Shown: positions 1 to 64,000 of the stretch, in pieces
Layout: each line of letters starts with the position of its first letter
Position numbering within the stretch: the stretch's first letter is position 1
NCBI RefSeq assembly: GCF_021026345.1
Contig: NZ_JAJNCZ010000001.1
Coordinates: forward strand, 620,001-684,000
Length of the DNA stretch: 64,000 bases
Source of the DNA: Rhizobium sp. GN54
Lineage (GTDB): Bacteria > Pseudomonadota > Alphaproteobacteria > Rhizobiales > Rhizobiaceae
Direction of reading: 5' to 3'
Program-made: the position numbers and the translations under genes
Notes under the pieces: model-generated
Told to the model about the DNA's origin: nothing
Seen by the model: the letters and a program-made list of their open reading frames with translations, nothing else
The model's database searches: none

Positions 1-171
1 GCGGGCGGGATCGTCGCGGTTGCAGGACGGCTTGCCGCCAGCAGGCGGTTGCGCTGAGGGGCGGCCGGTCGCGGGGAAATCATCGACACATTCATTTGCC
101 ATTCAGCGTCGTTGCGTTAATTCTGACGCCACGTTGTAAGTGTCATCGAAGTTGTTAGTGCCATCGAAAGT

Positions 172-423
172 GTGTCCATGACCTCGCCCATCATCATCGC
201 TGCGACAGCGGCCAGCATGGCGTTCCTCGCGCCGCCGGCCGGGGACCGCATGCAGACGGTTGCCGCCGATTGCAGCGACGCGGCGCGCCAGGTCATGGCC
301 GAAACGGGCGGCGAACTGCTGTCGGCGCAGCCGCGCAACGGCGTCTGCGTGGTCACCGTGCTGGTGCCGGGCAAGGGCAATGCGCGGCCGCGCAAGATCA
401 CCGTACGCGTGCCGATGGAGTAG
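172..423 (+). CDS. feuN: FeuN-like small exported regulator of the FeuPQ two-component system
   Basis: An 83-residue protein lies 153 bases upstream of feuP on the same strand. It starts with a hydrophobic stretch (about residues 7-20) that reads as a signal peptide, although no basic residue precedes it. The short mature part has two cysteines (C34 and C59) that could pair, and its shape is loosely PepSY-like. In Sinorhizobium meliloti, FeuN is a small periplasmic protein that restrains FeuPQ signalling, so the size, export signal and position all fit; the assignment rests on these and not on an alignment. The start is a GTG at 172; an ATG at 178 is equally possible because no strong ribosome site is visible. 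Confidence 0.62.
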   Translation: MSMTSPIIIAATAASMAFLAPPAGDRMQTVAADCSDAARQVMAETGGELLSAQPRNGVCVVTVLVPGKGNARPRKITVRVPME

Positions 424-576
424 CCGGACGGCCGGCGGATCCGAAGAAATGCGGCCGCAAAAGCATCTGGCTGTTTGCGCCCGCGACGTGCGACAATAGA
501 AGAACGCAAGGCGCGCAGGGCGATTCCCCGGGGTTGGCGGCGCGCTTGAAGGGGTGAAGGGAAGGGAAGCCGACAG

Positions 577-1248
577 ATGCGCATTCTCGTTGTCGAGGAC
601 GACGAAAACCTCAACCGGCAGCTTGCCGAGGCGCTGAAGGAGGCCGGCTATGTGGTCGACCAGGCCCATGACGGCGAGGAGGGGCACTATCTCGGCGATG
701 CCGAACCCTATGATGCGGTGATCCTCGATATCGGCCTGCCGGAGATGGACGGCATCACCGTCCTTGAGAAATGGCGGGCGGACGGCAAGCGCATGCCGGT
801 GCTGCTCTTGACGGCACGCGACCGCTGGAGCGACAAGGTCGCCGGCATCGACGCGGGCGCCGACGACTACGTGGCCAAGCCCTTCCATGTCGAGGAAGTA
901 CTGGCGCGGATCCGCGCACTGATCCGGCGCGCCGCCGGCCATGCGAGCTCCGAGATCGTCTGCGGTCCGGTCCGGCTCGATACCAAGGGCTCGAAGGCGA
1001 CGGTCAACGGCGTGGCGCTCAAGCTGACCTCGCACGAGTACCGCCTGCTTTCCTACCTCATGCACCATATGGGCCAGGTGGTCTCGCGCACGGAACTGGT
1101 GGAGCACATGTACGACCAGGATTTCGACCGCGACAGCAACACCATCGAAGTTTTTGTCGGCCGGCTTCGCAAGAAGATCGGCGTCGACCTGATCGAGACC
1201 GTGCGCGGCCTCGGCTACCGCATGCAAGCGCCCGGCGATGGCCGCTAG
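577..1248 (+). CDS. feuP: OmpR-family response regulator FeuP
   Basis: This 223-residue regulator has an N-terminal receiver domain (about residues 1-115) with the acidic pair E7-D8-D9, phospho-acceptor D51, T79 and K101. A C-terminal winged-helix DNA-binding domain (about 125-218) ends in the typical RGLGYRM segment. A purine-rich ribosome site (GAAGGGAAG) precedes the ATG. Its last 11 bases overlap the kinase gene that follows, so the two are translationally coupled. FeuPQ in rhizobia controls the cyclic beta-glucan exporter gene ndvA and osmoadaptation; the name here follows from the pair plus the ccm and degP genes downstream, which is the rhizobial order. Confidence 0.9.
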   Translation: MRILVVEDDENLNRQLAEALKEAGYVVDQAHDGEEGHYLGDAEPYDAVILDIGLPEMDGITVLEKWRADGKRMPVLLLTARDRWSDKVAGIDAGADDYVAKPFHVEEVLARIRALIRRAAGHASSEIVCGPVRLDTKGSKATVNGVALKLTSHEYRLLSYLMHHMGQVVSRTELVEHMYDQDFDRDSNTIEVFVGRLRKKIGVDLIETVRGLGYRMQAPGDGR

Positions 1249-2659
1249 AGCGCAGGCGGGCGCGCGGTCGCTCACCTTCCGCGTGCTCCTGCTCGCCTCG
1301 CTGTGGTCGGCGGTGGCGCTGGTGGTGATCGCGCTTGTGATCTCGACGCTCTACCGGCGCAGCGCCGAGGGCGCCTTCCGCGACCTCCTGCGCGCCCAGC
1401 TCTACAACGTCATCAACTCCGTCTCCACCGACGAGAGCTTCCAGCTGACCGGCAGCCCGCAGCTCGGCGACCTGCGCTTTTCGCAGCCGCAGACGGGCTG
1501 GTACTGGATCGTCGAGCCGATCGGCGACAACTTCCCCTCCGAGCCGATGTCCTCGACCTCGCTCGGCTACGGCAGCATCCCGATCCCCGACACCGAGACC
1601 ATCCCCTTCGATACGCGCTACGAGCGCTACTATACGACCGAGGACACCTTCGGAAACCGGGTCGAGGTGGTCGAGACCGAGGTGGTGCTCGACCAGGACG
1701 GGCGCACGGCGCGCTTTCGCATCGCCGGCAACCGCAACGTGCTGGAAGACGACATCCGGGCCTTTTCCCGCAATCTCTACCTGGCGCTGGCCGGCTTCGG
1801 TTTCGGCAGCCTTTGCCTGAACGCGATCGCCATCCTGATCGGCCTGAAGCCGCTCGACCACGTGCGCAAGGCGCTGGAGCAGATCCGCGCCGGCCAGGCC
1901 GAGCAGCTGAGCGGCGCCTTCCCGCGGGAGATCCAGCCGCTGGCCAGCGAGGTCAACGCGCTGATCGACAGCAACCGCCGCATCATCGAGCGGGCGCGCA
2001 TGCAGGTCGGCAATCTCGCTCACTCCCTCAAGACACCGATCGCCGTGCTCCTGAACGAGGCGCGCGTGCTGCAGCCGTCGCACGGCGAACTGGTGCGAAC
2101 GCAGGCCGAGGCGATGCAGAGCCAGGTGCAGTCCTATCTCAACCGCGCCCGCATCGCCGCCCAGCGCGAATCGGTGCTGGCGCGCACCGAGGCGGCGCCG
2201 GTGCTGCAGCGGCTGGCGCGCGTGATGCGGCGGCTGAACGCCGACATCGATTTTCCTCTCTCGATCGAGCCGGAGGACCTGATGGTGGCGATGGAGCAGC
2301 AGGATCTCGAGGAGGTCGTCGGCAACCTTCTGGAGAACGCCGCGCGCTATGCCCGCGACACCGTGGCCATCCGCGCGATGCCGGCCCCCGACGCGACGGA
2401 CGGCGCCGACGTGCAGCGCCGCCGCTGGGTGCTGCTCGAAGTGGAAGACAACGGCCCGGGGCTCGAGCCCGACCAGATCCAGGAAGCGCTGAAGCGCGGG
2501 CGACGGCTGGACGAGAGCAAGCCCGGCACCGGGCTCGGTCTTTCGATCGTCCGCGAGATCACCTCGGAGTATCAGGGGACGCTGACGCTGGCGCGCGGCC
2601 CCCTCGGCGGACTGCTCGCGCGATTGACGCTGCCGGCTGTCGCAAAGGATGTTGCTTGA
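1238..2659 (+). CDS. feuQ: Membrane sensor histidine kinase FeuQ
   Basis: The 473-residue protein has two membrane segments (about 15-37 and 181-203) enclosing a periplasmic domain of roughly 140 residues. A HAMP-like region, a phospho-acceptor helix with H262 in the context AHSLKTPI, and a HATPase domain with DNGPG and GTGLGLS boxes near the C-terminus follow. The ATG at 1238 overlaps the end of feuP by 11 bases. It is the partner kinase of FeuP, and the periplasmic domain is the likely contact for FeuN encoded just upstream. The AHSLKTP histidine box is the PhoQ-like version and not the usual SHELRTP. Confidence 0.9.
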   Translation: MAARAQAGARSLTFRVLLLASLWSAVALVVIALVISTLYRRSAEGAFRDLLRAQLYNVINSVSTDESFQLTGSPQLGDLRFSQPQTGWYWIVEPIGDNFPSEPMSSTSLGYGSIPIPDTETIPFDTRYERYYTTEDTFGNRVEVVETEVVLDQDGRTARFRIAGNRNVLEDDIRAFSRNLYLALAGFGFGSLCLNAIAILIGLKPLDHVRKALEQIRAGQAEQLSGAFPREIQPLASEVNALIDSNRRIIERARMQVGNLAHSLKTPIAVLLNEARVLQPSHGELVRTQAEAMQSQVQSYLNRARIAAQRESVLARTEAAPVLQRLARVMRRLNADIDFPLSIEPEDLMVAMEQQDLEEVVGNLLENAARYARDTVAIRAMPAPDATDGADVQRRRWVLLEVEDNGPGLEPDQIQEALKRGRRLDESKPGTGLGLSIVREITSEYQGTLTLARGPLGGLLARLTLPAVAKDVA

Positions 2660-2749
2660 TACCGAAGACAGTGCAAGATAGGTGCCGGCGATGCAACGTC
2701 GTCCGCCGCGCTCGATGAATGAGCGGGTAGTCTCGGGAAAAGGCCTGAA

Positions 2750-3202
2750 ATGAATCAGACAGACCGGATGTACAGAAAGTCTCGTGTCGTAACCATTCCG
2801 GTAGTCGTCGCTTCGCTCGGGCTTGCAGGCTGCAGCACGACATCGGGGCGTACCGTCACCATGGCCAATGCCTCCGCGGGGGCGGCCGTATCCTCGGAAT
2901 CCTATATCTCCGCGCTCGACGGCGGGCTCGTCTCGCGCGCTTCGGGGGTGACGCTTTCCGCCGCCGACCGCCAGCGCGCGCTCGAGGCCGAATATCGCGC
3001 GCTCGAGGCCGCCCCCGGCGGCCAGCCCGTGGTCTGGCAGGGCCGCGGCGTGCAGGGCTCGGTCGTCGCGGCCGCCCCCTACCAGGTGGGTTCGCAGAAC
3101 TGCCGGCAATACAAGCATACGGTAACGGTAGGCGGTCGGGAGACGGTCAGCCGCGGCGCAGCCTGCCGCACCTCTGCGGGAACCTGGACGCCGCTGAGCT
3201 GA
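2750..3202 (+). CDS. RT0821/Lpp0805-type surface lipoprotein
   Basis: A 150-residue putative lipoprotein. The signal peptide ends in the lipobox LAGC (C at about residue 28), so the mature protein should be lipid-anchored in the outer membrane or periplasm. The C-terminal half carries the pattern of the short surface-antigen family (CRQYKHTVTVGG, then a second Cys and a final Trp), with two Cys that may form a disulfide. A purine-rich stretch (GGGAAAAGG) sits about 10 bases before the ATG at 2750; an in-frame ATG at 2768 would give a more compact signal peptide. It stands between feuQ and ccmI, with 90 and about 128 base gaps, and may be monocistronic. Function is unknown. Confidence 0.75.
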   Translation: MNQTDRMYRKSRVVTIPVVVASLGLAGCSTTSGRTVTMANASAGAAVSSESYISALDGGLVSRASGVTLSAADRQRALEAEYRALEAAPGGQPVVWQGRGVQGSVVAAAPYQVGSQNCRQYKHTVTVGGRETVSRGAACRTSAGTWTPLS

Positions 3203-3330
3203 ACGGCGGACGCCGCCCGAAAGGCCAGCTGAGCGTGGCCCGGGAGGCGGAATGCGGCGAAACGCCTCAAATCTCCGTCAGAAAGGCTTTTGCAATTGGA
3301 AAAGGGCCGGCGTTCCATTAATTGAACGCC

Positions 3331-4512
3331 ATGCTCTTCTGGATCCTTGTCGCCGTCCTGACCGCTGCGGTCGCCATCGTTCTGCTCCTGCCGCTGTTGC
3401 GGGCGGGCCGGGACGCCGATAGTGCCGAGGCGCACGATGCCGAGGTCTATCGCGATCAGCTGGACGAGTTGCAGCGCGACGAGGCGGCCGGCCTGATCGG
3501 CCGGGCCGAGGCGGAACTCGCGCGCGCGGAGATCGCACGCCGCCTGATCGCCGCCAGCGGCCACGGACAGGCGGCGCCCGAGGCGGCCGCGTCCCCGGCA
3601 TCGGAACGGCGCCGCAACCGGCTGGCGCAGGTCGTCGTCGTCGTGCTCCTGCCGGCGATCGGGCTCTGTCTTTACTTGCTGCAGGGCCGGCCGGAACTTC
3701 CCGCGCAACCGCTGGCGGCGCGGCTTGCCGCCCCCGGCAACGACCTCAACATCCTGCTCGCCAAGGCCGAACGGCACCTGGCCGAAAATCCCGACGACGG
3801 GGCCGGCTGGGAACTGCTGGCGCCGATCTACGCCCGCAACGGCCGGCTGGAGGACGCCGCGAACGCCTACAGCCAGGCGATCCGGATCCTGGGCGGTTCG
3901 ACGGAGCGACTCGACGGCCATGCCGAGACGCTGATCGCGCTGGCGGACGGCGTCGTCACCGAGGATGCCCGCGAGGCGCTGGAGCAATCGCTGGCGCTGG
4001 ACGCGCAAAACCCGCGCACGCGCTTCTACCTGGCGCTGGCGCTGGAGCAGGAAGGCAAGCGGGCCGAGGCGCGCGGCGCCTTCGAAGCGCTGGCGAAGGA
4101 TTCGCCGGCCGAGGCGCCCTGGCTGCCGCTGGTCAACCGCCATATCGCCTCGCTCGGGGGCAATGCCGCCGGGCAGGGGGCGGGACAGGATCCCGCCCGG
4201 GCGGAAAACGACGCGCCGGGCGGCCCGACCGAGGAAGACGTGGCCGCGGCCGGCGAGATGGATGCGCAGGGCCGCCAGCAGATGATCGAAGGCATGGTCG
4301 ACAGCCTGGCTGCGCGGCTGAAGGAGAATCCCGACAATTTCGAGGGCTGGATGCGCATCATCCGCTCCTATGTGGTGCTGGATCAAAGACGGGCCGCCGA
4401 AGAGGCGCTAGCGCTGGCTCTGAAGAGCTTTCCGCCCGAGAGCGACAATGGCAGGCAGCTGCTGGCGCTGGCGGGCGAGCTTCGGATAACGGCCGGGGGT
4501 GACGGACAATGA
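3331..4512 (+). CDS. ccmI: Cytochrome c maturation protein CcmI (CycH)
   Basis: The protein of about 393 residues opens directly with a membrane helix ([11 protein letters not shown]...) and has a second helix near residues 100-117, between which lies an acidic cytoplasmic loop. A large periplasmic part with TPR-type helices (from about residue 130) follows. CcmI is the apocytochrome chaperone that presents apocytochrome c to the CcmF-CcmH haem ligation complex. The family begins at the first helix, so I use the ATG at 3331; a TTG nine bases upstream is in frame. It is the first gene of ccmI-ccmE-ccmF-ccmH and overlaps ccmE by four bases (ATGA). Confidence 0.92.
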
Positions 4513-4961
4513 CACGCAAGCAGAAACGGTTGGCAGTCATCGGCGGGGGCGTGGGCTTTCTGGTTGCGGCAGTGCTGCTCGTCATGTTCGCCTTCAGCCA
4601 GTCGATCGCCTATTTCTACGTTCCCGGCGACCTGCAGAAGACCGAGGTTCCGCCGGGCACCCGGATCCGGCTGGGCGGTCTCGTCGAGACAGGCTCGGTC
4701 GAGCGCGGCTCGGGCTCGACGGTGACCTTCGTGGTCACAGACACGATCGGCACGGTTCCGGTGACCTATACCGGCATCCTGCCGGACCTGTTCCGCGAGG
4801 GGCAGGGGGTGGTCGCCGAGGGCGCCTTCACGGCCGGAAACCCGGTCTTCGTGGCCGACACCGTGCTTGCCAAGCACGACGAGACCTACATGCCGAAGGA
4901 CGTGGCCGACCGGCTGGAGGCGCAGGGCGTGACGCTCGGAGGCAAGGAGACGATCCGTTGA
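4509..4961 (+). CDS. ccmE: Haem chaperone CcmE (CycJ)
   Basis: A 150-residue protein with one N-terminal membrane anchor (about residues 8-30) and a periplasmic beta-barrel domain. The haem-binding motif [10 protein letters not shown] is intact: H123 would form the covalent bond to haem and Y127 would be the axial ligand. CcmE receives haem at the periplasmic face and delivers it to the CcmF/H ligase. Length and motif match the family fully. It shares ATGA with ccmI and TTGA with ccmF, so the operon is translationally coupled. Confidence 0.96.
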
Positions 4962-6949
4962 TCATCGAAATCGGACACTACGCCCTGGTCCTGCTGCTGG
5001 CGACATCGATCGTCCAGTCGCTGCTGCCGCTGGCCGGCACGGTCCGCAACGATCCCGCCCTGATGGCGGTGGCGCCGTCGGCGGCGGTCACGGGTTTTCT
5101 GCTGACCGCCTTTTCCTTCGCCATCCTCACCTTCGCCTACGTGACCTCGGATTTCTCGGTCGCCAACGTCTGGCAGAACTCCCATTCGATGAAGCCGATG
5201 ATCTACAAGATCTCCGGCGTCTGGGGGAACCATGAAGGCTCGATGATGCTCTGGCTGCTCATCCTGACCTTCTTCAGCGCACTGGTGGCGACCTTCGGCG
5301 GCAACCTGCCGGAACGGCTGCGGGCGAACGTTCTCGCCGTGCAGGGCTGGATCACCACCGCCTTCGGCCTGTTCATCCTCCTGACCTCCAATCCCTTCCT
5401 GCGGCTCGACCCGGCGCCGGGCGAGGGGCAGGACCTCAACCCGATCCTGCAGGACGTCGGGCTCGCGATCCATCCGCCGCTGCTCTACCTCGGCTATGTC
5501 GGCTTCTCCGTCTGCTTCTCCTTTGCCATCGCGGCGCTGATCGACGGGCGGATCGACGCCGCCTGGGCGCGCTGGGTGCGGCCCTGGGCGTTGATGGCCT
5601 GGAGCTTTTTGACCGCCGGTATCGCCATGGGCTCCTACTGGGCCTATTATGAACTCGGCTGGGGCGGCTGGTGGTTCTGGGACCCGGTCGAGAACGCCTC
5701 CTTCATGCCCTGGCTCGCCGGCACAGCCCTTTTGCACTCCGCGCTGGTGATGGAGAAGCGCGAGGCGCTGAAGATCTGGACCGTGCTGCTGTCGATCCTG
5801 ACGTTTTCGCTGTCGCTGCTCGGCACCTTCCTCGTCCGCTCGGGCGTGCTCACCTCCGTGCACGCCTTTGCGACCGACCCGACCCGCGGCGTGTTCATCC
5901 TGACGATCCTCATCATCTTCATCGGCGGCGCGCTGTCGCTCTTCGCCCTGCGTGCGCCGACGCTGAAGGCCGGCGGCCTGTTCGCGCCGATCTCGCGCGA
6001 GGGCGCGCTCGTCTTCAACAACCTGATCCTGACGACGGCGGCCGCGACCGTCCTGACCGGCACGCTCTATCCGCTGGTGCTGGAGGCGCTGACGGGCGAG
6101 AAGATCTCGGTCGGTGCCCCCTTCTTCAACCTGACCTTCGGCCTCCTGATGCTGCCGCTGCTGCTGGCGGTGCCGTTCGGCCCTCTGCTCGCCTGGAAGC
6201 GCGGCGATCTGCTGGCCGCGGGCCAGCGGCTGTTCGCGGCCGTCGGCATCGGGCTCTTTCTCGCGGCGATCGCGCAGTGGTCACAGGGCGGCGGGCCGGT
6301 GCTCGCCTATTTCGGCCTTGCGATCGGCTTCTACATGCTGGCCGGCGCGGTGACCGACCTGGCGCTGCGGTCCGGCGTCGGCAAGGTGACGGCAGGCGTG
6401 GCGCGCCGGCGCCTGTTCGGGCTGCCGGGCTCGGCCTTCGGTACTGCACTTGCCCATTTCGGCGTCGGCGTCACCGTGATCGGCATCGTCGCCGTCACCG
6501 CCTTCGAGACCGAGCACGTGGTCGAGATGAAGCCGGGCGCGAGCGTTGAGGCCGGGGGTTACACGCTGACCTTCGACGGCATGCGCCAGGGGCGCGGGCC
6601 GAACTTCACCGAGGAGAGCGGCCATTTCACCATCGCCCGCGCCGGTGTCTCGAAGGGCGAGGTCTGGTCGTCCAAGCGGCTCTACACGGCCCGGCGCATG
6701 CCGACGACCGAGGCCGGCATCCGCACCTTCGGCTTCAGCCAGCTCTACGTCTCCCTCGGCGACGCCATGAGCGACGGCGGCATCGTCGTCCGCGTCTGGT
6801 GGAAGCCGATGATCCTGTGCATCTGGATCGGTTCGCTGATCATGATGGCGGGCGGCTTCGTGTCGCTGTGCGACCGCCGGCTGCGCATCGGCGCGCCGCA
6901 GGGTGCGCGCAAGGCAAGGCCGGTTCCGGCGCTGGGGGCGGCTGAATGA
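4958..6949 (+). CDS. ccmF: Haem lyase subunit CcmF (CycK)
   Basis: This is the 663-residue polytopic haem ligase of system I cytochrome c biogenesis. It contains the periplasmic tryptophan-rich WWD segment ([16 protein letters not shown]), conserved periplasmic histidines, and a C-terminal soluble periplasmic domain before a last membrane helix. I place the start at the TTG at 4958, which overlaps the ccmE stop as TTGA and is preceded by GGCAAGGAG. The protein then begins [12 protein letters not shown], as expected for the family; reading further upstream would run out of frame through ccmE. The gene ends in ATGA shared with ccmH. Confidence 0.94.
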
Positions 6950-7587
6950 TGCGGTGGTCGCCCCTCCAGTTCCGGTACTTGCCCCTCACCCTAGCCCTCT
7001 CCCCGCAAGCGGGGAGAGGGGACGTGCCCCATGCGACGCGATCGTCCTTCTCCCCGCTTGCGGGGAGAAGGTGCCGGCAGGCGGATGAGGGGCGTCGTGG
7101 CATATTCGCCAGGCTGGCATTGATCCTCTTCCTGCTTCTTTCGCCCCTGCCGGCCTTCGCCGTCAACCCGGACGAGGTATTGGCCGACCCGGCGCTGGAG
7201 GCCCGCGCGCGGGCGCTTTCGGCGCAGTTGCGCTGCATGGTCTGCCAGAACCAGTCGATCGACGATTCCAACGCGGAACTGGCCCGCGACCTGCGCGTGC
7301 TCGTGCGCGAGCGCATCGTCAGCGGCGACAGCGACGAGGCGGTGATCGACTACGTCGTCTCGCGCTACGGCGAATTCGTGCTGCTGAAACCGCGGCTGCG
7401 GGGCGAGACGCTGCTGCTCTGGGGCGCGCCGATCGTGCTCTTTCTGGGCGGAGCTATCGCGATGATGCTGTTCGTGCGCCGGCGCGCCGGCAAGGCGGTC
7501 GGCGAGCCGCTGACGGCGGAGGAAAAGGCGGCGCTGGAGAAGATCGTCGCCGGGAGCCAGGCAAAGGGTGCGGGCGGGGAAAGCTGA
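6946..7587 (+). CDS. ccmH: Cytochrome c maturation protein CcmH (CycL) with a repeat-derived N-terminal extension
   Basis: CcmH is the membrane-anchored thiol-disulfide protein that keeps the apocytochrome CxxCH motif reduced. The LRCMVCQNQ motif (C97 and C100 in the full reading) and a membrane helix near residues 150-170 are present. The ATG at 6946 overlaps the ccmF stop by four bases, as elsewhere in this operon. However, a 113-base palindromic repeat (6981-7093) lies between this start and the signal peptide, so about 50 extra residues precede the hydrophobic core (about 56-70, cleavage after AFA at 72). Either the extension is made and tolerated, or translation restarts at an internal TTG near 7120. 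The rest is normal in length. Confidence 0.9.
6981..7093. repeat. Palindromic repeat element inside the 5' end of ccmH
   Basis: The element begins GCCCCTCACC and ends with the near inverse GATGAGGGGC. It contains two strong hairpins: perfect 12-base arms at 6995-7006 and 7009-7020, and perfect 11-base arms at 7047-7057 and 7060-7070. The arms of the two hairpins are nearly the same sequence (CTCCCCGC/GCGGGGAG). It resembles the short dispersed palindromic repeats common between genes in Rhizobiales. Here it is read through as coding sequence with no stop codon in the ccmH frame. A related element lies between iolD and iolC near 55950-56055. Confidence 0.85.
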
Positions 7588-7807
7588 GGCAGCTCGCGCA
7601 AGAGCGTGCCGCGGTCTTGTCGCAGCGACTTGCGAGAAAACAAGGACTTGAAGCGCAAAGCGAATTCGACGAATCCCGACGCGCTCTGACGTCCGCCTCG
7701 CGCAAACATTACCAAAATTTCATGCCGCGGATAGTGCGCGGTAATGTGGACGGCCCTATCTGTTGGTCATCGATCTCCAGTCGATTCCCAAGAGAAAAGG
7801 TTCCGCG

Positions 7808-9400
7808 ATGTCCAAGCAAATTTCCCTCCGCCCTTCGCTCAAGACGGTTCTGAAGACTTCTACCGTCGCGGGTCTGGCAGCACTGATGCTTTCGACCGGC
7901 ATTCCCGCGCAGGTCGTGCAGTCCTTCGCCGAGCCGGTCAAGGTCACCGCGCCGCAGGTTGCGAGCTTCGGCGATGTCGTCGACGCCGTCTCCCCGGCCG
8001 TCGTCTCCGTCCGCGTCCAGTCCGACGTCAAGCCGGTCTCCAACGAGGGTGACGGCAACAGCTTCAACTTCAACTTCGGCGGCCGCGGCTTCGACGACCT
8101 GCCGGACGATCATCCGCTCAAGCGCTTCTTCCGTGAATTCGGCGGCCCCGGCGGCGGCCAGGACGGCCCGCGCGCCGACCGCGGCCCGCACCGCTTCGGC
8201 GACCGCGACCGTGACGGCAAGCGCAGGGGTCACATGCGCCCGACCTCGCAGGGCTCCGGCTTCATCATCTCCGAGGACGGCTATATCGTCACCAACAACC
8301 ACGTCGTCGACGACGGCGCCGCCTTCACCGTCATCATGAACGACGGCACCGAGCTCGACGCCAAGCTGGTCGGCAAGGACAGCCGCACCGACCTCGCCGT
8401 CCTGAAGATCGACAACAAGGACAACCGCAAGTTCACCTATGTCAGCTTCGCAGACGACAACAAGGTGCGCGTCGGTGACTGGGTTGTCGCCGTCGGCAAC
8501 CCGTTCGGCCTCGGCGGCACCGTGACCGCCGGCATCATCTCCGCCCGCGGCCGCGACATCGGCTCCGGCCCCTATGACGACTACCTGCAGATCGATGCTG
8601 CCGTGAACCGCGGCAACTCGGGCGGCCCGGCCTTCAACCTCGACGGCCAGGTCGTCGGCATCAACACGGCGATCTTCTCGCCGTCGGGCGGCAATGTCGG
8701 CATCGCGTTTGCGATCCCCGCTTCCGTCGCCAAGGACGTCGTCGCCGACCTGATGAAGGACGGCAAGGTCGAACGCGGCTGGCTCGGCGTGCAGATCCAG
8801 CCGGTGACCAAGGACATCGCCGAATCGCTGGGGCTGGCCGAGGCGCAGGGTGCGCTGGTGGTCGAGCCGCAGGCAGGATCCCCGGGCGAGAAGGCCGGCA
8901 TCAAGAAGGGTGACGTGATCACGGCCCTTGACGGCGACCCGATCAAGGATCCGCGCGACCTCGCAAAGCGCGTCGCCCTGATCGCGCCGGGCACCGAGAC
9001 CGAGTTCTCGCTGTGGCGCAACGGCAAGTCGGAGACCGTCAAGGTCGAGATCGCCAAGCTCGAGGCCGACCAGCAGGCATCCGCCTCGTCGGACCAGGCA
9101 ACGCCGGACGAGCCGCAGTCGAGCGAGGAGGAACTCGCAGACCTCGGCATCGCCGTCAGCCCGTCCGATGACGGCACCGGCGTCACCGTCGCCGCCGTCG
9201 ATCCGGACTCCGATGCGAGCGACCGCGGCCTGAAGGAAGGCGACCGCATCACCTCGGTCAACAACAAGGAAGTCAAGTCGGCTGACGACATCACCAAGGT
9301 CATCGACCAGGCCCGCAAGGACGGCCGCACCAAGGCGCTGTTCCAGGTCGATACCGACAGTGGAAGCCGCTTCCTTGCCCTGCCGATCGACCAGGGCTGA
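7808..9400 (+). CDS. degP: Periplasmic serine protease/chaperone DegP (HtrA)
   Basis: A 530-residue HtrA protease. After a signal peptide (about residues 1-41) comes a trypsin-like domain with the triad H165 (TNNHVV), D195 (RTDLAV) and S271 (RGNSGGP), then two PDZ domains (about 295-385 and 430-525). The loop before the histidine is long and rich in Gly, Asp and Arg (about 80-145), as in rhizobial DegP. It degrades or refolds damaged envelope proteins. The ATG at 7808 follows AGAGAAAAGG; an in-frame TTG at 7763 is unlikely because it would spoil the signal peptide. A hairpin follows the gene. Confidence 0.95.
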   Translation: MSKQISLRPSLKTVLKTSTVAGLAALMLSTGIPAQVVQSFAEPVKVTAPQVASFGDVVDAVSPAVVSVRVQSDVKPVSNEGDGNSFNFNFGGRGFDDLPDDHPLKRFFREFGGPGGGQDGPRADRGPHRFGDRDRDGKRRGHMRPTSQGSGFIISEDGYIVTNNHVVDDGAAFTVIMNDGTELDAKLVGKDSRTDLAVLKIDNKDNRKFTYVSFADDNKVRVGDWVVAVGNPFGLGGTVTAGIISARGRDIGSGPYDDYLQIDAAVNRGNSGGPAFNLDGQVVGINTAIFSPSGGNVGIAFAIPASVAKDVVADLMKDGKVERGWLGVQIQPVTKDIAESLGLAEAQGALVVEPQAGSPGEKAGIKKGDVITALDGDPIKDPRDLAKRVALIAPGTETEFSLWRNGKSETVKVEIAKLEADQQASASSDQATPDEPQSSEEELADLGIAVSPSDDGTGVTVAAVDPDSDASDRGLKEGDRITSVNNKEVKSADDITKVIDQARKDGRTKALFQVDTDSGSRFLALPIDQG

Positions 9401-9420
9401 CCCGCACAGATCGATCCGGT

Positions 9421-9460
9421 GCGCCGCGGAATCGCAAGGTTTCGCGGCGCTTGCGTCTTG
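9421..9460 (+). terminator. Probable terminator after degP
   Basis: A 10-base stem (9421-9430 with 9441-9450, including one G-T pair) with a 10-base loop lies 20 bases past the degP stop and is followed by a weak T-rich stretch. It separates degP from the response regulator gene. Confidence 0.5.
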
Positions 9461-9519
9461 ACGCGGCGCCTGGCGTCGCGATCTGTTCAACGGCGCGTCA
9501 ACACGTGTAAGGTTCATCC

Positions 9520-10203
9520 ATGAAGATACTGATTGTAGAAGACGATCTGGATGCCGCCGCCTACCTGACCAAGGCGTTCCGCGAGGCCGGCATCGTTTCC
9601 GACCATGCCAGCGACGGCGACAGTGGCCTCTTTCTGGCGATGGAGAACGCCTATGACGTGCTTGTCGTCGACCGCATGCTGCCGCGTCGCGACGGCCTCT
9701 CGCTGATCTCCGAGCTGCGGGCCAGGGGCATCCACACACCCGCCCTGATCCTGTCGGCGCTCGGCCAGGTCGACGACCGTGTGACCGGCCTGCGCGCCGG
9801 CGGCGACGACTACCTGCCCAAGCCCTATGCCTTCAGCGAGCTTCTGGCCCGCGTCGAGGTACTCGGCCGCCGCAAGGGTTTGCCCGACCAGGACATGACC
9901 TACCGCGTCGGCGACCTCGAGCTCGACCGGCTCGCGCATGTCGTGCGCCGTGGCGGCAGGGAGATCCTGCTGCAGCCGCGCGAGTTCCGCCTGCTGGAAT
10001 ATCTGATGAAGAACGCCGGCCAGGTGGTGACGCGCACCATGCTTCTGGAGAATGTCTGGGACTATCACTTCGACCCGCAGACCAACGTCATCGACGTGCA
10101 TGTGTCGCGGCTGCGCTCCAAGATCGAGAAGGACTTCGACCAGCCGCTGCTGCGCACGGTGCGCGGCGCCGGCTACATGATCAAGGACGAGGTTTCCGCC
10201 TGA
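9520..10203 (+). CDS. OmpR-family response regulator
   Basis: This 227-residue regulator has a receiver domain with E7-D8-D9, phospho-acceptor D51, S79 and K101. A winged-helix effector domain (about 125-222) follows, with the closing signature RTVRGAGYMI. It lies one base upstream of a histidine kinase gene and the two clearly form an operon. The pair sits between degP and glnE, as in Sinorhizobium. The controlled genes cannot be read from the sequence; the neighbour degP suggests envelope or metal stress, but that is inference. Confidence 0.9.
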   Translation: MKILIVEDDLDAAAYLTKAFREAGIVSDHASDGDSGLFLAMENAYDVLVVDRMLPRRDGLSLISELRARGIHTPALILSALGQVDDRVTGLRAGGDDYLPKPYAFSELLARVEVLGRRKGLPDQDMTYRVGDLELDRLAHVVRRGGREILLQPREFRLLEYLMKNAGQVVTRTMLLENVWDYHFDPQTNVIDVHVSRLRSKIEKDFDQPLLRTVRGAGYMIKDEVSA

Positions 10204-10204
10204 C

Positions 10205-11650
10205 ATGGTCGCGCCCAAGAAGGCCTCGGGGGTGAAGGCGCTGTTCCGGACCACGGCGGTCCGGCTCTCGGCGCTCTACCTGCTCCTCTTCGCCGCCTGC
10301 GCCGCCTTTCTCGTCTTCTACGTGACTTCGATGTCGCTCGGCCTCTTGCGCGACCAGATCCGCGAGACGGTGGCGCAGGAGGCGACCGAGATCCAGCAGG
10401 TTTACGACCGTGGCGGCATGAACGGGCTGCTGCGGGCGCTGGAGCGCCGCGCCCGCCAGCCGGGCGCCAATCTCTACATCATCGCCAGCCCTTCCGGCGA
10501 GATCCTGGCCGGCAACGTGCTGTCGCTACAGCCGGGCGTGCTCGACCAGGAGGGCTGGACCACGGCGCCGTTCCGATACGAGCGCTACGGCGACGAGGGC
10601 AAGTCGGAGCGCCATGCGGCGCTGGCCGAGGTCTTCCTGCTTCCCAACAGCCTCAAGATCCTCGTCGGCCGCGACCTCGGCGAGCCGGAGAGCTTCCGCG
10701 GGCTGGTGCGCCAGTCGCTGGTCGTCGCGCTCGGCATCATGGGCATCGGCGCGCTGGCGATCTGGTACCTGATCGGCCGCAACGCGCTGCGCCGCATGGA
10801 CCGCATGTCGGATGCGAGCCAGCGCATCATGGACGGCGACCTGACGCAACGCCTGCCGGTGGGCGGCTCCGGCGACGAGTTTGACCGGCTGTCGGAATCG
10901 CTGAACGCCATGCTGGGCCGCATCGAAAAGCTCAACGAGGGCCTGCGGCAGGTCTCCGACAACATCGCCCACGACCTGAAGACGCCGTTGACGAGGCTGC
11001 GCAACAAGGCGGAAGCAGCCCTTGCCGGCAAGACCGAGCCGGCGGAGTTCCGCGAATCCCTGTCGGAGATCATCGCCGAGAGCGACCAGTTGATCCGCAC
11101 CTTCAATGCGCTCCTGATGATCTCCCGCGTCGAGGCGGGCTCGGCGGTCGCCGAGATGGGGCCGGTCGACCTGACCCAGATCGTTGCCGACTGCGTCGAG
11201 CTCTACGAGCCGGCGGCCGAGGATGCCGGGCTTTCGGTGAAGGCCGAGATCGCGCCCGGCGTGCAGGTCACCGGCAACCGGGAACTGATTGGCCAGGCGC
11301 TCGGCAACCTGCTCGACAATGCGATCAAATATGCGGAAGGGACGGACGAGGGGCGCATCGTCGTGCGGCTTGCGCGGGAGGGCGAAGCGGCACTGGTGTC
11401 GGTGGCCGACAACGGGCCCGGCATCCCCGCCGAGCACCGCGCCGATGCGCTCAAGCGCTTCGTCCGCCTCGACAAGAGCCGCAGCAAGCCCGGTACCGGT
11501 CTCGGCCTGTCGCTGGTCGAGGCGGTGATGGAAGTGCATCACGGCACGCTCGGGCTCGACGCCACCATCGGCGAGAACGGGATGGAGCACGGGCTGACGG
11601 CGACGATGCGCTTTCCCGCAGGCGCGGCCGGTAGCACCAGCCTGCCCTGA
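10205..11650 (+). CDS. Membrane sensor histidine kinase, HAMP type
   Basis: The 481-residue kinase has membrane helices at about residues 21-43 and 170-190, with a periplasmic sensor of about 125 residues between them. A HAMP domain (about 190-243), a dimerisation helix with H256 in NIAHDLKTPL, and an ATPase domain with DNGPGIP and GTGLGLSL boxes follow. Its ATG is one base after the regulator stop. The DLKTPLTRLR form of the histidine box is the EnvZ/CusS-like class. Confidence 0.9.
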   Translation: MVAPKKASGVKALFRTTAVRLSALYLLLFAACAAFLVFYVTSMSLGLLRDQIRETVAQEATEIQQVYDRGGMNGLLRALERRARQPGANLYIIASPSGEILAGNVLSLQPGVLDQEGWTTAPFRYERYGDEGKSERHAALAEVFLLPNSLKILVGRDLGEPESFRGLVRQSLVVALGIMGIGALAIWYLIGRNALRRMDRMSDASQRIMDGDLTQRLPVGGSGDEFDRLSESLNAMLGRIEKLNEGLRQVSDNIAHDLKTPLTRLRNKAEAALAGKTEPAEFRESLSEIIAESDQLIRTFNALLMISRVEAGSAVAEMGPVDLTQIVADCVELYEPAAEDAGLSVKAEIAPGVQVTGNRELIGQALGNLLDNAIKYAEGTDEGRIVVRLAREGEAALVSVADNGPGIPAEHRADALKRFVRLDKSRSKPGTGLGLSLVEAVMEVHHGTLGLDATIGENGMEHGLTATMRFPAGAAGSTSLP

Positions 11651-11773
11651 ACCGGTCCTCACCGCATTTTACACCGGCATCGGTTTTCCAGACGCGATCG
11701 GCCTGCTAGAGCAGGATCGGCATCGACCACGGCTTGTCGTCGGAACGGATGCGCGTCGGGGGAGGCGATGACG

Positions 11774-14725
11774 ATGAGCGAGACGGTGCGACTGAGCGAG
11801 ATGGAGGCCTGCCCGATCCGGCCGCTGAGCCAGACGGAGGTGAAGTCTGTTCTCTCCGACCTGAAGGACATCGCCCGCGCGCAGCCGGACGTCGCAACCC
11901 TCCTTGCCACCGAGGGCGCGCTGAAGGACTTCGTCATAGCCGCCCTGTCCCTGTCTCCCTATCTTCGCGACACCGCGCGCGTATCGCCGGACCTGCTGGC
12001 AGCTGCGATCGGCTCGCCGCTCGTGCCGCAGCTTCGCCATGTCATCGCCGACGCGCGGCGCGCCTGGGATCCCGCCGTCCACGAGGACGCCTCCGAGGCG
12101 GCGGTGATGGCACGGCTGCGCCAGGCCAAGCGCAAGCTGTCGTTCCTGACCGCGCTCGCCGACCTCGCCAGGCTGATCGACGGCCGCCGGACCACCGCCT
12201 TCCTCAGCGACTTCGCCGAAGCCGCCGTCCAGGCGGCGATCGACCATCTGCTCCTTGCCGGGCAGTCGGCCGGCAAGCTGGCCCTCAAGGACGCTGCCCG
12301 GCCGGGGGAGGGCTCGGGCCTGATCGTGCTCGGCATGGGCAAGCTGGGCGCGGGCGAGCTCAACTATTCGTCCGACATCGACCTCGTCGTCTTCTTCGAT
12401 CCGCAGGCCGAAATCGCGCGCGACGGGAGTGAGGCGACGGAGACCTTCGCCCGGCTGGTGCGCCGGCTGATCCGGATCATGCAGGAGCGGACCGCCGACG
12501 GCTACGTCTTCCGCACCGACCTGCGGCTCAGGCCCGATCCGGGGGCGACGCCGCTTGCGATCACCGTCGACAGTGCGCTGCTCTACTATGAGAGCCGCGG
12601 CCAGAACTGGGAGCGCGCCGCCTTCATCAAGGCCAAGGCGATTGCCGGCGACGTGCCGGCCGGCGACCGCTTCCTGCGCGAACTCGTCCCCTTCGTCTTC
12701 CGCAAATACCTCGACTATGCGGCGATCGCCGACATTCATTCGATCAAGCGCCAGATCCACGTGCACAAGGGGCATGGCGAGATCGCGGTGAAGGGGCACA
12801 ACATCAAGCTCGGCCGCGGCGGCATCCGCGAGATCGAGTTCTTCGTGCAGACCCAGCAATTGATCGCCGGCGGCCGGATGCCCGCCCTGCGGCTGCGCGC
12901 CACCGAGCCGATGCTGCACGAACTCGTCCGCGCCGGCTGGATCGACGAGACGACCTGCGACGAACTGACGGAGGCCTACTGGTTCCTGCGCGACATCGAG
13001 CACCGGATCCAGATGGTGCGCGACGAGCAGACGCACCTTTTGCCGGAGACGGAGCCGGACCTGAGGCGGATCGCCTTCATGATGGGCTTTGCCGATACGG
13101 CCGGATTTTCCGCAGCACTGGTCGAGGTGCTGAAGACGGTGGAGCGGCGCTACGGCGCGCTGTTCGAGCAGGAGGCGAAGCTCTCGACGGAGGGCGGCAA
13201 TCTCGTCTTCACCGGCCAGCGCGACGATCCGGACACGCTGGAGACGCTGCGCACGCTCGGCTTCCGGCGGCCGGAGACGATCTCGCAGACGATCCGCACC
13301 TGGCATTACGGCCGCTACCGCGCCACCCAATCGGTGGAGGCGCGCGAGCGGCTGACGGAACTGACGCCGGAACTGCTGAAGGTGTTCGGCGAGAGCAAGC
13401 GCGCCGACGAGGCGCTGCTGCGCTTCGACCAGTTTATCTCCGGCTTGCCGGCGGGCATCCAGCTGTTCTCGCTGCTCGGCAACAATCCGCGGCTGCTCTC
13501 GCTGATCGTCAACATCATGTCGTCCGCGCCGCGACTGGCGGAGATCATCGCCGGCCGGCCGCACGTCTTCGACGGCATGCTCGATCCGCGCCTCCTCGCC
13601 GAGCTTCCCACCCGCGCCTATCTGGCCGAGCGGATCGAGGGCTTCGTCGGAGGCGCGCGTCACTACGAGGAGGTGCTGGACCGGCTGCGCATCATTGCCG
13701 CCGAGCAGCGCTTCCTGATCGGCATCCGGCTGCTGACGGGCGCGATCGGCGGCGCCCAGGCCGCCCGCGCCTTCACCCATGTCGCCGACCTGATCATCGA
13801 GGCGGCCCTCGGCGCGGTGAAGCGCGAGATCGAGGCGGCGCACGGAACGTTTCCGGGCGGGCGCGTGGCGGTCCTCGGCATGGGCAAGCTCGGCAGCTTC
13901 GAGCTGACGGCCGGTTCGGACGTCGACCTGATCCTGCTCTACGACTATGACGGCGCAGCCTCGGTGGAATCGGACGGTCCCCGGCCGCTCGACGCGACGC
14001 GCTACTTCGCCCGCATGACGCAGCGGCTGATCGCGGCGCTGTCCGCACCGACCGCCGAAGGGGTGCTCTACGAGGTCGACATGCGCCTTCGCCCCTCCGG
14101 CAACAAGGGGCCGGTCGCGACCCGCATCACCTCGTTTGCGAAGTACCAGCAGGAGGAGGCCTGGACGTGGGAGCACATGGCGCTCACCCGCGCCCGCGTC
14201 GTCTGCGGCGATGACAACCTTGCCACCGAGACCCGCTCCACCATCGCAGGCGTGCTCGGGCGGAGCTGCGACGTCGCCACGATCGCGAAGGATGTCGCGG
14301 AGATGCGGGCACTGATCGACAAGGAGAAGCCGCCGCGCGACATCTGGGACCTGAAGCTCATTCCCGGCGGCCTGATCGACATCGAGTTCATCGCCCAGTT
14401 CCTGGCGCTGGTGGCGCCGGCGCGGGGCGTGGCATTGCCGGAGCAGGCGCTGCCGACCGCCGAAGCGCTTTCGGTCGTCGCACGCGGGCAGATGGACGAG
14501 AACGACCTCGACACGGTCCAGCAGGCGCTGCGGGTCTATTCCGAGATCTCCCAGATCGTGCGGCTGTGCATCGACGGGCCGTTCGACCCGAAGGAAGCGC
14601 CGGCAGGCCTGGTCGACCTCGTCTGCCGGGCGGGCGACTGCCCGGACCTGAAGACGCTGGAGGCGGAACTGCGCCGGCTTTCCAAGGCCGTGCGCCGCAT
14701 CTTCCAGGCCATCGTCGCGAACTGA
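11774..14725 (+). CDS. glnE: Bifunctional glutamine synthetase adenylyltransferase/deadenylase GlnE
   Basis: A 983-residue enzyme that attaches and removes AMP on glutamine synthetase in response to PII proteins. It has the two nucleotidyltransferase domains of the family. The N-terminal deadenylase has GMGKLGAGELNYSSDIDL near residue 185, and the C-terminal adenylylase has GMGKLGSFELTAGSDVDL near residue 700; the metal-binding DxD aspartates are kept in both. I prefer the ATG at 11774 because GGGGAGG lies about eight bases before it, while the ATG at 11768 is only two bases from that site. The gene stands alone and converges with the pleC-like gene. Confidence 0.95.
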   Translation: MSETVRLSEMEACPIRPLSQTEVKSVLSDLKDIARAQPDVATLLATEGALKDFVIAALSLSPYLRDTARVSPDLLAAAIGSPLVPQLRHVIADARRAWDPAVHEDASEAAVMARLRQAKRKLSFLTALADLARLIDGRRTTAFLSDFAEAAVQAAIDHLLLAGQSAGKLALKDAARPGEGSGLIVLGMGKLGAGELNYSSDIDLVVFFDPQAEIARDGSEATETFARLVRRLIRIMQERTADGYVFRTDLRLRPDPGATPLAITVDSALLYYESRGQNWERAAFIKAKAIAGDVPAGDRFLRELVPFVFRKYLDYAAIADIHSIKRQIHVHKGHGEIAVKGHNIKLGRGGIREIEFFVQTQQLIAGGRMPALRLRATEPMLHELVRAGWIDETTCDELTEAYWFLRDIEHRIQMVRDEQTHLLPETEPDLRRIAFMMGFADTAGFSAALVEVLKTVERRYGALFEQEAKLSTEGGNLVFTGQRDDPDTLETLRTLGFRRPETISQTIRTWHYGRYRATQSVEARERLTELTPELLKVFGESKRADEALLRFDQFISGLPAGIQLFSLLGNNPRLLSLIVNIMSSAPRLAEIIAGRPHVFDGMLDPRLLAELPTRAYLAERIEGFVGGARHYEEVLDRLRIIAAEQRFLIGIRLLTGAIGGAQAARAFTHVADLIIEAALGAVKREIEAAHGTFPGGRVAVLGMGKLGSFELTAGSDVDLILLYDYDGAASVESDGPRPLDATRYFARMTQRLIAALSAPTAEGVLYEVDMRLRPSGNKGPVATRITSFAKYQQEEAWTWEHMALTRARVVCGDDNLATETRSTIAGVLGRSCDVATIAKDVAEMRALIDKEKPPRDIWDLKLIPGGLIDIEFIAQFLALVAPARGVALPEQALPTAEALSVVARGQMDENDLDTVQQALRVYSEISQIVRLCIDGPFDPKEAPAGLVDLVCRAGDCPDLKTLEAELRRLSKAVRRIFQAIVAN

Positions 14726-14771
14726 TCCTTCAGGCAGCAAGACGCCGGCGGTCTGATCGCTCTCCCGAGCC

Positions 14772-17120
<2,349 letters not shown>

Positions 17121-17299
17121 ATTCAATATCCTGTTTCTTCTGGTGATTCGAAAACGCCGCCGTCCGAATCTAAGCTAATGAATCATTCGCGATTCGCCTT
17201 GTCCAGAGGAAAAGGTAACGACTTCTTAACCAGTTCTCATCGGTGGGAAGTTGTAGTCCGGCGACGCGCCGCCGCCGGAGGGGGCAAAAGGCTGCGTTC

Positions 17300-19948
17300 T
17301 CAGCCGTTCAGCATCCGCTCGACGATGTCGGAGACGTCGGCCGAGAGCTTGTCCGCCGCAGCGATGCGCCGCAACGCGTTGAGCGCATGCTCGGCGCGAA
17401 CCTCCTCGAGCGCGCGCCAGGAGCGCATCGATGTGAGGATGCGGGCCGCGAGCTGCGGGTTCTTCGGATCGATCTCGAGGATCCGCGAGGCGAGGAAGCG
17501 ATAGCCCTCGCCGTCGGGGCGGTTGAAGCCGGTGGGGTTGGAGAAGGCGAAGGTGCCGACCAGCGCACGCACCCGGTTCGGGTTGTTGCCGTTGTAGAGC
17601 GGGCTCTCCATCAGTCGCTCGACGCGGGCAAGCGCGCCACGGCCGGGGATCGTCGCCTGGACCGCGAACCACTTGTCGATCACCAGCGGGTTTTCGGCAA
17701 AGCGGGCGCGGAAGCTCTCGAGGGCCGCCCCGGTCTCCTGCGCCTCGGGGAAGCGGTGGGCGAGCACGGTCAGCGCGGCACTCAGGTCCGTCATGTTGTC
17801 GGCGTCGGCGAAGGCCCTTGCGGCGCGATCCGGTGTGCCCTCGGCAAGGGCGAGGTAGCCGAGCGCGGCATTGCGCAGCGCCCGCTTGCCGGCACTGGCG
17901 GCGTCCGGGGTGAAGCTGCCTTCGGTGCGGTTGCGGTCGAACAGCGCTGCAAACAGCGCCGCACCCTTGTGGGCGACGACCGAAAGCACGGCCTCGCGAC
18001 CGGCGCGGATCGCGTCAGGATCGTTGTCGCTGCCATGCTCGCGGGCGACGTCCGCCTCGCTCGGCAGCGCCAGGATCTGGGCACGGAAGGCCGGCTCCAG
18101 CGTCTCGTCGCCGGCAACCGCGATCAGCGTCTCGGCCAGCAGCGGATCGACGGTGATCTCGCCGCCCTCGCGAGCCTTGCGCGCCGCCTCGACGAGGTTC
18201 GGCAGCACGATGTCGCCGAATGCCTGCCAGCGGGCGAACAGGTCGGCATCGTGGCGGGCGATGTGGGCGAGATCGGCCGGCGCCTGCTCGAAATGCACGT
18301 TGACCGGCGCGGAGAAGCCACGGTTGAGCGTGACGACGGGACGGCCGGCGATGCCCGAGAACGTGACGGACTGGTTGCGCCCGGTGAGGTGCAGCACGTC
18401 GCCGGTGACCTCGGCGCCCTCGATCGCCGTCGGCTTCGCCTCGGTTCCGTCGGGAAGAAGCAGGCCGAAGCGCAGCGGAACGTGCATCGGCTCCTTGGTG
18501 GATTGTCCCGGCGTCGGCGGCACCAGTTGCTCGAAGGAGAGCGTGAACGCGCCCTTGGCCTGGTCGAAGGCGCTGGAGACGGAAACGAGCGGCGTGCCGG
18601 CCTGGTGGTACCAGAGCGAGAACTGCGTCAGGTCGCGCCCGCTCGCATCCTCGAAGCACTTGACGAAATCCTCGATCGTCGCCGCGTCGCCGTCGTGGCG
18701 CTCGAAATAGAGGTCCATGCCGGCCTTGAAGAGCTGCGGCCCGAGGATGGTCGCGATCATCCGCGTCACCTCGGAGCCCTTCTCGTAGACGGTCGTGGTG
18801 TAGAAGTTGTTGATCTCGCGGTACTTGGTCGGGCGCACCGGATGGGCGAGAGGGCCCGCATCCTCCGGGAACTGCTCCGATTTCAAGTGGCGCACCTCGG
18901 CGATGCGCTTGACCGCGCGCGAACGCTGGTCGGCGGAGAATTCGTGGTCGCGATAGACGGTCAGGCCTTCCTTCAGGCACAGCTGGAACCAGTCGCGGCA
19001 GGTGATGCGGTTGCCCGTCCAGTTATGGAAATACTCGTGGGCGATGATCGCCTCGATATTGGCGTAGTCGGCGTCGGTCGCAATCTCCGGGTCGGCCAGC
19101 ACGTACTTGTCGTTGAAGACGTTCAGCCCCTTGTTCTCCATCGCGCCCATGTTGAAGTCGGAGACGGCGACGATCATGAAGATGTCGAGGTCGTATTCGC
19201 GGCCGAAGACCTCCTCGTCCCACTTCATCGAGCGCTTGAGCGCATCCATGGCATAAGCGACGCGCGCCTCCTTGCCGTGCTCGACGTAGATCTTCAGCGC
19301 CACCTCGCGGCCGGACAGGGTGGTGAACGTGTCCTCGACGACGCCGAGGTCGCCGGCGACGAGCGCGAAGAGATAGCTGGGCTTCGGATGCGGATCGAAC
19401 CAGGCGGCGAAGGCGCGGCCTTCGTCATAGCCGCCGCCGCCGAGGAAGTTGCCGTTCGACAGCAGCACCGGGTTCGTGGCCTTGTCGGCGATGATGGTGA
19501 TCGTATAGGGCGCCAGCACGTCCGGGCGGTCGGGGAAATAGGTGATGCGGCGGAAGCCTTCCGCCTCGCACTGGGTGCAGTAGATGCCGTTGGTGCGGTA
19601 GAGGCCCATCAGCTGGGTGTTGGCCTCCGGGTTGATGAAGGTGGTGATCGTGATCTCGAACGGCGTCTCCGCGGGCAGGTCGCGGATCGTCAGGCTCTCG
19701 GGGGTGGCGTCATACTGGCTGGCGGGAACTTCGTTCTGGTCGAACAGCAGGCCGGACAGCGAAAGCTCGTCGCCGTCGAGCACGAGCGGGGCGGCCGGGT
19801 CGGCGCCCTCCCGGCGGCGGAAGATCAGGCGGGCATCGACCTTGGTGTTGGTCGGGTCGAGTTCGAAGGTCAGGTCGACGCGTTCGAGAACGAAATCGGT
19901 CGGGCGGTAGTCTGCCAGATGGATGATCCGGCCGTTCTCAGTGCGCAT
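17300..19948 (-). CDS. pepN: Aminopeptidase N (M1 family)
   Basis: This 882-residue zinc aminopeptidase has the substrate-binding GAMEN motif (residues 268-272) and the zinc site HEYFH (304-308) with the third ligand E327 about 19 residues later. The four-domain PepN layout, with a long helical C-terminal part, and the length fit the bacterial enzyme. It removes N-terminal residues from cytoplasmic peptides. It lies 179 bases upstream of the pleC-like gene on the same strand, so the two may or may not share a transcript. A very long antisense frame here is a codon-bias shadow. Confidence 0.95.
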   Translation of the reverse strand: MRTENGRIIHLADYRPTDFVLERVDLTFELDPTNTKVDARLIFRRREGADPAAPLVLDGDELSLSGLLFDQNEVPASQYDATPESLTIRDLPAETPFEITITTFINPEANTQLMGLYRTNGIYCTQCEAEGFRRITYFPDRPDVLAPYTITIIADKATNPVLLSNGNFLGGGGYDEGRAFAAWFDPHPKPSYLFALVAGDLGVVEDTFTTLSGREVALKIYVEHGKEARVAYAMDALKRSMKWDEEVFGREYDLDIFMIVAVSDFNMGAMENKGLNVFNDKYVLADPEIATDADYANIEAIIAHEYFHNWTGNRITCRDWFQLCLKEGLTVYRDHEFSADQRSRAVKRIAEVRHLKSEQFPEDAGPLAHPVRPTKYREINNFYTTTVYEKGSEVTRMIATILGPQLFKAGMDLYFERHDGDAATIEDFVKCFEDASGRDLTQFSLWYHQAGTPLVSVSSAFDQAKGAFTLSFEQLVPPTPGQSTKEPMHVPLRFGLLLPDGTEAKPTAIEGAEVTGDVLHLTGRNQSVTFSGIAGRPVVTLNRGFSAPVNVHFEQAPADLAHIARHDADLFARWQAFGDIVLPNLVEAARKAREGGEITVDPLLAETLIAVAGDETLEPAFRAQILALPSEADVAREHGSDNDPDAIRAGREAVLSVVAHKGAALFAALFDRNRTEGSFTPDAASAGKRALRNAALGYLALAEGTPDRAARAFADADNMTDLSAALTVLAHRFPEAQETGAALESFRARFAENPLVIDKWFAVQATIPGRGALARVERLMESPLYNGNNPNRVRALVGTFAFSNPTGFNRPDGEGYRFLASRILEIDPKNPQLAARILTSMRSWRALEEVRAEHALNALRRIAAADKLSADVSDIVERMLNG

Positions 19949-20206
19949 GTTCGGTCCTGCTCGTGTCCTTCGCCTCGTGTCGTTCTAGAGGAACCAGCCA
20001 AGGGGGGAAAGGACGATTGGTCTTCGGCTGGTCCCTTCATATGCGTCCGGGCTTAACATCTCATTGCCGGATGCCTCGCCCGTATGCCTTTGTGCAATTG
20101 ACGGCTGTCATCGATGAAGGGAGTGTGCCGAAGGTTGCCGTCGCTGGCAAGCGGCGGCGGGCGCCGGCCGAATCGACCGGTGCGGTGGCGCGCGCGCGTG
20201 GGCGGC

Positions 20207-21319
20207 CTACTTCTGCGCGGCGAGCATCGCGCGGATCTCCGCGTCGTTCTCGGTCTGCTGGACGACCACGCCGGTCCAGCCGAGCCCGTCATAGTCCTCG
20301 TAGCCGATCGTCCTTGCAAAGGCGACGATGGTGCCGTCGGGGGCATAGTAGCTGCCGCGCATGGCGCCGTTCGGATTGCTGAGGCCGAAGCTGGTGAAGA
20401 CCATCGCGGGGCGGTTCGAGGCGATGACGCGGTTGTCGCCGTCGAGCAGCATCACATGGGTCCGCTCGGCCACGTGCGGCGGCAGGCTGGCCTCCTTCTC
20501 GACGATCGACTGGCCCTGCTGCTGCCAGTCGAAATAGACGCCGAGCGTGCCGAGCAGCCGGCCGTTCGGAAGGCCGCCCTCCCGGATGCCCGTGGCATAG
20601 ACGATCGCATGCCGCCCGTTGTGCAGGTTGCTGGGCTGGACCCGTTCGACTGCGTAGTCGTCGCCGCTCGCCGTTGCCGCAGCCGCCCGGAACCAGTCCT
20701 TGTCGGCAAGGTTCACGCCCCGCACGGAGCTGGCATAGGCGGGATTGGCCGACGCCACCACCCGTCCCTCGGCGTCGGTCATGACGAGGTCGAGGTAGAC
20801 GGTATAGTATTTGGCGATCACCGACAGGCGGGCGGCCGCGGCGTCGAAGGCGCTGCGCCCGGGCTCCTGCAGGGCCTGCCACAGGGCGGGATCGGTGGCC
20901 CACCACCGCACGTCCGCCGTGCGCTCGAACAGGTTGCGCACGATCAGCTGCACCAGCGTCTGCGCCAGGTCGACCAGCCGGACGCCCTCCATCTGGTCGA
21001 CGAGCGATTCCGAGATGGAGCGGCCGAGCGCGATGCGGCCGAGCACGTTGCGTTCGAACTGGTGGGCGATCGTGCTGGAGATGTCGGCCAGCCGCTGGAC
21101 CTCCGAGGCGACGACGGCAAATCCCTTTCCGGCATCGCCGGCGCGCGCCGCCTCGATGCTGGCGTTGATCGCCAGCATCTTGATCTGGCGGGCGATCGAG
21201 CTGTTCTCCTCGCTGAAATGCTCGAGTTCGGTGCCGATTCCCTCCGCGATGGCGCGCATCGTCCGGGGCGTGGCTGAAAGCTGTGATTGTACCTGTGCAG
21301 TCGCGGGTCTGGCGGACAT
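20207..21319 (-). CDS. Soluble chemoreceptor-like protein with a C-terminal Cache sensor
   Basis: About 370 residues with no membrane helix. The N-terminal part holds a short piece of the methyl-accepting signalling helix bundle, including [22 protein letters not shown] and [13 protein letters not shown]. The C-terminal 250 residues read as a Cache-type sensor, with repeated aromatic motifs such as [11 protein letters not shown] and [13 protein letters not shown]. This is reversed from the usual chemoreceptor order, where the sensor comes first and is periplasmic. I chose the ATG at 21319; a TTG at 21403 would add 28 residues. A role in chemotaxis or another kinase pathway is inference. Confidence 0.78.
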
Positions 21320-21371
21320 GACAATCTCGTGAAGTGGCCGGCGGGCAGGGGCGCCGGTGCGGTGAAATTGA

Positions 21372-21410
21372 TCAAATATTTCTCGATTATGATTAATGCT
21401 CAATATTTGA
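21372..21410. promoter_or_regulatory. AT-rich promoter region with a 9-base inverted repeat
   Basis: TCAAATATT (21372-21380) and AATATTTGA (21402-21410) form a perfect inverted repeat with a 21-base spacer in an unusually AT-rich patch. It lies about 50 bases upstream of the start of the Cache protein on the minus strand and about 200 bases before the EamA gene on the plus strand. It is a likely operator or promoter for one or both. Confidence 0.45.
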
Positions 21411-21606
21411 GAAAGGGTTTATAAATCGTATGATAAAACCATTGCGTGCAAATATTCGCCCGCCCATCAAAACCTTTTCGGGCACATCACCAAATTTGAT
21501 CCCCAATCCCGCCGCCGTCGTATAGGATCGGCGAAATCCTTCCCCCGCCTATGGACGCCGATGCGCTGCGGCCCTGCAGGGCCGCGAACAAGAGACTGTC
21601 AGACGC

Positions 21607-22545
21607 ATGGAATTCGCCGAGCAGCAGCCGATGAAGGCGATCTTTCTCAAGGTCTCCTCCGTCGTGATCTTCGTTTGCATGTCCACGCTGATCAAGGCGG
21701 CCGGGGAAGGCATCGCCACCGGCCAGATCACCTTCTATCGCTCGGCCTTCGCCATGGTGCCGATCATGGCCTGGCTCGCCGTGCGCGGCGAACTCGTGGC
21801 CTCCTTCCGCACGGAAAACGTGCTCGGCCATCTCGGCCGCGGCTTCGTCGGCATCCTGGCGATGAGCTTCGGCTTCTACGGCCTTCTCCACCTGCCGCTG
21901 CCCGAGGCGATCGCGATCGGCTATGCGATGCCGCTGATCGCAGTCATGATCGCGGCCCTGTTCCTGAAGGAGACGGTGGGCGTCTATCGCTGGTCGGCGG
22001 TGCTGGTCGGGCTCGTCGGCGTCGCCGTCATCACCTGGCCGCGGCTGACGCTCCTGGAACAGGGCGGCGTCGGCACCGCCGAAGCGCTCGGCGCCCTCGC
22101 CGTGCTCACCTCGGCCACGCTCGGCGCCATCGCAATGGTGCTGGTGCGCCGGCTGGTGCAGACGGAGAGGACGTCGACGATCGTGCTCTACTTCTCGCTG
22201 TCCGCCTCGATCTTCTCGCTCGCCACCCTGCCGTTCGGCTGGGTCGATCTCTCCGGCCGGGCGCTTTTCCTGCTGGCGCTGGCGGGTTTCTGCGGCGGCG
22301 TCGCCCAGCTTCTGCTGACGGCGAGCTATCGCTATGCCGACGTCTCCACCATCGCCCCGTTCGAATATACCTCGATCCTGCTCGGCATGGGCTTCGGCTA
22401 CCTCCTGTTCGACGACGTGCCGACGCTGACCATGCTGGTCGGCACGCTGATCGTCGTCGGCGCCGGCATCTTCATCATCATCCGCGAGCACCGGCTCGGC
22501 CTGCGCAGGAAGGCGGCGCGCCGGCACCTGACCCCGCAGGGGTGA
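21607..22545 (+). CDS. EamA/DMT-superfamily membrane transporter
   Basis: A 312-residue protein with about ten membrane helices arranged as two EamA repeats (roughly residues 12-142 and 158-294). Hallmarks are the FYRSAF motif after helix 2 and the PLIAVMIAALFLKE and FEYTSILLGMGFGYLLFDDVPT segments that end each repeat. It belongs to the drug/metabolite exporter group; the substrate cannot be told from sequence. It is transcribed away from the Cache gene and converges with an MFS gene 43 bases downstream. Confidence 0.88.
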   Translation: MEFAEQQPMKAIFLKVSSVVIFVCMSTLIKAAGEGIATGQITFYRSAFAMVPIMAWLAVRGELVASFRTENVLGHLGRGFVGILAMSFGFYGLLHLPLPEAIAIGYAMPLIAVMIAALFLKETVGVYRWSAVLVGLVGVAVITWPRLTLLEQGGVGTAEALGALAVLTSATLGAIAMVLVRRLVQTERTSTIVLYFSLSASIFSLATLPFGWVDLSGRALFLLALAGFCGGVAQLLLTASYRYADVSTIAPFEYTSILLGMGFGYLLFDDVPTLTMLVGTLIVVGAGIFIIIREHRLGLRRKAARRHLTPQG

Positions 22546-22588
22546 CAGGCCGGTCGCGCCTGTCCTGCGCCTCGATCCGTTCAGGGCC

Positions 22589-23884
22589 TCAGGGCTTCGT
22601 CCACTGCGGCGTGGTCGTGTCGGCGATGAGTTCGTCCGTTGCCTCGTCGGTGACGGCATCGGCCTGCAGGGCGGCAGCCGCTTCGGCTGCGAGCGGCTGC
22701 ACCGGCATCGCCTGGTAGTCGGTCTTGCCCACCATGCCGGTCTGGGCATCGCGCCGCATGATGCGCCAGGCGGCATAGCCGCCGTAGAGGGCGAAATAGA
22801 GCGTGAAGACGGCAAACAGCGAGGTCGGGCCGAAGCGGTCCATCACCGGGCCGGCCACCAGCGGGCCGGAGATCGTGCCGACGCCATAGGTGATCATCAT
22901 CCCCGAGGAGATCTCGACATATTCGTCCGGCTGGGCGAGGTCGTTCGCATGCGCGACGTTCAGCGCGTAGATCGGGAAGAGGACCGAGCCGACGAGGCCG
23001 GCGACGAGATAGAGGAGGACCGGCGAACTGCCCTGGACGGCGATCATGGCGAGGCTCGCGGCGACGCCGATGCCGCCGCAGACGACCATGACGAGCCGCC
23101 GGTCCATCCGGTCCGAAGCCCGCCCGATCGGGATCTGCGCCAGCGTGCTGCCGACGAGCAGCGCCGAGAGCAGCGTGGCGCCCTGCGTCGTCGTCAGGCC
23201 GATGCGCTGGGTGAAGACGCCGCCGAGATTGAGCCAGGCGCCGGACAGCGCGCCCGCGAGGAAGGCGCCGACGACGGCGACGGGCGAGCGGCGATAGAGC
23301 TTCGGCACGTCGAACCGGGCCTGGGTCGGCGGCGCGGGCAGCGGCGAGGAGGTCAGCGCCGTCGGCAGCAGCGAGACCGAGAAGATGATGGCGCAGAGGA
23401 TGAACAGCGTCGTGCTCATCGGATCGCCGAGCGGCACCAGATATTGCCCCGCGACGCTGCCGATCATCGTCGTCATGACGTAGAGCGAGAACACGCCGGC
23501 GCGGTTGTCGTTGGTCACCCGCTCGTTCAGCCAGCTCTCGATGATCAGGTAGCTGCCGGCGATCGCGAAGCCGGAAATGGTGCGGAACAGGATCCAGGCG
23601 CGCCAGTCGACCATCACCGAGCAGAGCAGGATCGCGATCGAGAGCAGCGTCACCAGCGCCACGAACACGCGCACATGGCCGACGGCGAGGATGAACTTCG
23701 GGGTGACGATGCACGACGAGGTGAAGCCGAGCGTGTAGCCCGTCGCGATCCAGGTGATCGTCTGTGTCGACCAGCCTTCGGCGACCGCCCGCACCGGGAT
23801 GACGTAGCTCTGCAGGCCGAACGCCACCATCATCAGAAGCGTCGAGAGCAGCAGGCTCACAAAGGGGACGAGACTCGCCAGCAT
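22589..23884 (-). CDS. MFS transporter, YcaD/YfkF-like
   Basis: This 431-residue protein has 12 predicted membrane helices. The cytoplasmic loop between helices 8 and 9 contains GRASDRMDRR, a form of the MFS signature. The C-terminal tail (about 390-431) is hydrophilic and rich in Ala, Glu and Thr. The FRTISGFAIAGSYLIIESWLNE segment is typical of the YcaD group, whose substrates are unknown. It is a single gene with its own upstream gap of about 200 bases. Confidence 0.85.
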   Translation of the reverse strand: MLASLVPFVSLLLSTLLMMVAFGLQSYVIPVRAVAEGWSTQTITWIATGYTLGFTSSCIVTPKFILAVGHVRVFVALVTLLSIAILLCSVMVDWRAWILFRTISGFAIAGSYLIIESWLNERVTNDNRAGVFSLYVMTTMIGSVAGQYLVPLGDPMSTTLFILCAIIFSVSLLPTALTSSPLPAPPTQARFDVPKLYRRSPVAVVGAFLAGALSGAWLNLGGVFTQRIGLTTTQGATLLSALLVGSTLAQIPIGRASDRMDRRLVMVVCGGIGVAASLAMIAVQGSSPVLLYLVAGLVGSVLFPIYALNVAHANDLAQPDEYVEISSGMMITYGVGTISGPLVAGPVMDRFGPTSLFAVFTLYFALYGGYAAWRIMRRDAQTGMVGKTDYQAMPVQPLAAEAAAALQADAVTDEATDELIADTTTPQWTKP

Positions 23885-24081
23885 GACAGGATTCCGGAGA
23901 TGCCGCGCACGGCCGAAATGGCGCGCGGGACGTCAAGGACTGTGCCTCTAACGAAGTCCGCTTGCGGTGTCCATTGCGACAGCGATTGGCGCAAAGAACG
24001 GGGGCGGTATAAAGGAGGGAGTGGCGCGGCTGCGGGCCGCGACGGGGCAACGGCCCTGCGGGCGAACGCCCGCCAGGCCGC

Positions 24082-24225
24082 TCAGTTCGGCAGGAACGCC
24101 TTCAACTGGTCGCTCCGCTGCGCGGCGCCGCGGGGAAGGGAAGCCAGCACGTTGTACTCGCGCGCGGCGTTGACCGCCGCGCGGATGTCATGCAGGTCGG
24201 AAATCAGCTTGCGGAAACGGTGCAT
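24082..24225 (-). CDS. Small basic protein, 47 residues, unknown function
   Basis: A short frame starting MHRFRKLISDLHDIR and ending LKAFLPN. The ATG at 24225 has GGGAAG seven bases upstream, and the gene follows another short gene on the same strand after 67 bases. The first half is a basic amphipathic helix and there is no signal peptide or membrane segment. Small proteins that start in this way occur in rhizobial genomes, some with a DUF1127 domain, but I do not see a convincing DUF1127 motif. Confidence 0.6.
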   Translation of the reverse strand: MHRFRKLISDLHDIRAAVNAAREYNVLASLPRGAAQRSDQLKAFLPN

Positions 24226-24292
24226 TCGGTTTCTTCCCGGTCTTGGAACGGCACTTCGGTCCTGCAGGGGCCGGATGAACGCAAGCGCGCTA

Positions 24293-24469
24293 TCAGCGCT
24301 GCACGAACTCGGCGTAAATGTTTGCAGGGCGGTTGATGCGAGCATAGCCGGAAGCGGTCATCTGCTCGTTGGCCAAAGTGCGCAGGCCACCGAAGCCATC
24401 AGCCGGACGGTAGGCGGCATGGCGCAGCGTCTCGAAGCTCGAATGGATGGGGCGAAGGCGGGCGGTCAT
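24293..24469 (-). CDS. Small protein, 58 residues, unknown function
   Basis: This short frame begins MTARLRPIHSSFETLRHAAY and ends NIYAEFVQR. Its ATG at 24469 is preceded by AAGGA about ten bases upstream. It is hydrophilic, with several aromatic and arginine residues, and carries no signal peptide. It is first in a pair with the 47-residue gene and both have good ribosome sites, which supports real expression. The 215 bases upstream are AT-richer than the surroundings and hold the likely promoter. Confidence 0.55.
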   Translation of the reverse strand: MTARLRPIHSSFETLRHAAYRPADGFGGLRTLANEQMTASGYARINRPANIYAEFVQR

Positions 24470-24684
24470 GATCGAATATCCTTAATCTGTCCTCCCGTGG
24501 CTAATATTGCAGCGCAGCATCAGACTTGCAATGCGACATTACGCCCCGCTGATATGCGCAGATCGCATGGCTCGCGTAATATTCTGTTCATGAAGAAGGC
24601 AGCGATTTCGACAACAAGCGCGCCGGTCGCGTTCGCCTGTAATGGCGAATGTCGATTAACCTATTGAAATTAATGATTGAAAGA

Positions 24685-25596
24685 TCAGTCGATTCGCTCG
24701 ACAGTGCCCGCCAGCCCTGCGCGAAACGCAAGCAGGTCCTGCCAGGCGAGGCGCTTGCTGACCGGTGCGGCGACGAGATCCTGCGGGTGCAGCGTCGCCA
24801 GTGCGGCAATTTTTCGCCCGCCGATCTCCACCTGCCGCCACTCACCGCGCATCTGATGGATGGTTTGCGTGCCGCCGAAGAAGAACCGAGCGGCGAAATT
24901 GCCGAGAATGAGCAGGTGATTCGGCGCCGCCAGCGCGATCTGGCGTTCGATGAAGGGGCGGCAGATGTCGCTCTCCGGCGCCGAGGGCACGCGATTGCCC
25001 GGCGGGCGCCAGGGGATGACGTTGGACAGCAGCACATCGGTGCGAACAAGGCCGATGCCGGCGAGCATGCGATCCAGCATCGCGCCCTGACGGCCGGAGA
25101 AGGGGAGCCCCTCGCGGTCGTCGTCCGCATTGGGCATCGGCCCGATCACCATGATCGGGGGCTGCGGGTTGCCTTGCGCAAAGACCAGCCCGCGGGCGCT
25201 GTTCTTCAGGTTGCAGCCGCCGAAGCGCTCCATCGCCGCCCTGAGCTCGTCGAGCGTCGCAGCCCCGGCTGCCGCAGCGGAGGCCTCGGCCACGGCCTGC
25301 CCGTCGGGCATGGCTACCGCGGGGGCCGCGATCTCCCGCGGCGCGGCCCGTGCGGCGTTGCGCGTGCCGGCGGTACCGGAAGGCGCCTGCCGCCCTTCCG
25401 CGCTCCGGGCGGTCGCGTCGCCGCCGCCCTGGTCCTGTCGTTGTCCCTGCCGGGCGGCATGGGCGGCCCGCATCGCCTCGAACTCGGCAATGCGGTCGAC
25501 GGGCCGGTCCTCGAGCAGCCATTCGACACCGGCATCGGCGTGGAACGCGAGCAGGGCGGCCAGTTCGGCGGCTTGGAGGTCGGCGGCGGAGATCAT
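24685..25596 (-). CDS. Uracil-DNA glycosylase superfamily protein with altered motif I
   Basis: A 303-residue protein whose C-terminal 170 residues match the family 4/5-like uracil-DNA glycosylases of alphaproteobacteria (REGLPFSGRQGAMLDRML, SNVIPWRPPGNR and LHPQDL with H270). An Ala/Gly-rich, poorly ordered linker fills about residues 45-115. Two points are odd. The usual GEAPG catalytic motif reads GPMPN (152-156), and only single cysteines (C128 and C212) remain where iron-sulfur versions have four. It may remove uracil or another damaged base in DNA, or may have lost that activity. It is followed after 66 bases by the SDR gene start side, with both genes on the minus strand. Confidence 0.78.
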   Translation of the reverse strand: MISAADLQAAELAALLAFHADAGVEWLLEDRPVDRIAEFEAMRAAHAARQGQRQDQGGGDATARSAEGRQAPSGTAGTRNAARAAPREIAAPAVAMPDGQAVAEASAAAAGAATLDELRAAMERFGGCNLKNSARGLVFAQGNPQPPIMVIGPMPNADDDREGLPFSGRQGAMLDRMLAGIGLVRTDVLLSNVIPWRPPGNRVPSAPESDICRPFIERQIALAAPNHLLILGNFAARFFFGGTQTIHQMRGEWRQVEIGGRKIAALATLHPQDLVAAPVSKRLAWQDLLAFRAGLAGTVERID

Positions 25597-25662
25597 GCCC
25601 TAGCCATACAGGAACGGCCGCACCCGCCGCAAGGCCGCGGCAGGGTCGGGCGCGTCCTTCGC

Positions 25663-26451
25663 TCAGGTCGATCGCGCAGCGCCGCCGTCACAGCGCACGA
25701 GCGTGCCGGTCACGTAGCTGGCGGGCTCGCTGCAGAGGAAGGCGGCGGTGGCGGCAAATTCCTCCACCCGGCCGTAGCGGCGGGCCGGGATCTCCGCCTC
25801 GGAAGCGGCCTGCACCGCCTCGATCGACCGGCCGCTGCGTCTGGCTGCGGCCGCATCGAGGCTTTCCAGCCGGTCGGTGCGGATGCTTCCGGGCAGGAGC
25901 ATGTTGGCGGTGATGCCATATTGCGCCACTTCGGTGGCAAGCGTCTTCGACCAGCCGGCAAGGGCCGGGCGCAGAGTGTTCGACAGCGCCAGCCCGGGGA
26001 TCGGTTCGATCACGCCGGAGGAGGCGACCGTCAGGATGCGGCCCCAGCGCTGCGCCTTCATCTGCGGCAGGAACCGGTTGGTAAGCGCAATCAGGCGCAG
26101 CACCATCGCGTTGAAATGGTTCGCAAGCGTCTCCGGCGTCATGTCCTCGGTCGATCCCGGCGTCGGGCCGCCGGAATTGTTCACCAGAATGTCGATCCCG
26201 CCCAGTTTCTCGGCGACCGCCGCCTCGAGCTTTTCGACCACGTCCGCCTCGAACAGGTCGGCGAGTACGAACGAGGCGCGCCCGCCACCTTCAGCGTTGA
26301 TGGCGGCGCAGTTTGCCGCAAGGTCTTCGGCATTGCGTCCGCACAGCAGCACGTCCGCGCCCTCGCGCGCCAGCGCTGCGGCAATGCCCCGGCCGAGCCC
26401 GCGCGACGAGGCGAGCACAAGCGCCCTCTTACCCTTGATGCCGAGATCCAT
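25663..26451 (-). CDS. Atypical short-chain dehydrogenase/reductase
   Basis: This 262-residue protein has a Rossmann fold with an unusual N-terminal cofactor motif (ASSRGLGRG, residues 14-22) and the structural NNSGG motif (91-95). The catalytic serines at 144-145 are kept, but the positions expected to hold Tyr and Lys carry S157 and R161 (LSNTLRPALAGWSKT). This LSNxxR pattern is shared by a recognisable FabG-like SDR subgroup and so is probably not a sequencing error. Normal YxxxK chemistry is therefore unlikely, and the substrate is unknown. AGGAGA precedes the ATG. Confidence 0.8.
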   Translation of the reverse strand: MDLGIKGKRALVLASSRGLGRGIAAALAREGADVLLCGRNAEDLAANCAAINAEGGGRASFVLADLFEADVVEKLEAAVAEKLGGIDILVNNSGGPTPGSTEDMTPETLANHFNAMVLRLIALTNRFLPQMKAQRWGRILTVASSGVIEPIPGLALSNTLRPALAGWSKTLATEVAQYGITANMLLPGSIRTDRLESLDAAAARRSGRSIEAVQAASEAEIPARRYGRVEEFAATAAFLCSEPASYVTGTLVRCDGGAARST

Positions 26452-26745
26452 CTGTCTTCTCCTGCTGGTTTATTCTTCGGGAGGCCGTGCCGATCGGTGC
26501 CACGTCCATGGTTCGTCCACGCGGGCAGTCGTCGGCCGGCCAGTCGGCATATGGCTATAATACGCCCGTCACGGCTTGCCAAACCGTCCGCGACGTCTTC
26601 GGCCGGCAGTGGAGTGCCGATCCTGTCAAGAATGGTTCCGCAATCGTCAAGAATGCTCGCGGCGTTGGTCATAGGCTGCGACAGGCCCATCGGACGCAGG
26701 CGCCCGTCGGGCAGGGGAGAAACGGTTGCCCGGCCGGATTTTCCG

Positions 26746-26767
26746 TTGACGTAAACGTTAACGTAAG
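26746..26767. promoter_or_regulatory. Triple ACGT box upstream of etf-qo
   Basis: Three ACGT cores occur with a strict six-base period (26749, 26755 and 26761) within TTGACGTAAACGTTAACG and its next bases. Overlapping palindromes of this kind are bound by regulators of acyl-CoA and amino-acid breakdown, such as the MerR-type LiuR. Electrons from those pathways enter through ETF-QO, so the placement makes sense. The identity of the regulator is inference. Confidence 0.45.
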
Positions 26768-26768
26768 A

Positions 26769-26814
26769 AAATGTCCACCGTCGGGCATGACGTCATGCGC
26801 AAATGCGGACATTT
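26769..26814. promoter_or_regulatory. Concentric double palindrome upstream of etf-qo
   Basis: A perfect 14-base palindrome, GCATGACGTCATGC (26785-26798), is flanked by a perfect 8-base inverted repeat, AAATGTCC (26769-26776) and GGACATTT (26807-26814). Both have exactly the same centre, between 26791 and 26792. This could be a nested operator or a cruciform or RNA hairpin; it lies about 100 bases before the etf-qo start. Confidence 0.55.
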
Positions 26815-26910
26815 CCTGTCGTCCCTTGGCTCGACAGAGACTTGCGCATTTGCCATGACGGCCGCAATAACAGTCAGCCGTCAAGGGGATGGCAGCGGAG
26901 GCAGGAACGG

Positions 26911-28575
26911 ATGAGCGAAGCGATGGAACTTCCCGAACGCGAGAGCATGGAGTTCGACGTGGTGATCGTCGGCGCGGGGCCGGCCGGCCTTGCAGCCGCG
27001 ATCCGGCTGAAGCAGGTCGATCCCGAGCTTTCCGTCGTCGTGCTCGAGAAGGGGGCCGAGGTCGGCGCCCACATCCTCTCCGGCGCCGTCGTCGATCCCA
27101 TCGGCATCGACCGGCTGCTGCCCGACTGGCGCGAGGACGACAGCCATCCCTTCAGGACAGAGGTGACGGACGATCACTTCCTCGTCCTCGGCCCGGCCGG
27201 TTCGGTGCGCCTGCCGAACTTCGCCATGCCGCCGCTGATGAACAACCACGGCAACTACATCGTCTCGCTCGGCAACGTCTGTCGGTGGCTGGCGACCAAG
27301 GCGGAGGAACTCGGCGTCGAGATCTATCCGGGCTTTGCCGCGACCGAGGTGCTCTACAACGACGAGGGCGCGGTGATCGGCGTCGCCACCGGCGACATGG
27401 GCATCGAGCGCTCCGGCGAGCCGGGGCCGAACTATACCCGCGGCATGGCGCTGCTCGGCAAGTACACCCTCATCGGCGAAGGCGTGCGCGGCTCGCTCGC
27501 CAAGCAGCTGATTGCGAAGTTCGACCTCTCGAAGGGCCGCGAGCCGCAGAAGTTCGGCATCGGCCTCAAGGAGCTCTGGGAGGTGAAGCCGGAGAACCAC
27601 AGGCCCGGCCTCGTCCAGCATTCCTTCGGCTGGCCGCTCGGCATGAAGACCGGCGGCGGCTCGTTCCTCTATCACCTGGAGGACAATCTGGTGGCCGTCG
27701 GCTTCGTCGTCCACCTGAACTACAAGAACCCCTGGCTCTATCCCTTCGAGGAATTCCAGCGCTTCAAGACGCATCCGGCCATCCGCGGCACCTTCGAGGG
27801 CGGCAAGCGGCTTTCCTACGGTGCGCGCGCCATCACCGAAGGCGGCTACCAGTCGGTCCCGAAGCTGTCCTTCCCCGGTGGTGCCTTGATCGGCTGCTCG
27901 GCCGGCTTCGTCAACGTGCCGCGCATCAAGGGCAGCCACAATGCGGTGCTGTCGGGCATCCTCGCCGCCGAGAAGCTGGCGGACGCGATCGCAAGCGGCC
28001 GCGCCCATGACGAGCCGATCGAGATCGAGCGCGGCTGGCGCGATAGCGCCATCGGCTCGGACCTGAAGAAGGTCAGGAACGTCAAGCCGCTGTGGTCGAA
28101 GTTCGGCACGGCGATCGGCGTGGCGCTCGGCGGGCTCGACATGTGGACGAACACCCTGTTCGGCGCCTCCTTCTTCGGAACGCTGAAGCACGGCAAGACC
28201 GATGCGCAGAGCCTCGAGCCGGCCGAGAAGCACCAGAAGATCGACTACCCGAAGCCCGACGGCGTGCTCACCTTCGATCGCCTCTCCTCGGTGTTCCTGT
28301 CGAACACCAACCACGAGGAAGACCAGCCGGTCCACCTGCAGGTGAAGGACCCGGAACTGCAGAAGACCTCGGAACTCGACGTCTATGCCGGCCCGTCGAC
28401 CCGCTACTGTCCCGCCGGCGTCTACGAATGGGTGCAGAAGGACGGCAAGGACGTCTTCGTCATCAACGCCCAGAACTGCGTCCACTGCAAGACCTGCGAC
28501 ATCAAGGACCCCAACCAGAACATCAACTGGGTGCCCCCGCAGGGCGGCGAGGGCCCGGTCTATCCGAATATGTGA
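26911..28575 (+). CDS. Electron transfer flavoprotein-ubiquinone oxidoreductase
   Basis: The 554-residue enzyme passes electrons from electron transfer flavoprotein to ubiquinone at the inner membrane, serving fatty-acid, amino-acid and choline-derivative oxidation. It has the FAD dinucleotide motif GAGPAG (residues 21-26). The quinone-binding region follows, and a C-terminal 4Fe-4S domain contains RYCPAGVYEW and NCVHCKTCDIKDP. The length is normal for the family. I start at the ATG at 26911, preceded by GGAGG; a longer reading from 26803 would add a non-homologous tail. The glutaryl-CoA dehydrogenase at 49.3-50.5 kb is a possible electron source. Confidence 0.96.
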   Translation: MSEAMELPERESMEFDVVIVGAGPAGLAAAIRLKQVDPELSVVVLEKGAEVGAHILSGAVVDPIGIDRLLPDWREDDSHPFRTEVTDDHFLVLGPAGSVRLPNFAMPPLMNNHGNYIVSLGNVCRWLATKAEELGVEIYPGFAATEVLYNDEGAVIGVATGDMGIERSGEPGPNYTRGMALLGKYTLIGEGVRGSLAKQLIAKFDLSKGREPQKFGIGLKELWEVKPENHRPGLVQHSFGWPLGMKTGGGSFLYHLEDNLVAVGFVVHLNYKNPWLYPFEEFQRFKTHPAIRGTFEGGKRLSYGARAITEGGYQSVPKLSFPGGALIGCSAGFVNVPRIKGSHNAVLSGILAAEKLADAIASGRAHDEPIEIERGWRDSAIGSDLKKVRNVKPLWSKFGTAIGVALGGLDMWTNTLFGASFFGTLKHGKTDAQSLEPAEKHQKIDYPKPDGVLTFDRLSSVFLSNTNHEEDQPVHLQVKDPELQKTSELDVYAGPSTRYCPAGVYEWVQKDGKDVFVINAQNCVHCKTCDIKDPNQNINWVPPQGGEGPVYPNM

Positions 28576-28865
28576 GGGGCGGGGGGCTGCCGGATCAGTC
28601 GAGCGGCCCCCAACTGCCATCGGGGTGCCATCTTCTTCGCGGCGCTGCCTTCGCCGCGGGATCGCTTCCGCCCAACTGGTTCAGTCGCTGTGCAGCTTTG
28701 CGCTGGATGAACGCCACGAGCGCTGCCGCCACCAGGCAACCGCGGAACGTGCGCACGCTCCAATTGACGCATTCGTGATCACGATCCCCAATCGCGCTTT
28801 ATCAATTCATTAACCATAAACTCAATAAACCTTGGTCATATTATTGACTGACCAAGGACACATTC

Positions 28866-29480
28866 ATGTCGATTTCCCGCCGAGGCCTCCTCTTGGGCAT
28901 GTCCGCCCTGCTTGCCGGTTGCTCCACCAGCGCTCCGAGCCATGTCGCCAACTACGCGGCCGTTCCCGACGAGAAGTTTCCACTGAAGGCGATGCCGCTC
29001 GACAAGATCAAGCCGGAGCTGCGCCGCCAGGAAGTCGCCTATGCGGGACCGTACAAGGCCGGCACGATCGTGGTCGATACGCCGGCGCGCCGGCTCTACT
29101 ACGTGCTCGGCGAGGGCAAGGCGATGCGCTACGGCGTCGGCGTCGGCCGCGAAGGGCTGGCGCTGGCCGGCAACGCCTATGTCGGGCGCAAGGCGGAATG
29201 GCCGCGCTGGACGCCGACGCTCAACATGCAGCGCCGCGAGGAGCGCTATCGCAAGCTCGCCGGCGGCCTGGAAGGTGGACCGTGGAACCCGCTTGGCGCC
29301 CGCGCCATCTATCTCTACCGCGGCGGCAACGACACCCATTTTCGCATCCACGGCACCAACCAGCCCGAATCGATCGGGCTCGCCATGTCGAGCGGCTGCA
29401 TCCGCATGCTCAACCACGACGTCATTGACCTTTACGAGCGCGTCAATTCCGGCGACCGGGTCGTCGTGCTGCAGGCCTGA
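28866..29480 (+). CDS. L,D-transpeptidase lipoprotein (YkuD domain)
   Basis: A 204-residue exported protein. The signal peptide starts MSISRRGLL, a twin-arginine-like start, and ends in the lipobox LLAGC (C19). The YkuD domain (about 63-203) keeps the catalytic pattern with H162 (IHGTN) and C178 (SSGCIRM). Such enzymes form 3-3 peptidoglycan crosslinks or join outer-membrane proteins to peptidoglycan, and polar-growing Rhizobiales carry many. The ribosome site AAGGAC precedes the ATG. The gene is monocistronic with about 300 bases on each side. Confidence 0.93.
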   Translation: MSISRRGLLLGMSALLAGCSTSAPSHVANYAAVPDEKFPLKAMPLDKIKPELRRQEVAYAGPYKAGTIVVDTPARRLYYVLGEGKAMRYGVGVGREGLALAGNAYVGRKAEWPRWTPTLNMQRREERYRKLAGGLEGGPWNPLGARAIYLYRGGNDTHFRIHGTNQPESIGLAMSSGCIRMLNHDVIDLYERVNSGDRVVVLQA

Positions 29481-29788
29481 TTCTCGACGGCCTTGCGAAA
29501 AAGCTGAATGCTATCATCCGATTAGCGCCGCACCCGCATGACGGGCGGCGCTGGTCGCGTTGCAGCCGGCCGGTCATGGCGAATTGATGGCGATGGCGCA
29601 ATGGGACCAGTCCCGGACGCATTCTGAGCGACATTCCCCCGCACGCCTGCAAAACTCTTGCCTGTGCATCCGACCGGTCCGGCGCCCCGCCGTCGGTCCG
29701 GTCCGGTGCTTCCAATCGCGATTCCGGTTGCGGCGGTGCAGTCGGACATTGGGGCGAAATCACCGCCGGATGATAGAGGGAACCGACA
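29481..29788. other. 308-base gene-free region before the ABC transporter
   Basis: I see no coding signal. AGCGCCGC (29524-29531) and GCGGCGCT (29545-29552) form a perfect hairpin 44 bases after the L,D-transpeptidase stop and may end that transcript, though no T run follows. A GC-rich patch near 29680-29710 repeats GGTCCGG. The right end supplies the ribosome site (GAGGGAACC) of the binding-protein gene. Confidence 0.4.
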
Positions 29789-30787
29789 ATGAAGAAGCTT
29801 CTTGCAACCACGTGTCTCGCCTTCGGCCTGTTCGGCCTTGCGGGCGCGGCAAACGCCGAATGCGGCGACGTAACGATCGCCAGCATGAACTGGCAGAGCG
29901 CCGAGGTCCTGGCGGCCCTCGACAGCATCATCCTCTCCGAAGGCTATGGCTGCAATGCGGAGGTCATCGTCGGCGACACCGTTCCCACCATCACCTCGAT
30001 GATCGAGAAGGGCGCGCCCGATCTGGCGCCGGAGGGCTGGGTGGACCTTCTGCCTGACGTCGTCAACCGCGGCCTCGAGGAAGGCAAGCTCGTCGGCGCC
30101 GCCGTGGCGCTTTCGGACGGCGCCGTCCAGGGCTGGTGGATCCCGAAATATCTCGCCGACGCCAATCCCGAGATCAAGACGATCGACGATGCCCTGAAGC
30201 ATCCCGAACTGTTCCCCGATCCGGAAGACAGTTCCAAGGGCGCCGTCCACAACGGCCCGCAGGGCTGGGGCGGCACCGTCGTCACCGCGCAGCTCTTTAA
30301 GGCCTATGGCGGCGAAGCCGCCGGCTTCAGCCTGATCGATACCGGCTCGGCCGCCGGCCTCGACGGCTCGATCGCCAAGGCCTATGAGCGCAAGGAAGGC
30401 TGGGTCGGCTACTACTGGGCCCCGACCGCCCTGCTCGGCAAGTACGAGATGGTCAAGCTCGAGCACGGCGTCCCCGCCGACATGGCCGAGTGGAAGCGCT
30501 GCAACACCGTGGCCGATTGCCCGGACCCGAAGAAGAACGACTGGCCGAAGGACAAGGTGCAGACGCTGGTGACGAAGAGCTTCGCCGACCGCGCCGGCGA
30601 GGATGTCATGGGCTACCTCAACAAGCGCGCCTGGAGCAATGACACGGTCAACAAGCTGATGGCCTGGATGACCGACAACCAGGCGAGCGGCGAGGACGGC
30701 GCCAAGCACTTCCTGCAGGAAAACGAAGCCCTCTGGACCCCCTGGGTTTCGCCGGAAGCGGCAGAGAAGATCAAGGCTTCGCTCTGA
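29789..30787 (+). CDS. Betaine/quaternary-amine ABC transporter substrate-binding protein
   Basis: This 332-residue periplasmic binding protein has a signal peptide cleaved after ANA (about residue 23). An OpuAC/ProX-type domain follows, with the aromatic positions of quaternary-amine binders (for example MNWQSAEV near the mature start, GWW, and GYYWAPTALL). The C-terminal part has a CNTVADCPD pair that may form a disulfide. Its partner permease follows 117 bases downstream. Glycine betaine, proline betaine, choline or histidine are the usual ligands in rhizobia; which applies here is not decidable. Confidence 0.88.
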   Translation: MKKLLATTCLAFGLFGLAGAANAECGDVTIASMNWQSAEVLAALDSIILSEGYGCNAEVIVGDTVPTITSMIEKGAPDLAPEGWVDLLPDVVNRGLEEGKLVGAAVALSDGAVQGWWIPKYLADANPEIKTIDDALKHPELFPDPEDSSKGAVHNGPQGWGGTVVTAQLFKAYGGEAAGFSLIDTGSAAGLDGSIAKAYERKEGWVGYYWAPTALLGKYEMVKLEHGVPADMAEWKRCNTVADCPDPKKNDWPKDKVQTLVTKSFADRAGEDVMGYLNKRAWSNDTVNKLMAWMTDNQASGEDGAKHFLQENEALWTPWVSPEAAEKIKASL

Positions 30788-30904
30788 TCCTGTAACTGTT
30801 AAACTCGGCGGCGCGTCCGGCAAGGGCGCGCCGCCTGCCGGTTTTTCGGCAGCTGCCGCCAGCACGGCCGGTGGCGCAGAGAGGCAAGAAGAAGGGGAAC
30901 GGGC

Positions 30905-31792
30905 ATGGAATGGCTCACCAAATTTCCGCACATGAACGACAATTCGCTGCGCGATCTGAAAAAGGCGATCGACGAGGGCTTTCGCGCGTTCACGCGTGCC
31001 TATGGTGACACGATCGAGAGCTTCTTCGATCCGCTGCAGTTCTTCCTCATCCAGTCCGAGCGGCTCCTGACGCGCACGCCCTGGCCGATCGTCATCCTCG
31101 CGATCGCCCTGATCGCCTGGCTCGCCAGCCGCAACTGGAAGATCGTCGCCGGCTGTATCGGCACGCTCCTGGTCATCGGCTATTTCGACATGTGGGACGA
31201 CACGATGAAGACGATCTCGATGATCTTCGTCTGCACCGTGCTGTCGATTGCGGTCGGCATTCCGATCGGCATCGCCATGTCGCGCTCCGACCGGCTCCAG
31301 AACGTCATCAACCCGATCCTCGACGTGATGCAGACCATGCCGAGCTTCGTCTATCTCATCCCCGTCGTCATGCTGCTCGGCATCGGCAAGGTCCCGGGCC
31401 TGATCGCGGTCGTCATCTACGCCATTCCGCCGATGATCCGGCTGACCAATCTCGGCATCCGCCTCGTCGACAAGGACGTGCTGGAGGCTGCCGACGCTTT
31501 CGGCTCGTCGGGCTGGCAGAAATTGAAGAACGTGCAGATGCCGCTGGCGCTCCCCACCATCATGGCCGGCATCAACCAGACGATCATGATGGCGCTGGCG
31601 ATGGTGGTGATCGCCTCGATGATCGGCGTTCAGGGCCTCGGCCAGCCGGTGCTGAAGGCGATCTCCAACCAGTACTTCACCCTCGGCATTTTCAACGGGC
31701 TGGCCATCGTCGGCATCGCCATCATCTTCGACCGCGTCAGCCAGGCCTACGGCAAGCGCCTGCAGCGCCACCGCGAGATCGTGCACGGCTGA
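30905..31792 (+). CDS. Betaine-type ABC transporter permease (ProW/OpuAB family)
   Basis: A 295-residue inner-membrane protein with about six to seven helices and an extended N-terminal cytoplasmic region (about 1-55). The EAA loop that docks the ATPase is clear (VLEAADAFGSSGWQKLKNVQMPLA). AAGAAGGGG precedes the ATG. It is the second gene of the transporter operon, and the operon stops here at a strong terminator. No ATP-binding protein gene follows or occurs elsewhere in the window, which is unusual because the ATPase gene normally sits in the same operon. Confidence 0.9.
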   Translation: MEWLTKFPHMNDNSLRDLKKAIDEGFRAFTRAYGDTIESFFDPLQFFLIQSERLLTRTPWPIVILAIALIAWLASRNWKIVAGCIGTLLVIGYFDMWDDTMKTISMIFVCTVLSIAVGIPIGIAMSRSDRLQNVINPILDVMQTMPSFVYLIPVVMLLGIGKVPGLIAVVIYAIPPMIRLTNLGIRLVDKDVLEAADAFGSSGWQKLKNVQMPLALPTIMAGINQTIMMALAMVVIASMIGVQGLGQPVLKAISNQYFTLGIFNGLAIVGIAIIFDRVSQAYGKRLQRHREIVHG

Positions 31793-31823
31793 GCGCAGGA
31801 CCGCCCGCTGGAACGAAAAAGGA

Positions 31824-31852
31824 GGCCCCGGTGCATCGCGCCGGGGCCTTTT
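31824..31852 (+). terminator. Rho-independent terminator of the ABC transporter operon
   Basis: A perfect 8-base GC stem, GGCCCCGG (31824-31831) and CCGGGGCC (31841-31848), has a 9-base loop and a TTTT tail. A run of five A upstream could let it act on the other strand as well. It lies 31 bases after the permease stop. Confidence 0.88.
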
Positions 31853-31899
31853 GCCTTGTTCTCGTGTCCTCGCAGACCCTGCGAGCCGACCCGATCGGG

Positions 31900-31978
31900 G
31901 ACGCCGCCCCGGGAGTTGGGGGGCGGGACGGCGTCCCTTTGCCGCTACGCCGCAGCGGCAAACCGGTCAGGATGGGCG
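31900..31978. repeat. Direct repeat copy 1 (79 bases), doxX-tail and terminator type
   Basis: This copy matches 32045-32123 over 79 bases with only a few changes. It contains two hairpins: GACGCCGCCCC with its near inverse ending GGACGGCGTC, and TGCCGCT/AGCGGCA. Read on the minus strand, the right part could encode AHPDRFAAAA and then a stop, a relative of the DoxX C-terminus. Confidence 0.85.
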
Positions 31979-32044
31979 ATGCCAGGAGGAGGAGGGTGTC
32001 GAGGGGACCGAACCGATTCGGGATCGGAAGCGGAATGCGATCAG

Positions 32045-32123
32045 GACGCCGCCCCGGGAGTTGGGGGGCGGGGCGGCGTCCCTTTGCCGCTACGCCGTAG
32101 CGGCAACCGGTTCGGGATGGGCG
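32045..32123. repeat. Direct repeat copy 2 (79 bases) overlapping the 3' end of doxX
   Basis: The second copy starts 145 bases after the first. Its right 34 bases (32090-32123) form the last codons and stop of the doxX-like gene. The left part, beyond the stop on the minus strand, folds as a GC-rich hairpin and may act as that gene's terminator. Confidence 0.85.
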
Positions 32124-32509
32124 GATTTCCAGGTCACCACCATCAGCGCTCCGATGACGGTCACGTGCTCCATCACGAAATAGAATTCGAGGGTGCGGAA
32201 CGGCTCTTCCATCGTCCAGAAGGCGTGTGCGATCGGGATGGTCAGCGCGGTGAAGACCGCGAGCATGCCGGCGCCGAGCCAGGTGAAGCGGTTGGCGATG
32301 ATGAAGGCCGATCCGAACAACTGCGTCAGCGCGACGGCGGCGGTGAAGAACGGGGCGGGCTCCAGCCCGAAATGCGCCATCTCGGCGACGCCGGCATCGA
32401 AGTCGATCAGTTTCGCCAGACCGCTCATCCAGAACATGGAGGTCAGCACCGTGCGGGCGAGGGTGCCGAACCAGTCGGAACCGGTCAGGGAATCGATAAA
32501 GCGAGGCAT
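32090..32509 (-). CDS. DoxX-family membrane protein
   Basis: A 139-residue protein with four predicted membrane helices (about residues 15-35, 55-75, 82-100 and 112-128), starting at an ATG preceded by GGAGA. DoxX proteins are small integral membrane proteins sometimes linked to redox or sulfur stress; the exact role is unknown. The last ten or so residues (ending HPEPVAATA) lie in a 79-base repeat that occurs again just downstream, so this tail may be an acquired sequence. Confidence 0.85.
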   Translation of the reverse strand: MPRFIDSLTGSDWFGTLARTVLTSMFWMSGLAKLIDFDAGVAEMAHFGLEPAPFFTAAVALTQLFGSAFIIANRFTWLGAGMLAVFTALTIPIAHAFWTMEEPFRTLEFYFVMEHVTVIGALMVVTWKSAHPEPVAATA

Positions 32510-32824
32510 TTCAATCTCCAGGTCACATGTTCGATCTTCCGGCGCCGTTACCGGCTTCCGGGCGCCCCGCCCCGCTCCTTTTCGGTTCGTTCAGCGGGCC
32601 GCTGGAGACATCTCTACCAAAGCGGGTGCCGCAAGGTGTCACCTTGGTAACACCCCTGTAACCGGTCGTGATTGCAGGCCGCAGGGCACAACCGCGCAGG
32701 CCGGCTGGCCTGCGGTCCGGGTGCCGGGAGGGGAAAGGGAGGAGGAAGGGAAGGGAAGATCGACAGGCGGCCGCGCGCCTCATGACTGCGGCTGCGCGTT
32801 CAAGGGCGGCTGGAGGTCAGCCGG
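32510..32824. promoter_or_regulatory. 315-base region with operator-like palindrome upstream of doxX
   Basis: No gene is seen. CAAGGTG-T-CACCTTG (32632-32646) is a perfect odd palindrome, followed at once by GGTAACACC and GTAACC, so several overlapping GGTnAC half-sites are packed in about 40 bases. This suits a HxlR- or MarR-type operator controlling doxX about 125 bases away. The rest is GC-rich with an AG-rich patch near 32730-32760 and shows no further structure. Confidence 0.45.
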
Positions 32825-34069
32825 TCATTCCGCCGGAACAATGGTTGCCGGAACCTGCCGGTCGCGCCGGTCGAGCGCCACGGACGTCGCAAACACCAGC
32901 ATGCCGCAGACGGCCATGATGGCACCGACGAAGCCCATCGAGCCGTAGCCGTAGCCCAGGTCGATGGCGATGCCGCCGAAAAGGGCGCCGAGCGCATTGG
33001 CGACGTTGAAGGCCGAGTGGTTCAGGGCCGCGGCCAGCGTCTGGGCATTGCCGGCGACGTCCATCAGGCGCGTCTGCAGCGCCGGCCCGACGACGAAGCT
33101 GCAGCCGATCAGGAAACAGCAGGCAAACAGCATGGCGGGGATGTGGGCCGTCAGCGAGAGCGTGACGAGCACGAAGAAGTAGACCGTCAGCGACCAGCCG
33201 ATCGTGCGCATCAGCGACAGGTCGGCAAGCTTGGCGCCGAAGATGTTGCCGACGATCATGCCCGAGCCGAACACGGCCATGATGACCGGGACCATGGAGA
33301 GGTCGAGCCGGGCAACCTCGGTCACGATCGGCGAGATGTAGGTGAACACGGCGAACATGCCGCAGAAGCCGGTGGCGGCGATGCCGAGCGTCAGCCAGAC
33401 CTGCTTGCGCTTCAGAGCTTCCAGTTCGGTGAAGGCGTTGATGCCGACCGGCGCCTTGTCGCGCGGCAGGAAGACGGCGATGAGGACTGCGGTCAGTGCG
33501 CCGGTGAAGCCGACGGCGGCGAACAGGAACTGCCAGTCGAGCATCTGGCCGAAGAAGGCGGCGAGCGGCGTGCCGATCAGGGTCGCGAGCGTCAGGCCCA
33601 GCATCACCTTGCCGACCGCCTGCGTGCGCTTGTTGGCCGGCACCATCGAGGCGGCGACGAGGGCGGCCACGCCGAAATAGGCGCCGTGCGGCAGGCCGGT
33701 CAGGAAGCGCATCGCGATGAAGCTCTCGAAGGTCGGCGCCAGCGCGCTGGCGATGTTGCCGATCGCAAAGACCGCCATGAACGCCAGCAGAAGATCGCGG
33801 CGGCGGAAGCGTGCCCCGATCACCGCCAGCACCGGCGCCCCGACGACCACGCCGAGCGCGTAGGCGCTGATGACATAGCCGGCCTGCGCGTTGGAGACGC
33901 CGAAGGTGGTGGCGACATCAGGCAAAAGTCCCATGATGGCGAACTCGCCCGTGCCGATGCCGAAACTGCCGACCGCGAGCGCGAAGACGATCAGCGCCAC
34001 CGTGAGCGGCGAGACGCGGACCTGGTCGGCGGGGGAAAGGGCGGTTTCGGCAAGGTGGAGGTCGGACAC
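32825..34069 (-). CDS. MFS exporter of the AraJ/NepI (DHA1) type
   Basis: A 414-residue, 12-helix transporter. GIGTGEFAIMGLLPDVA in helix 1 and the following ISAYALGVVVGAPVLA are hallmarks of the AraJ/YdhP/NepI exporters for sugars, purine nucleosides or drugs. The family signature between helices 2 and 3 reads GARFRRRDLLL. The start is a GTG at 34069 with a weak ribosome site; no better in-frame start is nearby. The substrate is unknown. Confidence 0.87.
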   Translation of the reverse strand: MSDLHLAETALSPADQVRVSPLTVALIVFALAVGSFGIGTGEFAIMGLLPDVATTFGVSNAQAGYVISAYALGVVVGAPVLAVIGARFRRRDLLLAFMAVFAIGNIASALAPTFESFIAMRFLTGLPHGAYFGVAALVAASMVPANKRTQAVGKVMLGLTLATLIGTPLAAFFGQMLDWQFLFAAVGFTGALTAVLIAVFLPRDKAPVGINAFTELEALKRKQVWLTLGIAATGFCGMFAVFTYISPIVTEVARLDLSMVPVIMAVFGSGMIVGNIFGAKLADLSLMRTIGWSLTVYFFVLVTLSLTAHIPAMLFACCFLIGCSFVVGPALQTRLMDVAGNAQTLAAALNHSAFNVANALGALFGGIAIDLGYGYGSMGFVGAIMAVCGMLVFATSVALDRRDRQVPATIVPAE

Positions 34070-34376
34070 GGCATTTCTCTATGGACGGCGCATGGAACGG
34101 GATGGGAGCGTGCCCGGCAGCCTTCCTCCCAGGCTGCGGTGCAGACGATCCGGCCAACGGCCATGCGCGAAGAATCATCAGGATAGACCCGGCAAGGCAT
34201 TCGCCGGGAAACTCCGACGTTAGCATCGTCCGCAGGTTTGACTATCGGCATTTTTGCATGGCAGCCGCGTTCGCCGCGCGTAAGTGAGATGTGATCGGCC
34301 ACGCTGTTATTTCGCCGCTTTGCAACTATCTAATGCGGAGAGCGTTTGGGGAGGGCGACAAGGACCGGAGAACCCG
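34070..34376. other. 307-base divergent promoter region
   Basis: This region separates the MFS gene (minus) from the lipid kinase gene (plus). No coding frame is convincing. The centre is AT-richer (TTTGACTATCGGCATTTTTG near 34237) and could supply a -35-like element for the plus strand. Beyond the ribosome site AAGGACCGGAG at its right end I see no repeats or strong palindromes. Confidence 0.4.
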
Positions 34377-35315
34377 ATGCGGATTCAGGCGATATTCAAC
34401 AAGGATGGCGGTACCTTCCGCACCACCGACATGGAAGCCTATGTCCGCCACGCCGAAAGGGTGTTCGGCGATGCCGGCCACCATCTGGATTGCGATGTCG
34501 TCGAGGGCGCCGATATCGAGATGGCGCTCAGGCGCTGTGCCGACCGCACCGATCTCGACGCCATGCTCGCCGGCGGCGGCGACGGCACGATCTCGGCAGC
34601 GGCAGGTTTCGCCTGGGAGAGCGGCATCTCGCTGGGCGTCGTCCCGGCCGGCACCATGAACCTCTTCGCCCGCACCCTGCGCATCCCGCTCAACATCTGG
34701 CACGCGCTCGACGCGCTCGCCGAAGGCACCGTGGCCGAGGCCGACATCGGCAGCGCCAACGGCCGCGCCTTCGTCCACCAGTTTTCCGCCGGCATGCACG
34801 CGCGCATGGTGCGGCTGCGCAATGCGATGACCTACCGCTCGCGGGTCGGCAAGATGGCGGCGAACGTGCGCGCCGCCGTCGGCGTCATGCTGGATCCGCC
34901 GGATTTCGAGGTCGAGTTCGACGTCGACGGCGTGAAGGAGCATCGCCGCGTCTCGGCGATCAACGTTTCCAACAACCGCTTCGGCAATGACGGGCTGCTT
35001 TATGCCGACGACGTCACCGGCGGCCATCTCGGCTTCTACGTCGCCAATCCGCTGACGTCCCGCGGCGTCGCCAGGCTCGCCACCGACATCCTGCGCGGCA
35101 AGCTGCGCGAGAACGCCGACGTGACCGAGATGACCGGCAGCGCCGTCGACCTGCATTTCCCCAAGATCGACCGCGCCGTCAATTGCGTCATCGACGGCGA
35201 GCTCCTGCCGATGGGCAAGGACGTGGCGCTCCGCCTGCACGCGGGCGAACTGAAGGTGATCGTCCCGCGCGTCGAGGCGCAGCAATCCTCCCCTAGGAAC
35301 GAGGCGGCCGCCTGA
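34377..35315 (+). CDS. Diacylglycerol/sphingoid kinase-family lipid kinase
   Basis: A 312-residue cytoplasmic protein with the DAGK catalytic domain. The nucleotide-binding GGGDGT motif is at 66-71 and the PAGTMNLFAR motif near residue 93 is the conserved second box. Proteins of this family phosphorylate diacylglycerol or related lipids; YegS is the nearest well-known form. The ATG at 34377 follows AAGGACCGGAG; a longer frame beginning at 34284 has no family resemblance and was rejected. It converges with the polyamine glutamine synthetase gene. Confidence 0.88.
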   Translation: MRIQAIFNKDGGTFRTTDMEAYVRHAERVFGDAGHHLDCDVVEGADIEMALRRCADRTDLDAMLAGGGDGTISAAAGFAWESGISLGVVPAGTMNLFARTLRIPLNIWHALDALAEGTVAEADIGSANGRAFVHQFSAGMHARMVRLRNAMTYRSRVGKMAANVRAAVGVMLDPPDFEVEFDVDGVKEHRRVSAINVSNNRFGNDGLLYADDVTGGHLGFYVANPLTSRGVARLATDILRGKLRENADVTEMTGSAVDLHFPKIDRAVNCVIDGELLPMGKDVALRLHAGELKVIVPRVEAQQSSPRNEAAA

Positions 35316-35332
35316 ACCCGACCGGCCGCCTC
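35301..35332. terminator. Shared hairpin between convergent genes
   Basis: GAGGCGGCC (35301-35309) and GGCCGCCTC (35324-35332) form a perfect 9-base stem spanning the stop codon of the lipid kinase gene and touching the end of the glutamine synthetase-like gene. No T run follows on either strand, so its action as a bidirectional terminator is only likely. Confidence 0.4.
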
Positions 35333-36689
35333 AGATCCGCGGCAGGTAGGTCTGGTAGTCGAAGTCCGAGACCGTGCGCAGGTAGGTGATCGCCTCCTTG
35401 CGCTTGGTGTCGCCGTAGAGCTTGCGGTAGCGCTCGCCGAAGACGTCGGCGATGAAGGGCGAGGCGGAGAATTCCTCCACCGCCGTCAGGAAGTCGTGCG
35501 TCAGCCGCGGCACGCCGACCGGGTCCTTGCCCGGTTCCGTCGCCGGCCCCGGATCGAGCTCGTGGTCGAGACCGAGCAGCATGCCGCCGAGGATGGCGGT
35601 CAGAAGCAGGTAGGGGTTGACGTCGGCGCCGGCGACGCGGTGCTCGACGCGGGCGGCTGGGCCGTCCTTGTCGGGAATGCGGATCGCGGTCCCCCGATGA
35701 CCGAAGCCCCAGTCGATATCGACAGGCGCAAACGAGCCCGGCTGGAAGCGGCGGTAGGAATTGGCGAAGGGGGCGAAGATCAGCTGCGCCTCGCGCATCG
35801 TCTTCAGCATCCCGGCGGTGACCGATTTCAGCTTCGCCGGATCGCCGCCCTTGGCGTCGAGGATGTTGCGGCCGTCGTGGTCGATGATGCTCGCATGCAC
35901 GTGCAGGCCCGATCCCGCCTGGTCGGCGTAGGGCTTGGCCATGCAGGTGGATTTCAGCCCGTGCCGGCGCGCGGCCTGCTCGGCGACGCGCTTCAGGTAG
36001 ATGCAGTCGTCGGCGGCCGCCAGCGCGTCCGGCCGGTGCAGCAGGTTGATCTCGAACTGGCCGTGGCCGAATTCGGCGGTCGTCGCATCCGCCGGCAGCT
36101 CCATCTCGCGGGCATAGGCCCGCACCGTCTGCAGGTAGTCGTCGAGCGCATCGACGGCGCTCATGTCGTAGAGCTGGAAGCCGTTCGGCTGGTCGCGATA
36201 CATCAGCCGTTCCGGCGGCCGCGGCCGGCCGGTTAGGCGCCAGTCGTCCTGCACCACGTAGAATTCCAGCTCGGTGGCCACCACCGGCGTCAGCCCGCGT
36301 TCGTCGAAGCGCTTCAGCAGATTGGCGAGGATCGCGCGCGGACACATGAAGCTCGGCGTGCCGTCGAGCTCGTGCATGGTGGCGAGCACCTGTTTCGAAC
36401 CGGCCGGCGCCCAAGGCATGGCGGCGAGTGAGCGGCGGTCGGGCACGCATTCGCCGTCGGGATCGCCGACCGAAAGCGACAGCCCGGTGATGTCGTCGTT
36501 GTCGTCGCCCCAGATGTCGAGCGACTGGGTGGAGGAGGGCAGGCGGACGGTGCCGTCCCAGACCTTCTTCTCCGCTTCCAGCGGGATCTGCTTGCCGCGC
36601 AGGTCGCCGTTCATGCCGACCAGCAGGATTTCGATGCGGGGCGGGGCATTGGCGGGCACGGCGGTGCGCGCCGGGATGTCGTTGGTCAT
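35331..36689 (-). CDS. Glutamine synthetase-like gamma-glutamylpolyamine synthetase (PuuA/SpuI type)
   Basis: A 452-residue ATP-dependent ligase of the GlnA superfamily. Metal- and substrate-binding motifs are kept: VATELEFYV, GHGQFEINL, GSGLHVHASI and the ARVEHRVAGADVNPYL region. Sequence style and the divergent aminotransferase neighbour point to glutamylation of putrescine or another amine rather than ammonia assimilation. The ATG at 36689 gives a start typical of the group; a frame beginning at 36761 only adds a basic, non-homologous tail. Confidence 0.85.
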   Translation of the reverse strand: MTNDIPARTAVPANAPPRIEILLVGMNGDLRGKQIPLEAEKKVWDGTVRLPSSTQSLDIWGDDNDDITGLSLSVGDPDGECVPDRRSLAAMPWAPAGSKQVLATMHELDGTPSFMCPRAILANLLKRFDERGLTPVVATELEFYVVQDDWRLTGRPRPPERLMYRDQPNGFQLYDMSAVDALDDYLQTVRAYAREMELPADATTAEFGHGQFEINLLHRPDALAAADDCIYLKRVAEQAARRHGLKSTCMAKPYADQAGSGLHVHASIIDHDGRNILDAKGGDPAKLKSVTAGMLKTMREAQLIFAPFANSYRRFQPGSFAPVDIDWGFGHRGTAIRIPDKDGPAARVEHRVAGADVNPYLLLTAILGGMLLGLDHELDPGPATEPGKDPVGVPRLTHDFLTAVEEFSASPFIADVFGERYRKLYGDTKRKEAITYLRTVSDFDYQTYLPRI

Positions 36690-36914
36690 GATCTGTATTC
36701 GCCTCGGGCAGGTTCGTGCAGGGCATCCGGCCGAGCGATTCTTGCGCCGCTCTCTTGCCAAATGCCTGTTACATGGGCATTTTTCTAGCCTATTCTGACC
36801 CGCCGTTCAATGAGCGCGGGCGCTTTCGCGGGCTTGGGGGAGAAGCCGGCGAAACCCCGCAACATCGCAGCAACATCCCCGTGGGCATCCGCCTGAAGAC
36901 CGAGGAAATCTTCC
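36690..36914. promoter_or_regulatory. Divergent promoter region of the polyamine gene pair
   Basis: The 225-base gap separates two divergent catabolic genes. AAATGCC (36760-36766) and GGCATTT (36776-36782) form a perfect inverted repeat with a 9-base spacer, near its middle and followed by a T-rich patch. This is a candidate operator for shared control of both genes by amine supply. Confidence 0.45.
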
Positions 36915-38285
36915 ATGTCGAACCTGTCTGCCGCAGCCTCCAATCTCGGTGCGCTTGATGCCGCCCACCACATCCATCCCTTCTCGGACATGAAGAAGCT
37001 GAACGCCGCCGGCACCCGCATCATCGAGCGCGGCGAGGGCTGCTATATCTTCGACAACCACGGCAAGAAGTACCTGGACGGCTTTGCGGGCCTGTGGTGC
37101 GTCAACATCGGCTATGGCCGGAAGGAGATTGCCGAGGCGGTGACGCGGCAGATGAACGAGCTGCCCTACTACAACACCTTCTTCGGCACCACGACGCCGC
37201 CGACCGTGCTTCTGGCGCAGAAGATCACCTCCCATGCCGGCCCGAACATCAACCGCGTCTTCTTCACCGGCTCCGGCTCCGAGGCCAACGACACCTGGTT
37301 CCGCATGGCCCGCGTCTACTGGGCGACCCTCGGCAGGCCGGAAAAGAAGATGGTGATCGCAAGGCGCAACGGCTATCACGGCTCCACCGTGGTCGGCGCC
37401 TCGCTCGGCGGCATGAAATACATGCACGAGCAGGGTGCGCTGCCGATCGAGGGTATCGCCCATATCGGCCAGCCTTACTGGTACGGCGAAGGCGGCGATC
37501 TTTCGCCGTCGGACTTCGGCCTGAAGGTCGCGCGCGAGCTGGAAGAAAAGATCGACGAGCTCGGCGAGGACAATGTCGCAGCCTTCGTCGCCGAGCCGAT
37601 CCAGGGGGCCGGCGGCGTCATCGTGCCGCCGCAGACCTACTGGCCGGAGATCGCCCGCATCTGCAAGGCGAGAAACATCCTGCTCGTCGTCGACGAGGTC
37701 ATCTGTGGCTTCGGCCGCACCGGCCAGTGGTTCGGCCACCAGCATTTCGGCGTCGAGCCGGATCTCGCGCCGATCGCCAAGGGCCTGTCGTCCGGCTATC
37801 TCCCGATCGGCGGCGTCATGGTCTCCGACCGCGTCGGCGAGGTTCTGGTGAACGAGGTCGGCGACTTCAGCCACGGCTTCACCTATTCCGGCCACCCGGT
37901 CTGCGCCGCGGCAGCACTGGAAAACCTGCGCATCATCGAGGACGAGAAGCTGGTCGAGCGCGTCCGCGACGACGTCGGCCCCTATCTCGCAGCCGGCCTG
38001 AAGTCGCTGGAGGACCATCCGATGGTCGGCGAGACCCAATGCGTAGGCCTGATGGCGGCCGTCCAGCTCGCCGAGGACAAGGCGGACCGCAGGCGCTTCG
38101 AAGACAAGGAGAGGGCCGGTGTCGAGGTCCGCAACCACTGCCTCGCAAACGGCCTCGTGCTCCGCGCCACCGGCGACCGCATGCTCTATTCCCCGCCGCT
38201 GGTGATCACCCGCGCCGAGATCGACGACATGATCACGATCACCCGCAAGGGGCTGGATCATGCGTGGAAGGTGATGCGGGGGTAG
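36915..38285 (+). CDS. Class III aminotransferase, putrescine-pyruvate type (SpuC-like)
   Basis: A 456-residue PLP enzyme. The cofactor-binding loop TGSGSEAND (118-126), the metal-like D260 (VVDEVICGFGRTG) and the Schiff-base lysine K289 (PIAKGLSSGYLP) are all present. The N-terminal HHIHPFSDMKKLN segment is typical of the aspartate/putrescine-pyruvate aminotransferase group. It likely moves the amino group from putrescine, a related amine or an amino acid to pyruvate. It is transcribed away from the gamma-glutamylpolyamine synthetase gene, the arrangement of spu loci. Confidence 0.88.
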   Translation: MSNLSAAASNLGALDAAHHIHPFSDMKKLNAAGTRIIERGEGCYIFDNHGKKYLDGFAGLWCVNIGYGRKEIAEAVTRQMNELPYYNTFFGTTTPPTVLLAQKITSHAGPNINRVFFTGSGSEANDTWFRMARVYWATLGRPEKKMVIARRNGYHGSTVVGASLGGMKYMHEQGALPIEGIAHIGQPYWYGEGGDLSPSDFGLKVARELEEKIDELGEDNVAAFVAEPIQGAGGVIVPPQTYWPEIARICKARNILLVVDEVICGFGRTGQWFGHQHFGVEPDLAPIAKGLSSGYLPIGGVMVSDRVGEVLVNEVGDFSHGFTYSGHPVCAAAALENLRIIEDEKLVERVRDDVGPYLAAGLKSLEDHPMVGETQCVGLMAAVQLAEDKADRRRFEDKERAGVEVRNHCLANGLVLRATGDRMLYSPPLVITRAEIDDMITITRKGLDHAWKVMRG

Positions 38286-38322
38286 GGGGCGCCCCGTTCG
38301 CTCGGCCGCCCAACCTTCCTAT

Positions 38323-38436
38323 CCGTCATGCCGGACTTGATCCGGCATCCAGCAGCGCCGCGTCTGCGGCGCGGGAAAAGCTCTTTCGCGCAAGGACTTG
38401 CGCGGGCTGGATCCCGGATCAGGTCCGGGATGACGG
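38323..38436. repeat. GTCAT-type palindromic repeat, 114 bases
   Basis: This element starts CCGTCATGCCGGACTTG and ends GTCCGGGATGACGG, so the ends are inverse to each other. Internal hairpins include GCGCCGCG/CGGCGCGG-type arms and CGCGCAAG-GA-CTTGCGCG, a perfect stem. Inverted, it aligns along its whole length with the copy at 45572-45687. It lies between convergent genes. Confidence 0.88.
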
Positions 38437-38526
38437 AGGAGGAAGGGACCGCGCGTTCACACGGTAGCCCTCGGGGGAGGACATGCGCCTGCGCCAACAG
38501 CGACTACCGCGCTGATCGAAATCGGC

Positions 38527-40029
38527 TCACTCCGCCGCCGGATACACCCACGCATAGCTGAAGCTGTAGCGGTCGCCGTCGCGGCCGTAGTGGTAGGGCA
38601 GTTCCACCCGGTGCAGGTCCGGCGCGGCTGCCGGCTGGGCCTTGCCGAAGCGTATGGCGTCAGTGAGAAGCTCCTCCGACACCTCAGCCGGTGAGCCGTC
38701 CTCGTTGCGCCAGACGACCATGACAGGTGCCTGCGCGCTCCAGCTGATGTCAGGCGCGAAATCGGCATAGTTCTCGGAAAAGACGGGCGTGCCGGGGAAG
38801 TGCAGGCGCAGGTTGCCGGCGAGCTGCGTGTCGTCGGTGAAGATGACGGCCGGTGCCACGCCTTCCTGAGCGATCTGCCGGGCAAACGCGTCATACGGCA
38901 CGTTGAGTTTCTGGTAGTCGCCGGTCAGGCCGGCTGCGGCGACGCGGCCGAACAGGATCGCCGGAACCGCGATCATCACTGCCGCCGCGATCGGGACAAA
39001 GCGCTTCAGCTGCAGCGGATCGGCGCGACCGGCCGCCTCGATCTTCAGGCAGAGATAGAGCGGCAGCACCAGGAGCAGCGGCGTCAGCCAGCGGTCCTTG
39101 ATGTGCGCGGCGCCGGCAAAGAGGATCAGGAGCAGCAGCGCCAGCAGGAAGAAGGCCATCATCGCCTCGATCAGCCCCGTCCAGCGGTTTCCGGCCTTCA
39201 GCGCCTTCCACAGGCCGCCCCGGAAGACGATCGCGAACACCACGACGGTCACCGCCGAGAAGCCGAGGACCGCCGTGACGAGCGACAGCAGGCCCTCCAG
39301 GATCTGTGAGGAAATCCCGGTGTCGCCGTCCGACAGCTTGTCCATCGTGCCGCCGGAGGCGAGCGCCAGGTGATCGAAGAGCCACAACGCATGCGGTGCG
39401 ACGATGACGAGGGAGGCCCCGGCCGTCAGGAGCAGCCGCCAGTCGAACAGCCGCTGCCGCCATTCCCGGTCGAACAGGATGGCGAGGAGGCCGGCGGCCG
39501 GCAGCAGGGCGAAATTGTACTTCGCGATCATGCCGACGCCGATGGCGATGCCGGTCACCAAATAGGAGAGCGCGGTCGGGGCGGCGAGCGTGCGCAGGAA
39601 GCCAAAGAGGAAGAGCGCTGCGGCGAAGACGACGGCGACGGTGTGGGTGAGGTCGCGCTGCGCCTCGAAGGCGATCTGCGGGATCGTCAGCAGCGACAGG
39701 GTGGCGATGATCGCAAGGTCCCGGTCCTTCAGGACCGTGCGCGCCGCGAGCCCGTAGGCGAGATAGGCGGCAAACAGCATCAGGTTTTTCAACAGGCTGA
39801 TCGCGAAGACGCTGGGACCGGTGATCTGGATCAGCGCATATTGCAGCCAGTTGTAGAAGGGCGGCTGGGTGTCATATCCGGCGGCGAGCCATTGCGACAG
39901 CAGGACCTGCTGCGCCTCGTCGCGCTCCAGCGAATCCGGCAAGGCCATCCGCACCAGGAAATTGACGGCGAAATAGACCGCCAGCAGGATAAAGACGGCG
40001 TTCGGCGAGGCGCGCAGGAAGCGGGTCAT
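38527..40029 (-). CDS. ArnT/PMT-family membrane glycosyltransferase
   Basis: A 500-residue polytopic protein with about ten helices. The first periplasmic loop holds the catalytic acidic pair of the GT39/GT83 group (LPDSLERDEAQQ, about residues 31-42), followed by GYDTQPPFYNWLQ. Enzymes of this type transfer a sugar from a polyprenyl-phosphate carrier to a periplasmic acceptor such as lipid A or LPS core. It starts one base after the GT2 gene ends, so the two form an operon that makes and uses the carrier-linked sugar. Rhizobial galacturonosyl transferases are of this kind, but the sugar is not known here. Confidence 0.85.
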   Translation of the reverse strand: MTRFLRASPNAVFILLAVYFAVNFLVRMALPDSLERDEAQQVLLSQWLAAGYDTQPPFYNWLQYALIQITGPSVFAISLLKNLMLFAAYLAYGLAARTVLKDRDLAIIATLSLLTIPQIAFEAQRDLTHTVAVVFAAALFLFGFLRTLAAPTALSYLVTGIAIGVGMIAKYNFALLPAAGLLAILFDREWRQRLFDWRLLLTAGASLVIVAPHALWLFDHLALASGGTMDKLSDGDTGISSQILEGLLSLVTAVLGFSAVTVVVFAIVFRGGLWKALKAGNRWTGLIEAMMAFFLLALLLLILFAGAAHIKDRWLTPLLLVLPLYLCLKIEAAGRADPLQLKRFVPIAAAVMIAVPAILFGRVAAAGLTGDYQKLNVPYDAFARQIAQEGVAPAVIFTDDTQLAGNLRLHFPGTPVFSENYADFAPDISWSAQAPVMVVWRNEDGSPAEVSEELLTDAIRFGKAQPAAAPDLHRVELPYHYGRDGDRYSFSYAWVYPAAE

Positions 40030-40030
40030 C

Positions 40031-41053
40031 TCAGGGGCCGCGGAAGGTCTGCCGCACGATGTAGTTCGGCGTGTCGTCGTCGCGGAAATAGGTCCGGGCG
40101 ATCATCTCAGACAGGATGCCGGTGGTGATCAGCTGGATCGACGACAGAAACAGCATGACGCCGACGAGCAGCAGCGGCCGCGTGCCGATGTCGTTGCCGA
40201 AGGCGAACTTGTCGATGAACAGATAGGTGAGGATGAGAGCGCTGAGCGCGCCCGCCACAAGCCCGATCGAGCCGAAGAAATGCCCCGGCCGCGCCTTGTA
40301 GCGCATGAAGAACAGGACGGAGAGAAGGTCCAGGATCACCCGGAAGGTGCGTGAAATGCCGTATTTCGAGGTGCCGAGCGTGCGCGGGTGGTGGGTGACG
40401 ACCATTTCGCCGATGCGCGAGCTCGGCACGACGCCGGCGACCCAGGCGGGGATGAAGCGGTGCATCTCACCCATCAGCTTGACCTGCTTGATGATCGAGG
40501 CGCGGTAGATCTTCAGGCTGCAGCCGTAGTCGTGCAGGCGCACGCCGGTGATCCGGCCGATCAGCGCATTGGCGCACCATGACGGTATCTTGCGCAGGAA
40601 AAGCCCGTCCTTGCGGTTCTTGCGCCAGCCGACGAGCAGGTCGAGCTGGCGGTCGTCCAGCGCCTGCGCCATGGCGCGGATGTCGGCCGGGTCGTTCTGC
40701 AGGTCGCCGTCGAGCGTGGCGATCAGCCGCCCGCGGGCGGCGTCGATGCCGGCCTGCATGGCTGCCGTCTGGCCGAAATTGCGCTGGAGTTCGACGATCG
40801 CCATGTTCAGGTCGGGCAGGGCAAGCGCCTCGCGCGCCTTCAGGAGCGTGGCGTCGGTGCTGCCGTCGTCGACGAGGATCAGTTCCCACGAATGTTCGTA
40901 GCCCGCCATCGCCTCGCGGATGCGCGCGATCAGCGGCCCGACGCTCTCTTCCTCGTTGAACACGGGAACGACGAGCGAAATCTCGATGCCGGCCGGCTGG
41001 AGCTCGACCGCGGCGATGGTGTCTGGATTTTCCTGCAACGCTTCTTTCTCCAC
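40031..41053 (-). CDS. GT2 polyprenyl-phosphate sugar transferase (ArnC/GtrB/RgtE-like)
   Basis: A 340-residue protein with a cytosolic GT-A domain (about 25-240) and two C-terminal membrane helices (about 255-280 and 292-318). The nucleotide-sugar and metal motifs are clear: VPVFNEEESV, LVDDGSTDAT and TLDGDLQNDP. It should load a sugar onto dodecaprenyl or undecaprenyl phosphate on the inner face for use by the adjacent ArnT-like enzyme. The start is a GTG at 41053. The divergent gene across 75 bases encodes a UPF0104 membrane protein, perhaps part of the same envelope pathway. Confidence 0.87.
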   Translation of the reverse strand: MEKEALQENPDTIAAVELQPAGIEISLVVPVFNEEESVGPLIARIREAMAGYEHSWELILVDDGSTDATLLKAREALALPDLNMAIVELQRNFGQTAAMQAGIDAARGRLIATLDGDLQNDPADIRAMAQALDDRQLDLLVGWRKNRKDGLFLRKIPSWCANALIGRITGVRLHDYGCSLKIYRASIIKQVKLMGEMHRFIPAWVAGVVPSSRIGEMVVTHHPRTLGTSKYGISRTFRVILDLLSVLFFMRYKARPGHFFGSIGLVAGALSALILTYLFIDKFAFGNDIGTRPLLLVGVMLFLSSIQLITTGILSEMIARTYFRDDDTPNYIVRQTFRGP

Positions 41054-41128
41054 TCCGGCGGAGTTCTTTCATCATGCGGATCGTGATAACACGCGCCCGC
41101 AACCTGACGAGGGAAACCCAGCACTTAT

Positions 41129-42109
41129 ATGAGTTCCGCGCCGAATTCCAGCCGACCATCCGGGCTATCCCGTCTGGCGCGCCGCCATGCCATGACGCTG
41201 CTGACGCTCGCCTGCCTTGCCGCCTATCTTGCCTTCGTCGAGTGGCAGTGGGGCTGGAGCCGGCTCCTGTCGCAGTGGCAGAAGGTCGGCGCATGGACGA
41301 CGCTTGCCGCCCTCTCTCTGCTGACAGCGACCTATCTCGTGCGCACCCAGCGGATCTACGACTACTTCCCGGCCGAGACGAGGGGGCATTTCCTCAAGCT
41401 CTTCCGGCTGACCCAGGTTCACAACCTCCTCAACATCATGCTGCCGTTCCGGGCCGGGGAGACGAGCTTCCCGATCCTGATGCGCTCGCAATTCGCCGTT
41501 CCCCTGCCGCGGGCGACGGCGGCGCTTTTGGTCATGCGACTGCTCGATCTGCACGCGCTCTGCGCCGCCGCCGGCATCGGGCTCGTGCTCAACGCCGGCA
41601 ACCATGCGCTCGCCTGGCTGCTGTGGGCGCTGTTCCTCCTCTCGCCGCTCGCCTTCTTCGCCGCCAAGGGTCCGATCTTCCGGCTGCTGAGAGGCCATCT
41701 ACCGGGCAGGCTGGAACGGCTGCTGGACGAGGTCGAGGCCGGCATTCCGGCCGACAGGCGCGGCTTCGTCCGCGCCTGGGCGTTCACCGTGCTGAACTGG
41801 GGCGTCAAGGTGCTGGTGCTGGCCTGGGTGCTGGGCCTGCTCGGCGTCTCCCCATACGCCGCCACCTTCGGCGGCGCGCTCGGCGGCGAATTGTCCTCGG
41901 TTCTTCCGGTGCATGCGCCGGGCGGCGTCGGCACCTATCCCGCCGGCATCACCGCCGGCGCGATCGCCTTCGGCGCCGAGGGCGGCCGGGCGGCCCTGTC
42001 AGGGGTGGCGGAGGCTGCGATCAACGCCCACCTGATGATCGTCGCCAGCGCCTGCCTCGGCACGGCGCTGTCGATGGTGCTGTCGTGGATCCCGGCGAAG
42101 GCGCGGTAA
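41129..42109 (+). CDS. UPF0104/lysylphosphatidylglycerol synthase-like membrane protein
   Basis: A 326-residue protein with seven to eight helices matching the membrane part of the LPG synthase/flippase fold (conserved RAGE in PFRAGETSFPIL and the GALGGELSSVLPVHAPGGVGTYPAG region). It lacks the soluble aminoacyl-transferase domain of MprF, so it is a stand-alone membrane module, perhaps a lipid or carrier flippase. It is divergent from the glycosyltransferase pair, with a gap of only 75 bases, suggesting a shared promoter region and a linked role in LPS sugar addition. That link is inference. Confidence 0.82.
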   Translation: MSSAPNSSRPSGLSRLARRHAMTLLTLACLAAYLAFVEWQWGWSRLLSQWQKVGAWTTLAALSLLTATYLVRTQRIYDYFPAETRGHFLKLFRLTQVHNLLNIMLPFRAGETSFPILMRSQFAVPLPRATAALLVMRLLDLHALCAAAGIGLVLNAGNHALAWLLWALFLLSPLAFFAAKGPIFRLLRGHLPGRLERLLDEVEAGIPADRRGFVRAWAFTVLNWGVKVLVLAWVLGLLGVSPYAATFGGALGGELSSVLPVHAPGGVGTYPAGITAGAIAFGAEGGRAALSGVAEAAINAHLMIVASACLGTALSMVLSWIPAKAR

Positions 42110-42154
42110 GGGCCGCCAGAGTTCGCCCCACTGCCGACTGCCTATTGCCTCCGC

Positions 42155-43642
42155 CTACTGGAACGCCGTCTCGAAAAAGCTCCTGAGCTTGCGCGAATGC
42201 AGCTTTTCCGTCGGCATGCCGGCGAGTTTCTCCAGCGCACGGATGCCGATCCGCAGGTGCTGGTTGACCTGGGTGCGGTAGAAGGCGGTCGCCATGCCCG
42301 GCAGTTTCAGTTCGCCGTGCAGCGGCTTGTCGGAGACGCAGAGCAGCGTGCCGTAGGGCACGCGGAAGCGGAAGCCGTTGGCGGCGATGGTGGCCGATTC
42401 CATGTCGAGCGCGATCGCGCGCGACTGCGATAGCCGCTTCACCGGGCCGCGCTGGTCGCGCAGTTCCCAGTTGCGGTTGTCGATCGTGGCTACGGTGCCG
42501 GTGCGCATGATCCGCTTCAGGTCGTAGCCCTCGAGCCCCGTCACCTCGGCGACCGCGCTCTCCAGCGCCACCTGCACCTCGGCAAGTGCCGGGATCGGCA
42601 CCCACACCGGGAGGTCGTCATCCAGTACGTGGTCCTCGCGCACATAGGCGTGGGCGAGCACGTAGTCGCCGAGCGTCTGGCTGTTGCGCAGGCCGGCGCA
42701 ATGGCCGAGCATCAGCCAGGCATGCGGGCGCAGCACGGCGATGTGGTCGGTGATCGTCTTGGCGTTGGAAGGGCCGACGCCGATATTGACCAGCGTGATG
42801 CCGCCATGGCCCTTGCGCTTGATGTGGTAGGCCGGCATCTGCGGCAGCCGGGCGAGCGTCAGGTCGGTGTCCGGCTTGTCGTTGCCGGCCTGGGTGACGA
42901 CGTTTCCGGGCTCGACGAAGGCGGTATAGCCGTTGCCGCCCTCGGCCATCTGCAGCCGCGCCCAGGCGCAGAACTCGTCGACGTAGAACTGGTAGTTGGT
43001 GAAGAGCACGAAGTTCTGGAAATGGTTGGCGCTCGTCGCCGTGTAGTGGCTGAGCCGGGCCAGCGAATAGTCGACGCGCTGGGCGGTGAACGCCGCCAGT
43101 GGCGAGGGCTCGCCGGGGCCGGGCTCGTAGGAGCCGTTGGCGATCTCGTCGTCGGTATTGGTCAGGTCCGGCGCATCGAACAGGTCGCGCAGCGGCACGG
43201 TGATGTTCTCGGCAACCTCCGCCTCGACATAGGCACCTTCGCCGAAGGCGAAATGCAGCGGGATCGGCGTCGCCGATTCGGAGACGGTGACGACGACGCC
43301 GTGGTTGCGCATCAGGTGGCCGAGCTGTTCCTTCAGGTAGTGGCGGAACAGCTTCGGCCGCGTGACGGTGGTGGAATAGATGCCGGGCGAGGCGACATAG
43401 CCGTAGGACAGGCGCGAATCGACATGGCCGAAGCTCGTGGTCTGCACGCTCACCTGCGGATAGCAGGCCCGGTAGCGGCAGTCCGGCGCGCCGATCTTCG
43501 CAAGCCCCGTGAAGGCGTCGGTGAGAAACTGCGTGTTGCGCGCGTAGAGCGCTTCGAGGCAATCGACTGCGGCGACCGCGTCGTCGAAGGTGCGGGGCTC
43601 GAAGGGCTCGGGCGTGGAGAAGGGAAGGGCGGTGGGCGACAA
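42155..43642 (-). CDS. amn: AMP nucleosidase
   Basis: This enzyme hydrolyses AMP to adenine and ribose 5-phosphate in purine salvage. The protein has the family's N-terminal domain (from about PFEPRTFDDA) and a C-terminal nucleoside-phosphorylase-like catalytic domain, with GHGGITLVNIGVGPSNAKT, GHCAGLRNSQTLGDYVLAHAY and ALDMESATIAANG. Its full length is about 495 residues. The start is unclear: no ATG is available near the expected N-terminus. I use the TTG at 43642; a TTG at 43690 would add 16 residues. It is alone on the minus strand. Confidence 0.9.
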   Translation of the reverse strand: MSPTALPFSTPEPFEPRTFDDAVAAVDCLEALYARNTQFLTDAFTGLAKIGAPDCRYRACYPQVSVQTTSFGHVDSRLSYGYVASPGIYSTTVTRPKLFRHYLKEQLGHLMRNHGVVVTVSESATPIPLHFAFGEGAYVEAEVAENITVPLRDLFDAPDLTNTDDEIANGSYEPGPGEPSPLAAFTAQRVDYSLARLSHYTATSANHFQNFVLFTNYQFYVDEFCAWARLQMAEGGNGYTAFVEPGNVVTQAGNDKPDTDLTLARLPQMPAYHIKRKGHGGITLVNIGVGPSNAKTITDHIAVLRPHAWLMLGHCAGLRNSQTLGDYVLAHAYVREDHVLDDDLPVWVPIPALAEVQVALESAVAEVTGLEGYDLKRIMRTGTVATIDNRNWELRDQRGPVKRLSQSRAIALDMESATIAANGFRFRVPYGTLLCVSDKPLHGELKLPGMATAFYRTQVNQHLRIGIRALEKLAGMPTEKLHSRKLRSFFETAFQ

Positions 43643-43751
43643 GTTGCTCTTGCTCGTGAATCGTTGAAGTCCTGCCAATTCTGCACGCAAACGCGACGAA
43701 AGTAACGCCTGCGCACGGCAATCGGCATGTTTTCGGCGGGATTGTCGGCCG

Positions 43752-44072
43752 TCAGCGCGGCGCGGCGAGGATCACCAGCGTGCCGGCGAGCGCGATGCCG
43801 GCGCCGGCAAGGTCGAAACGGTCGGGGGAAACGCCTTCCGCAAGCCACAGCCACAGCAGCGAGGCTGCGATGTAGACGCCGCCATAGGCCGCATAGGCCC
43901 GGCCTGCCGCGCTGGTGTCGATCAGCGTCAGGAGCCAGGCGAAGGCGGCCAGCGCCGCCATGCCCGGGATCAGCCACAGCGCCGATTTCTCCAGCCGCAG
44001 CCAGGCCCAGAAGGAGAAGCATCCGGCGATTTCGGCAAGGGCGGCGGCGGCATAGACGAGGAAGGACTGCAT
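43752..44072 (-). CDS. YnfA/UPF0060 small membrane protein
   Basis: A 106-residue protein with four membrane helices that fill almost the whole length. [21 protein letters not shown] and the end segment [20 protein letters not shown] are the conserved YnfA pattern. Related proteins resemble small multidrug exporters; the function is otherwise unknown. Confidence 0.92.
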
Positions 44073-44181
44073 GGCGGCTCCGTGGGACGGGAGCCCGATC
44101 CTTAGCGGAAGCCGGCGGAAAGCGGAAATCGCTTTCGCGTGCAGGCGGGAAATTTCCGCAACCCGATGGAGCGGGAGCCCG

Positions 44182-44358
44182 TCAGATCATCGCCTGGCGC
44201 TGCAGGGTGACGAAGAGGACGAGGCCGGCGCCCTGCTTGCCGATGCCGAGGCTGGTGCCGTTGGCAAGGGAGACGGCCGCCAGCGGCGCGACCATCAGGG
44301 TGGCGAGGAGGAGGATGCGAAGGCTGACGGCGAGACCGGAGACGAGCGCGAGCGGCAT
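44182..44358 (-). CDS. Tiny membrane or exported protein, 58 residues
   Basis: The frame starts [22 protein letters not shown], a signal-peptide or membrane-anchor sequence with possible cleavage after PLAAVSLA, and ends LQRQAMI. AAAAGGG lies about nine bases before the ATG at 44358 and directly touches an upstream ATG at 44367, so the later start is preferred. It is 28 bases after another tiny gene on the same strand. No family is recognised. Confidence 0.55.
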
Positions 44359-44386
44359 GGGACGCATCCCTTTTGGCGGTTGAAAG

Positions 44387-44554
44387 CTAGAGTGCTGCGG
44401 GGCAGAGCGCGGGAACGGTGCAGGCACTGGCCGTGCCGTAGCGCTGCATCTGCTCGTGGCGGCGGGCGTCGGTTTCCACGGCGGCGGCCACGGAGACTGC
44501 GAATATGGTCATGAGCAGCGAGATGATCGTCAGTCGGCGGGCCAGAATTTCCAT
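44387..44554 (-). CDS. Tiny exported protein, 55 residues
   Basis: The frame begins MEILARRLTIISLLMTIFAV, a plain signal peptide with likely cleavage after VSVAAA or AVA, and ends CTVPALCPAAL with two cysteines that may pair. AAGGGGA stands seven bases before the ATG at 44554, a strong ribosome site. With the 58-residue gene downstream it forms a two-gene unit of unknown role. Confidence 0.6.
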   Translation of the reverse strand: MEILARRLTIISLLMTIFAVSVAAAVETDARRHEQMQRYGTASACTVPALCPAAL

Positions 44555-44803
44555 CGTCGTTCCCCTTGGGTGTCATGTGATGATGGCCTTTTCGCATGGC
44601 GTGACTGAATGCGTCCTGAGAGGTCGGTTCATCTGGCGTTCAGGAAAGGTGCCGCCGGCACCTTGAAGAGGCCGTGCGCGGCTTCTAAGTCAGTCGGGTC
44701 CTTGCCGCGCCGCACACCCTGCGGCGCTCGGGCACAGGAGCAAGATGAACGCGTGCAGGACGCCGCCGGAGCCATCCGCGGCGGTGCCTCAAGGGAGAAC
44801 CGG

Positions 44804-45505
44804 ATGACCAAGCCGATCGAACTGTTTTTCTGGCCGACGCCGAATGGCTATAAGATCACCATCATGCTGGAGGAACTCGGCGTTCCCTACGAGGTGAAAT
44901 ACATCAACATCGGCAAGGGCGAGCAGTTCGCGCCGGATTTCCTCAAGATCGCGCCGAACAACCGCATGCCGGCGATCATCGACCCGGACGGCCCCGGCGG
45001 CGCGCCGATCTCGGTCTTCGAGTCCGGCGCCATTCTGCAGTATCTCGGCCGCAAGTACGGCCGCTTCTACCCGAAGGACGAGCGCGCCCGCGTGCAGGTC
45101 GAGGAATGGCTGTTCTGGCAGATGGGCGGGCTCGGCCCGATGGCCGGCCAGGCGCATCATTTCCGCCAGTACGCGCCGGAAAAGATCGCCTACGGCATCG
45201 ACCGCTACACCAACGAGGTCAATCGCCTCTACGGCGTCATGGACCGGCGGCTGGCGGATCACGAATATCTCGCCGGCGACTATTCGATCGCCGACATGGC
45301 CTGCATCGGCTGGGTGCGTCCCTACGAGAACCAGGGCCAGACGCTCGAGGACTTTCCCAACCTCAAGCGCTGGTTCGAGGCCGTGCTCGCCCGCCCCGCC
45401 GTCCAGCGCGGCATCGAGGTCGGCCAGGAGGAGCGCGCCCGCCAGGCAAGCCTCGCCGAGGACAAAGAGGCCCAGAAGGTCCTGTTCAACCAGCGGGCAC
45501 GGTAG
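44804..45505 (+). CDS. Glutathione S-transferase, YfcG/Ure2-like
   Basis: A 233-residue cytoplasmic protein. The thioredoxin-like N-terminal domain (about 1-85) opens LFFWPTPNGYKITIMLEELG and carries the glutathione-binding NNRMPAI and ESGAILQYL segments. A helical C-terminal domain includes EWLFWQMGGLGPMAGQ and YSIADMACIGWV. This pattern is that of the YfcG/YghU group with disulfide-bond reductase activity. AAGGGAGAA precedes the ATG at 44804; the reading frame is open further upstream but without homology. Confidence 0.92.
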   Translation: MTKPIELFFWPTPNGYKITIMLEELGVPYEVKYINIGKGEQFAPDFLKIAPNNRMPAIIDPDGPGGAPISVFESGAILQYLGRKYGRFYPKDERARVQVEEWLFWQMGGLGPMAGQAHHFRQYAPEKIAYGIDRYTNEVNRLYGVMDRRLADHEYLAGDYSIADMACIGWVRPYENQGQTLEDFPNLKRWFEAVLARPAVQRGIEVGQEERARQASLAEDKEAQKVLFNQRAR

Positions 45506-45571
45506 ACTTTGTCCGCGTCGGCGTAACCTTTCGGCTTGCGTCGAAGATCAGCCGGGCGTTGCCTCCCCCTT

Positions 45572-45687
45572 CCGTCATGCCGGCCTCCGAGCCGGCATCC
45601 AGCGCGCGCAAGTCCTTGCGCGGAAAGAGCATTCTCCGAACCGCAGACGCGGTGCCGCTGGACCCCGGATCTAGTCCGGGGAGACGG
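45572..45687. repeat. GTCAT-type palindromic repeat, 116 bases
   Basis: Starts CCGTCATGCCGG and ends GTCCGGGGAGACGG. It aligns, in opposite orientation, with the copy at 38323-38436, including the perfect stem CGCGCAAG-TC-CTTGCGCG and the GAAAGAGC segment. It lies between convergent gst and DUF2147 genes. Confidence 0.87.
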
Positions 45688-45722
45688 GGGCTGGTATCGC
45701 TTGCGTCAGAGGCAGACGCTTC

Positions 45723-46067
45723 CTAAATCCGCGACCAGGTCTGCGACTTGCAGAAGACCTTGAGCATGCAGCCCTTCATCGTCAGCGAGTTGCCGTTGAC
45801 CGAGCCGGATCCGCTATAGGTCTTGTCTTCGACCGGATCGGTGATCGACCCGCTGTAGGTGTTGCCGTTTCCTTCGAGTTGGCCGATCCGCTTTCCGGCG
45901 AACTTGCCCGACCTGAGCGTGATGCAGAAGCTGCCGCCGCATCTTTCGATGGCCGCGGTCTCGCCGCTGGCGGTCTTCCAGTTTCCCTCGATCGGCTCGG
46001 CCGCGAATGCGCCGCCGCAAACGCCAAGGCACAGCGCCATGGCCGCAACAAACCTGCGTGTCATCAT
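45723..46067 (-). CDS. DUF2147-like exported small protein
   Basis: A 114-residue protein with a signal peptide (cleavage after FAA, about residue 23) and a small beta-rich domain: EGNWKTASGETAAIERCGGSFCITLRSGKFAGKRIG followed by the TYSGSITDPVEDKTYSGS repeat-like part. Four cysteines in the mature part suggest disulfides (C40 region and the terminal CMLKVFC). The fold resembles DUF2147 proteins; their role is unknown. GGGAGGA directly precedes two ATGs at 46067 and 46064; either may serve. Confidence 0.75.
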   Translation of the reverse strand: MMTRRFVAAMALCLGVCGGAFAAEPIEGNWKTASGETAAIERCGGSFCITLRSGKFAGKRIGQLEGNGNTYSGSITDPVEDKTYSGSGSVNGNSLTMKGCMLKVFCKSQTWSRI

Positions 46068-46584
46068 TGTCCTCCCGGTTTCGGGCCGCCTGCGTTGAAC
46101 GGCGCGACTGTCGCGCGCCTCCGGCCCGATGCGGCGAAAGCTATCTGACGCGAACGTAAAGGTAAATTGCCGAAGAAGCGCTATCCGCCGGTTTTTCGGG
46201 ATACTTCCGGGCCTGCCGCGGGGCAGATCGCGCCGGTATTTTCCGGACGATGAACAGGCCGACCCGTTTGTGTGGTTAGCGATCGGTTTAAATCGCCGGT
46301 TGAATTTTTCGTAAATTTTGAAGCAAATCCGCTGCATTCCAGCCGGTCCGATGCTTAACAAAAACCCAAGTTTACCAAGCGTTTGAACTTTGTTTGTCGC
46401 AAATTAAGCATGCATTTTAAGCGTCCCTTGAAGGCCCGCTGGCATAGTGGAGCCATAAGACGAGCACGGAAGAAAACCGGCCGGACAAACCTTCGAAGAT
46501 CAACGACCGCAAAGACGGAAGGGCTTCGAAAGGCAGACAAAACAGGGCGATACGAGAAGAAGAAACAAGGACAGGGACAAGAAA
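46068..46584. other. 517-base region with AT-rich promoter zone
   Basis: No supported gene lies here. From about 46240 to 46420 the sequence is clearly AT-richer than the rest of the window, which suits promoters for the SEL1 protein on the right and perhaps for the DUF2147 gene on the left. The stretch before 46585 is a purine-rich leader (AGAAGAAGAAACAAGGACAG) containing the ribosome site. An open frame across it on the plus strand has no protein-like composition. Confidence 0.5.
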
Positions 46585-46854
46585 ATGGCACGCTTCGAAA
46601 TCCACGACTCGGAAAATGCCGCCATGACCGGCGGCGAGACCCGCACCGATGCGCTGCGCGAGATGGGGCTGATGTATGCGACCGGTCGCGGCTGTGCCGT
46701 CGACCTCGTCGCAGCCCACAAGTGGCTCAACATCGCCGCCATCAAGGGTTGCGACCGGGCCGCCGAACTGCGCGCCGACCTCGCAGCCACGATGAGCAAG
46801 ACCGATCTTGCCCTGGCGCTGCGGGCCGCCCGCGAATGGATGACGGTGCATTGA
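46585..46854 (+). CDS. Short SEL1/TPR-like repeat protein
   Basis: An 89-residue soluble protein with a single SEL1-type repeat (ALREMGLMYATGRGCAVDLVAAHKWLNIAAIKG, about 24-56), followed by an alpha-helix rich in Ala and Arg. One repeat is too little for a full superhelix, so it may act as an adaptor. The long purine-rich leader with GGACAGGGACAAG supports translation. Proteins of this size and pattern are common and uncharacterised in rhizobia. Confidence 0.8.
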   Translation: MARFEIHDSENAAMTGGETRTDALREMGLMYATGRGCAVDLVAAHKWLNIAAIKGCDRAAELRADLAATMSKTDLALALRAAREWMTVH

Positions 46855-46960
46855 GGAAGAAGGCAATAGCCAATCGGCAGTAGGTCGTAGGGTTGACCAA
46901 GAACAACAAAGCTTGCGGAAGATGATGCTGTCCGCGACCCTACTGCCTACTGCCTGCCAG

Positions 46961-48073
46961 CTACCTCACCGCCTTCAGAACCTTCGGCAGCACCGCCTCG
47001 AACAGGTCGAGATCCGCATCGGGCCCGACGCTGACGCGGATGCAGCGGTTCAGCGGCGCCACGCCGGGCATGCGGATGAACACGCCGTGCTCCATCAGCC
47101 CGTCGACGATCGCGCGTGCACGCACGCCGTCGCCTCCGCAATCGATCGCCACGAAGTTGGTGGCCGAGGGCAGGGGCGAAAGCCCGTTCTGCCTGGCGAT
47201 CGCCGCGATCCGTTCGCGCGCGCCGGCAATGCGCCCCACCACGTCGGCCAGATACGCCTGATCCTCCAGCGCTGCCAGGGCCGCGACCGTGGAGATGCGC
47301 GCCATGCCGAAATGGTTGCGGATCTTGTCGAAGGCCTGCGCATTGCCGAGCGTGCCGATCGCATAGCCGACGCGGGCGCCGGCCAGCCCGTAGGCCTTGG
47401 AGAAGGTGCGCATCCTGAGCACGTTGGGCTGGCCGATCAGCGCGTCGACCGGTGGCGTGGATCCCGCCGGCGCCGTCTCGCAATAGGCCTCGTCGAGAAT
47501 GAGCAGGCTGCTGTCGGGCAGGGCACGCGCAAACGCCGTGACGCTGTCGGCATCCCACCAGCTTCCCATCGGGTTGTCCGGATTGGCGAGGTAGACGAGC
47601 GGGGCGTCCTCGCGCTTCGCCGCCGAAAGCAGCCCGTCCAGGTCCTCCCGATCGTCTGCATAGGGCGTGGTGACCAACCGCCCGCCATAGCCGTTCACAT
47701 GGTAGTTGAAGGTCGGATAGCCACCGAGCGAAGTGACCACCGGCGTGCCCGGCTCCACCACCAGCCGCACGATTTCGCCGAGCAGCCCGTCGATGCCGCA
47801 GCCGATGGCGATGTTCTCGCGCGAGACACCGTGATGAAGCGCAAGCGCCTCGCGCAGCTCGAAGCTCTCCGGATCGCTGTACATCCAGGTCTCGCCGGCG
47901 CTCTCGCGGATCGCCTTGAGGACCGAGGGAGCGGGACCGAAGCCGCTTTCGTTGGCGCCGATCCGCGCGCGCACTTTCCGTCCGCGCTGGCGCTCGATCG
48001 CTTCCGGCCCGACGAAGGGAACGGTGGACGGTAGCGCATTGGCGAGGGGCGTGAAGCGGGAAAAGCCGGACAT
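46961..48073 (-). CDS. Histidinol-phosphate aminotransferase-like PLP enzyme
   Basis: A 370-residue class I/II aminotransferase. The ANESGFGP motif near the N-terminus, NPDNPMGSWW, LDEAYCE and the lysine motif TFSKAYGLAGARVGYAIG follow the HisC pattern. Rhizobial genomes hold several HisC paralogues, some acting on aromatic amino acids, so the precise substrate is open. The ATG at 48073 (MSGFSRFTPL) is preferred to a longer reading because homology begins there. It is a single gene. Confidence 0.85.
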   Translation of the reverse strand: MSGFSRFTPLANALPSTVPFVGPEAIERQRGRKVRARIGANESGFGPAPSVLKAIRESAGETWMYSDPESFELREALALHHGVSRENIAIGCGIDGLLGEIVRLVVEPGTPVVTSLGGYPTFNYHVNGYGGRLVTTPYADDREDLDGLLSAAKREDAPLVYLANPDNPMGSWWDADSVTAFARALPDSSLLILDEAYCETAPAGSTPPVDALIGQPNVLRMRTFSKAYGLAGARVGYAIGTLGNAQAFDKIRNHFGMARISTVAALAALEDQAYLADVVGRIAGARERIAAIARQNGLSPLPSATNFVAIDCGGDGVRARAIVDGLMEHGVFIRMPGVAPLNRCIRVSVGPDADLDLFEAVLPKVLKAVR

Positions 48074-48285
48074 GACTGCAAACCTTCGATTGAGCGGCGC
48101 GGGAGGGTGCGCAGGCGACGCTCGGCCGCCCGGCACATGCGGCGGGCACCCTACTGCAGATTCTGAAAAACGGGAATTGGTATTCGGCGGGATAGTGCGC
48201 GGAATTCAAGGCGTTACATTTCGCGCCCGAACATGCGGTGGTCGCATATGGCCGGGGAAACGCCGCGCGCGGTCCCCGCTGCCGG

Positions 48286-48714
48286 TCAGTTGCGCTCGAA
48301 GGCGAAGCGCGGGCGATCGACGCCGCGCATGTAGGTGGTGGGCGCTTCCTTCTTCTTGGTGGCCACGCCACCGGTGAAGTAGTCGGCGCGGACGATCTCG
48401 TGCAGCAGTTCCTCGTCGATCTCCTTGATGAACTGCACGCCGATGCGGTGGTCGTTGCGGTAGACCTCCGCGCAGCCGACGCGGGCCATCAGGCCGACCA
48501 CGGTGAGATAATAGTGCGGGCCGAGACCGATCGTGGTGGTGACCGAGAAGCTGGCGCCGCCCTGCGAGATATCGAGGATCTGACAGCTCCTGACCTTGGG
48601 GAGCGCGAGATCGAAGCCCACCGAGAGCAGCATGCCCTGGCGGTTGATCCTGAACCGTTCCCACTTGCGTTCGTACAGGCCGCCGCTCTGCCGCTTGTCA
48701 ACCAGCTCCACCAT
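48286..48714 (-). CDS. PilZ-domain protein
   Basis: A 142-residue soluble protein. The PilZ pattern is present: basic motif ERKWERFRINRQ near residue 15 and DISQGGASFSV near residue 48, followed by beta strands ending in IGVQFI. Such domains bind cyclic di-GMP and control motility or surface polysaccharide. The C-terminal 35 residues are basic and without domain. A second, shorter PilZ-like protein lies 151 bases upstream on the same strand. Confidence 0.82.
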   Translation of the reverse strand: MVELVDKRQSGGLYERKWERFRINRQGMLLSVGFDLALPKVRSCQILDISQGGASFSVTTTIGLGPHYYLTVVGLMARVGCAEVYRNDHRIGVQFIKEIDEELLHEIVRADYFTGGVATKKKEAPTTYMRGVDRPRFAFERN

Positions 48715-48865
48715 TGCAACTCTCCAGAAAGAAGCAGGACGTCATGCCCGCCACGATAGTGTTGCAACTATGTGTTGGAATTGGCTGAAGGCAATTCCTC
48801 AAAATTTACACACCATTTCATTGGGGTCCGGGCGTAACGGTTGGGCAGCTTCGGGCAAGGCCGAA

Positions 48866-49201
48866 TCAGCGCGACATCACCAGCCTGAGATAGTCGGCAT
48901 CGAGGAACATGTTGAAGCGGACGACCCTTTCGTCGCTCACCTTCCGGACCTGGGTGCAGCCGATCTCGTCCTGCATGCCGCCGATGCGCAGGAAGAAGCT
49001 GTCCGGAAGCTCGACCCGGCCGCTGAGGTCGATGATGGCGCCGGCCGACGAGATCGTGCGGACGATGCAGTCGTACTCGGTCGTGGCACTCAGGTGATGG
49101 CCGACGGGGATGACATGGCTCGGCCTGTCGATGCGATGCTGGACGAAGCTGCGCTTCTGGTTCTGATGCCTGACATGCTCCTGTGCGCCCTGAAGGGACA
49201 T
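48866..49201 (-). CDS. Divergent PilZ-like protein
   Basis: A 111-residue protein with the general PilZ strand order (HLSATTEYDCIVRTISSAGAIIDLSG, then IGCTQVRKVSDERVVRFN). The second motif is degenerate (SSAGAIIDLS in place of DxSxxG), and the basic first motif is reduced to RSFVQHRI. Cyclic di-GMP binding may be weak or lost. The ATG at 49201 follows a usable AAGGG-like site on the minus strand. It forms a pair with the PilZ gene downstream. Confidence 0.62.
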   Translation of the reverse strand: MSLQGAQEHVRHQNQKRSFVQHRIDRPSHVIPVGHHLSATTEYDCIVRTISSAGAIIDLSGRVELPDSFFLRIGGMQDEIGCTQVRKVSDERVVRFNMFLDADYLRLVMSR

Positions 49202-49317
49202 GGCGTCCTCCCGACCGATGACCTGAGCGATGCTAGCCGGGGCGCGGTTGACGAAATGCAAAGACGGCGCCCCGCTTTTCGCGGGCCGCCGTCCTGGCGA
49301 TATCGGGGAGGGGCGGA

Positions 49318-50538
49318 TTACTGGAAGGCCTGCAGGCCCGTCTGCGCCCGGCCGAGGATCAGCGCATGTACGTCGTGCGTCCCCTCGTAGGTGTTGACCG
49401 CCTCGAGGTTCATGACGTGGCGGATCACGCCGTATTCGTCGGAAACGCCGTTGCCGCCGTGCATGTCGCGGGAGACGCGGGCGATGTCGAGCGCCTTGCC
49501 GCAATTGTTGCGCTTCATCAGGGAGATCAGCTCGGCCGAGGCGCGGTGCTCGTCGAACAGCCGCCCGAGGCGCAGCGCGCCCTGCAGGCCGAGCGCGATC
49601 TCCGTCTGCATGTCGGCGAGCTTCTTCTGGATGAGTTGCATCTGCGCCAGCGGCTTGCCGAACTGCTTGCGGTCCATCGTATACTGCCGGGCGGCGTGCC
49701 AGCAGAACTCGGCGGCGCCCATCGCACCCCAGGCGATGCCGTAGCGGGCGCGGTTGAGGCAGCCGAAGGGACCGGCGAGCCCGGCGACCTCGGGAAGCAG
49801 GTTTTCTTCCGGAACGAACACGTCCTGCATCATGATCATGCCGGTGATCGAGGCGCGCAGCGAGAACTTGCCCTCGATCTTTGGCGTCTCGAAGCCCTTC
49901 ATGCCGCGCTCGAGGATGAAGCCCTTGATCTTGCCGTCATGCGCTTCCGACTTGGCCCAGACGATGGCGATGTCGGCGATCGGCGAATTGGTGATCCAGT
50001 TCTTGGCGCCGGAGACGAGATAGCCGCCGTCGACCTTCTTCGCCCGCGTGATCATGGAGGAGGGGTCAGAGCCGTGGTCGGGCTCGGTCAGGCCGAAGCA
50101 GCCGACCCAGTCGCCGGAGGCGAGTTTCGGCAGAAAGGTCTTGCGCTGCGCCTCGGTGCCGTAGGCGAAGATCGGATGCATGACGAGCGAGGACTGCACC
50201 GACATCGCCGAGCGATAGCCGGAATCGATCCGCTCGACCTCGCGGGCGACGAGCCCGTAGGAGACGTAATTGGCGCCGACGCCGCCATATTCCTCGGGAA
50301 TCGTCGGGCCGAGCAGGCCGAGCGCCCCCATCTCGGTCATGATCTCGCGGTGGAAGATCTCGTGGCGGTTGGCCTCCGTCACCCGCGGGGCGAGCTTGTC
50401 GCGGCAATAGGCGCGCGCCGCGTCGCGGATCATCCGCTCCTCGTCGGTCAACTGGTCCTCGAGCAGGAAGGGATCCTCCCAGTCGAAGGCGGCCATCTTG
50501 GCGCGAGCCTGTTCCGGGGTCGCTTTGTGTGCACTCAT
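49318..50538 (-). CDS. gcdH: Glutaryl-CoA dehydrogenase-like acyl-CoA dehydrogenase
   Basis: A 406-residue FAD enzyme. It has the acyl-CoA dehydrogenase signature [17 protein letters not shown], the region [18 protein letters not shown], and the catalytic glutamate in [17 protein letters not shown] near the C-terminus. The [37 protein letters not shown] stretch is characteristic of glutaryl-CoA dehydrogenases. It converts glutaryl-CoA to crotonyl-CoA in lysine and tryptophan breakdown and passes electrons to ETF and so to ETF-QO. The ATG at 50538 ([10 protein letters not shown]) fits the family length. Confidence 0.9.
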
Positions 50539-50760
50539 CGCAGGGTTTCCTCTCGCCGTCGCAGTCTTCGGACGTTTCTCGGACAAGAGTGCTACATCAG
50601 GATGGCGCCGGCCGGAAGGGCGGGAACAAATCACGGGCTCGCACGCTTTACCTCTTTCCGCATGGCTTCATGCGCCCCACGAATGAAACGACAGGCCGAC
50701 CCCGATCCGAGATTTCACGCCTTCGTCATCAATATGTCCACTGCCGGTGGCACGAGGCTC

Positions 50761-50787
50761 CTGCCAATTGTCGACCTGCCAATTGTC
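50761..50787. promoter_or_regulatory. Tandem 12-base repeat next to a ribosome site
   Basis: CTGCCAATTGTC occurs at 50761-50772 and again at 50776-50787, separated by GAC. The second copy touches the AAGGAG ribosome site of the esterase gene. The period of 15 bases and the inner palindromes CAATTG and GTCGAC suggest an operator or a structured leader. Confidence 0.45.
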
Positions 50788-50801
50788 AAGGAGACGCGAA
50801 C

Positions 50802-51824
50802 GTGCGTGACCGCTTCAAGCGATCGATGGAGAATTTCTTCCTCGATCCGGAACGCTTCGGCGAACTGTTCCGGCCCTTCATCCCCGACTTCGACCAGAAG
50901 GCCGCGCCCGCCCGGCGCCGCCGCAATGCGGGGCCGGACCTTGCCGAGGTGACCGGCTTCGGTTCCAATCCGGGCAATCTGCGGATGCTGGAATACGTGC
51001 CGGACGGGTTGCCGGCCGGTGCCGCTCTCGTGGTCGTCCTGCACGGCTGTCGCCAGACGGCCGACAGCTACGACCGGGCGGCCGGTTGGGCGGCGCTGGC
51101 GCGCGAGCACGGCTTTGCGGTGCTCTATCCCGAGCAAAGGCAGGCGAACAACCCGCGCCGCTGCTTCAACTGGTTCCGTCCGAGCGAGGTCACGCGCGAC
51201 CGCGGCGAACTGGCCTCCATCCGCCAGATGATCGAGCATATCCGCACCCGCACGCTCGCCGATCCCGCCCGCATCTACATCACCGGGCTTTCGGCCGGCG
51301 GGGCGATGACGGCGGCGATGCTGGCCGGCTATCCCGAGCTCTTCGCCGCCGGCGCGATCATCGCCGGCCTCCCGTTCGGCGCGGCGCGCGACGCCCGCCG
51401 CGCACTTTCGGCCATGGAGCAGGTGCCGGCGCGCGACGCCCGCGAATGGGGTGAACTGGTGCGCGCCGCAGCACCTGCGCAGGCACACCTGCCGCCGGTC
51501 TCGATCTGGCACGGCACGGCCGACCGGACGGTCTCGATCTCCAATGCCGAGGCGCTCGTCGCCCAATGGGTGGACGTCCACGGCCTCGACCCGGCCAATT
51601 TTTCAGAGACCCGCGCCAAGGGCCGACGCAGCCGCCGCTGGCGCGACGCCGAAGGCCGCAGCCTTGTCACCTTCCACCGCATCGCCGGCCTCGGCCACGG
51701 CACCCCCGTCACCCGCGGCAAGGGCGGCGGCTACGCCGTCCGCTCCGAGCCGTTCATGCTGGACGCCGGCTTTTCCTCGACGCTGGAACTCGCGCGGGAG
51801 TGGGGGCTGCTGCGGCGACGGTAA
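50802..51824 (+). CDS. PHB depolymerase-family esterase
   Basis: A 340-residue alpha/beta-hydrolase of the extracellular-type PHB depolymerase/esterase family. Catalytic residues are visible: S164 in GLSAGG, D241 in HGTADRTV and H299 in GLGHGTPV; the VVLHGCRQ segment forms the oxyanion region. There is no signal peptide, so it probably works in the cytoplasm on short polyesters or other esters. I start at the GTG at 50802 because AAGGAG lies eight bases upstream; an ATG at 50826 is possible. It is divergent from gcdH. Confidence 0.87.
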   Translation: MRDRFKRSMENFFLDPERFGELFRPFIPDFDQKAAPARRRRNAGPDLAEVTGFGSNPGNLRMLEYVPDGLPAGAALVVVLHGCRQTADSYDRAAGWAALAREHGFAVLYPEQRQANNPRRCFNWFRPSEVTRDRGELASIRQMIEHIRTRTLADPARIYITGLSAGGAMTAAMLAGYPELFAAGAIIAGLPFGAARDARRALSAMEQVPARDAREWGELVRAAAPAQAHLPPVSIWHGTADRTVSISNAEALVAQWVDVHGLDPANFSETRAKGRRSRRWRDAEGRSLVTFHRIAGLGHGTPVTRGKGGGYAVRSEPFMLDAGFSSTLELAREWGLLRRR

Positions 51825-51833
51825 CCTGCTGCC

Positions 51834-51995
51834 TCAGGCGTCTACTAACTCCAGTTGTGCGGTAGCGAACTTGTGCCCCTTGCTTTCTCCATCGTGAAAC
51901 CATTCGCAATAGGCCACATCATCCTCGATGTGGCGAATGGTCATCGGAGGGCCGCCCGATTTCAACACCACGACATCGCCTACCGAAAACTTCAT
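51834..51995 (-). CDS. DUF2158 (YodC-like) small protein
   Basis: A 53-residue protein matching the DUF2158 pattern: MKFSVGDVVVLKSGGPPMTI at the start, then a Cys-Glu-Trp-Phe strand (AYCEWFHDG) and a final LELV strand. It should fold as a small SH3-like beta barrel. GGAGGGG is eight bases before the ATG. It lies between the esterase gene and iolB; it shares the iol strand but begins 82 bases beyond iolB and has no evident link to inositol use. Confidence 0.85.
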   Translation of the reverse strand: MKFSVGDVVVLKSGGPPMTIRHIEDDVAYCEWFHDGESKGHKFATAQLELVDA

Positions 51996-52076
51996 CTCTT
52001 ACCCCTCCGTACGAATTTCGGGAAGATCTGAAGCTATCGGCAGGTAGGAACCGTAACAACCAACCGGCCGCAACCA

Positions 52077-52871
52077 CTACTTGAGCAGCCATTCATGCTC
52101 CGCGGCATTGTGGAATTTCCACACCCGCTTCGGGCCGGCCATCACGTTGAGATAATAGAGGTCGTAGCCGTGGCAGGTGGCGCAGGGGTGGTAGCCATTC
52201 GGCACCAGCGTCACGTCGCCGTCCTCCACTGCCATCGCCTCGTCGAGCGAGCGGTCGTCCGTGTAGACGCGCTGGAAGGCGAAGCCCTGCGGCGGGTTGA
52301 GGCGGTGGTAATAGGTCTCTTCCAGCAGGCTCTCGTTCGGCAGGTCGTCGCGGTCGTGCTTGTGCGGCGGATAGGAGGAGGTGTGCCCCTCCGGCGTGAT
52401 CACCTCGACCACCAGCAGCGAATGCGCGGCACCGTCGTCCTCGGGCATGATGTTGGTGACGTGGCGGACATTGCTGCCCTTGCCGCGCACGATCTGCGGA
52501 TGGGTGCCGGGCGGGATCGCGCGTGCCTTGTGGCCGCCGCCGCCCGGCGCCGAGCAGACGGCAAGCTCGAGTTCCGTCTCAGCCGTCACCGACCAGTTCG
52601 ATCCGGCCGGCACGTAGAGTGCATGCGGCTGGCCTTCGAACACGCTCATCCGCTCGCCGAGCACCCCGAAGCTCTCCCCGCCCGCCGTCGCCGTTCCCTT
52701 GCCGGTGACGAACACCAGGCAGATCTCGCGGCTGCCGGTCTCCGCCGACACGATCTCGCCGGGCTTCATCCGGTGCAGGTCGAAGCCCACATAGGTCCAG
52801 CCGGCCGTTTCGGGCGTCACATGCGTCACCCGGCCATGGGTTCCGTTCGGCTTGACGAGCAGTTTCGGCAT
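52077..52871 (-). CDS. iolB: 5-deoxy-glucuronate isomerase IolB
   Basis: A 264-residue cupin enzyme that converts 5-deoxy-D-glucuronate to 2-deoxy-5-keto-D-gluconate in myo-inositol breakdown. Typical features are the bicupin fold and metal-site histidines in SSYPPHKHDRDDLPNE and in VPNGYHPCATCHGYDLYYLNVMAG. AAGGA precedes the ATG. It is the last gene of iolC-iolD-iolE-iolB, 50 bases after iolE. Confidence 0.95.
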   Translation of the reverse strand: MPKLLVKPNGTHGRVTHVTPETAGWTYVGFDLHRMKPGEIVSAETGSREICLVFVTGKGTATAGGESFGVLGERMSVFEGQPHALYVPAGSNWSVTAETELELAVCSAPGGGGHKARAIPPGTHPQIVRGKGSNVRHVTNIMPEDDGAAHSLLVVEVITPEGHTSSYPPHKHDRDDLPNESLLEETYYHRLNPPQGFAFQRVYTDDRSLDEAMAVEDGDVTLVPNGYHPCATCHGYDLYYLNVMAGPKRVWKFHNAAEHEWLLK

Positions 52872-52921
52872 CGGCTTGTTCCTTTCATTCGGCAGTCGTG
52901 TTCGGGCGGGCAGCGGGCGCG

Positions 52922-53839
52922 CTATCTATTCGGAAAGCCTTCCGTTTCGACGGTATAGCCCGCGGCGGTCATGACGCGCATCAGTTCCGCATGGCCGATC
53001 TCGGCCATTTTCTGCGGCGGGGCCTTGCGTGGGTCCTGCTCGGCCTCGACGACGAACCACCCCTCATAGCCATGGTCCGCCAGCCGCCGGACGATCGCGC
53101 CAAAATCGAGCGAACCGTCGCCGGGCACGGTGAACGCGCCCAGCGCCACCGCATCGAGGAAGGATTGCCGGCTGCGATCGAGTCCCTCCACCACGGCCTT
53201 GCGGATATCCTTGACGTGGACATGGTTGATCCGGGCGTGATGGTTGTCGATGGCGCGCAACACGTCGCCGCCCGCAAAGGCCAGATGGCCGGCATCGAGC
53301 AGCAGCGGAATGCCTTCGCCCGAGGCACGCATGAAGGCGTCGAGCTCCGGCTCGGTCTCGACGACGGCGGCCATGTGATGGTGATAGGACAGCGGCATGC
53401 CCTGCTCGGCGCACCATTCGCCGAATTCCGTGACGCGGCGCGCATAGGCCTTCATCTCGTCGTCCGAGAGGCGCGGCTTGGTCGAAAGCGGCTTGGACCG
53501 ATCGCCCTGGATCGAACGGCCCACTTCGCCATAGACGATGCAGGGCGCGTTGACCGCCTTGAACAACGCGATCATCGGGGCGATCCGGTCCTTGTTGGCG
53601 GAAAGCTCCTCGTCGACCAGCGTGCCCGAGAACCAGCCGCCGCAGAGGGTGACGTCGGCGGCGCGCAGGATCGGCAGCATCACCGCCGGATCGTCCGGGA
53701 AGCGCCGGCCCTTTTCCATGCCGGTAAAGCCCGCGCTGCGCGACTGCCTGAGGCATTCCTCGAGCGACACGTCGTCGCTGAGTTCCGGAAGGTCGTCGTT
53801 CCACCAGGCGATGGGCGACATGCCGAGTTTGACTTTCAT
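52922..53839 (-). CDS. iolE: Inosose dehydratase IolE
   Basis: A 305-residue TIM-barrel protein of the xylose-isomerase-like superfamily. The start KLGMSPIAWWNDDLPEL and the metal-site segments YHHHMAAVVET, LLDAGHLAF and HVHVKDIR identify IolE, which dehydrates 2-keto-myo-inositol (scyllo-inosose) to a diketone. GGAGAC precedes the ATG. It lies 167 bases after iolD with a palindromic repeat in the gap. Confidence 0.95.
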   Translation of the reverse strand: MKVKLGMSPIAWWNDDLPELSDDVSLEECLRQSRSAGFTGMEKGRRFPDDPAVMLPILRAADVTLCGGWFSGTLVDEELSANKDRIAPMIALFKAVNAPCIVYGEVGRSIQGDRSKPLSTKPRLSDDEMKAYARRVTEFGEWCAEQGMPLSYHHHMAAVVETEPELDAFMRASGEGIPLLLDAGHLAFAGGDVLRAIDNHHARINHVHVKDIRKAVVEGLDRSRQSFLDAVALGAFTVPGDGSLDFGAIVRRLADHGYEGWFVVEAEQDPRKAPPQKMAEIGHAELMRVMTAAGYTVETEGFPNR

Positions 53840-53902
53840 CGATAGTCTCCATGACGGGAAGCAAGGCTTGCCGTTGTCATTGTGTCTATGCGTTCCCCTT
53901 TT

Positions 53903-53991
53903 CCGTCATCCTCGGGCTTGTCCCGAGGATCCACGCACCTTTCTCAAAGAGCGACGTGGACGGATCCTCGGGACAAGCCCGAGGATGACGG
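53903..53991. repeat. GTCAT-type palindromic repeat, 89 bases, between iolD and iolE
   Basis: The ends are inverse (CCGTCATCCTCGGGCTTGTC and GACAAGCCCGAGGATGACGG), giving a perfect stem of 20 bases or more. The inside repeats the TTTCTCAAAGAG-type core flanked by TCCACG and CGTGGA. It is a shorter relative of the elements at 38323 and 45572. Confidence 0.9.
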
Positions 53992-54006
53992 CTAGGGTGG
54001 TGTCTT

Positions 54007-55857
54007 TTAACCGATCCGCTGCGCCTGTAGTGCCCTCACATAGGCCTCGCGCGCCCTGTTGACCGCTTCGCGGGGGCTGACCTCGGGAACAGCCACGTCC
54101 CACCAGTGGCCGCCGGCTTCTGTCGTGACCAGCGGATCGGTGTCGATGACGATGACGCTGCTGCGGTCGTTGCCCTTGCTCTGCTGGAGCGCGGTTTCGA
54201 GATCGGCGATCGACGACACCTTGACGGCGACCGCGCCCATGCTTTCGGCATGCGCCCGGAAGTCGATGTCCGGCATCATCTCGATCCGTGCGTCCTTCAA
54301 GAGATTGTTGAAGTTGGCGCCGCCGGTCGCCATCTGCAGCCGGTTGATGCAGCCGTAGCCGCGATTGTCGAGCACGACGACCGTCAGCTTCTTTCCCAGC
54401 ATGATCGAGGTCGAAAGCTCGGAATTGGCCATCATGTAGGAGCCGTCGCCGACCATGACGACGACGTCCGCCTCAGGTCGCGCCATCTTCACGCCGAGCC
54501 CGCCGGCGATCTCGTAGCCCATGCAGGAAAAGCCGTATTCCATGTGGTAGCTGCCCGGATGGCCGGCCTGCCAGAGCTTGTGCAATTCGCCCGGCAGCCC
54601 GCCGGCAGCGCAGACGAGGATGGAATTCTCGCCGCTGATCCCGCGCTGCACGGCGCCGATCACCTGGCCGTCGGAGGGAAGGGCGGCATTGGTCGCTGCC
54701 GTCGCCTGCCGCGCCGCCGTGGTCCACTCGGCTTTGCGCGTGTTCGCAGCCGCCTCGACCGCAGCCGGCGCGTTCCAGCCGCCAAGAGCCTCGGAGAGCA
54801 GCGTCAGCCCCTCGCGCGCATCGCAGACGAGCGGCAGCGCGTCATGCTTGGCAGCGTCGAAGGCGGTGGTGTTGAGCCCGACGATCCGCGCGCGCGCGTT
54901 CTTGAACAGCGCCCAGGAGCCGGTGGTGAAGTCCTGCAGGCGTGTGCCGACGGCGAGGATCAGGTCGGCCTCCTCCGCAAAGGCGTTGGCGGCGGCCGTG
55001 CCGGTGACGCCGATCGAGCCCATGCACAGGGGATGGTCGTCCGGGATCGCCGACTTGCCGGCCTGGGTGACGGCGACGGGAACGCCGTGCATGCCGGCGA
55101 ACGCCTTGAGTTCCGCGGTCGCGCGCGAATAGAGCACGCCGCCGCCGGCGATGATCAGCGGCTTCTCGGCATGCCGGATCGCCTCCAGCGCCGCGGCGAA
55201 TTCGTCCGCATCCGGCCGCGGCCGCCGCTCCTTCCAGACGCGCTCGGCAAACAGGCTTTCCGGATAGTCGTAGGCTTCGGCCTGCACGTCCTGGCAGAGC
55301 GACAGCGTCACCGGGCCGCAATCGACGGGATCCGTCAGCACCTGCATGGCGCGCTTCAGCGCCGGCATGATCTGCTCGGGCCGGGTGATGCGGTCGAAAT
55401 AGCGCGAGACGCAGCGGAAGGCGTCGTTGACCGTGACCGTGCCGTCGCCGAAATCCTCGATCTGTTGCAGCACCGGGTCAGGAATGCGGTTGGCGAAGAC
55501 GTCGCCGGGCAAAAACAGCACGGGCAGGCGGTTGACATGCGCCACGCCCGCCGCCGTCACCATGTTCAGCGCGCCGGGGCCGATCGAGGTGGTGCAGGCC
55601 ATGAAGCGCTGGCGGAAGCTCGCCTTGGCATAGGCGATCGCCGCATGCGCCATGCCCTGCTCGTTATGGGCGCGGAAGGTCGGCAGTTCCTCGCGCACCT
55701 GGTAGAGCGCCTCGCCCATACCGGCGACGTTGCCGTGACCGAAGATCGCCCAGACGCCGCCGAAGATCGGCACCTTCTTGCCGTCCACGATCGTCATCTG
55801 GTTTTTCAGGAAATGCGCGACGGCCTGTGCCATCGTCAGCCGGATCGTCTTCGCCAT
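54007..55857 (-). CDS. iolD: 3D-(3,5/4)-trihydroxycyclohexane-1,2-dione hydrolase IolD
   Basis: A 616-residue thiamine-diphosphate enzyme that opens the diketo ring to 5-deoxy-glucuronate. The cofactor glutamate E66 (AHNEQGMAHA) and the GDGSYMMANSELSTSI...DNRGYG cofactor motif in the C-terminal domain are present. Length and domains match IolD. I start at the ATG at 55857 because GGAGG lies about five bases before it; the GTG at 55869 would place that site inside the gene. A 229-base gap with a palindromic repeat separates it from iolC. Confidence 0.95.
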   Translation of the reverse strand: MAKTIRLTMAQAVAHFLKNQMTIVDGKKVPIFGGVWAIFGHGNVAGMGEALYQVREELPTFRAHNEQGMAHAAIAYAKASFRQRFMACTTSIGPGALNMVTAAGVAHVNRLPVLFLPGDVFANRIPDPVLQQIEDFGDGTVTVNDAFRCVSRYFDRITRPEQIMPALKRAMQVLTDPVDCGPVTLSLCQDVQAEAYDYPESLFAERVWKERRPRPDADEFAAALEAIRHAEKPLIIAGGGVLYSRATAELKAFAGMHGVPVAVTQAGKSAIPDDHPLCMGSIGVTGTAAANAFAEEADLILAVGTRLQDFTTGSWALFKNARARIVGLNTTAFDAAKHDALPLVCDAREGLTLLSEALGGWNAPAAVEAAANTRKAEWTTAARQATAATNAALPSDGQVIGAVQRGISGENSILVCAAGGLPGELHKLWQAGHPGSYHMEYGFSCMGYEIAGGLGVKMARPEADVVVMVGDGSYMMANSELSTSIMLGKKLTVVVLDNRGYGCINRLQMATGGANFNNLLKDARIEMMPDIDFRAHAESMGAVAVKVSSIADLETALQQSKGNDRSSVIVIDTDPLVTTEAGGHWWDVAVPEVSPREAVNRAREAYVRALQAQRIG

Positions 55858-55949
55858 CGGGGCCTCCACCCAGTGTCAGTCACTTGTTCCATTTTCCCCT
55901 CCCTGTCAGGGATGGGCAAGAGCGTCGGGCGCCCCTTAGTCGGCCGCTC

Positions 55950-56055
55950 GGGCCACCTTCTGCCCGGGGGAGAGGGAAGCGCCGCAATGTCCCAGATCCT
56001 CCTCTCCCCTCGGGGAGAGGTCCGCCGAGCGCAGCGGAGGCGGGGTGAGGGGGCG
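55950..56055. repeat. Palindromic repeat between iolC and iolD
   Basis: This element runs from near GCCACCTTCTGCCCGGGGG to GGCGGGGTGAGGGGGC. It holds the perfect stem CCTCTCCCC-TC-GGGGAGAGG (56001-56020) and a second stem TCCGC/GCGGA. It belongs to the CTCTCCCC family seen inside ccmH and is built the same way, with two hairpins and a closing TGAGGGG end. Confidence 0.82.
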
Positions 56056-56086
56056 GCGGCGCTAGCTCTCATCACTGCCTTCCCCT

Positions 56087-58021
56087 CTACTTCAACCCCC
56101 GCGTTTCCAGCCAGGCATCCGTCAGTTCGCCGAACCGCCCGGCCATCTCGGTGATCGCCGCCTCGTCGTCGATCCGGCCGGCGAGCCATTCGCGGGCGGC
56201 ATCGGCGAAGATCGTGCGGCCCACCGCGAAGCCCTTCACCGAAGGCGCCGCCTTCGTCGCCTCGAAGGCCTTCACCAGCTCGTCCTTCGGCGCCTCGAGC
56301 CCAAGCAGGACGATGCCGCGGCAATAGGGGTCGTTGCGTTCGATCACCGCCTGGATGTTCCGCCAGGCCTGCGCGGAGGCCTGCGGCTCCAGCTTCCACC
56401 AGTCCGGCTTGATGCCGAGGGCGTAGAGTTCTTCGAGCGCAGTCGAGACCGTCCCGGCTTCCAGCGGCCCGCTCTTGCCGGCGATGACCTCGATCAAAAG
56501 TTCGCGGCCCAACCGCCGGGCCGCCTCGAACAGCGTCCGCAGCTTCTCCTGCTGCTCCGCCTTCAGGGGCGCGGGGTCGTCGGGATGATAGAAGCACAGG
56601 CACTTGATGCAATGGCCGACCGGCCACTCGACGAGCTGCGAGCCCATGTCCTGGCTGAATTCGAAGCGCAGCGGCCGCGAGCCCGGCAGCTCGACCGGCC
56701 GGCCAAGCCAGGAGAAGCCCTTGCCGGCGGCGTCGAAGAAGGCGTCGCGGCCAAAGCGCTCGTCGATCAGCATGCCGTAGCCGGGTCGGCCGCCGGCGAC
56801 GCGCGCGGCCGCCTCCACTGTCAGCCTCTTGAAGGCGGAGATCCTCTCATGCGGCGCACCGGCCTCGTCGGCGAGATCGACGAGTTGCATGCGGTGGTCG
56901 CAGGCGAGAGCCATCAGGAGCGGGATCTCGCCGCGCCGCGTCGTCGCCCAGTGGATGTTGTTGATCGCCTCGTCCTTGCGCAGCGCCCTGTGCGGGCTGC
57001 CGTGCTCGAGGAAATGGGATAGCTCGGCAAAGGTCGGATATTCGGGCGAGCAGAGCAGGCGGGAGACGGCGAAGGCACCGCAGGCATTGGCCCAGGTGGC
57101 CGAGGTCGCGTGGTCCTCGCCCGAAAGCCAGCCGCGCAGGAAGCCGGACATGAAGGCGTCGCCGGCGCCGAGCACATTGTAGACCTCGATCGGAAACCCC
57201 TGGCCGACGATGCCGTCCTCGAGGTCGTCGCTGATCGGCCCGTCATAGACGATGCAGCCCATCGCGCCGCGCTTCAGCACGATCGTCGCCGCCGAGACGG
57301 CGCGGATCGCCTTCAGCGAGGAGAGCACGTCGTCCGCCCCCGACGCGATCATGATCTCCTCCTCGGTGCCGACGATCAGGTCGCAGTCCGGCAGCACCGA
57401 TTTCATCAGTGCCGAGACGCGCTCGGACTTGACGTAGCGCTCGAAGCCTTCCGCATGGCCGGCAAGGCCCCAGAGGTTGGGGCGATAGTCGATGTCGAAG
57501 ATGACCTTGCGGCCGAAAGCTTTGGCGATGCGGATCGCCTTGCGTTGCGCGGCCTCCGTGTTGGCCCTCGAAAAATGCGTGCCCGAGACGAGGACGGCGC
57601 GCGACGAGCGGATGAAGGCCTCGTCGATGTCGTCCTTTGAGAGCGCCATGTCGGCGCAGTCGGTGCGCACGAAGATCATCGGCGAGACGCCCTCGGCCTC
57701 GATCGCCAGCAGAACCAGCGCCGTCAGCCGCGCCGGGTCGGTGACGATACCGGCGGTGGCGACGCCCTCGCGGCCGCATTGCTCGCGGATGAAGCGGCCC
57801 ATCTGCTCGTCGCCGACGCGGGTGATCAGGGCGGATTTCAGCCCGAGCCGCGCCGTGCCGATCGCGATGTTGGCCGGGCAGCCTCCCACCGACTTGGCGA
57901 AGGAACTGATGTCCTCGAGCCGGCTGCCGAGCTGCTGGCCGTAGAGGTCCACCGAGGAGCGGCCGATCGTGATGACGTCGAGCGTCGTGTCCGCCAAGGT
58001 GTCTGGGTTTTCTGTCGGCAT
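56087..58021 (-). CDS. iolC: Bifunctional 5-dehydro-2-deoxygluconokinase/aldolase IolC-DUF2090
   Basis: A 644-residue fusion. The N-terminal half (about 12-325) is a PfkB-type sugar kinase with the closing motif GAGDAF (285-290, base D288). The C-terminal half (about 340-640) is a DUF2090 domain of the class I aldolase type (PLLMALACDHRMQLVDLA, EWPVGHCIKCLCFYHPDD, DWWKLEP). The fused form probably both phosphorylates 2-deoxy-5-keto-gluconate and cleaves the product, doing the work of IolC and IolJ. GGGAGG precedes the ATG. It is first in the iolCDEB unit. Confidence 0.93.
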   Translation of the reverse strand: MPTENPDTLADTTLDVITIGRSSVDLYGQQLGSRLEDISSFAKSVGGCPANIAIGTARLGLKSALITRVGDEQMGRFIREQCGREGVATAGIVTDPARLTALVLLAIEAEGVSPMIFVRTDCADMALSKDDIDEAFIRSSRAVLVSGTHFSRANTEAAQRKAIRIAKAFGRKVIFDIDYRPNLWGLAGHAEGFERYVKSERVSALMKSVLPDCDLIVGTEEEIMIASGADDVLSSLKAIRAVSAATIVLKRGAMGCIVYDGPISDDLEDGIVGQGFPIEVYNVLGAGDAFMSGFLRGWLSGEDHATSATWANACGAFAVSRLLCSPEYPTFAELSHFLEHGSPHRALRKDEAINNIHWATTRRGEIPLLMALACDHRMQLVDLADEAGAPHERISAFKRLTVEAAARVAGGRPGYGMLIDERFGRDAFFDAAGKGFSWLGRPVELPGSRPLRFEFSQDMGSQLVEWPVGHCIKCLCFYHPDDPAPLKAEQQEKLRTLFEAARRLGRELLIEVIAGKSGPLEAGTVSTALEELYALGIKPDWWKLEPQASAQAWRNIQAVIERNDPYCRGIVLLGLEAPKDELVKAFEATKAAPSVKGFAVGRTIFADAAREWLAGRIDDEAAITEMAGRFGELTDAWLETRGLK

Positions 58022-58072
58022 GAGGTCCTCCCGTCGGCGCGACCCGGCTGGCCGGCTCCCGCATGCCGAAAT

Positions 58073-58116
58073 GAAACATCAATTCCATTCGATAGTCAAT
58101 TCGGAATATTTGTTCC
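58073..58116. promoter_or_regulatory. IolR-type operators before iolC, overlapping the iolR 3' end
   Basis: GGAA-TATTTG-TTCC (58103-58116) is a perfect match to the GGAA-N6-TTCC operator known for S. meliloti IolR. GAAA-CATCAA-TTCC (58073-58086) differs by one base. The perfect site lies inside the last codons of iolR (stop at 58096), 82 bases upstream of the iolC start. Confidence 0.72.
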
Positions 58117-59043
58117 ATTGCGGTTTGCCCCGCCCGGAGACCCGCCCTTGCCGCCGCGTCCGCGCTGGCGGCGCTTTTCGGCGATCGCGACCGGGAGCGC
58201 CATGGCGAGCGCCATCGATGCCGACAGCGAGCGGAAGCCGCCATAATCCGCCTCCGCAACCTCGAACCAGTGCGTGGCGCAGCCCGAAAGCGGCGAGAAG
58301 GCCGAATCGGTAATCGCCACGATCGGCACGCCCCGCTCGCCGAGTGCCTGCGCCTGGCCGAGGCTTTCGGCGGCATAGGGCGAAAAGCTCACCGCGATCG
58401 CCGCATCCCGCGGCGTTGCAAAGCCTGCAAGCTCCGCATCGATCCCGTTCGGCGAAGCGATCATCTGGTGGCGGATGCCAAGCTTGCCGAAGGCATAGGC
58501 CATGTGCGCGGTCAGCGGATAGGAGCGGCGCTTGGCGACCAGGTAGATCGTCTCTGCGCCGGCGAGAAGCTCGACCGCCTGAGAAAACACGGTCCGGTCG
58601 ATCATCGCCGAAAGCCGCGCCACCGACTGGCTGGCGGCCGTGATGAAGCCCGTCAGCAGTTCATCTTCCGCATCCGCGGCAGAACCCTGCTCCAGCGTCG
58701 CCAGCCGTTCCTCGTAGGAGAGCGTGCGATCGCGCAGCCGTTCCCGGAAGACGGTCTGCAGGTCGGAAAAGCCGTCGAAGCCGAGGTGATGGGCGAGGCG
58801 GACCAGCGTGGACGGCTGCACCTCGGCGGCCTGGGCGATGCTGGCCGCCGTTCCGAAGGCGATCTCGTCGGGATGCCCGAGCGCGTAGGCCGCAACCTGC
58901 GCCAGCCGCTTCGGCATCGCCGCCTTGCGCTCGATGATGACGCTGCGCAGGCTGTCGAAGTCGCGCGGCACGCGGATCGGCCCCTCCTGCCTTGAATCCC
59001 CGTCCTGATGATCGTCCCGATGGTCGTCCATATGCGATCCCAT
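58096..59043 (-). CDS. iolR: RpiR-family repressor IolR
   Basis: A 315-residue regulator with an N-terminal RpiR helix-turn-helix (about 28-105, FGTAASIAQAAEVQPSTLVRLAHHLGF) and a C-terminal SIS sugar-phosphate sensing domain (about 140-265, YLVAKRRSYPLTAHMAYAFGKLG and SFSPYAAESL). It likely represses the iol genes until an inositol-derived intermediate binds. It starts at the ATG at 59043 (a second ATG is at 59031), after an Asp/His-rich N-terminus. It sits between iolC and divergent iolY. Confidence 0.92.
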   Translation of the reverse strand: MGSHMDDHRDDHQDGDSRQEGPIRVPRDFDSLRSVIIERKAAMPKRLAQVAAYALGHPDEIAFGTAASIAQAAEVQPSTLVRLAHHLGFDGFSDLQTVFRERLRDRTLSYEERLATLEQGSAADAEDELLTGFITAASQSVARLSAMIDRTVFSQAVELLAGAETIYLVAKRRSYPLTAHMAYAFGKLGIRHQMIASPNGIDAELAGFATPRDAAIAVSFSPYAAESLGQAQALGERGVPIVAITDSAFSPLSGCATHWFEVAEADYGGFRSLSASMALAMALPVAIAEKRRQRGRGGKGGSPGGANRNGTNIPN

Positions 59044-59073
59044 TCCCCGGTGCAGCGTCGTCCTATCGAAAGT

Positions 59074-59103
59074 GAAACATTTATTCCATGAAATGTCACT
59101 TTC
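59074..59103. promoter_or_regulatory. Operator-like sites in the iolR-iolY divergent promoter
   Basis: GAAA-CATTTA-TTCC (59074-59087) and GAAA-TGTCAC-TTTC (59090-59103) are near matches to the GGAA-N6-TTCC IolR box, set three bases apart in the 114-base gap. They are placed to allow IolR to control itself and iolY. Confidence 0.65.
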
Positions 59104-59157
59104 ATTCCGAAATGTTCAGGTCCATCATCCGGGACATCGTCAGGAGGAGGAGAGAAG

Positions 59158-60279
59158 ATGGCAGCCATCGGCATCGGATTAATCGGTACGGGATATATGG
59201 GCAAGTGTCACGCGCTTGCCTGGAACAATGTTGCGACCATCTTCGGCGATGTCGAGCGCCCGCGCCTGGTCCATCTCGCCGAACGCGACGCCGGGCTTGC
59301 GCAGGCGAAGGCGCGCGAGTTCGGCTTTTCCCGGGCCACCTCCGACTGGCGCGATCTGCTGTCCGATCCCGAAGTCGACGTCGTCTCGATCACGACGCCG
59401 AACCAGTTCCACGCCGAAATGGCGATCGCAGCACTTCAGGCCGGCAAGCACGTCTGGTGCGAAAAGCCGATGGCGACCACGCTGGCCGACGCCGAGCGCA
59501 TGGCGGCTGCGGCGCGGCAGTCCGGCCGGGTCGCGATCATGGGCTACAACTACATCCAGAACCCGGTGATGCGTCACATCCGCGCCCTCCTCGATGAGGG
59601 CGCGATCGGCACGGTCAACCAGGTGCGGGTGGAGATGGACGAGGACTTCATGGCCGACCCGGACGCGCCGTTCTCGCCGCGCAGCGAGAAGGCCTCGGGC
59701 TATGGCGCGCTCGACGATTTCGCCGTCCACACGCTGTCGCTCCTGTGGAACCTGTTCGGCCATGCCGAACAGGTCATGGCGGATCTCGGCAAGCCCTATG
59801 CCGATCGCCCGCTTCCGGCCGGCGGGCGGCGCGCCGTCGAGAACCACGACCAGGCCAATGTGCTGCTGCGCCTTGCCGGCGGCATCTCCGCCATCCTGAT
59901 GGTCAACCGCGCCGCCTTCGGCCGCAAGGGGCGGATTGCGCTGCAGATCTTCGGCTCGAAGGGGGCGATCCTCTACGATCAGGAGCGGATGAACGAATTC
60001 CAGATCTACCGCGCCACCGACCGCGCCGGCGAACAGGGCTTCGCCACCGTTCTCGCCGGCCCGCAGCACAGCCCCTATGGCCGGTTCGTTCCCGCCCCCG
60101 GCCACAGCCTCGGCTTCAACGACCTCAAGGTCATCGAATGCCGCGAGCTTCTGGCCGCGATCGCGGGCGAGCCTTGCCGGGCGGTGGATTTTTCCGAGGG
60201 GTTGCGGATCGAGCGCTCGGTCCACGCCATGGCGCAGTCGTTTGCCGAGCGTCGCTGGGTGGACGTGGCCGCCGGCTGA
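59158..60279 (+). CDS. iolY: Gfo/Idh/MocA-family oxidoreductase IolY
   Basis: A 373-residue NAD(P)-dependent oxidoreductase. The Rossmann motif GLIGTGYMG (7-15) and the EKP motif with K103 (CEKPMATT) are kept, and the later DDFAVHTLSLLWN holds the usual catalytic Asp/His. It is transcribed away from iolR. In S. meliloti the gene at this position, iolY, is regulated with the iol genes, and a role in inositol isomer or derivative oxidation is likely. The main inositol dehydrogenase (idhA) and iolA are not in the window. Confidence 0.88.
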   Translation: MAAIGIGLIGTGYMGKCHALAWNNVATIFGDVERPRLVHLAERDAGLAQAKAREFGFSRATSDWRDLLSDPEVDVVSITTPNQFHAEMAIAALQAGKHVWCEKPMATTLADAERMAAAARQSGRVAIMGYNYIQNPVMRHIRALLDEGAIGTVNQVRVEMDEDFMADPDAPFSPRSEKASGYGALDDFAVHTLSLLWNLFGHAEQVMADLGKPYADRPLPAGGRRAVENHDQANVLLRLAGGISAILMVNRAAFGRKGRIALQIFGSKGAILYDQERMNEFQIYRATDRAGEQGFATVLAGPQHSPYGRFVPAPGHSLGFNDLKVIECRELLAAIAGEPCRAVDFSEGLRIERSVHAMAQSFAERRWVDVAAG

Positions 60280-60307
60280 GGCGGTCCTCGCCGGGCTCGC
60301 GGCCGTC

Positions 60308-60345
60308 GTCATCCGCGGGCGCGACGGCGCGGACCCGCGGATGAC
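60308..60345. terminator. Short GTCAT-type hairpin between iolY and the RTX gene
   Basis: GTCATCCGCGGG (60308-60319) and CCCGCGGATGAC (60334-60345) make a perfect 12-base stem with a 14-base loop between two convergent genes. It shares the GTCATCC/GGATGAC ends of the larger repeats and probably ends transcription from both sides, although no T run follows. Confidence 0.6.
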
Positions 60346-60401
60346 CGGGGAAAAGCGTGGGGCAGGGCGCCGGTCTTTGCCGACGCCCGGCCGAAGTCTG
60401 T

Positions 60402-61436
60402 TCAGAGGATGAAGTCGCTCGAATAGTACTTCGTCAGGTTGGCCTCGATCTGGAAGTCGGCCCGGCCGTCGCCGTCGACGTCGCCGGAGATGATGTGGCC
60501 GGAGTAGCGCAACTCGCCTGCCTTGTCGTGGAAGGACTGGTTGCCGATGAAGGTGAAGGACTGGTTGCCGCTCCTGTTGACGTTGGCGTCGATGTTGCTG
60601 AGATCGATCCTGTCGTTCTCCGAGCGGTGGAAGTCCTCGATCACGTCGCGCTTGCTGCCGACGGCGGAATCCTTGATCGAATCGAAGATGAAGTGATCGG
60701 CGCCGTAGCCTCCGTCGAGAATGTCCATGCCGCGGCCGCCGACGAGGTCGTCGTTGCCGTTGCCGCCCAGGAGTTCGTCGCTGCCCGAGCCGCCGTAGAG
60801 ATAGTCGTTGCCGCTGCGCCCCGACAGGATGTCGTTGCCGCTGCCGCCTTCCAGATCGTTGGCGCCGGAATTGCCGCGCAGCGTGTCGTCATAGCCCGTG
60901 CCGATGGCGTTCTCGATGCTGGAGAAGGTCTCCTTGTGCGAGCCGACCTTGGCGTATTTGCTGTTGAGGTCCACGAAGACGCCGCGGCCTTCCAGGTCGC
61001 TGTCGTCCTGCAGTTCGTAGCTCAGCGTGTCGCGGCCGGAACCGCCGCTGAAATAGTTGTAGTAGCCGGCCGAGAGGAACGTGTCGTCGTCGTCGCCGCC
61101 GTAGTAGTCGCTCTGCAGCGTCAGCACCTCGAACCAGTCGTCGCCCGAGCCGCCATAGACCTTGTCGTAATAGTCGTCGTCGATGGCATAGCCGTTGTGG
61201 ATATAGGTGTCGTTGCCGGAATCGAGGTAGATCTTGTTGCCGCCCTCGAACCAGTTCTTCACATAGTCGTTGCCGCTGCCCGCCTCGACGTAGTTGAAGC
61301 CGCCGTAGGAACTGACGAGGTTGAGGTAGATCTTGTCGTTGCCGCCATAGGTGAAGATGTCCACTTCGTCGCGGCCATCCTGGTAGACGGTATTGCGTCC
61401 GCTGGTGCCGTAGTAGGTGTAGCCGTTCCAACCCAT
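60402..61436 (-). CDS. RTX-type calcium-binding protein, likely type I secretion substrate
   Basis: A 344-residue acidic protein without signal peptide. Many GGxGxDxLx-type nonapeptides are visible, strongest at about 185-250 (GGSGNDILS, GGSGSDELL, GGRGMDILD), and more tyrosine-rich, looser repeats fill residues 30-150. After the repeats comes a serralysin-like C-terminal domain (DRIDLSNIDANV, GDVDGDGRADFQIE) ending in SSDFIL, a usual uncleaved type I secretion signal. The protein probably binds calcium outside the cell; no enzyme domain is seen. No secretion genes are nearby. Confidence 0.88.
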   Translation of the reverse strand: MGWNGYTYYGTSGRNTVYQDGRDEVDIFTYGGNDKIYLNLVSSYGGFNYVEAGSGNDYVKNWFEGGNKIYLDSGNDTYIHNGYAIDDDYYDKVYGGSGDDWFEVLTLQSDYYGGDDDDTFLSAGYYNYFSGGSGRDTLSYELQDDSDLEGRGVFVDLNSKYAKVGSHKETFSSIENAIGTGYDDTLRGNSGANDLEGGSGNDILSGRSGNDYLYGGSGSDELLGGNGNDDLVGGRGMDILDGGYGADHFIFDSIKDSAVGSKRDVIEDFHRSENDRIDLSNIDANVNRSGNQSFTFIGNQSFHDKAGELRYSGHIISGDVDGDGRADFQIEANLTKYYSSDFIL

Positions 61437-61656
61437 CGTGCTCGTCCTCTTCCTTGCAATGATTCGTTGCTGGAGGGGAGCTTATGCATCTTTTCTGAAT
61501 GTGCGTTGAATGGAACGTTCACGTCCGGTTGATGGCACGACGCCGCCGCTGCGGCCTTCCCGCAGCAGCCCGCACGGGCGCAGCGCGAAAATTCCGCAGC
61601 GTTGCTGAAAGCAGTTGATTAGCGCGCTTCTTTTCTTTATCAGCGCCAGCGTGGAC

Positions 61657-61746
61657 GGAGAGGTGGCCGAGTGGTCGAAGGCGCTCCCCTGCTAAGGGAG
61701 TATACCGGGAACGGTATCGAGGGTTCGAATCCCTTCTTCTCCGCCA
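61657..61746 (+). tRNA. tRNA-Ser (anticodon GCU)
   Basis: The acceptor arm GGAGAGG pairs with CTTCTCC, followed by discriminator G and an encoded CCA (61744-61746). The anticodon stem CTCCC/GGGAG encloses the loop CTGCTAA with anticodon GCT, which reads AGC and AGU. A long variable arm (TATACCGGGAACGGTAT) and the T arm GGGTTCGAATCCC complete a class II tRNA. Confidence 0.97.
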
Positions 61747-61884
61747 TCCACAGCTCCTGATCGGACCATCGATTTTTCAGGTGATCCGGAGCAATATAAG
61801 CGTCAGACTTCCTTTCCCGGGCTTCTCCCGTGGCGCGTTGCGCTTTTCGGGCGGGCTGTGTCATGTGATGCGGAGCGACAGCCG

Positions 61885-62166
61885 ATGAGCAAGCGAGATC
61901 CGAAAATCGTCAGGTCTGCATTGTCCTGCAAGTTCACGGCCGACGGGGTGACGATCGACGTCGAGATCTACCAGCTGGAAGGGGCGGTGGGCTGGGTGCT
62001 CGAACTGGCCGAGGCGGACGGCAGCTCGACCGTCTGGGAGGAGCTCTTCCCCACCGACCAGGCGGCATGGGAGGAGTTCGAGCAGGGCGTCCGGGAGGTC
62101 GGGCTGACCGCGCTCCTCGATGCCGACGAGGACGAGGACGACGACGGGCCGCCGACGCTGCACTGA
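61885..62166 (+). CDS. Small acidic hypothetical protein, 93 residues
   Basis: A soluble protein starting MSKRDPKIVRSALSCKF and ending in a strongly acidic tail (DADEDEDDDG). The middle reads as a small alpha-beta fold (DVEIYQLEGAVGWVLELAEADGSSTVWEELF). GGAG precedes the ATG at 61885. No known family is recognised; similar small acidic proteins occur in rhizobia. Confidence 0.75.
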   Translation: MSKRDPKIVRSALSCKFTADGVTIDVEIYQLEGAVGWVLELAEADGSSTVWEELFPTDQAAWEEFEQGVREVGLTALLDADEDEDDDGPPTLH

Positions 62167-62427
62167 CCGGCCGTTCCGCGCGATGCCCGGACGCGGGGGC
62201 GTGCCGGTGCTTCCGGCCGCGTCCTCAAGGTGCGTCGCGATCCTGCGGATTGGCCTTGGGCGCCTCGGGTTCCTGTCTTTTCGCAAACCGTTGGACACGT
62301 CTGCGCGACCGTGTGCCACGGGCCGTCGATGCCGGATCGACGGAACGTTTCGATGTGATACACTTGTTGATCGCTTGTGCCGCCAGGGCGGAGGGCGCAC
62401 TGTTTTCCACCAGACAGGGAGGTGTCG

Positions 62428-62652
62428 ATGATTACGCGCTTTATCCGAGCCGACGATTTCGTCGGTCCGGGTGATCTCGCCATGCTGCAGCGGGCCTTTG
62501 ACGAACTCTGCAAGGAGTGCCTGCTGTCGCAGAGGTCGGCTGCCGCGGACGAACTCGCAAGGCAGGTCATCCAGCTCTACAAGGCCGGCGTCCGCGAGCC
62601 GGAGAAGCTCATTTCCATGGCAGGCAACCGCCTGCGGCGCCCGACCGGCTGA
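62428..62652 (+). CDS. Small alpha-helical hypothetical protein, 74 residues
   Basis: A soluble helical protein: MITRFIRADDFVGPGDLAML at the start, then two Cys in DELCKECLL and a helix LARQVIQLYKAGV. GGGAGG lies seven bases before the ATG at 62428. No domain is recognised. The 261-base gap before it holds no visible gene. Confidence 0.72.
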   Translation: MITRFIRADDFVGPGDLAMLQRAFDELCKECLLSQRSAAADELARQVIQLYKAGVREPEKLISMAGNRLRRPTG

Positions 62653-62774
62653 ACCGACAGGGCGAACGCACGGGGCCGGCCCCCTCGGCCCGGCCCGTCA
62701 TGTCCTACCCGATAGGCCAATGGAGCCGGCGTGAGCCGGCCCGTCTGCGTATCCGATTGCGTTTGAGGCTGGCT

Positions 62775-63068
62775 TCAGGCGGGATCCGTGGCCGCCTTGG
62801 TGCGGCGCTTGGCAGGCGCCTTCCCCGTGGCAGGTTTCGGGGCGGCGGTCTTCGGGGATACCGGCTTCAGGGATGTCGGCTTCGGGGCCGCAGCCTTTGT
62901 CGCTGCCGCCTTCCGCGGGGCGGGCCTTGCGGCTGGTGAAGACGTCTCGATCTCTGCCTCGGCCTGTTGCCAATGGCGCTCGTCCTGTCCGTGCGGGCGT
63001 CCTTCCGTCTCCCAGATCGCATAGGCCTTCTTGCGGATCAGGTCCTGCTTCTCGCTGCCGTTCGTCAT
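62775..63068 (-). CDS. DUF2934 protein with an Ala/Lys/Pro-rich tail
   Basis: The first 40 residues (IRKKAYAIWETEGRPHGQDERHWQQAEAEI) are the DUF2934 pattern. The last 50 form a low-complexity, basic tail with repeated PKP and PKTA units, resembling histone H1-like tails, which may bind DNA or RNA. Length is 97 residues from the ATG at 63068. Its function is unknown. Confidence 0.8.
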   Translation of the reverse strand: MTNGSEKQDLIRKKAYAIWETEGRPHGQDERHWQQAEAEIETSSPAARPAPRKAAATKAAAPKPTSLKPVSPKTAAPKPATGKAPAKRRTKAATDPA

Positions 63069-63332
63069 TCGCTGTCTCCTAGTTTCCCAAGACACGGTTT
63101 CACCTCAAGAGCGCCGCACTGCAACAATGTTCCATGCGGCGCGATCCGTCCACCGTTTCGATGTCGCAGCCGGGCACCCGCTGACACGGCGACAGGCCCT
63201 CGCATCGCGCCTGGCATCGAGGGGCAGGACGCGGGCGTGTTCACGAAACCGTTACCTTCGGTTGCGACACAAATCCGCATGTCTCGCCCGTCTACTTTGA
63301 GTGGGTGGCTCGAAATGGGGCAGGAGGTAGTC

Positions 63333-63500
63333 TTGAGAAAGAACAACGGTCCGGAAAAGGCGGTCACGGTCGTCCAGCAGAGCGGCAAATGGGTCGTCAC
63401 GGTGCGTGTCGACGACAGTACGGTGCATACGGCGTTCATGAGCGAGGACGAGGCGCGGAAATACGAGGCCTATCATCGCAACAGGCTGGGTCTGCGGTAG
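63333..63500 (+). CDS. Small hypothetical protein, 55 residues
   Basis: A soluble protein with two beta strands ([20 protein letters not shown]) and a helix ([20 protein letters not shown]). I choose the TTG at 63333 as start because GGAGG stands about six bases upstream; the ATG at 63315 would lie before that site and has none of its own. No family is recognised. Confidence 0.65.
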
Positions 63501-63768
63501 CGCGCCCGCTCGCCCGTCCGCGTCACGGCCGGTGCCTGGCCGCGCCGTCAAGCGCGTTTCCCTGTTCATAGGCTGCGACGCAGCCCTTCCTGCCGGCAGA
63601 AAGTCACATTTTTCCGCTCTCTATGATTCGTGCGCGACTCGCTGGAGGGAACTGCCGGTTGCGTTCATTTGCGGCGGACATCTGTTATCCAATATCCACG
63701 AACAGGGATGCGGTGATTCGCGATGCGAGCAGGCGCGTGACGCCCCCGATGCTACGAGGAGACGAGAC

Positions 63769-64000
63769 ATGACGAATGCCCGGGTCCATGAGGTCGCGGA
63801 AATGCGGCCGAAGATCACCGTGATCGGCGTCGGCGGCGGTGGCGGCAATGCGGTGAACAACATGATCACCGAAGACCTCCAGGGCGCCGATTTCGTCGTC
63901 GCCAATACCGATGCCCAGGCGCTGACCATGTCGAAGGCGACGCGGATCATCCAGCTCGGCTCCGACATCACCGGCGGCCTCGGCGCCGGCGCGCACCCGG
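63769..64000 (+). CDS. ftsZ: FtsZ-family cell division GTPase, 5' part
   Basis: Only the first 77 residues are in the window. [20 protein letters not shown] and [21 protein letters not shown] are the standard FtsZ N-terminal nucleotide-binding region. The last visible part reads [13 protein letters not shown] where the main division FtsZ has TEGLGAGSQP, so this may be a secondary paralogue (FtsZ2-type), which rhizobia carry. The ribosome site AGGAGACG precedes the ATG. The tubulin signature GGGTGTG lies beyond the edge. Confidence 0.9.

Follow-up and report, generated by a model that had tools for sequence, protein, structure and literature searches.

Palindromic repeats lie in frame ahead of the CcmH signal peptide in core Rhizobiaceae and appear to have been captured there many times

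In Rhizobium sp. GN54, a dispersed repeat with two palindromes occupies the beginning of ccmH, in frame and free of stop codons, between the overlap of this gene with ccmF and the core of the signal peptide. Palindromic repeats appear to have been captured at this position on many separate occasions in the core Rhizobiaceae. Judged by nucleotide similarity, they belong to at least two distinct families, and they are found in both orientations.

The explanation that we consider likely, on comparative sequence grounds, is the following. Translation of ccmH would begin at the ATGA overlap, or no later than a GTG at 7024, so that the repeat, in full or by half, would form the n-region of the CcmH signal peptide on the cytoplasmic side. 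It would occupy the usual place of such palindromes, shortly past the stop codon that ends the preceding gene, a place that would be coding here because ccmH begins inside the ccmF stop codon. Palindromic repeats would have entered the ccmF/ccmH spot many times in the core Rhizobiaceae, with just the in-frame, stop-free copies surviving. The reason for their tolerance would be that an n-region has no fixed structure and is lost once signal peptidase cleaves behind A-x-A.

The repeat at the start of ccmH

The following features were placed in the window, that is, the whole stretch of 64,000 nucleotides that was analysed.

4962..6949, plus strand: ccmF, the first gene of the overlapping pair (its start is approximate; the open reading frame is listed from 4499)
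6946..6949, plus strand: ATGA overlap (ccmF stop TGA at 6947-6949, ccmH ATG at 6946)
6946..7587, plus strand: ccmH, a stop-free open reading frame of 213 amino acids including the extension
6979..6981, plus strand: in-frame TTG on the repeat's 5 prime edge, a candidate start
6981..7093, plus strand: dispersed double-palindrome repeat, 113 nt, in the ccmH frame (from its arms, genome copies and fold)
6995..7020, plus strand: first palindrome, 26 nt (inverted-repeat analysis)
7024..7026, plus strand: in-frame GTG within the repeat, with GAGG 4 nt upstream
7046..7071, plus strand: second palindrome, 26 nt (inverted-repeat analysis)
7102..7161, plus strand: last 20 leader codons, the signal-peptide core, ending in P-L-P-A-F-A
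7120..7122, plus strand: in-frame TTG after the repeat, leaving 14 leader residues

As a preliminary description of this DNA had proposed, ccmH can start at the ATG of the overlap. A second ATG follows directly at 6949, and among the named loci surveyed below a ccmH start at the ccmF stop or one codon later is the rule. The Pfam domain CcmH (PF03918) spans residues 61-200 of the window open reading frame (E 2e-52), and its C-x-x-C is present as RCMVC. Counted from 6946, about 56 residues stand ahead of the leucine-rich core (the earlier estimate was about 50 before the hydrophobic core), and the mature protein is predicted to start at 7162. An AlphaFold2 model built on a 12-sequence alignment is weak overall (mean pLDDT 58, pTM 0.26); it gives residues 1-49 a pLDDT below 50 and predicts a helix at residues 49-65.

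The length of 113 nt is the distance between the outer edges of two outer arms (6981-6991 and 7083-7093), and the two palindromes are 92% complementary to each other. Arms, palindromes and stop-free frame confirm that a double-hairpin element lies open in the ccmH frame, as first described. The RNA of 6946-7140 folds at -101 kcal/mol (z -4.1), a value that none of 200 shuffles matches. Rfam returned three weak matches only, each far under the gathering score. The element may be a form of RIME1, which carries two large palindromes. Rhizobial dispersal and two large palindromes were both found for the window repeat, and its location is inside the ccmH open reading frame instead of intergenic. 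What marks a protein-coding palindrome was likewise found: a frame kept free of stops in a conserved gene, relatives without the repeat, and the same repeat elsewhere in the genome.

Searching the GN54 genome (G000) with the element DNA gives 74 matches (E<=1e-3, both strands), a number that includes partial hits and thus exceeds that of distinct copies. The best other copies spanning the element are at most 89% identical, and shorter partial copies reach 100%. The 30 best copies were taken with their flanks and open frames were scored by codon usage, an annotation-free heuristic; 24 of them have at most 12 nt of repeat under a coding-like frame. Such a repeat normally lies between genes. All or most of the repeat lies under such a frame, beyond ccmH, in the copies L114, L126, L130 and L133, where the genes have available start codons further downstream. 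Coding-like frames often stop within a few tens of bases from the repeats, a placement that PMC3733652 describes for REPs. In another copy (L118, C23:519886-519999), about half of the sequence is under a coding-like frame on the other strand. Searches of a plasmid collection gave nine matches, six without a gene under the match and three unannotated, and, among the 40 matches listed out of 101 records, 37 without a gene and three unannotated; with an incomplete gene table, both are weak indications. At one intergenic site (L115), the flanks align at 96% and 91% between GN54 and its congener G005, and the G005 sequence enclosed by them has no match to the repeat, so that a gain, loss or replacement of the repeat probably separates the two species.

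The window contains other repeats. Two direct copies of 80 nt, 93% identical, lie at 31899-31978 and 32044-32123, and a long hairpin at 53903-53991 has 43-nt arms that are 86% complementary across a 3-nt gap. Two inverted copies of a further repeat of about 100 nt are about 7.2 kb apart (38323-38420 and 45589-45687). Repeats with a 27-nt period at 60720-61303 are, we presume, perhaps glycine-rich calcium-binding repeats encoded on the minus strand.

Long leaders and repeat families among relatives

Three of seven genus genomes carry a repeat at ccmH (G000, G005 and G002), and in G002 it has diverged and expanded, giving a leader of 100 codons in which the frame is kept and open. The four others (G001, G003, G004 and G006) have a plain leader of 20 codons without repeat. 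No relative was found that shares the N-terminal extension and lacks the repeat.

We defined the leader as the segment from the overlap with the ccmF stop to the codon matching window position 7162, and measured it in 85 cases, namely 79 of 80 named loci and six genus genomes; L098 was left out, ccmF being absent from its contig. In 82 cases the leader is a multiple of three in length and stop-free. The three out-of-frame leaders (L106, L107 and L110) are all short (74-97 nt), have GTA or CTG as overlap codon, and were excluded from the 82 used further, which contain one short duplicate (L031 and G001 are the same genome, at zero tree distance). These 82 leaders fall into two classes with a gap between them, 60 of 19-38 codons and 22 of 60-111 codons, and all 22 long leaders are stop-free and in frame with the ccmF overlap. 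An inverted repeat of at least 16 nt is present in each of the 22, those of L076 and L108 being weak ones (E about 0.06). The z-scores for folding of long leaders range from -12.1 to -1.3, the weakest being those of L073, L082, L108, L066 and G002; three of these (L073, -1.3; L082, -1.9; L108, -2.1) are little better than shuffles. The overlap codon is other than ATG in 7 of 22 long leaders and 3 of 60 others (Fisher p 0.003, kinship ignored); L095 and L101 have GTA there, with ATG as the next codon.

The coding insertion, first presented as unusual, is not an isolated event but recurs in the core Rhizobiaceae. The 22 of 85 are not a prevalence figure, the 80 named loci being the best matches to the window protein. 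A sample of one genome per genus from 28 other genera of the family (G012 and G026 excluded, G026 having no usable ccmF/ccmH pair) yielded a single long leader, that of G035, which is 249 nt long, in frame, and resembles L036; the leaders of G007, G010 and G016 are short and out of frame. The phenomenon is therefore a feature of the core Rhizobiaceae and not of the whole family. As a control we considered the spacer between ccmH and degP, where 2 of the 67 named loci examined have a match to the long-leader repeats; a long leader, by comparison, is present in 19 of 76 named loci. Repeats of other families in that spacer would escape this comparison.

BLAST among the long leaders separates several groups. 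The first comprises the window-like repeats of G000, G005, G002 and L067; L084, L090 and L095 are also window-like but in opposite orientation, with 84-86% identity to the minus strand of G000. A second group contains L053, L058, L073, L074, L076, L082, L087, L097 and L108, and may be distantly related to the first. A third consists of L033 and L049, whose repeat region has no match to other groups at E<=1e-4. Finally, L036, L066, L080 and L093 have stretches in common among themselves and partly with the first group. The window type (L084 as query) is dispersed in all 12 genomes searched, with just 1-9 matches in four of them, the second type in 9 of 9 and the third in 5 of 5. These queries represented the window, second and third types as distinct from the group of L036, L066, L080 and L093, and the second-type query consisted of the second half of the L076 repeat and part of the signal core.

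On a tree of ccmF and ccmH with 81 rows, obtained with a quick method (L052 excluded for its short ccmF), the long leader requires 13 changes, gains or losses, of which at least 11 are forced by branches with at least 95% support. Shuffled labels need 19.4 changes on average, and long leaders are therefore also inherited within clades. Near relatives differ in the presence of a long leader, as with L033 (long) and L104 (short). Near relatives may also have different families at the same ccmH position (L082 and L090, L074 and L080), and these pairs look as though one palindrome had replaced another.

Translation, cleavage and constraint

A later start is called usable here if it lies in frame after the repeat, whose edges were set partly by hand, and leaves at least 15 leader residues. 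Sixteen of the 22 long leaders have no such start. Nine of them (G002, G005, L067, L073, L080, L084, L090, L095 and L108) have no in-frame ATG, GTG or TTG after the repeat; the 68-codon leader of L073 has no start at all after its first codon, and L090 none after its second. In the seven others later starts leave just 2-14 residues, and it is solely the 15-residue cut that excludes these seven as late starters. The six leaders with a usable later start (L033, L036, L049, L066, L093 and L097), in which the repeat may be skipped, all share the overlap frame even so. A stretch resembling a Shine-Dalgarno sequence, supplied by the 3 prime arm of the hairpin, lies near an ATG in L036 and L093. In L049 (1851-2048), codon 43, where the repeat ends, is an ATG from which MREV... 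is read. The normal starts of sister loci in the Agrobacterium clade (L057, L083 and L091) have a similar sequence, and it looks as though the end of the repeat had re-created the former start.

Two other starts have to be weighed against the overlap. CcmH might start only after the repeat, at TTG 7120 or another codon, the repeat being an untranslated spacer whose openness arose by chance in GC-rich DNA. Openness is indeed weak evidence, since other frames of long-leader DNA are open in 46 of 110 cases, as are those of the own-genome copies in 91 of 174; it is therefore the frame that bears the argument. The six usable starts past the repeat also speak for this scenario, as do passages of PMC3733652 according to which many NH2-terminal REPs may be extragenic, with a misannotated start. 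However, the existence of short out-of-frame leaders means that frame agreement is not automatic, and no long leader is out of frame. An insert ahead of a later-starting gene would keep the frame one time in three, and by our own arithmetic, with changes counted as gains, the chance that all are in frame is about (1/3)^8 to (1/3)^11 for 8-11 gains, the figure of eight corresponding to the changes among leaders without usable later start. Nine of 22 leaders have no start codon past the repeat, yet all 22 share the frame of the overlap. For the window itself, TTG 7120 is CTG in both G005 and G002, and a start near 7120 was rejected because the codon is not conserved and the leader would be too short; nothing was found that proves initiation solely downstream. 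Going by these sequences, initiation past the repeat cannot account for the overall pattern and seems to us quite improbable. Initiation at GTG 7024, with the second half of the repeat alone coding, is unlikely too, if less so. G005 and G002 have a GTG in the corresponding position; the sequence ahead of it is GAGG at a distance of 4 nt in G000 and G005, and GGAGG at 6 nt in G002. However, this codon belongs to the repeat sequence (in L067, GTG is codon 20, with the same motif), so that its conservation does not count as independent evidence. The leaders with a reversed repeat (L084, L090 and L095) have no such GTG, and the first half of the repeat is likewise open and in frame. We thus favour translation from the overlap, and infer that selection has acted on the frame.

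The preliminary description expected the extension to hinder export unless it was cleaved or translation began internally. The cleavage motif lends hindered export no support: every one of the 82 leaders has alanine at -1, 76 have it at -3, and all 22 long leaders have both. Given this A-x-A, the repeat segment should be cut off, and would be removed with the signal peptide on export. Proline at -6 is found in 20 of 22 long leaders, 8 of 11 intermediate ones (26-54 codons) and 1 of 49 short ones. Among 11 independent pairs it follows leader length in about six and never goes the opposite way (median p 0.03, range 0.03-0.06), which suggests that the c-region of long leaders is closer to the canonical, cleavable form. 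Whether greater hydrophobicity of the h-region compensates for length was considered and rejected (KD12 2.74 versus 2.79, p 0.46; independent pairs not significant).

Substitutions were counted by the Nei-Gojobori method in ten pairs, comparing the repeat part with ccmF and mature ccmH. Omega is 0.29-1.07 in the repeat part against 0.06-0.29 in mature ccmH, and protein constraint is therefore weaker in the repeat part, where low dS inflates omega; the highest value, 1.07, belongs to L074-L097, whose repeats are probably not orthologous. Between G000 and G005, dS is 0.024 in the n-region (omega 0.74), whereas ccmF has 0.22 and mature ccmH 0.29, and differences number 1 in 122 bases at 6973-7094, 101 in 1466 for ccmF and 51 in 493 for the rest of ccmH. 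Lower dS in the repeat part than in either ccmF or mature ccmH recurs in L084-L090 (0.21 versus 0.68-0.82), L084-L095 (0.20 versus 0.69-0.99), L090-L095 (0.25 versus 0.56-0.75), L076-L082 (0.31 versus 0.65-0.80) and both L073 pairs, omega in the repeat part of the low-dS pairs being 0.37-0.82. The order is reversed in G000-G002 and G005-G002 (dS 0.84-0.85 in the repeat versus 0.26-0.46; omega 0.29-0.30). Tolerance alone does not explain the low dS within the repeat. Gene conversion from another G000 copy is an unlikely source of the near-identity of G000 and G005, the spanning copies being at most 89% identical. It may have acted in other clades, and the shorter partial G000 copies do reach 100%.

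Two functional scenarios bear on these data. The hairpin itself may be selected, a stem after ccmF tuning message stability or CcmH translation; palindromes would then have been recruited and the peptide would be a by-product. This is possible, if on balance unlikely, and is compatible with tolerance of an n-region repeat, not exclusive of it. The low dS in the repeat part of close pairs is the main hint, together with the recurrence at ccmH compared with 2 of 67 at the next spacer. Against it, the G000-G002 and G005-G002 values go the opposite way, and L073, L082 and L108 fold little better than shuffles. Pair cells kept by a two-sided change number 1, 6 and 1, and broken ones 19, 53 and 20; covariation was accordingly rejected as proof of the stems. 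At the intergenic copy L134, a 25-nt deletion between G000 and G005 removed one hairpin, with 1-2 nt indels in or beside the copy, and the other palindrome is intact between the species. Outside ccmH too, then, the repeat keeps stems but not frame (one case), and stem conservation may be a trait of the repeat family or a result of conversion, not a property of this site. Slightly more tentative still is the proposal that the overlap is a selected landing site where recruited hairpins tune the CcmH:CcmF ratio, the n-region serving as a coding tolerance zone for mobile RNA structure in an operon without spacers. Alternatively, the repeat-encoded peptide may have gained a targeting or assembly function of its own, which we regard as very improbable: omega is below 1 in nine of ten pairs and proline at -6 tracks long leaders, but the peptides encoded at this position by different families, in either orientation, are unrelated, model confidence is low for residues 1-49, and h-region hydrophobicity is unchanged. 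The exaptation first suggested for the repeat stands as regards its presence in the ccmH frame, and the weaker constraint and the pLDDT of the extension lend no support to a new function. Tolerance of a disposable n-region would remain the reason for its persistence.

Comparison with known palindromic elements

The ccmH case would represent a route for repeats into operons with little room between genes, by way of the dispensable first part of a signal peptide. Its many natural replicates, the nearby species with an empty site and the assayable c-type cytochromes make both the fate of coding palindromes and regulation by hairpins testable. A literature search covering titles and the beginnings of abstracts, with subscription papers mostly outside its scope, returned no report of palindromes in ccmH/cycL.

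Among dispersed rhizobial repeats, the Rhizobium-specific intergenic mosaic elements (RIME) are normally intergenic, as outlined in PMC2573895; the repeat described here is similarly dispersed, but its ccmH copy is coding. REPINs consist of two inverted repeat units predicted to form a single hairpin, in the account of PMC3116915. Two palindromic units in inverted order are found here as well; in contrast, a search for the RAYT transposase domain Y1_Tnp (PF01797) gave none in G000 and was positive in one of seven genus genomes (G003), and a RAYT was accordingly rejected as the agent that moves the repeats in G000.

REPs, according to passages of PMC3733652, are palindromic doublets located mostly between genes, near the 3 prime end of the upstream open reading frame; some lie within open reading frames, NH2 termini included, and different REPs occupy about the same recB site in two Xanthomonas species. 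The ccmH repeats resemble such intragenic REPs (GTAG/CGTC) in being palindromic doublets placed behind the upstream gene, the comparison covering these traits. The same passages suspect that most NH2-terminal cases are extragenic and reflect wrong start calls. For ccmH, in contrast, the frame, the recurrence across genera and the missing later starts argue for translation.

Rickettsia palindromic elements (RPE), as described in parts of PMC10969869 and PMC3733652, are dispersed palindromes inserted in frame in genes, which is also the situation at ccmH. However, RPE are found in many unrelated genes, whereas at ccmH, in Alphaproteobacteria other than Rickettsia, a single site, the n-region of a signal peptide, has been hit repeatedly by different families. 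In-frame palindromes are thus already known from RPE and intragenic REPs and, as far as these sources go, what is new is that a single site ahead of a signal peptide has captured them again and again in many species, with at least two families and both orientations represented.
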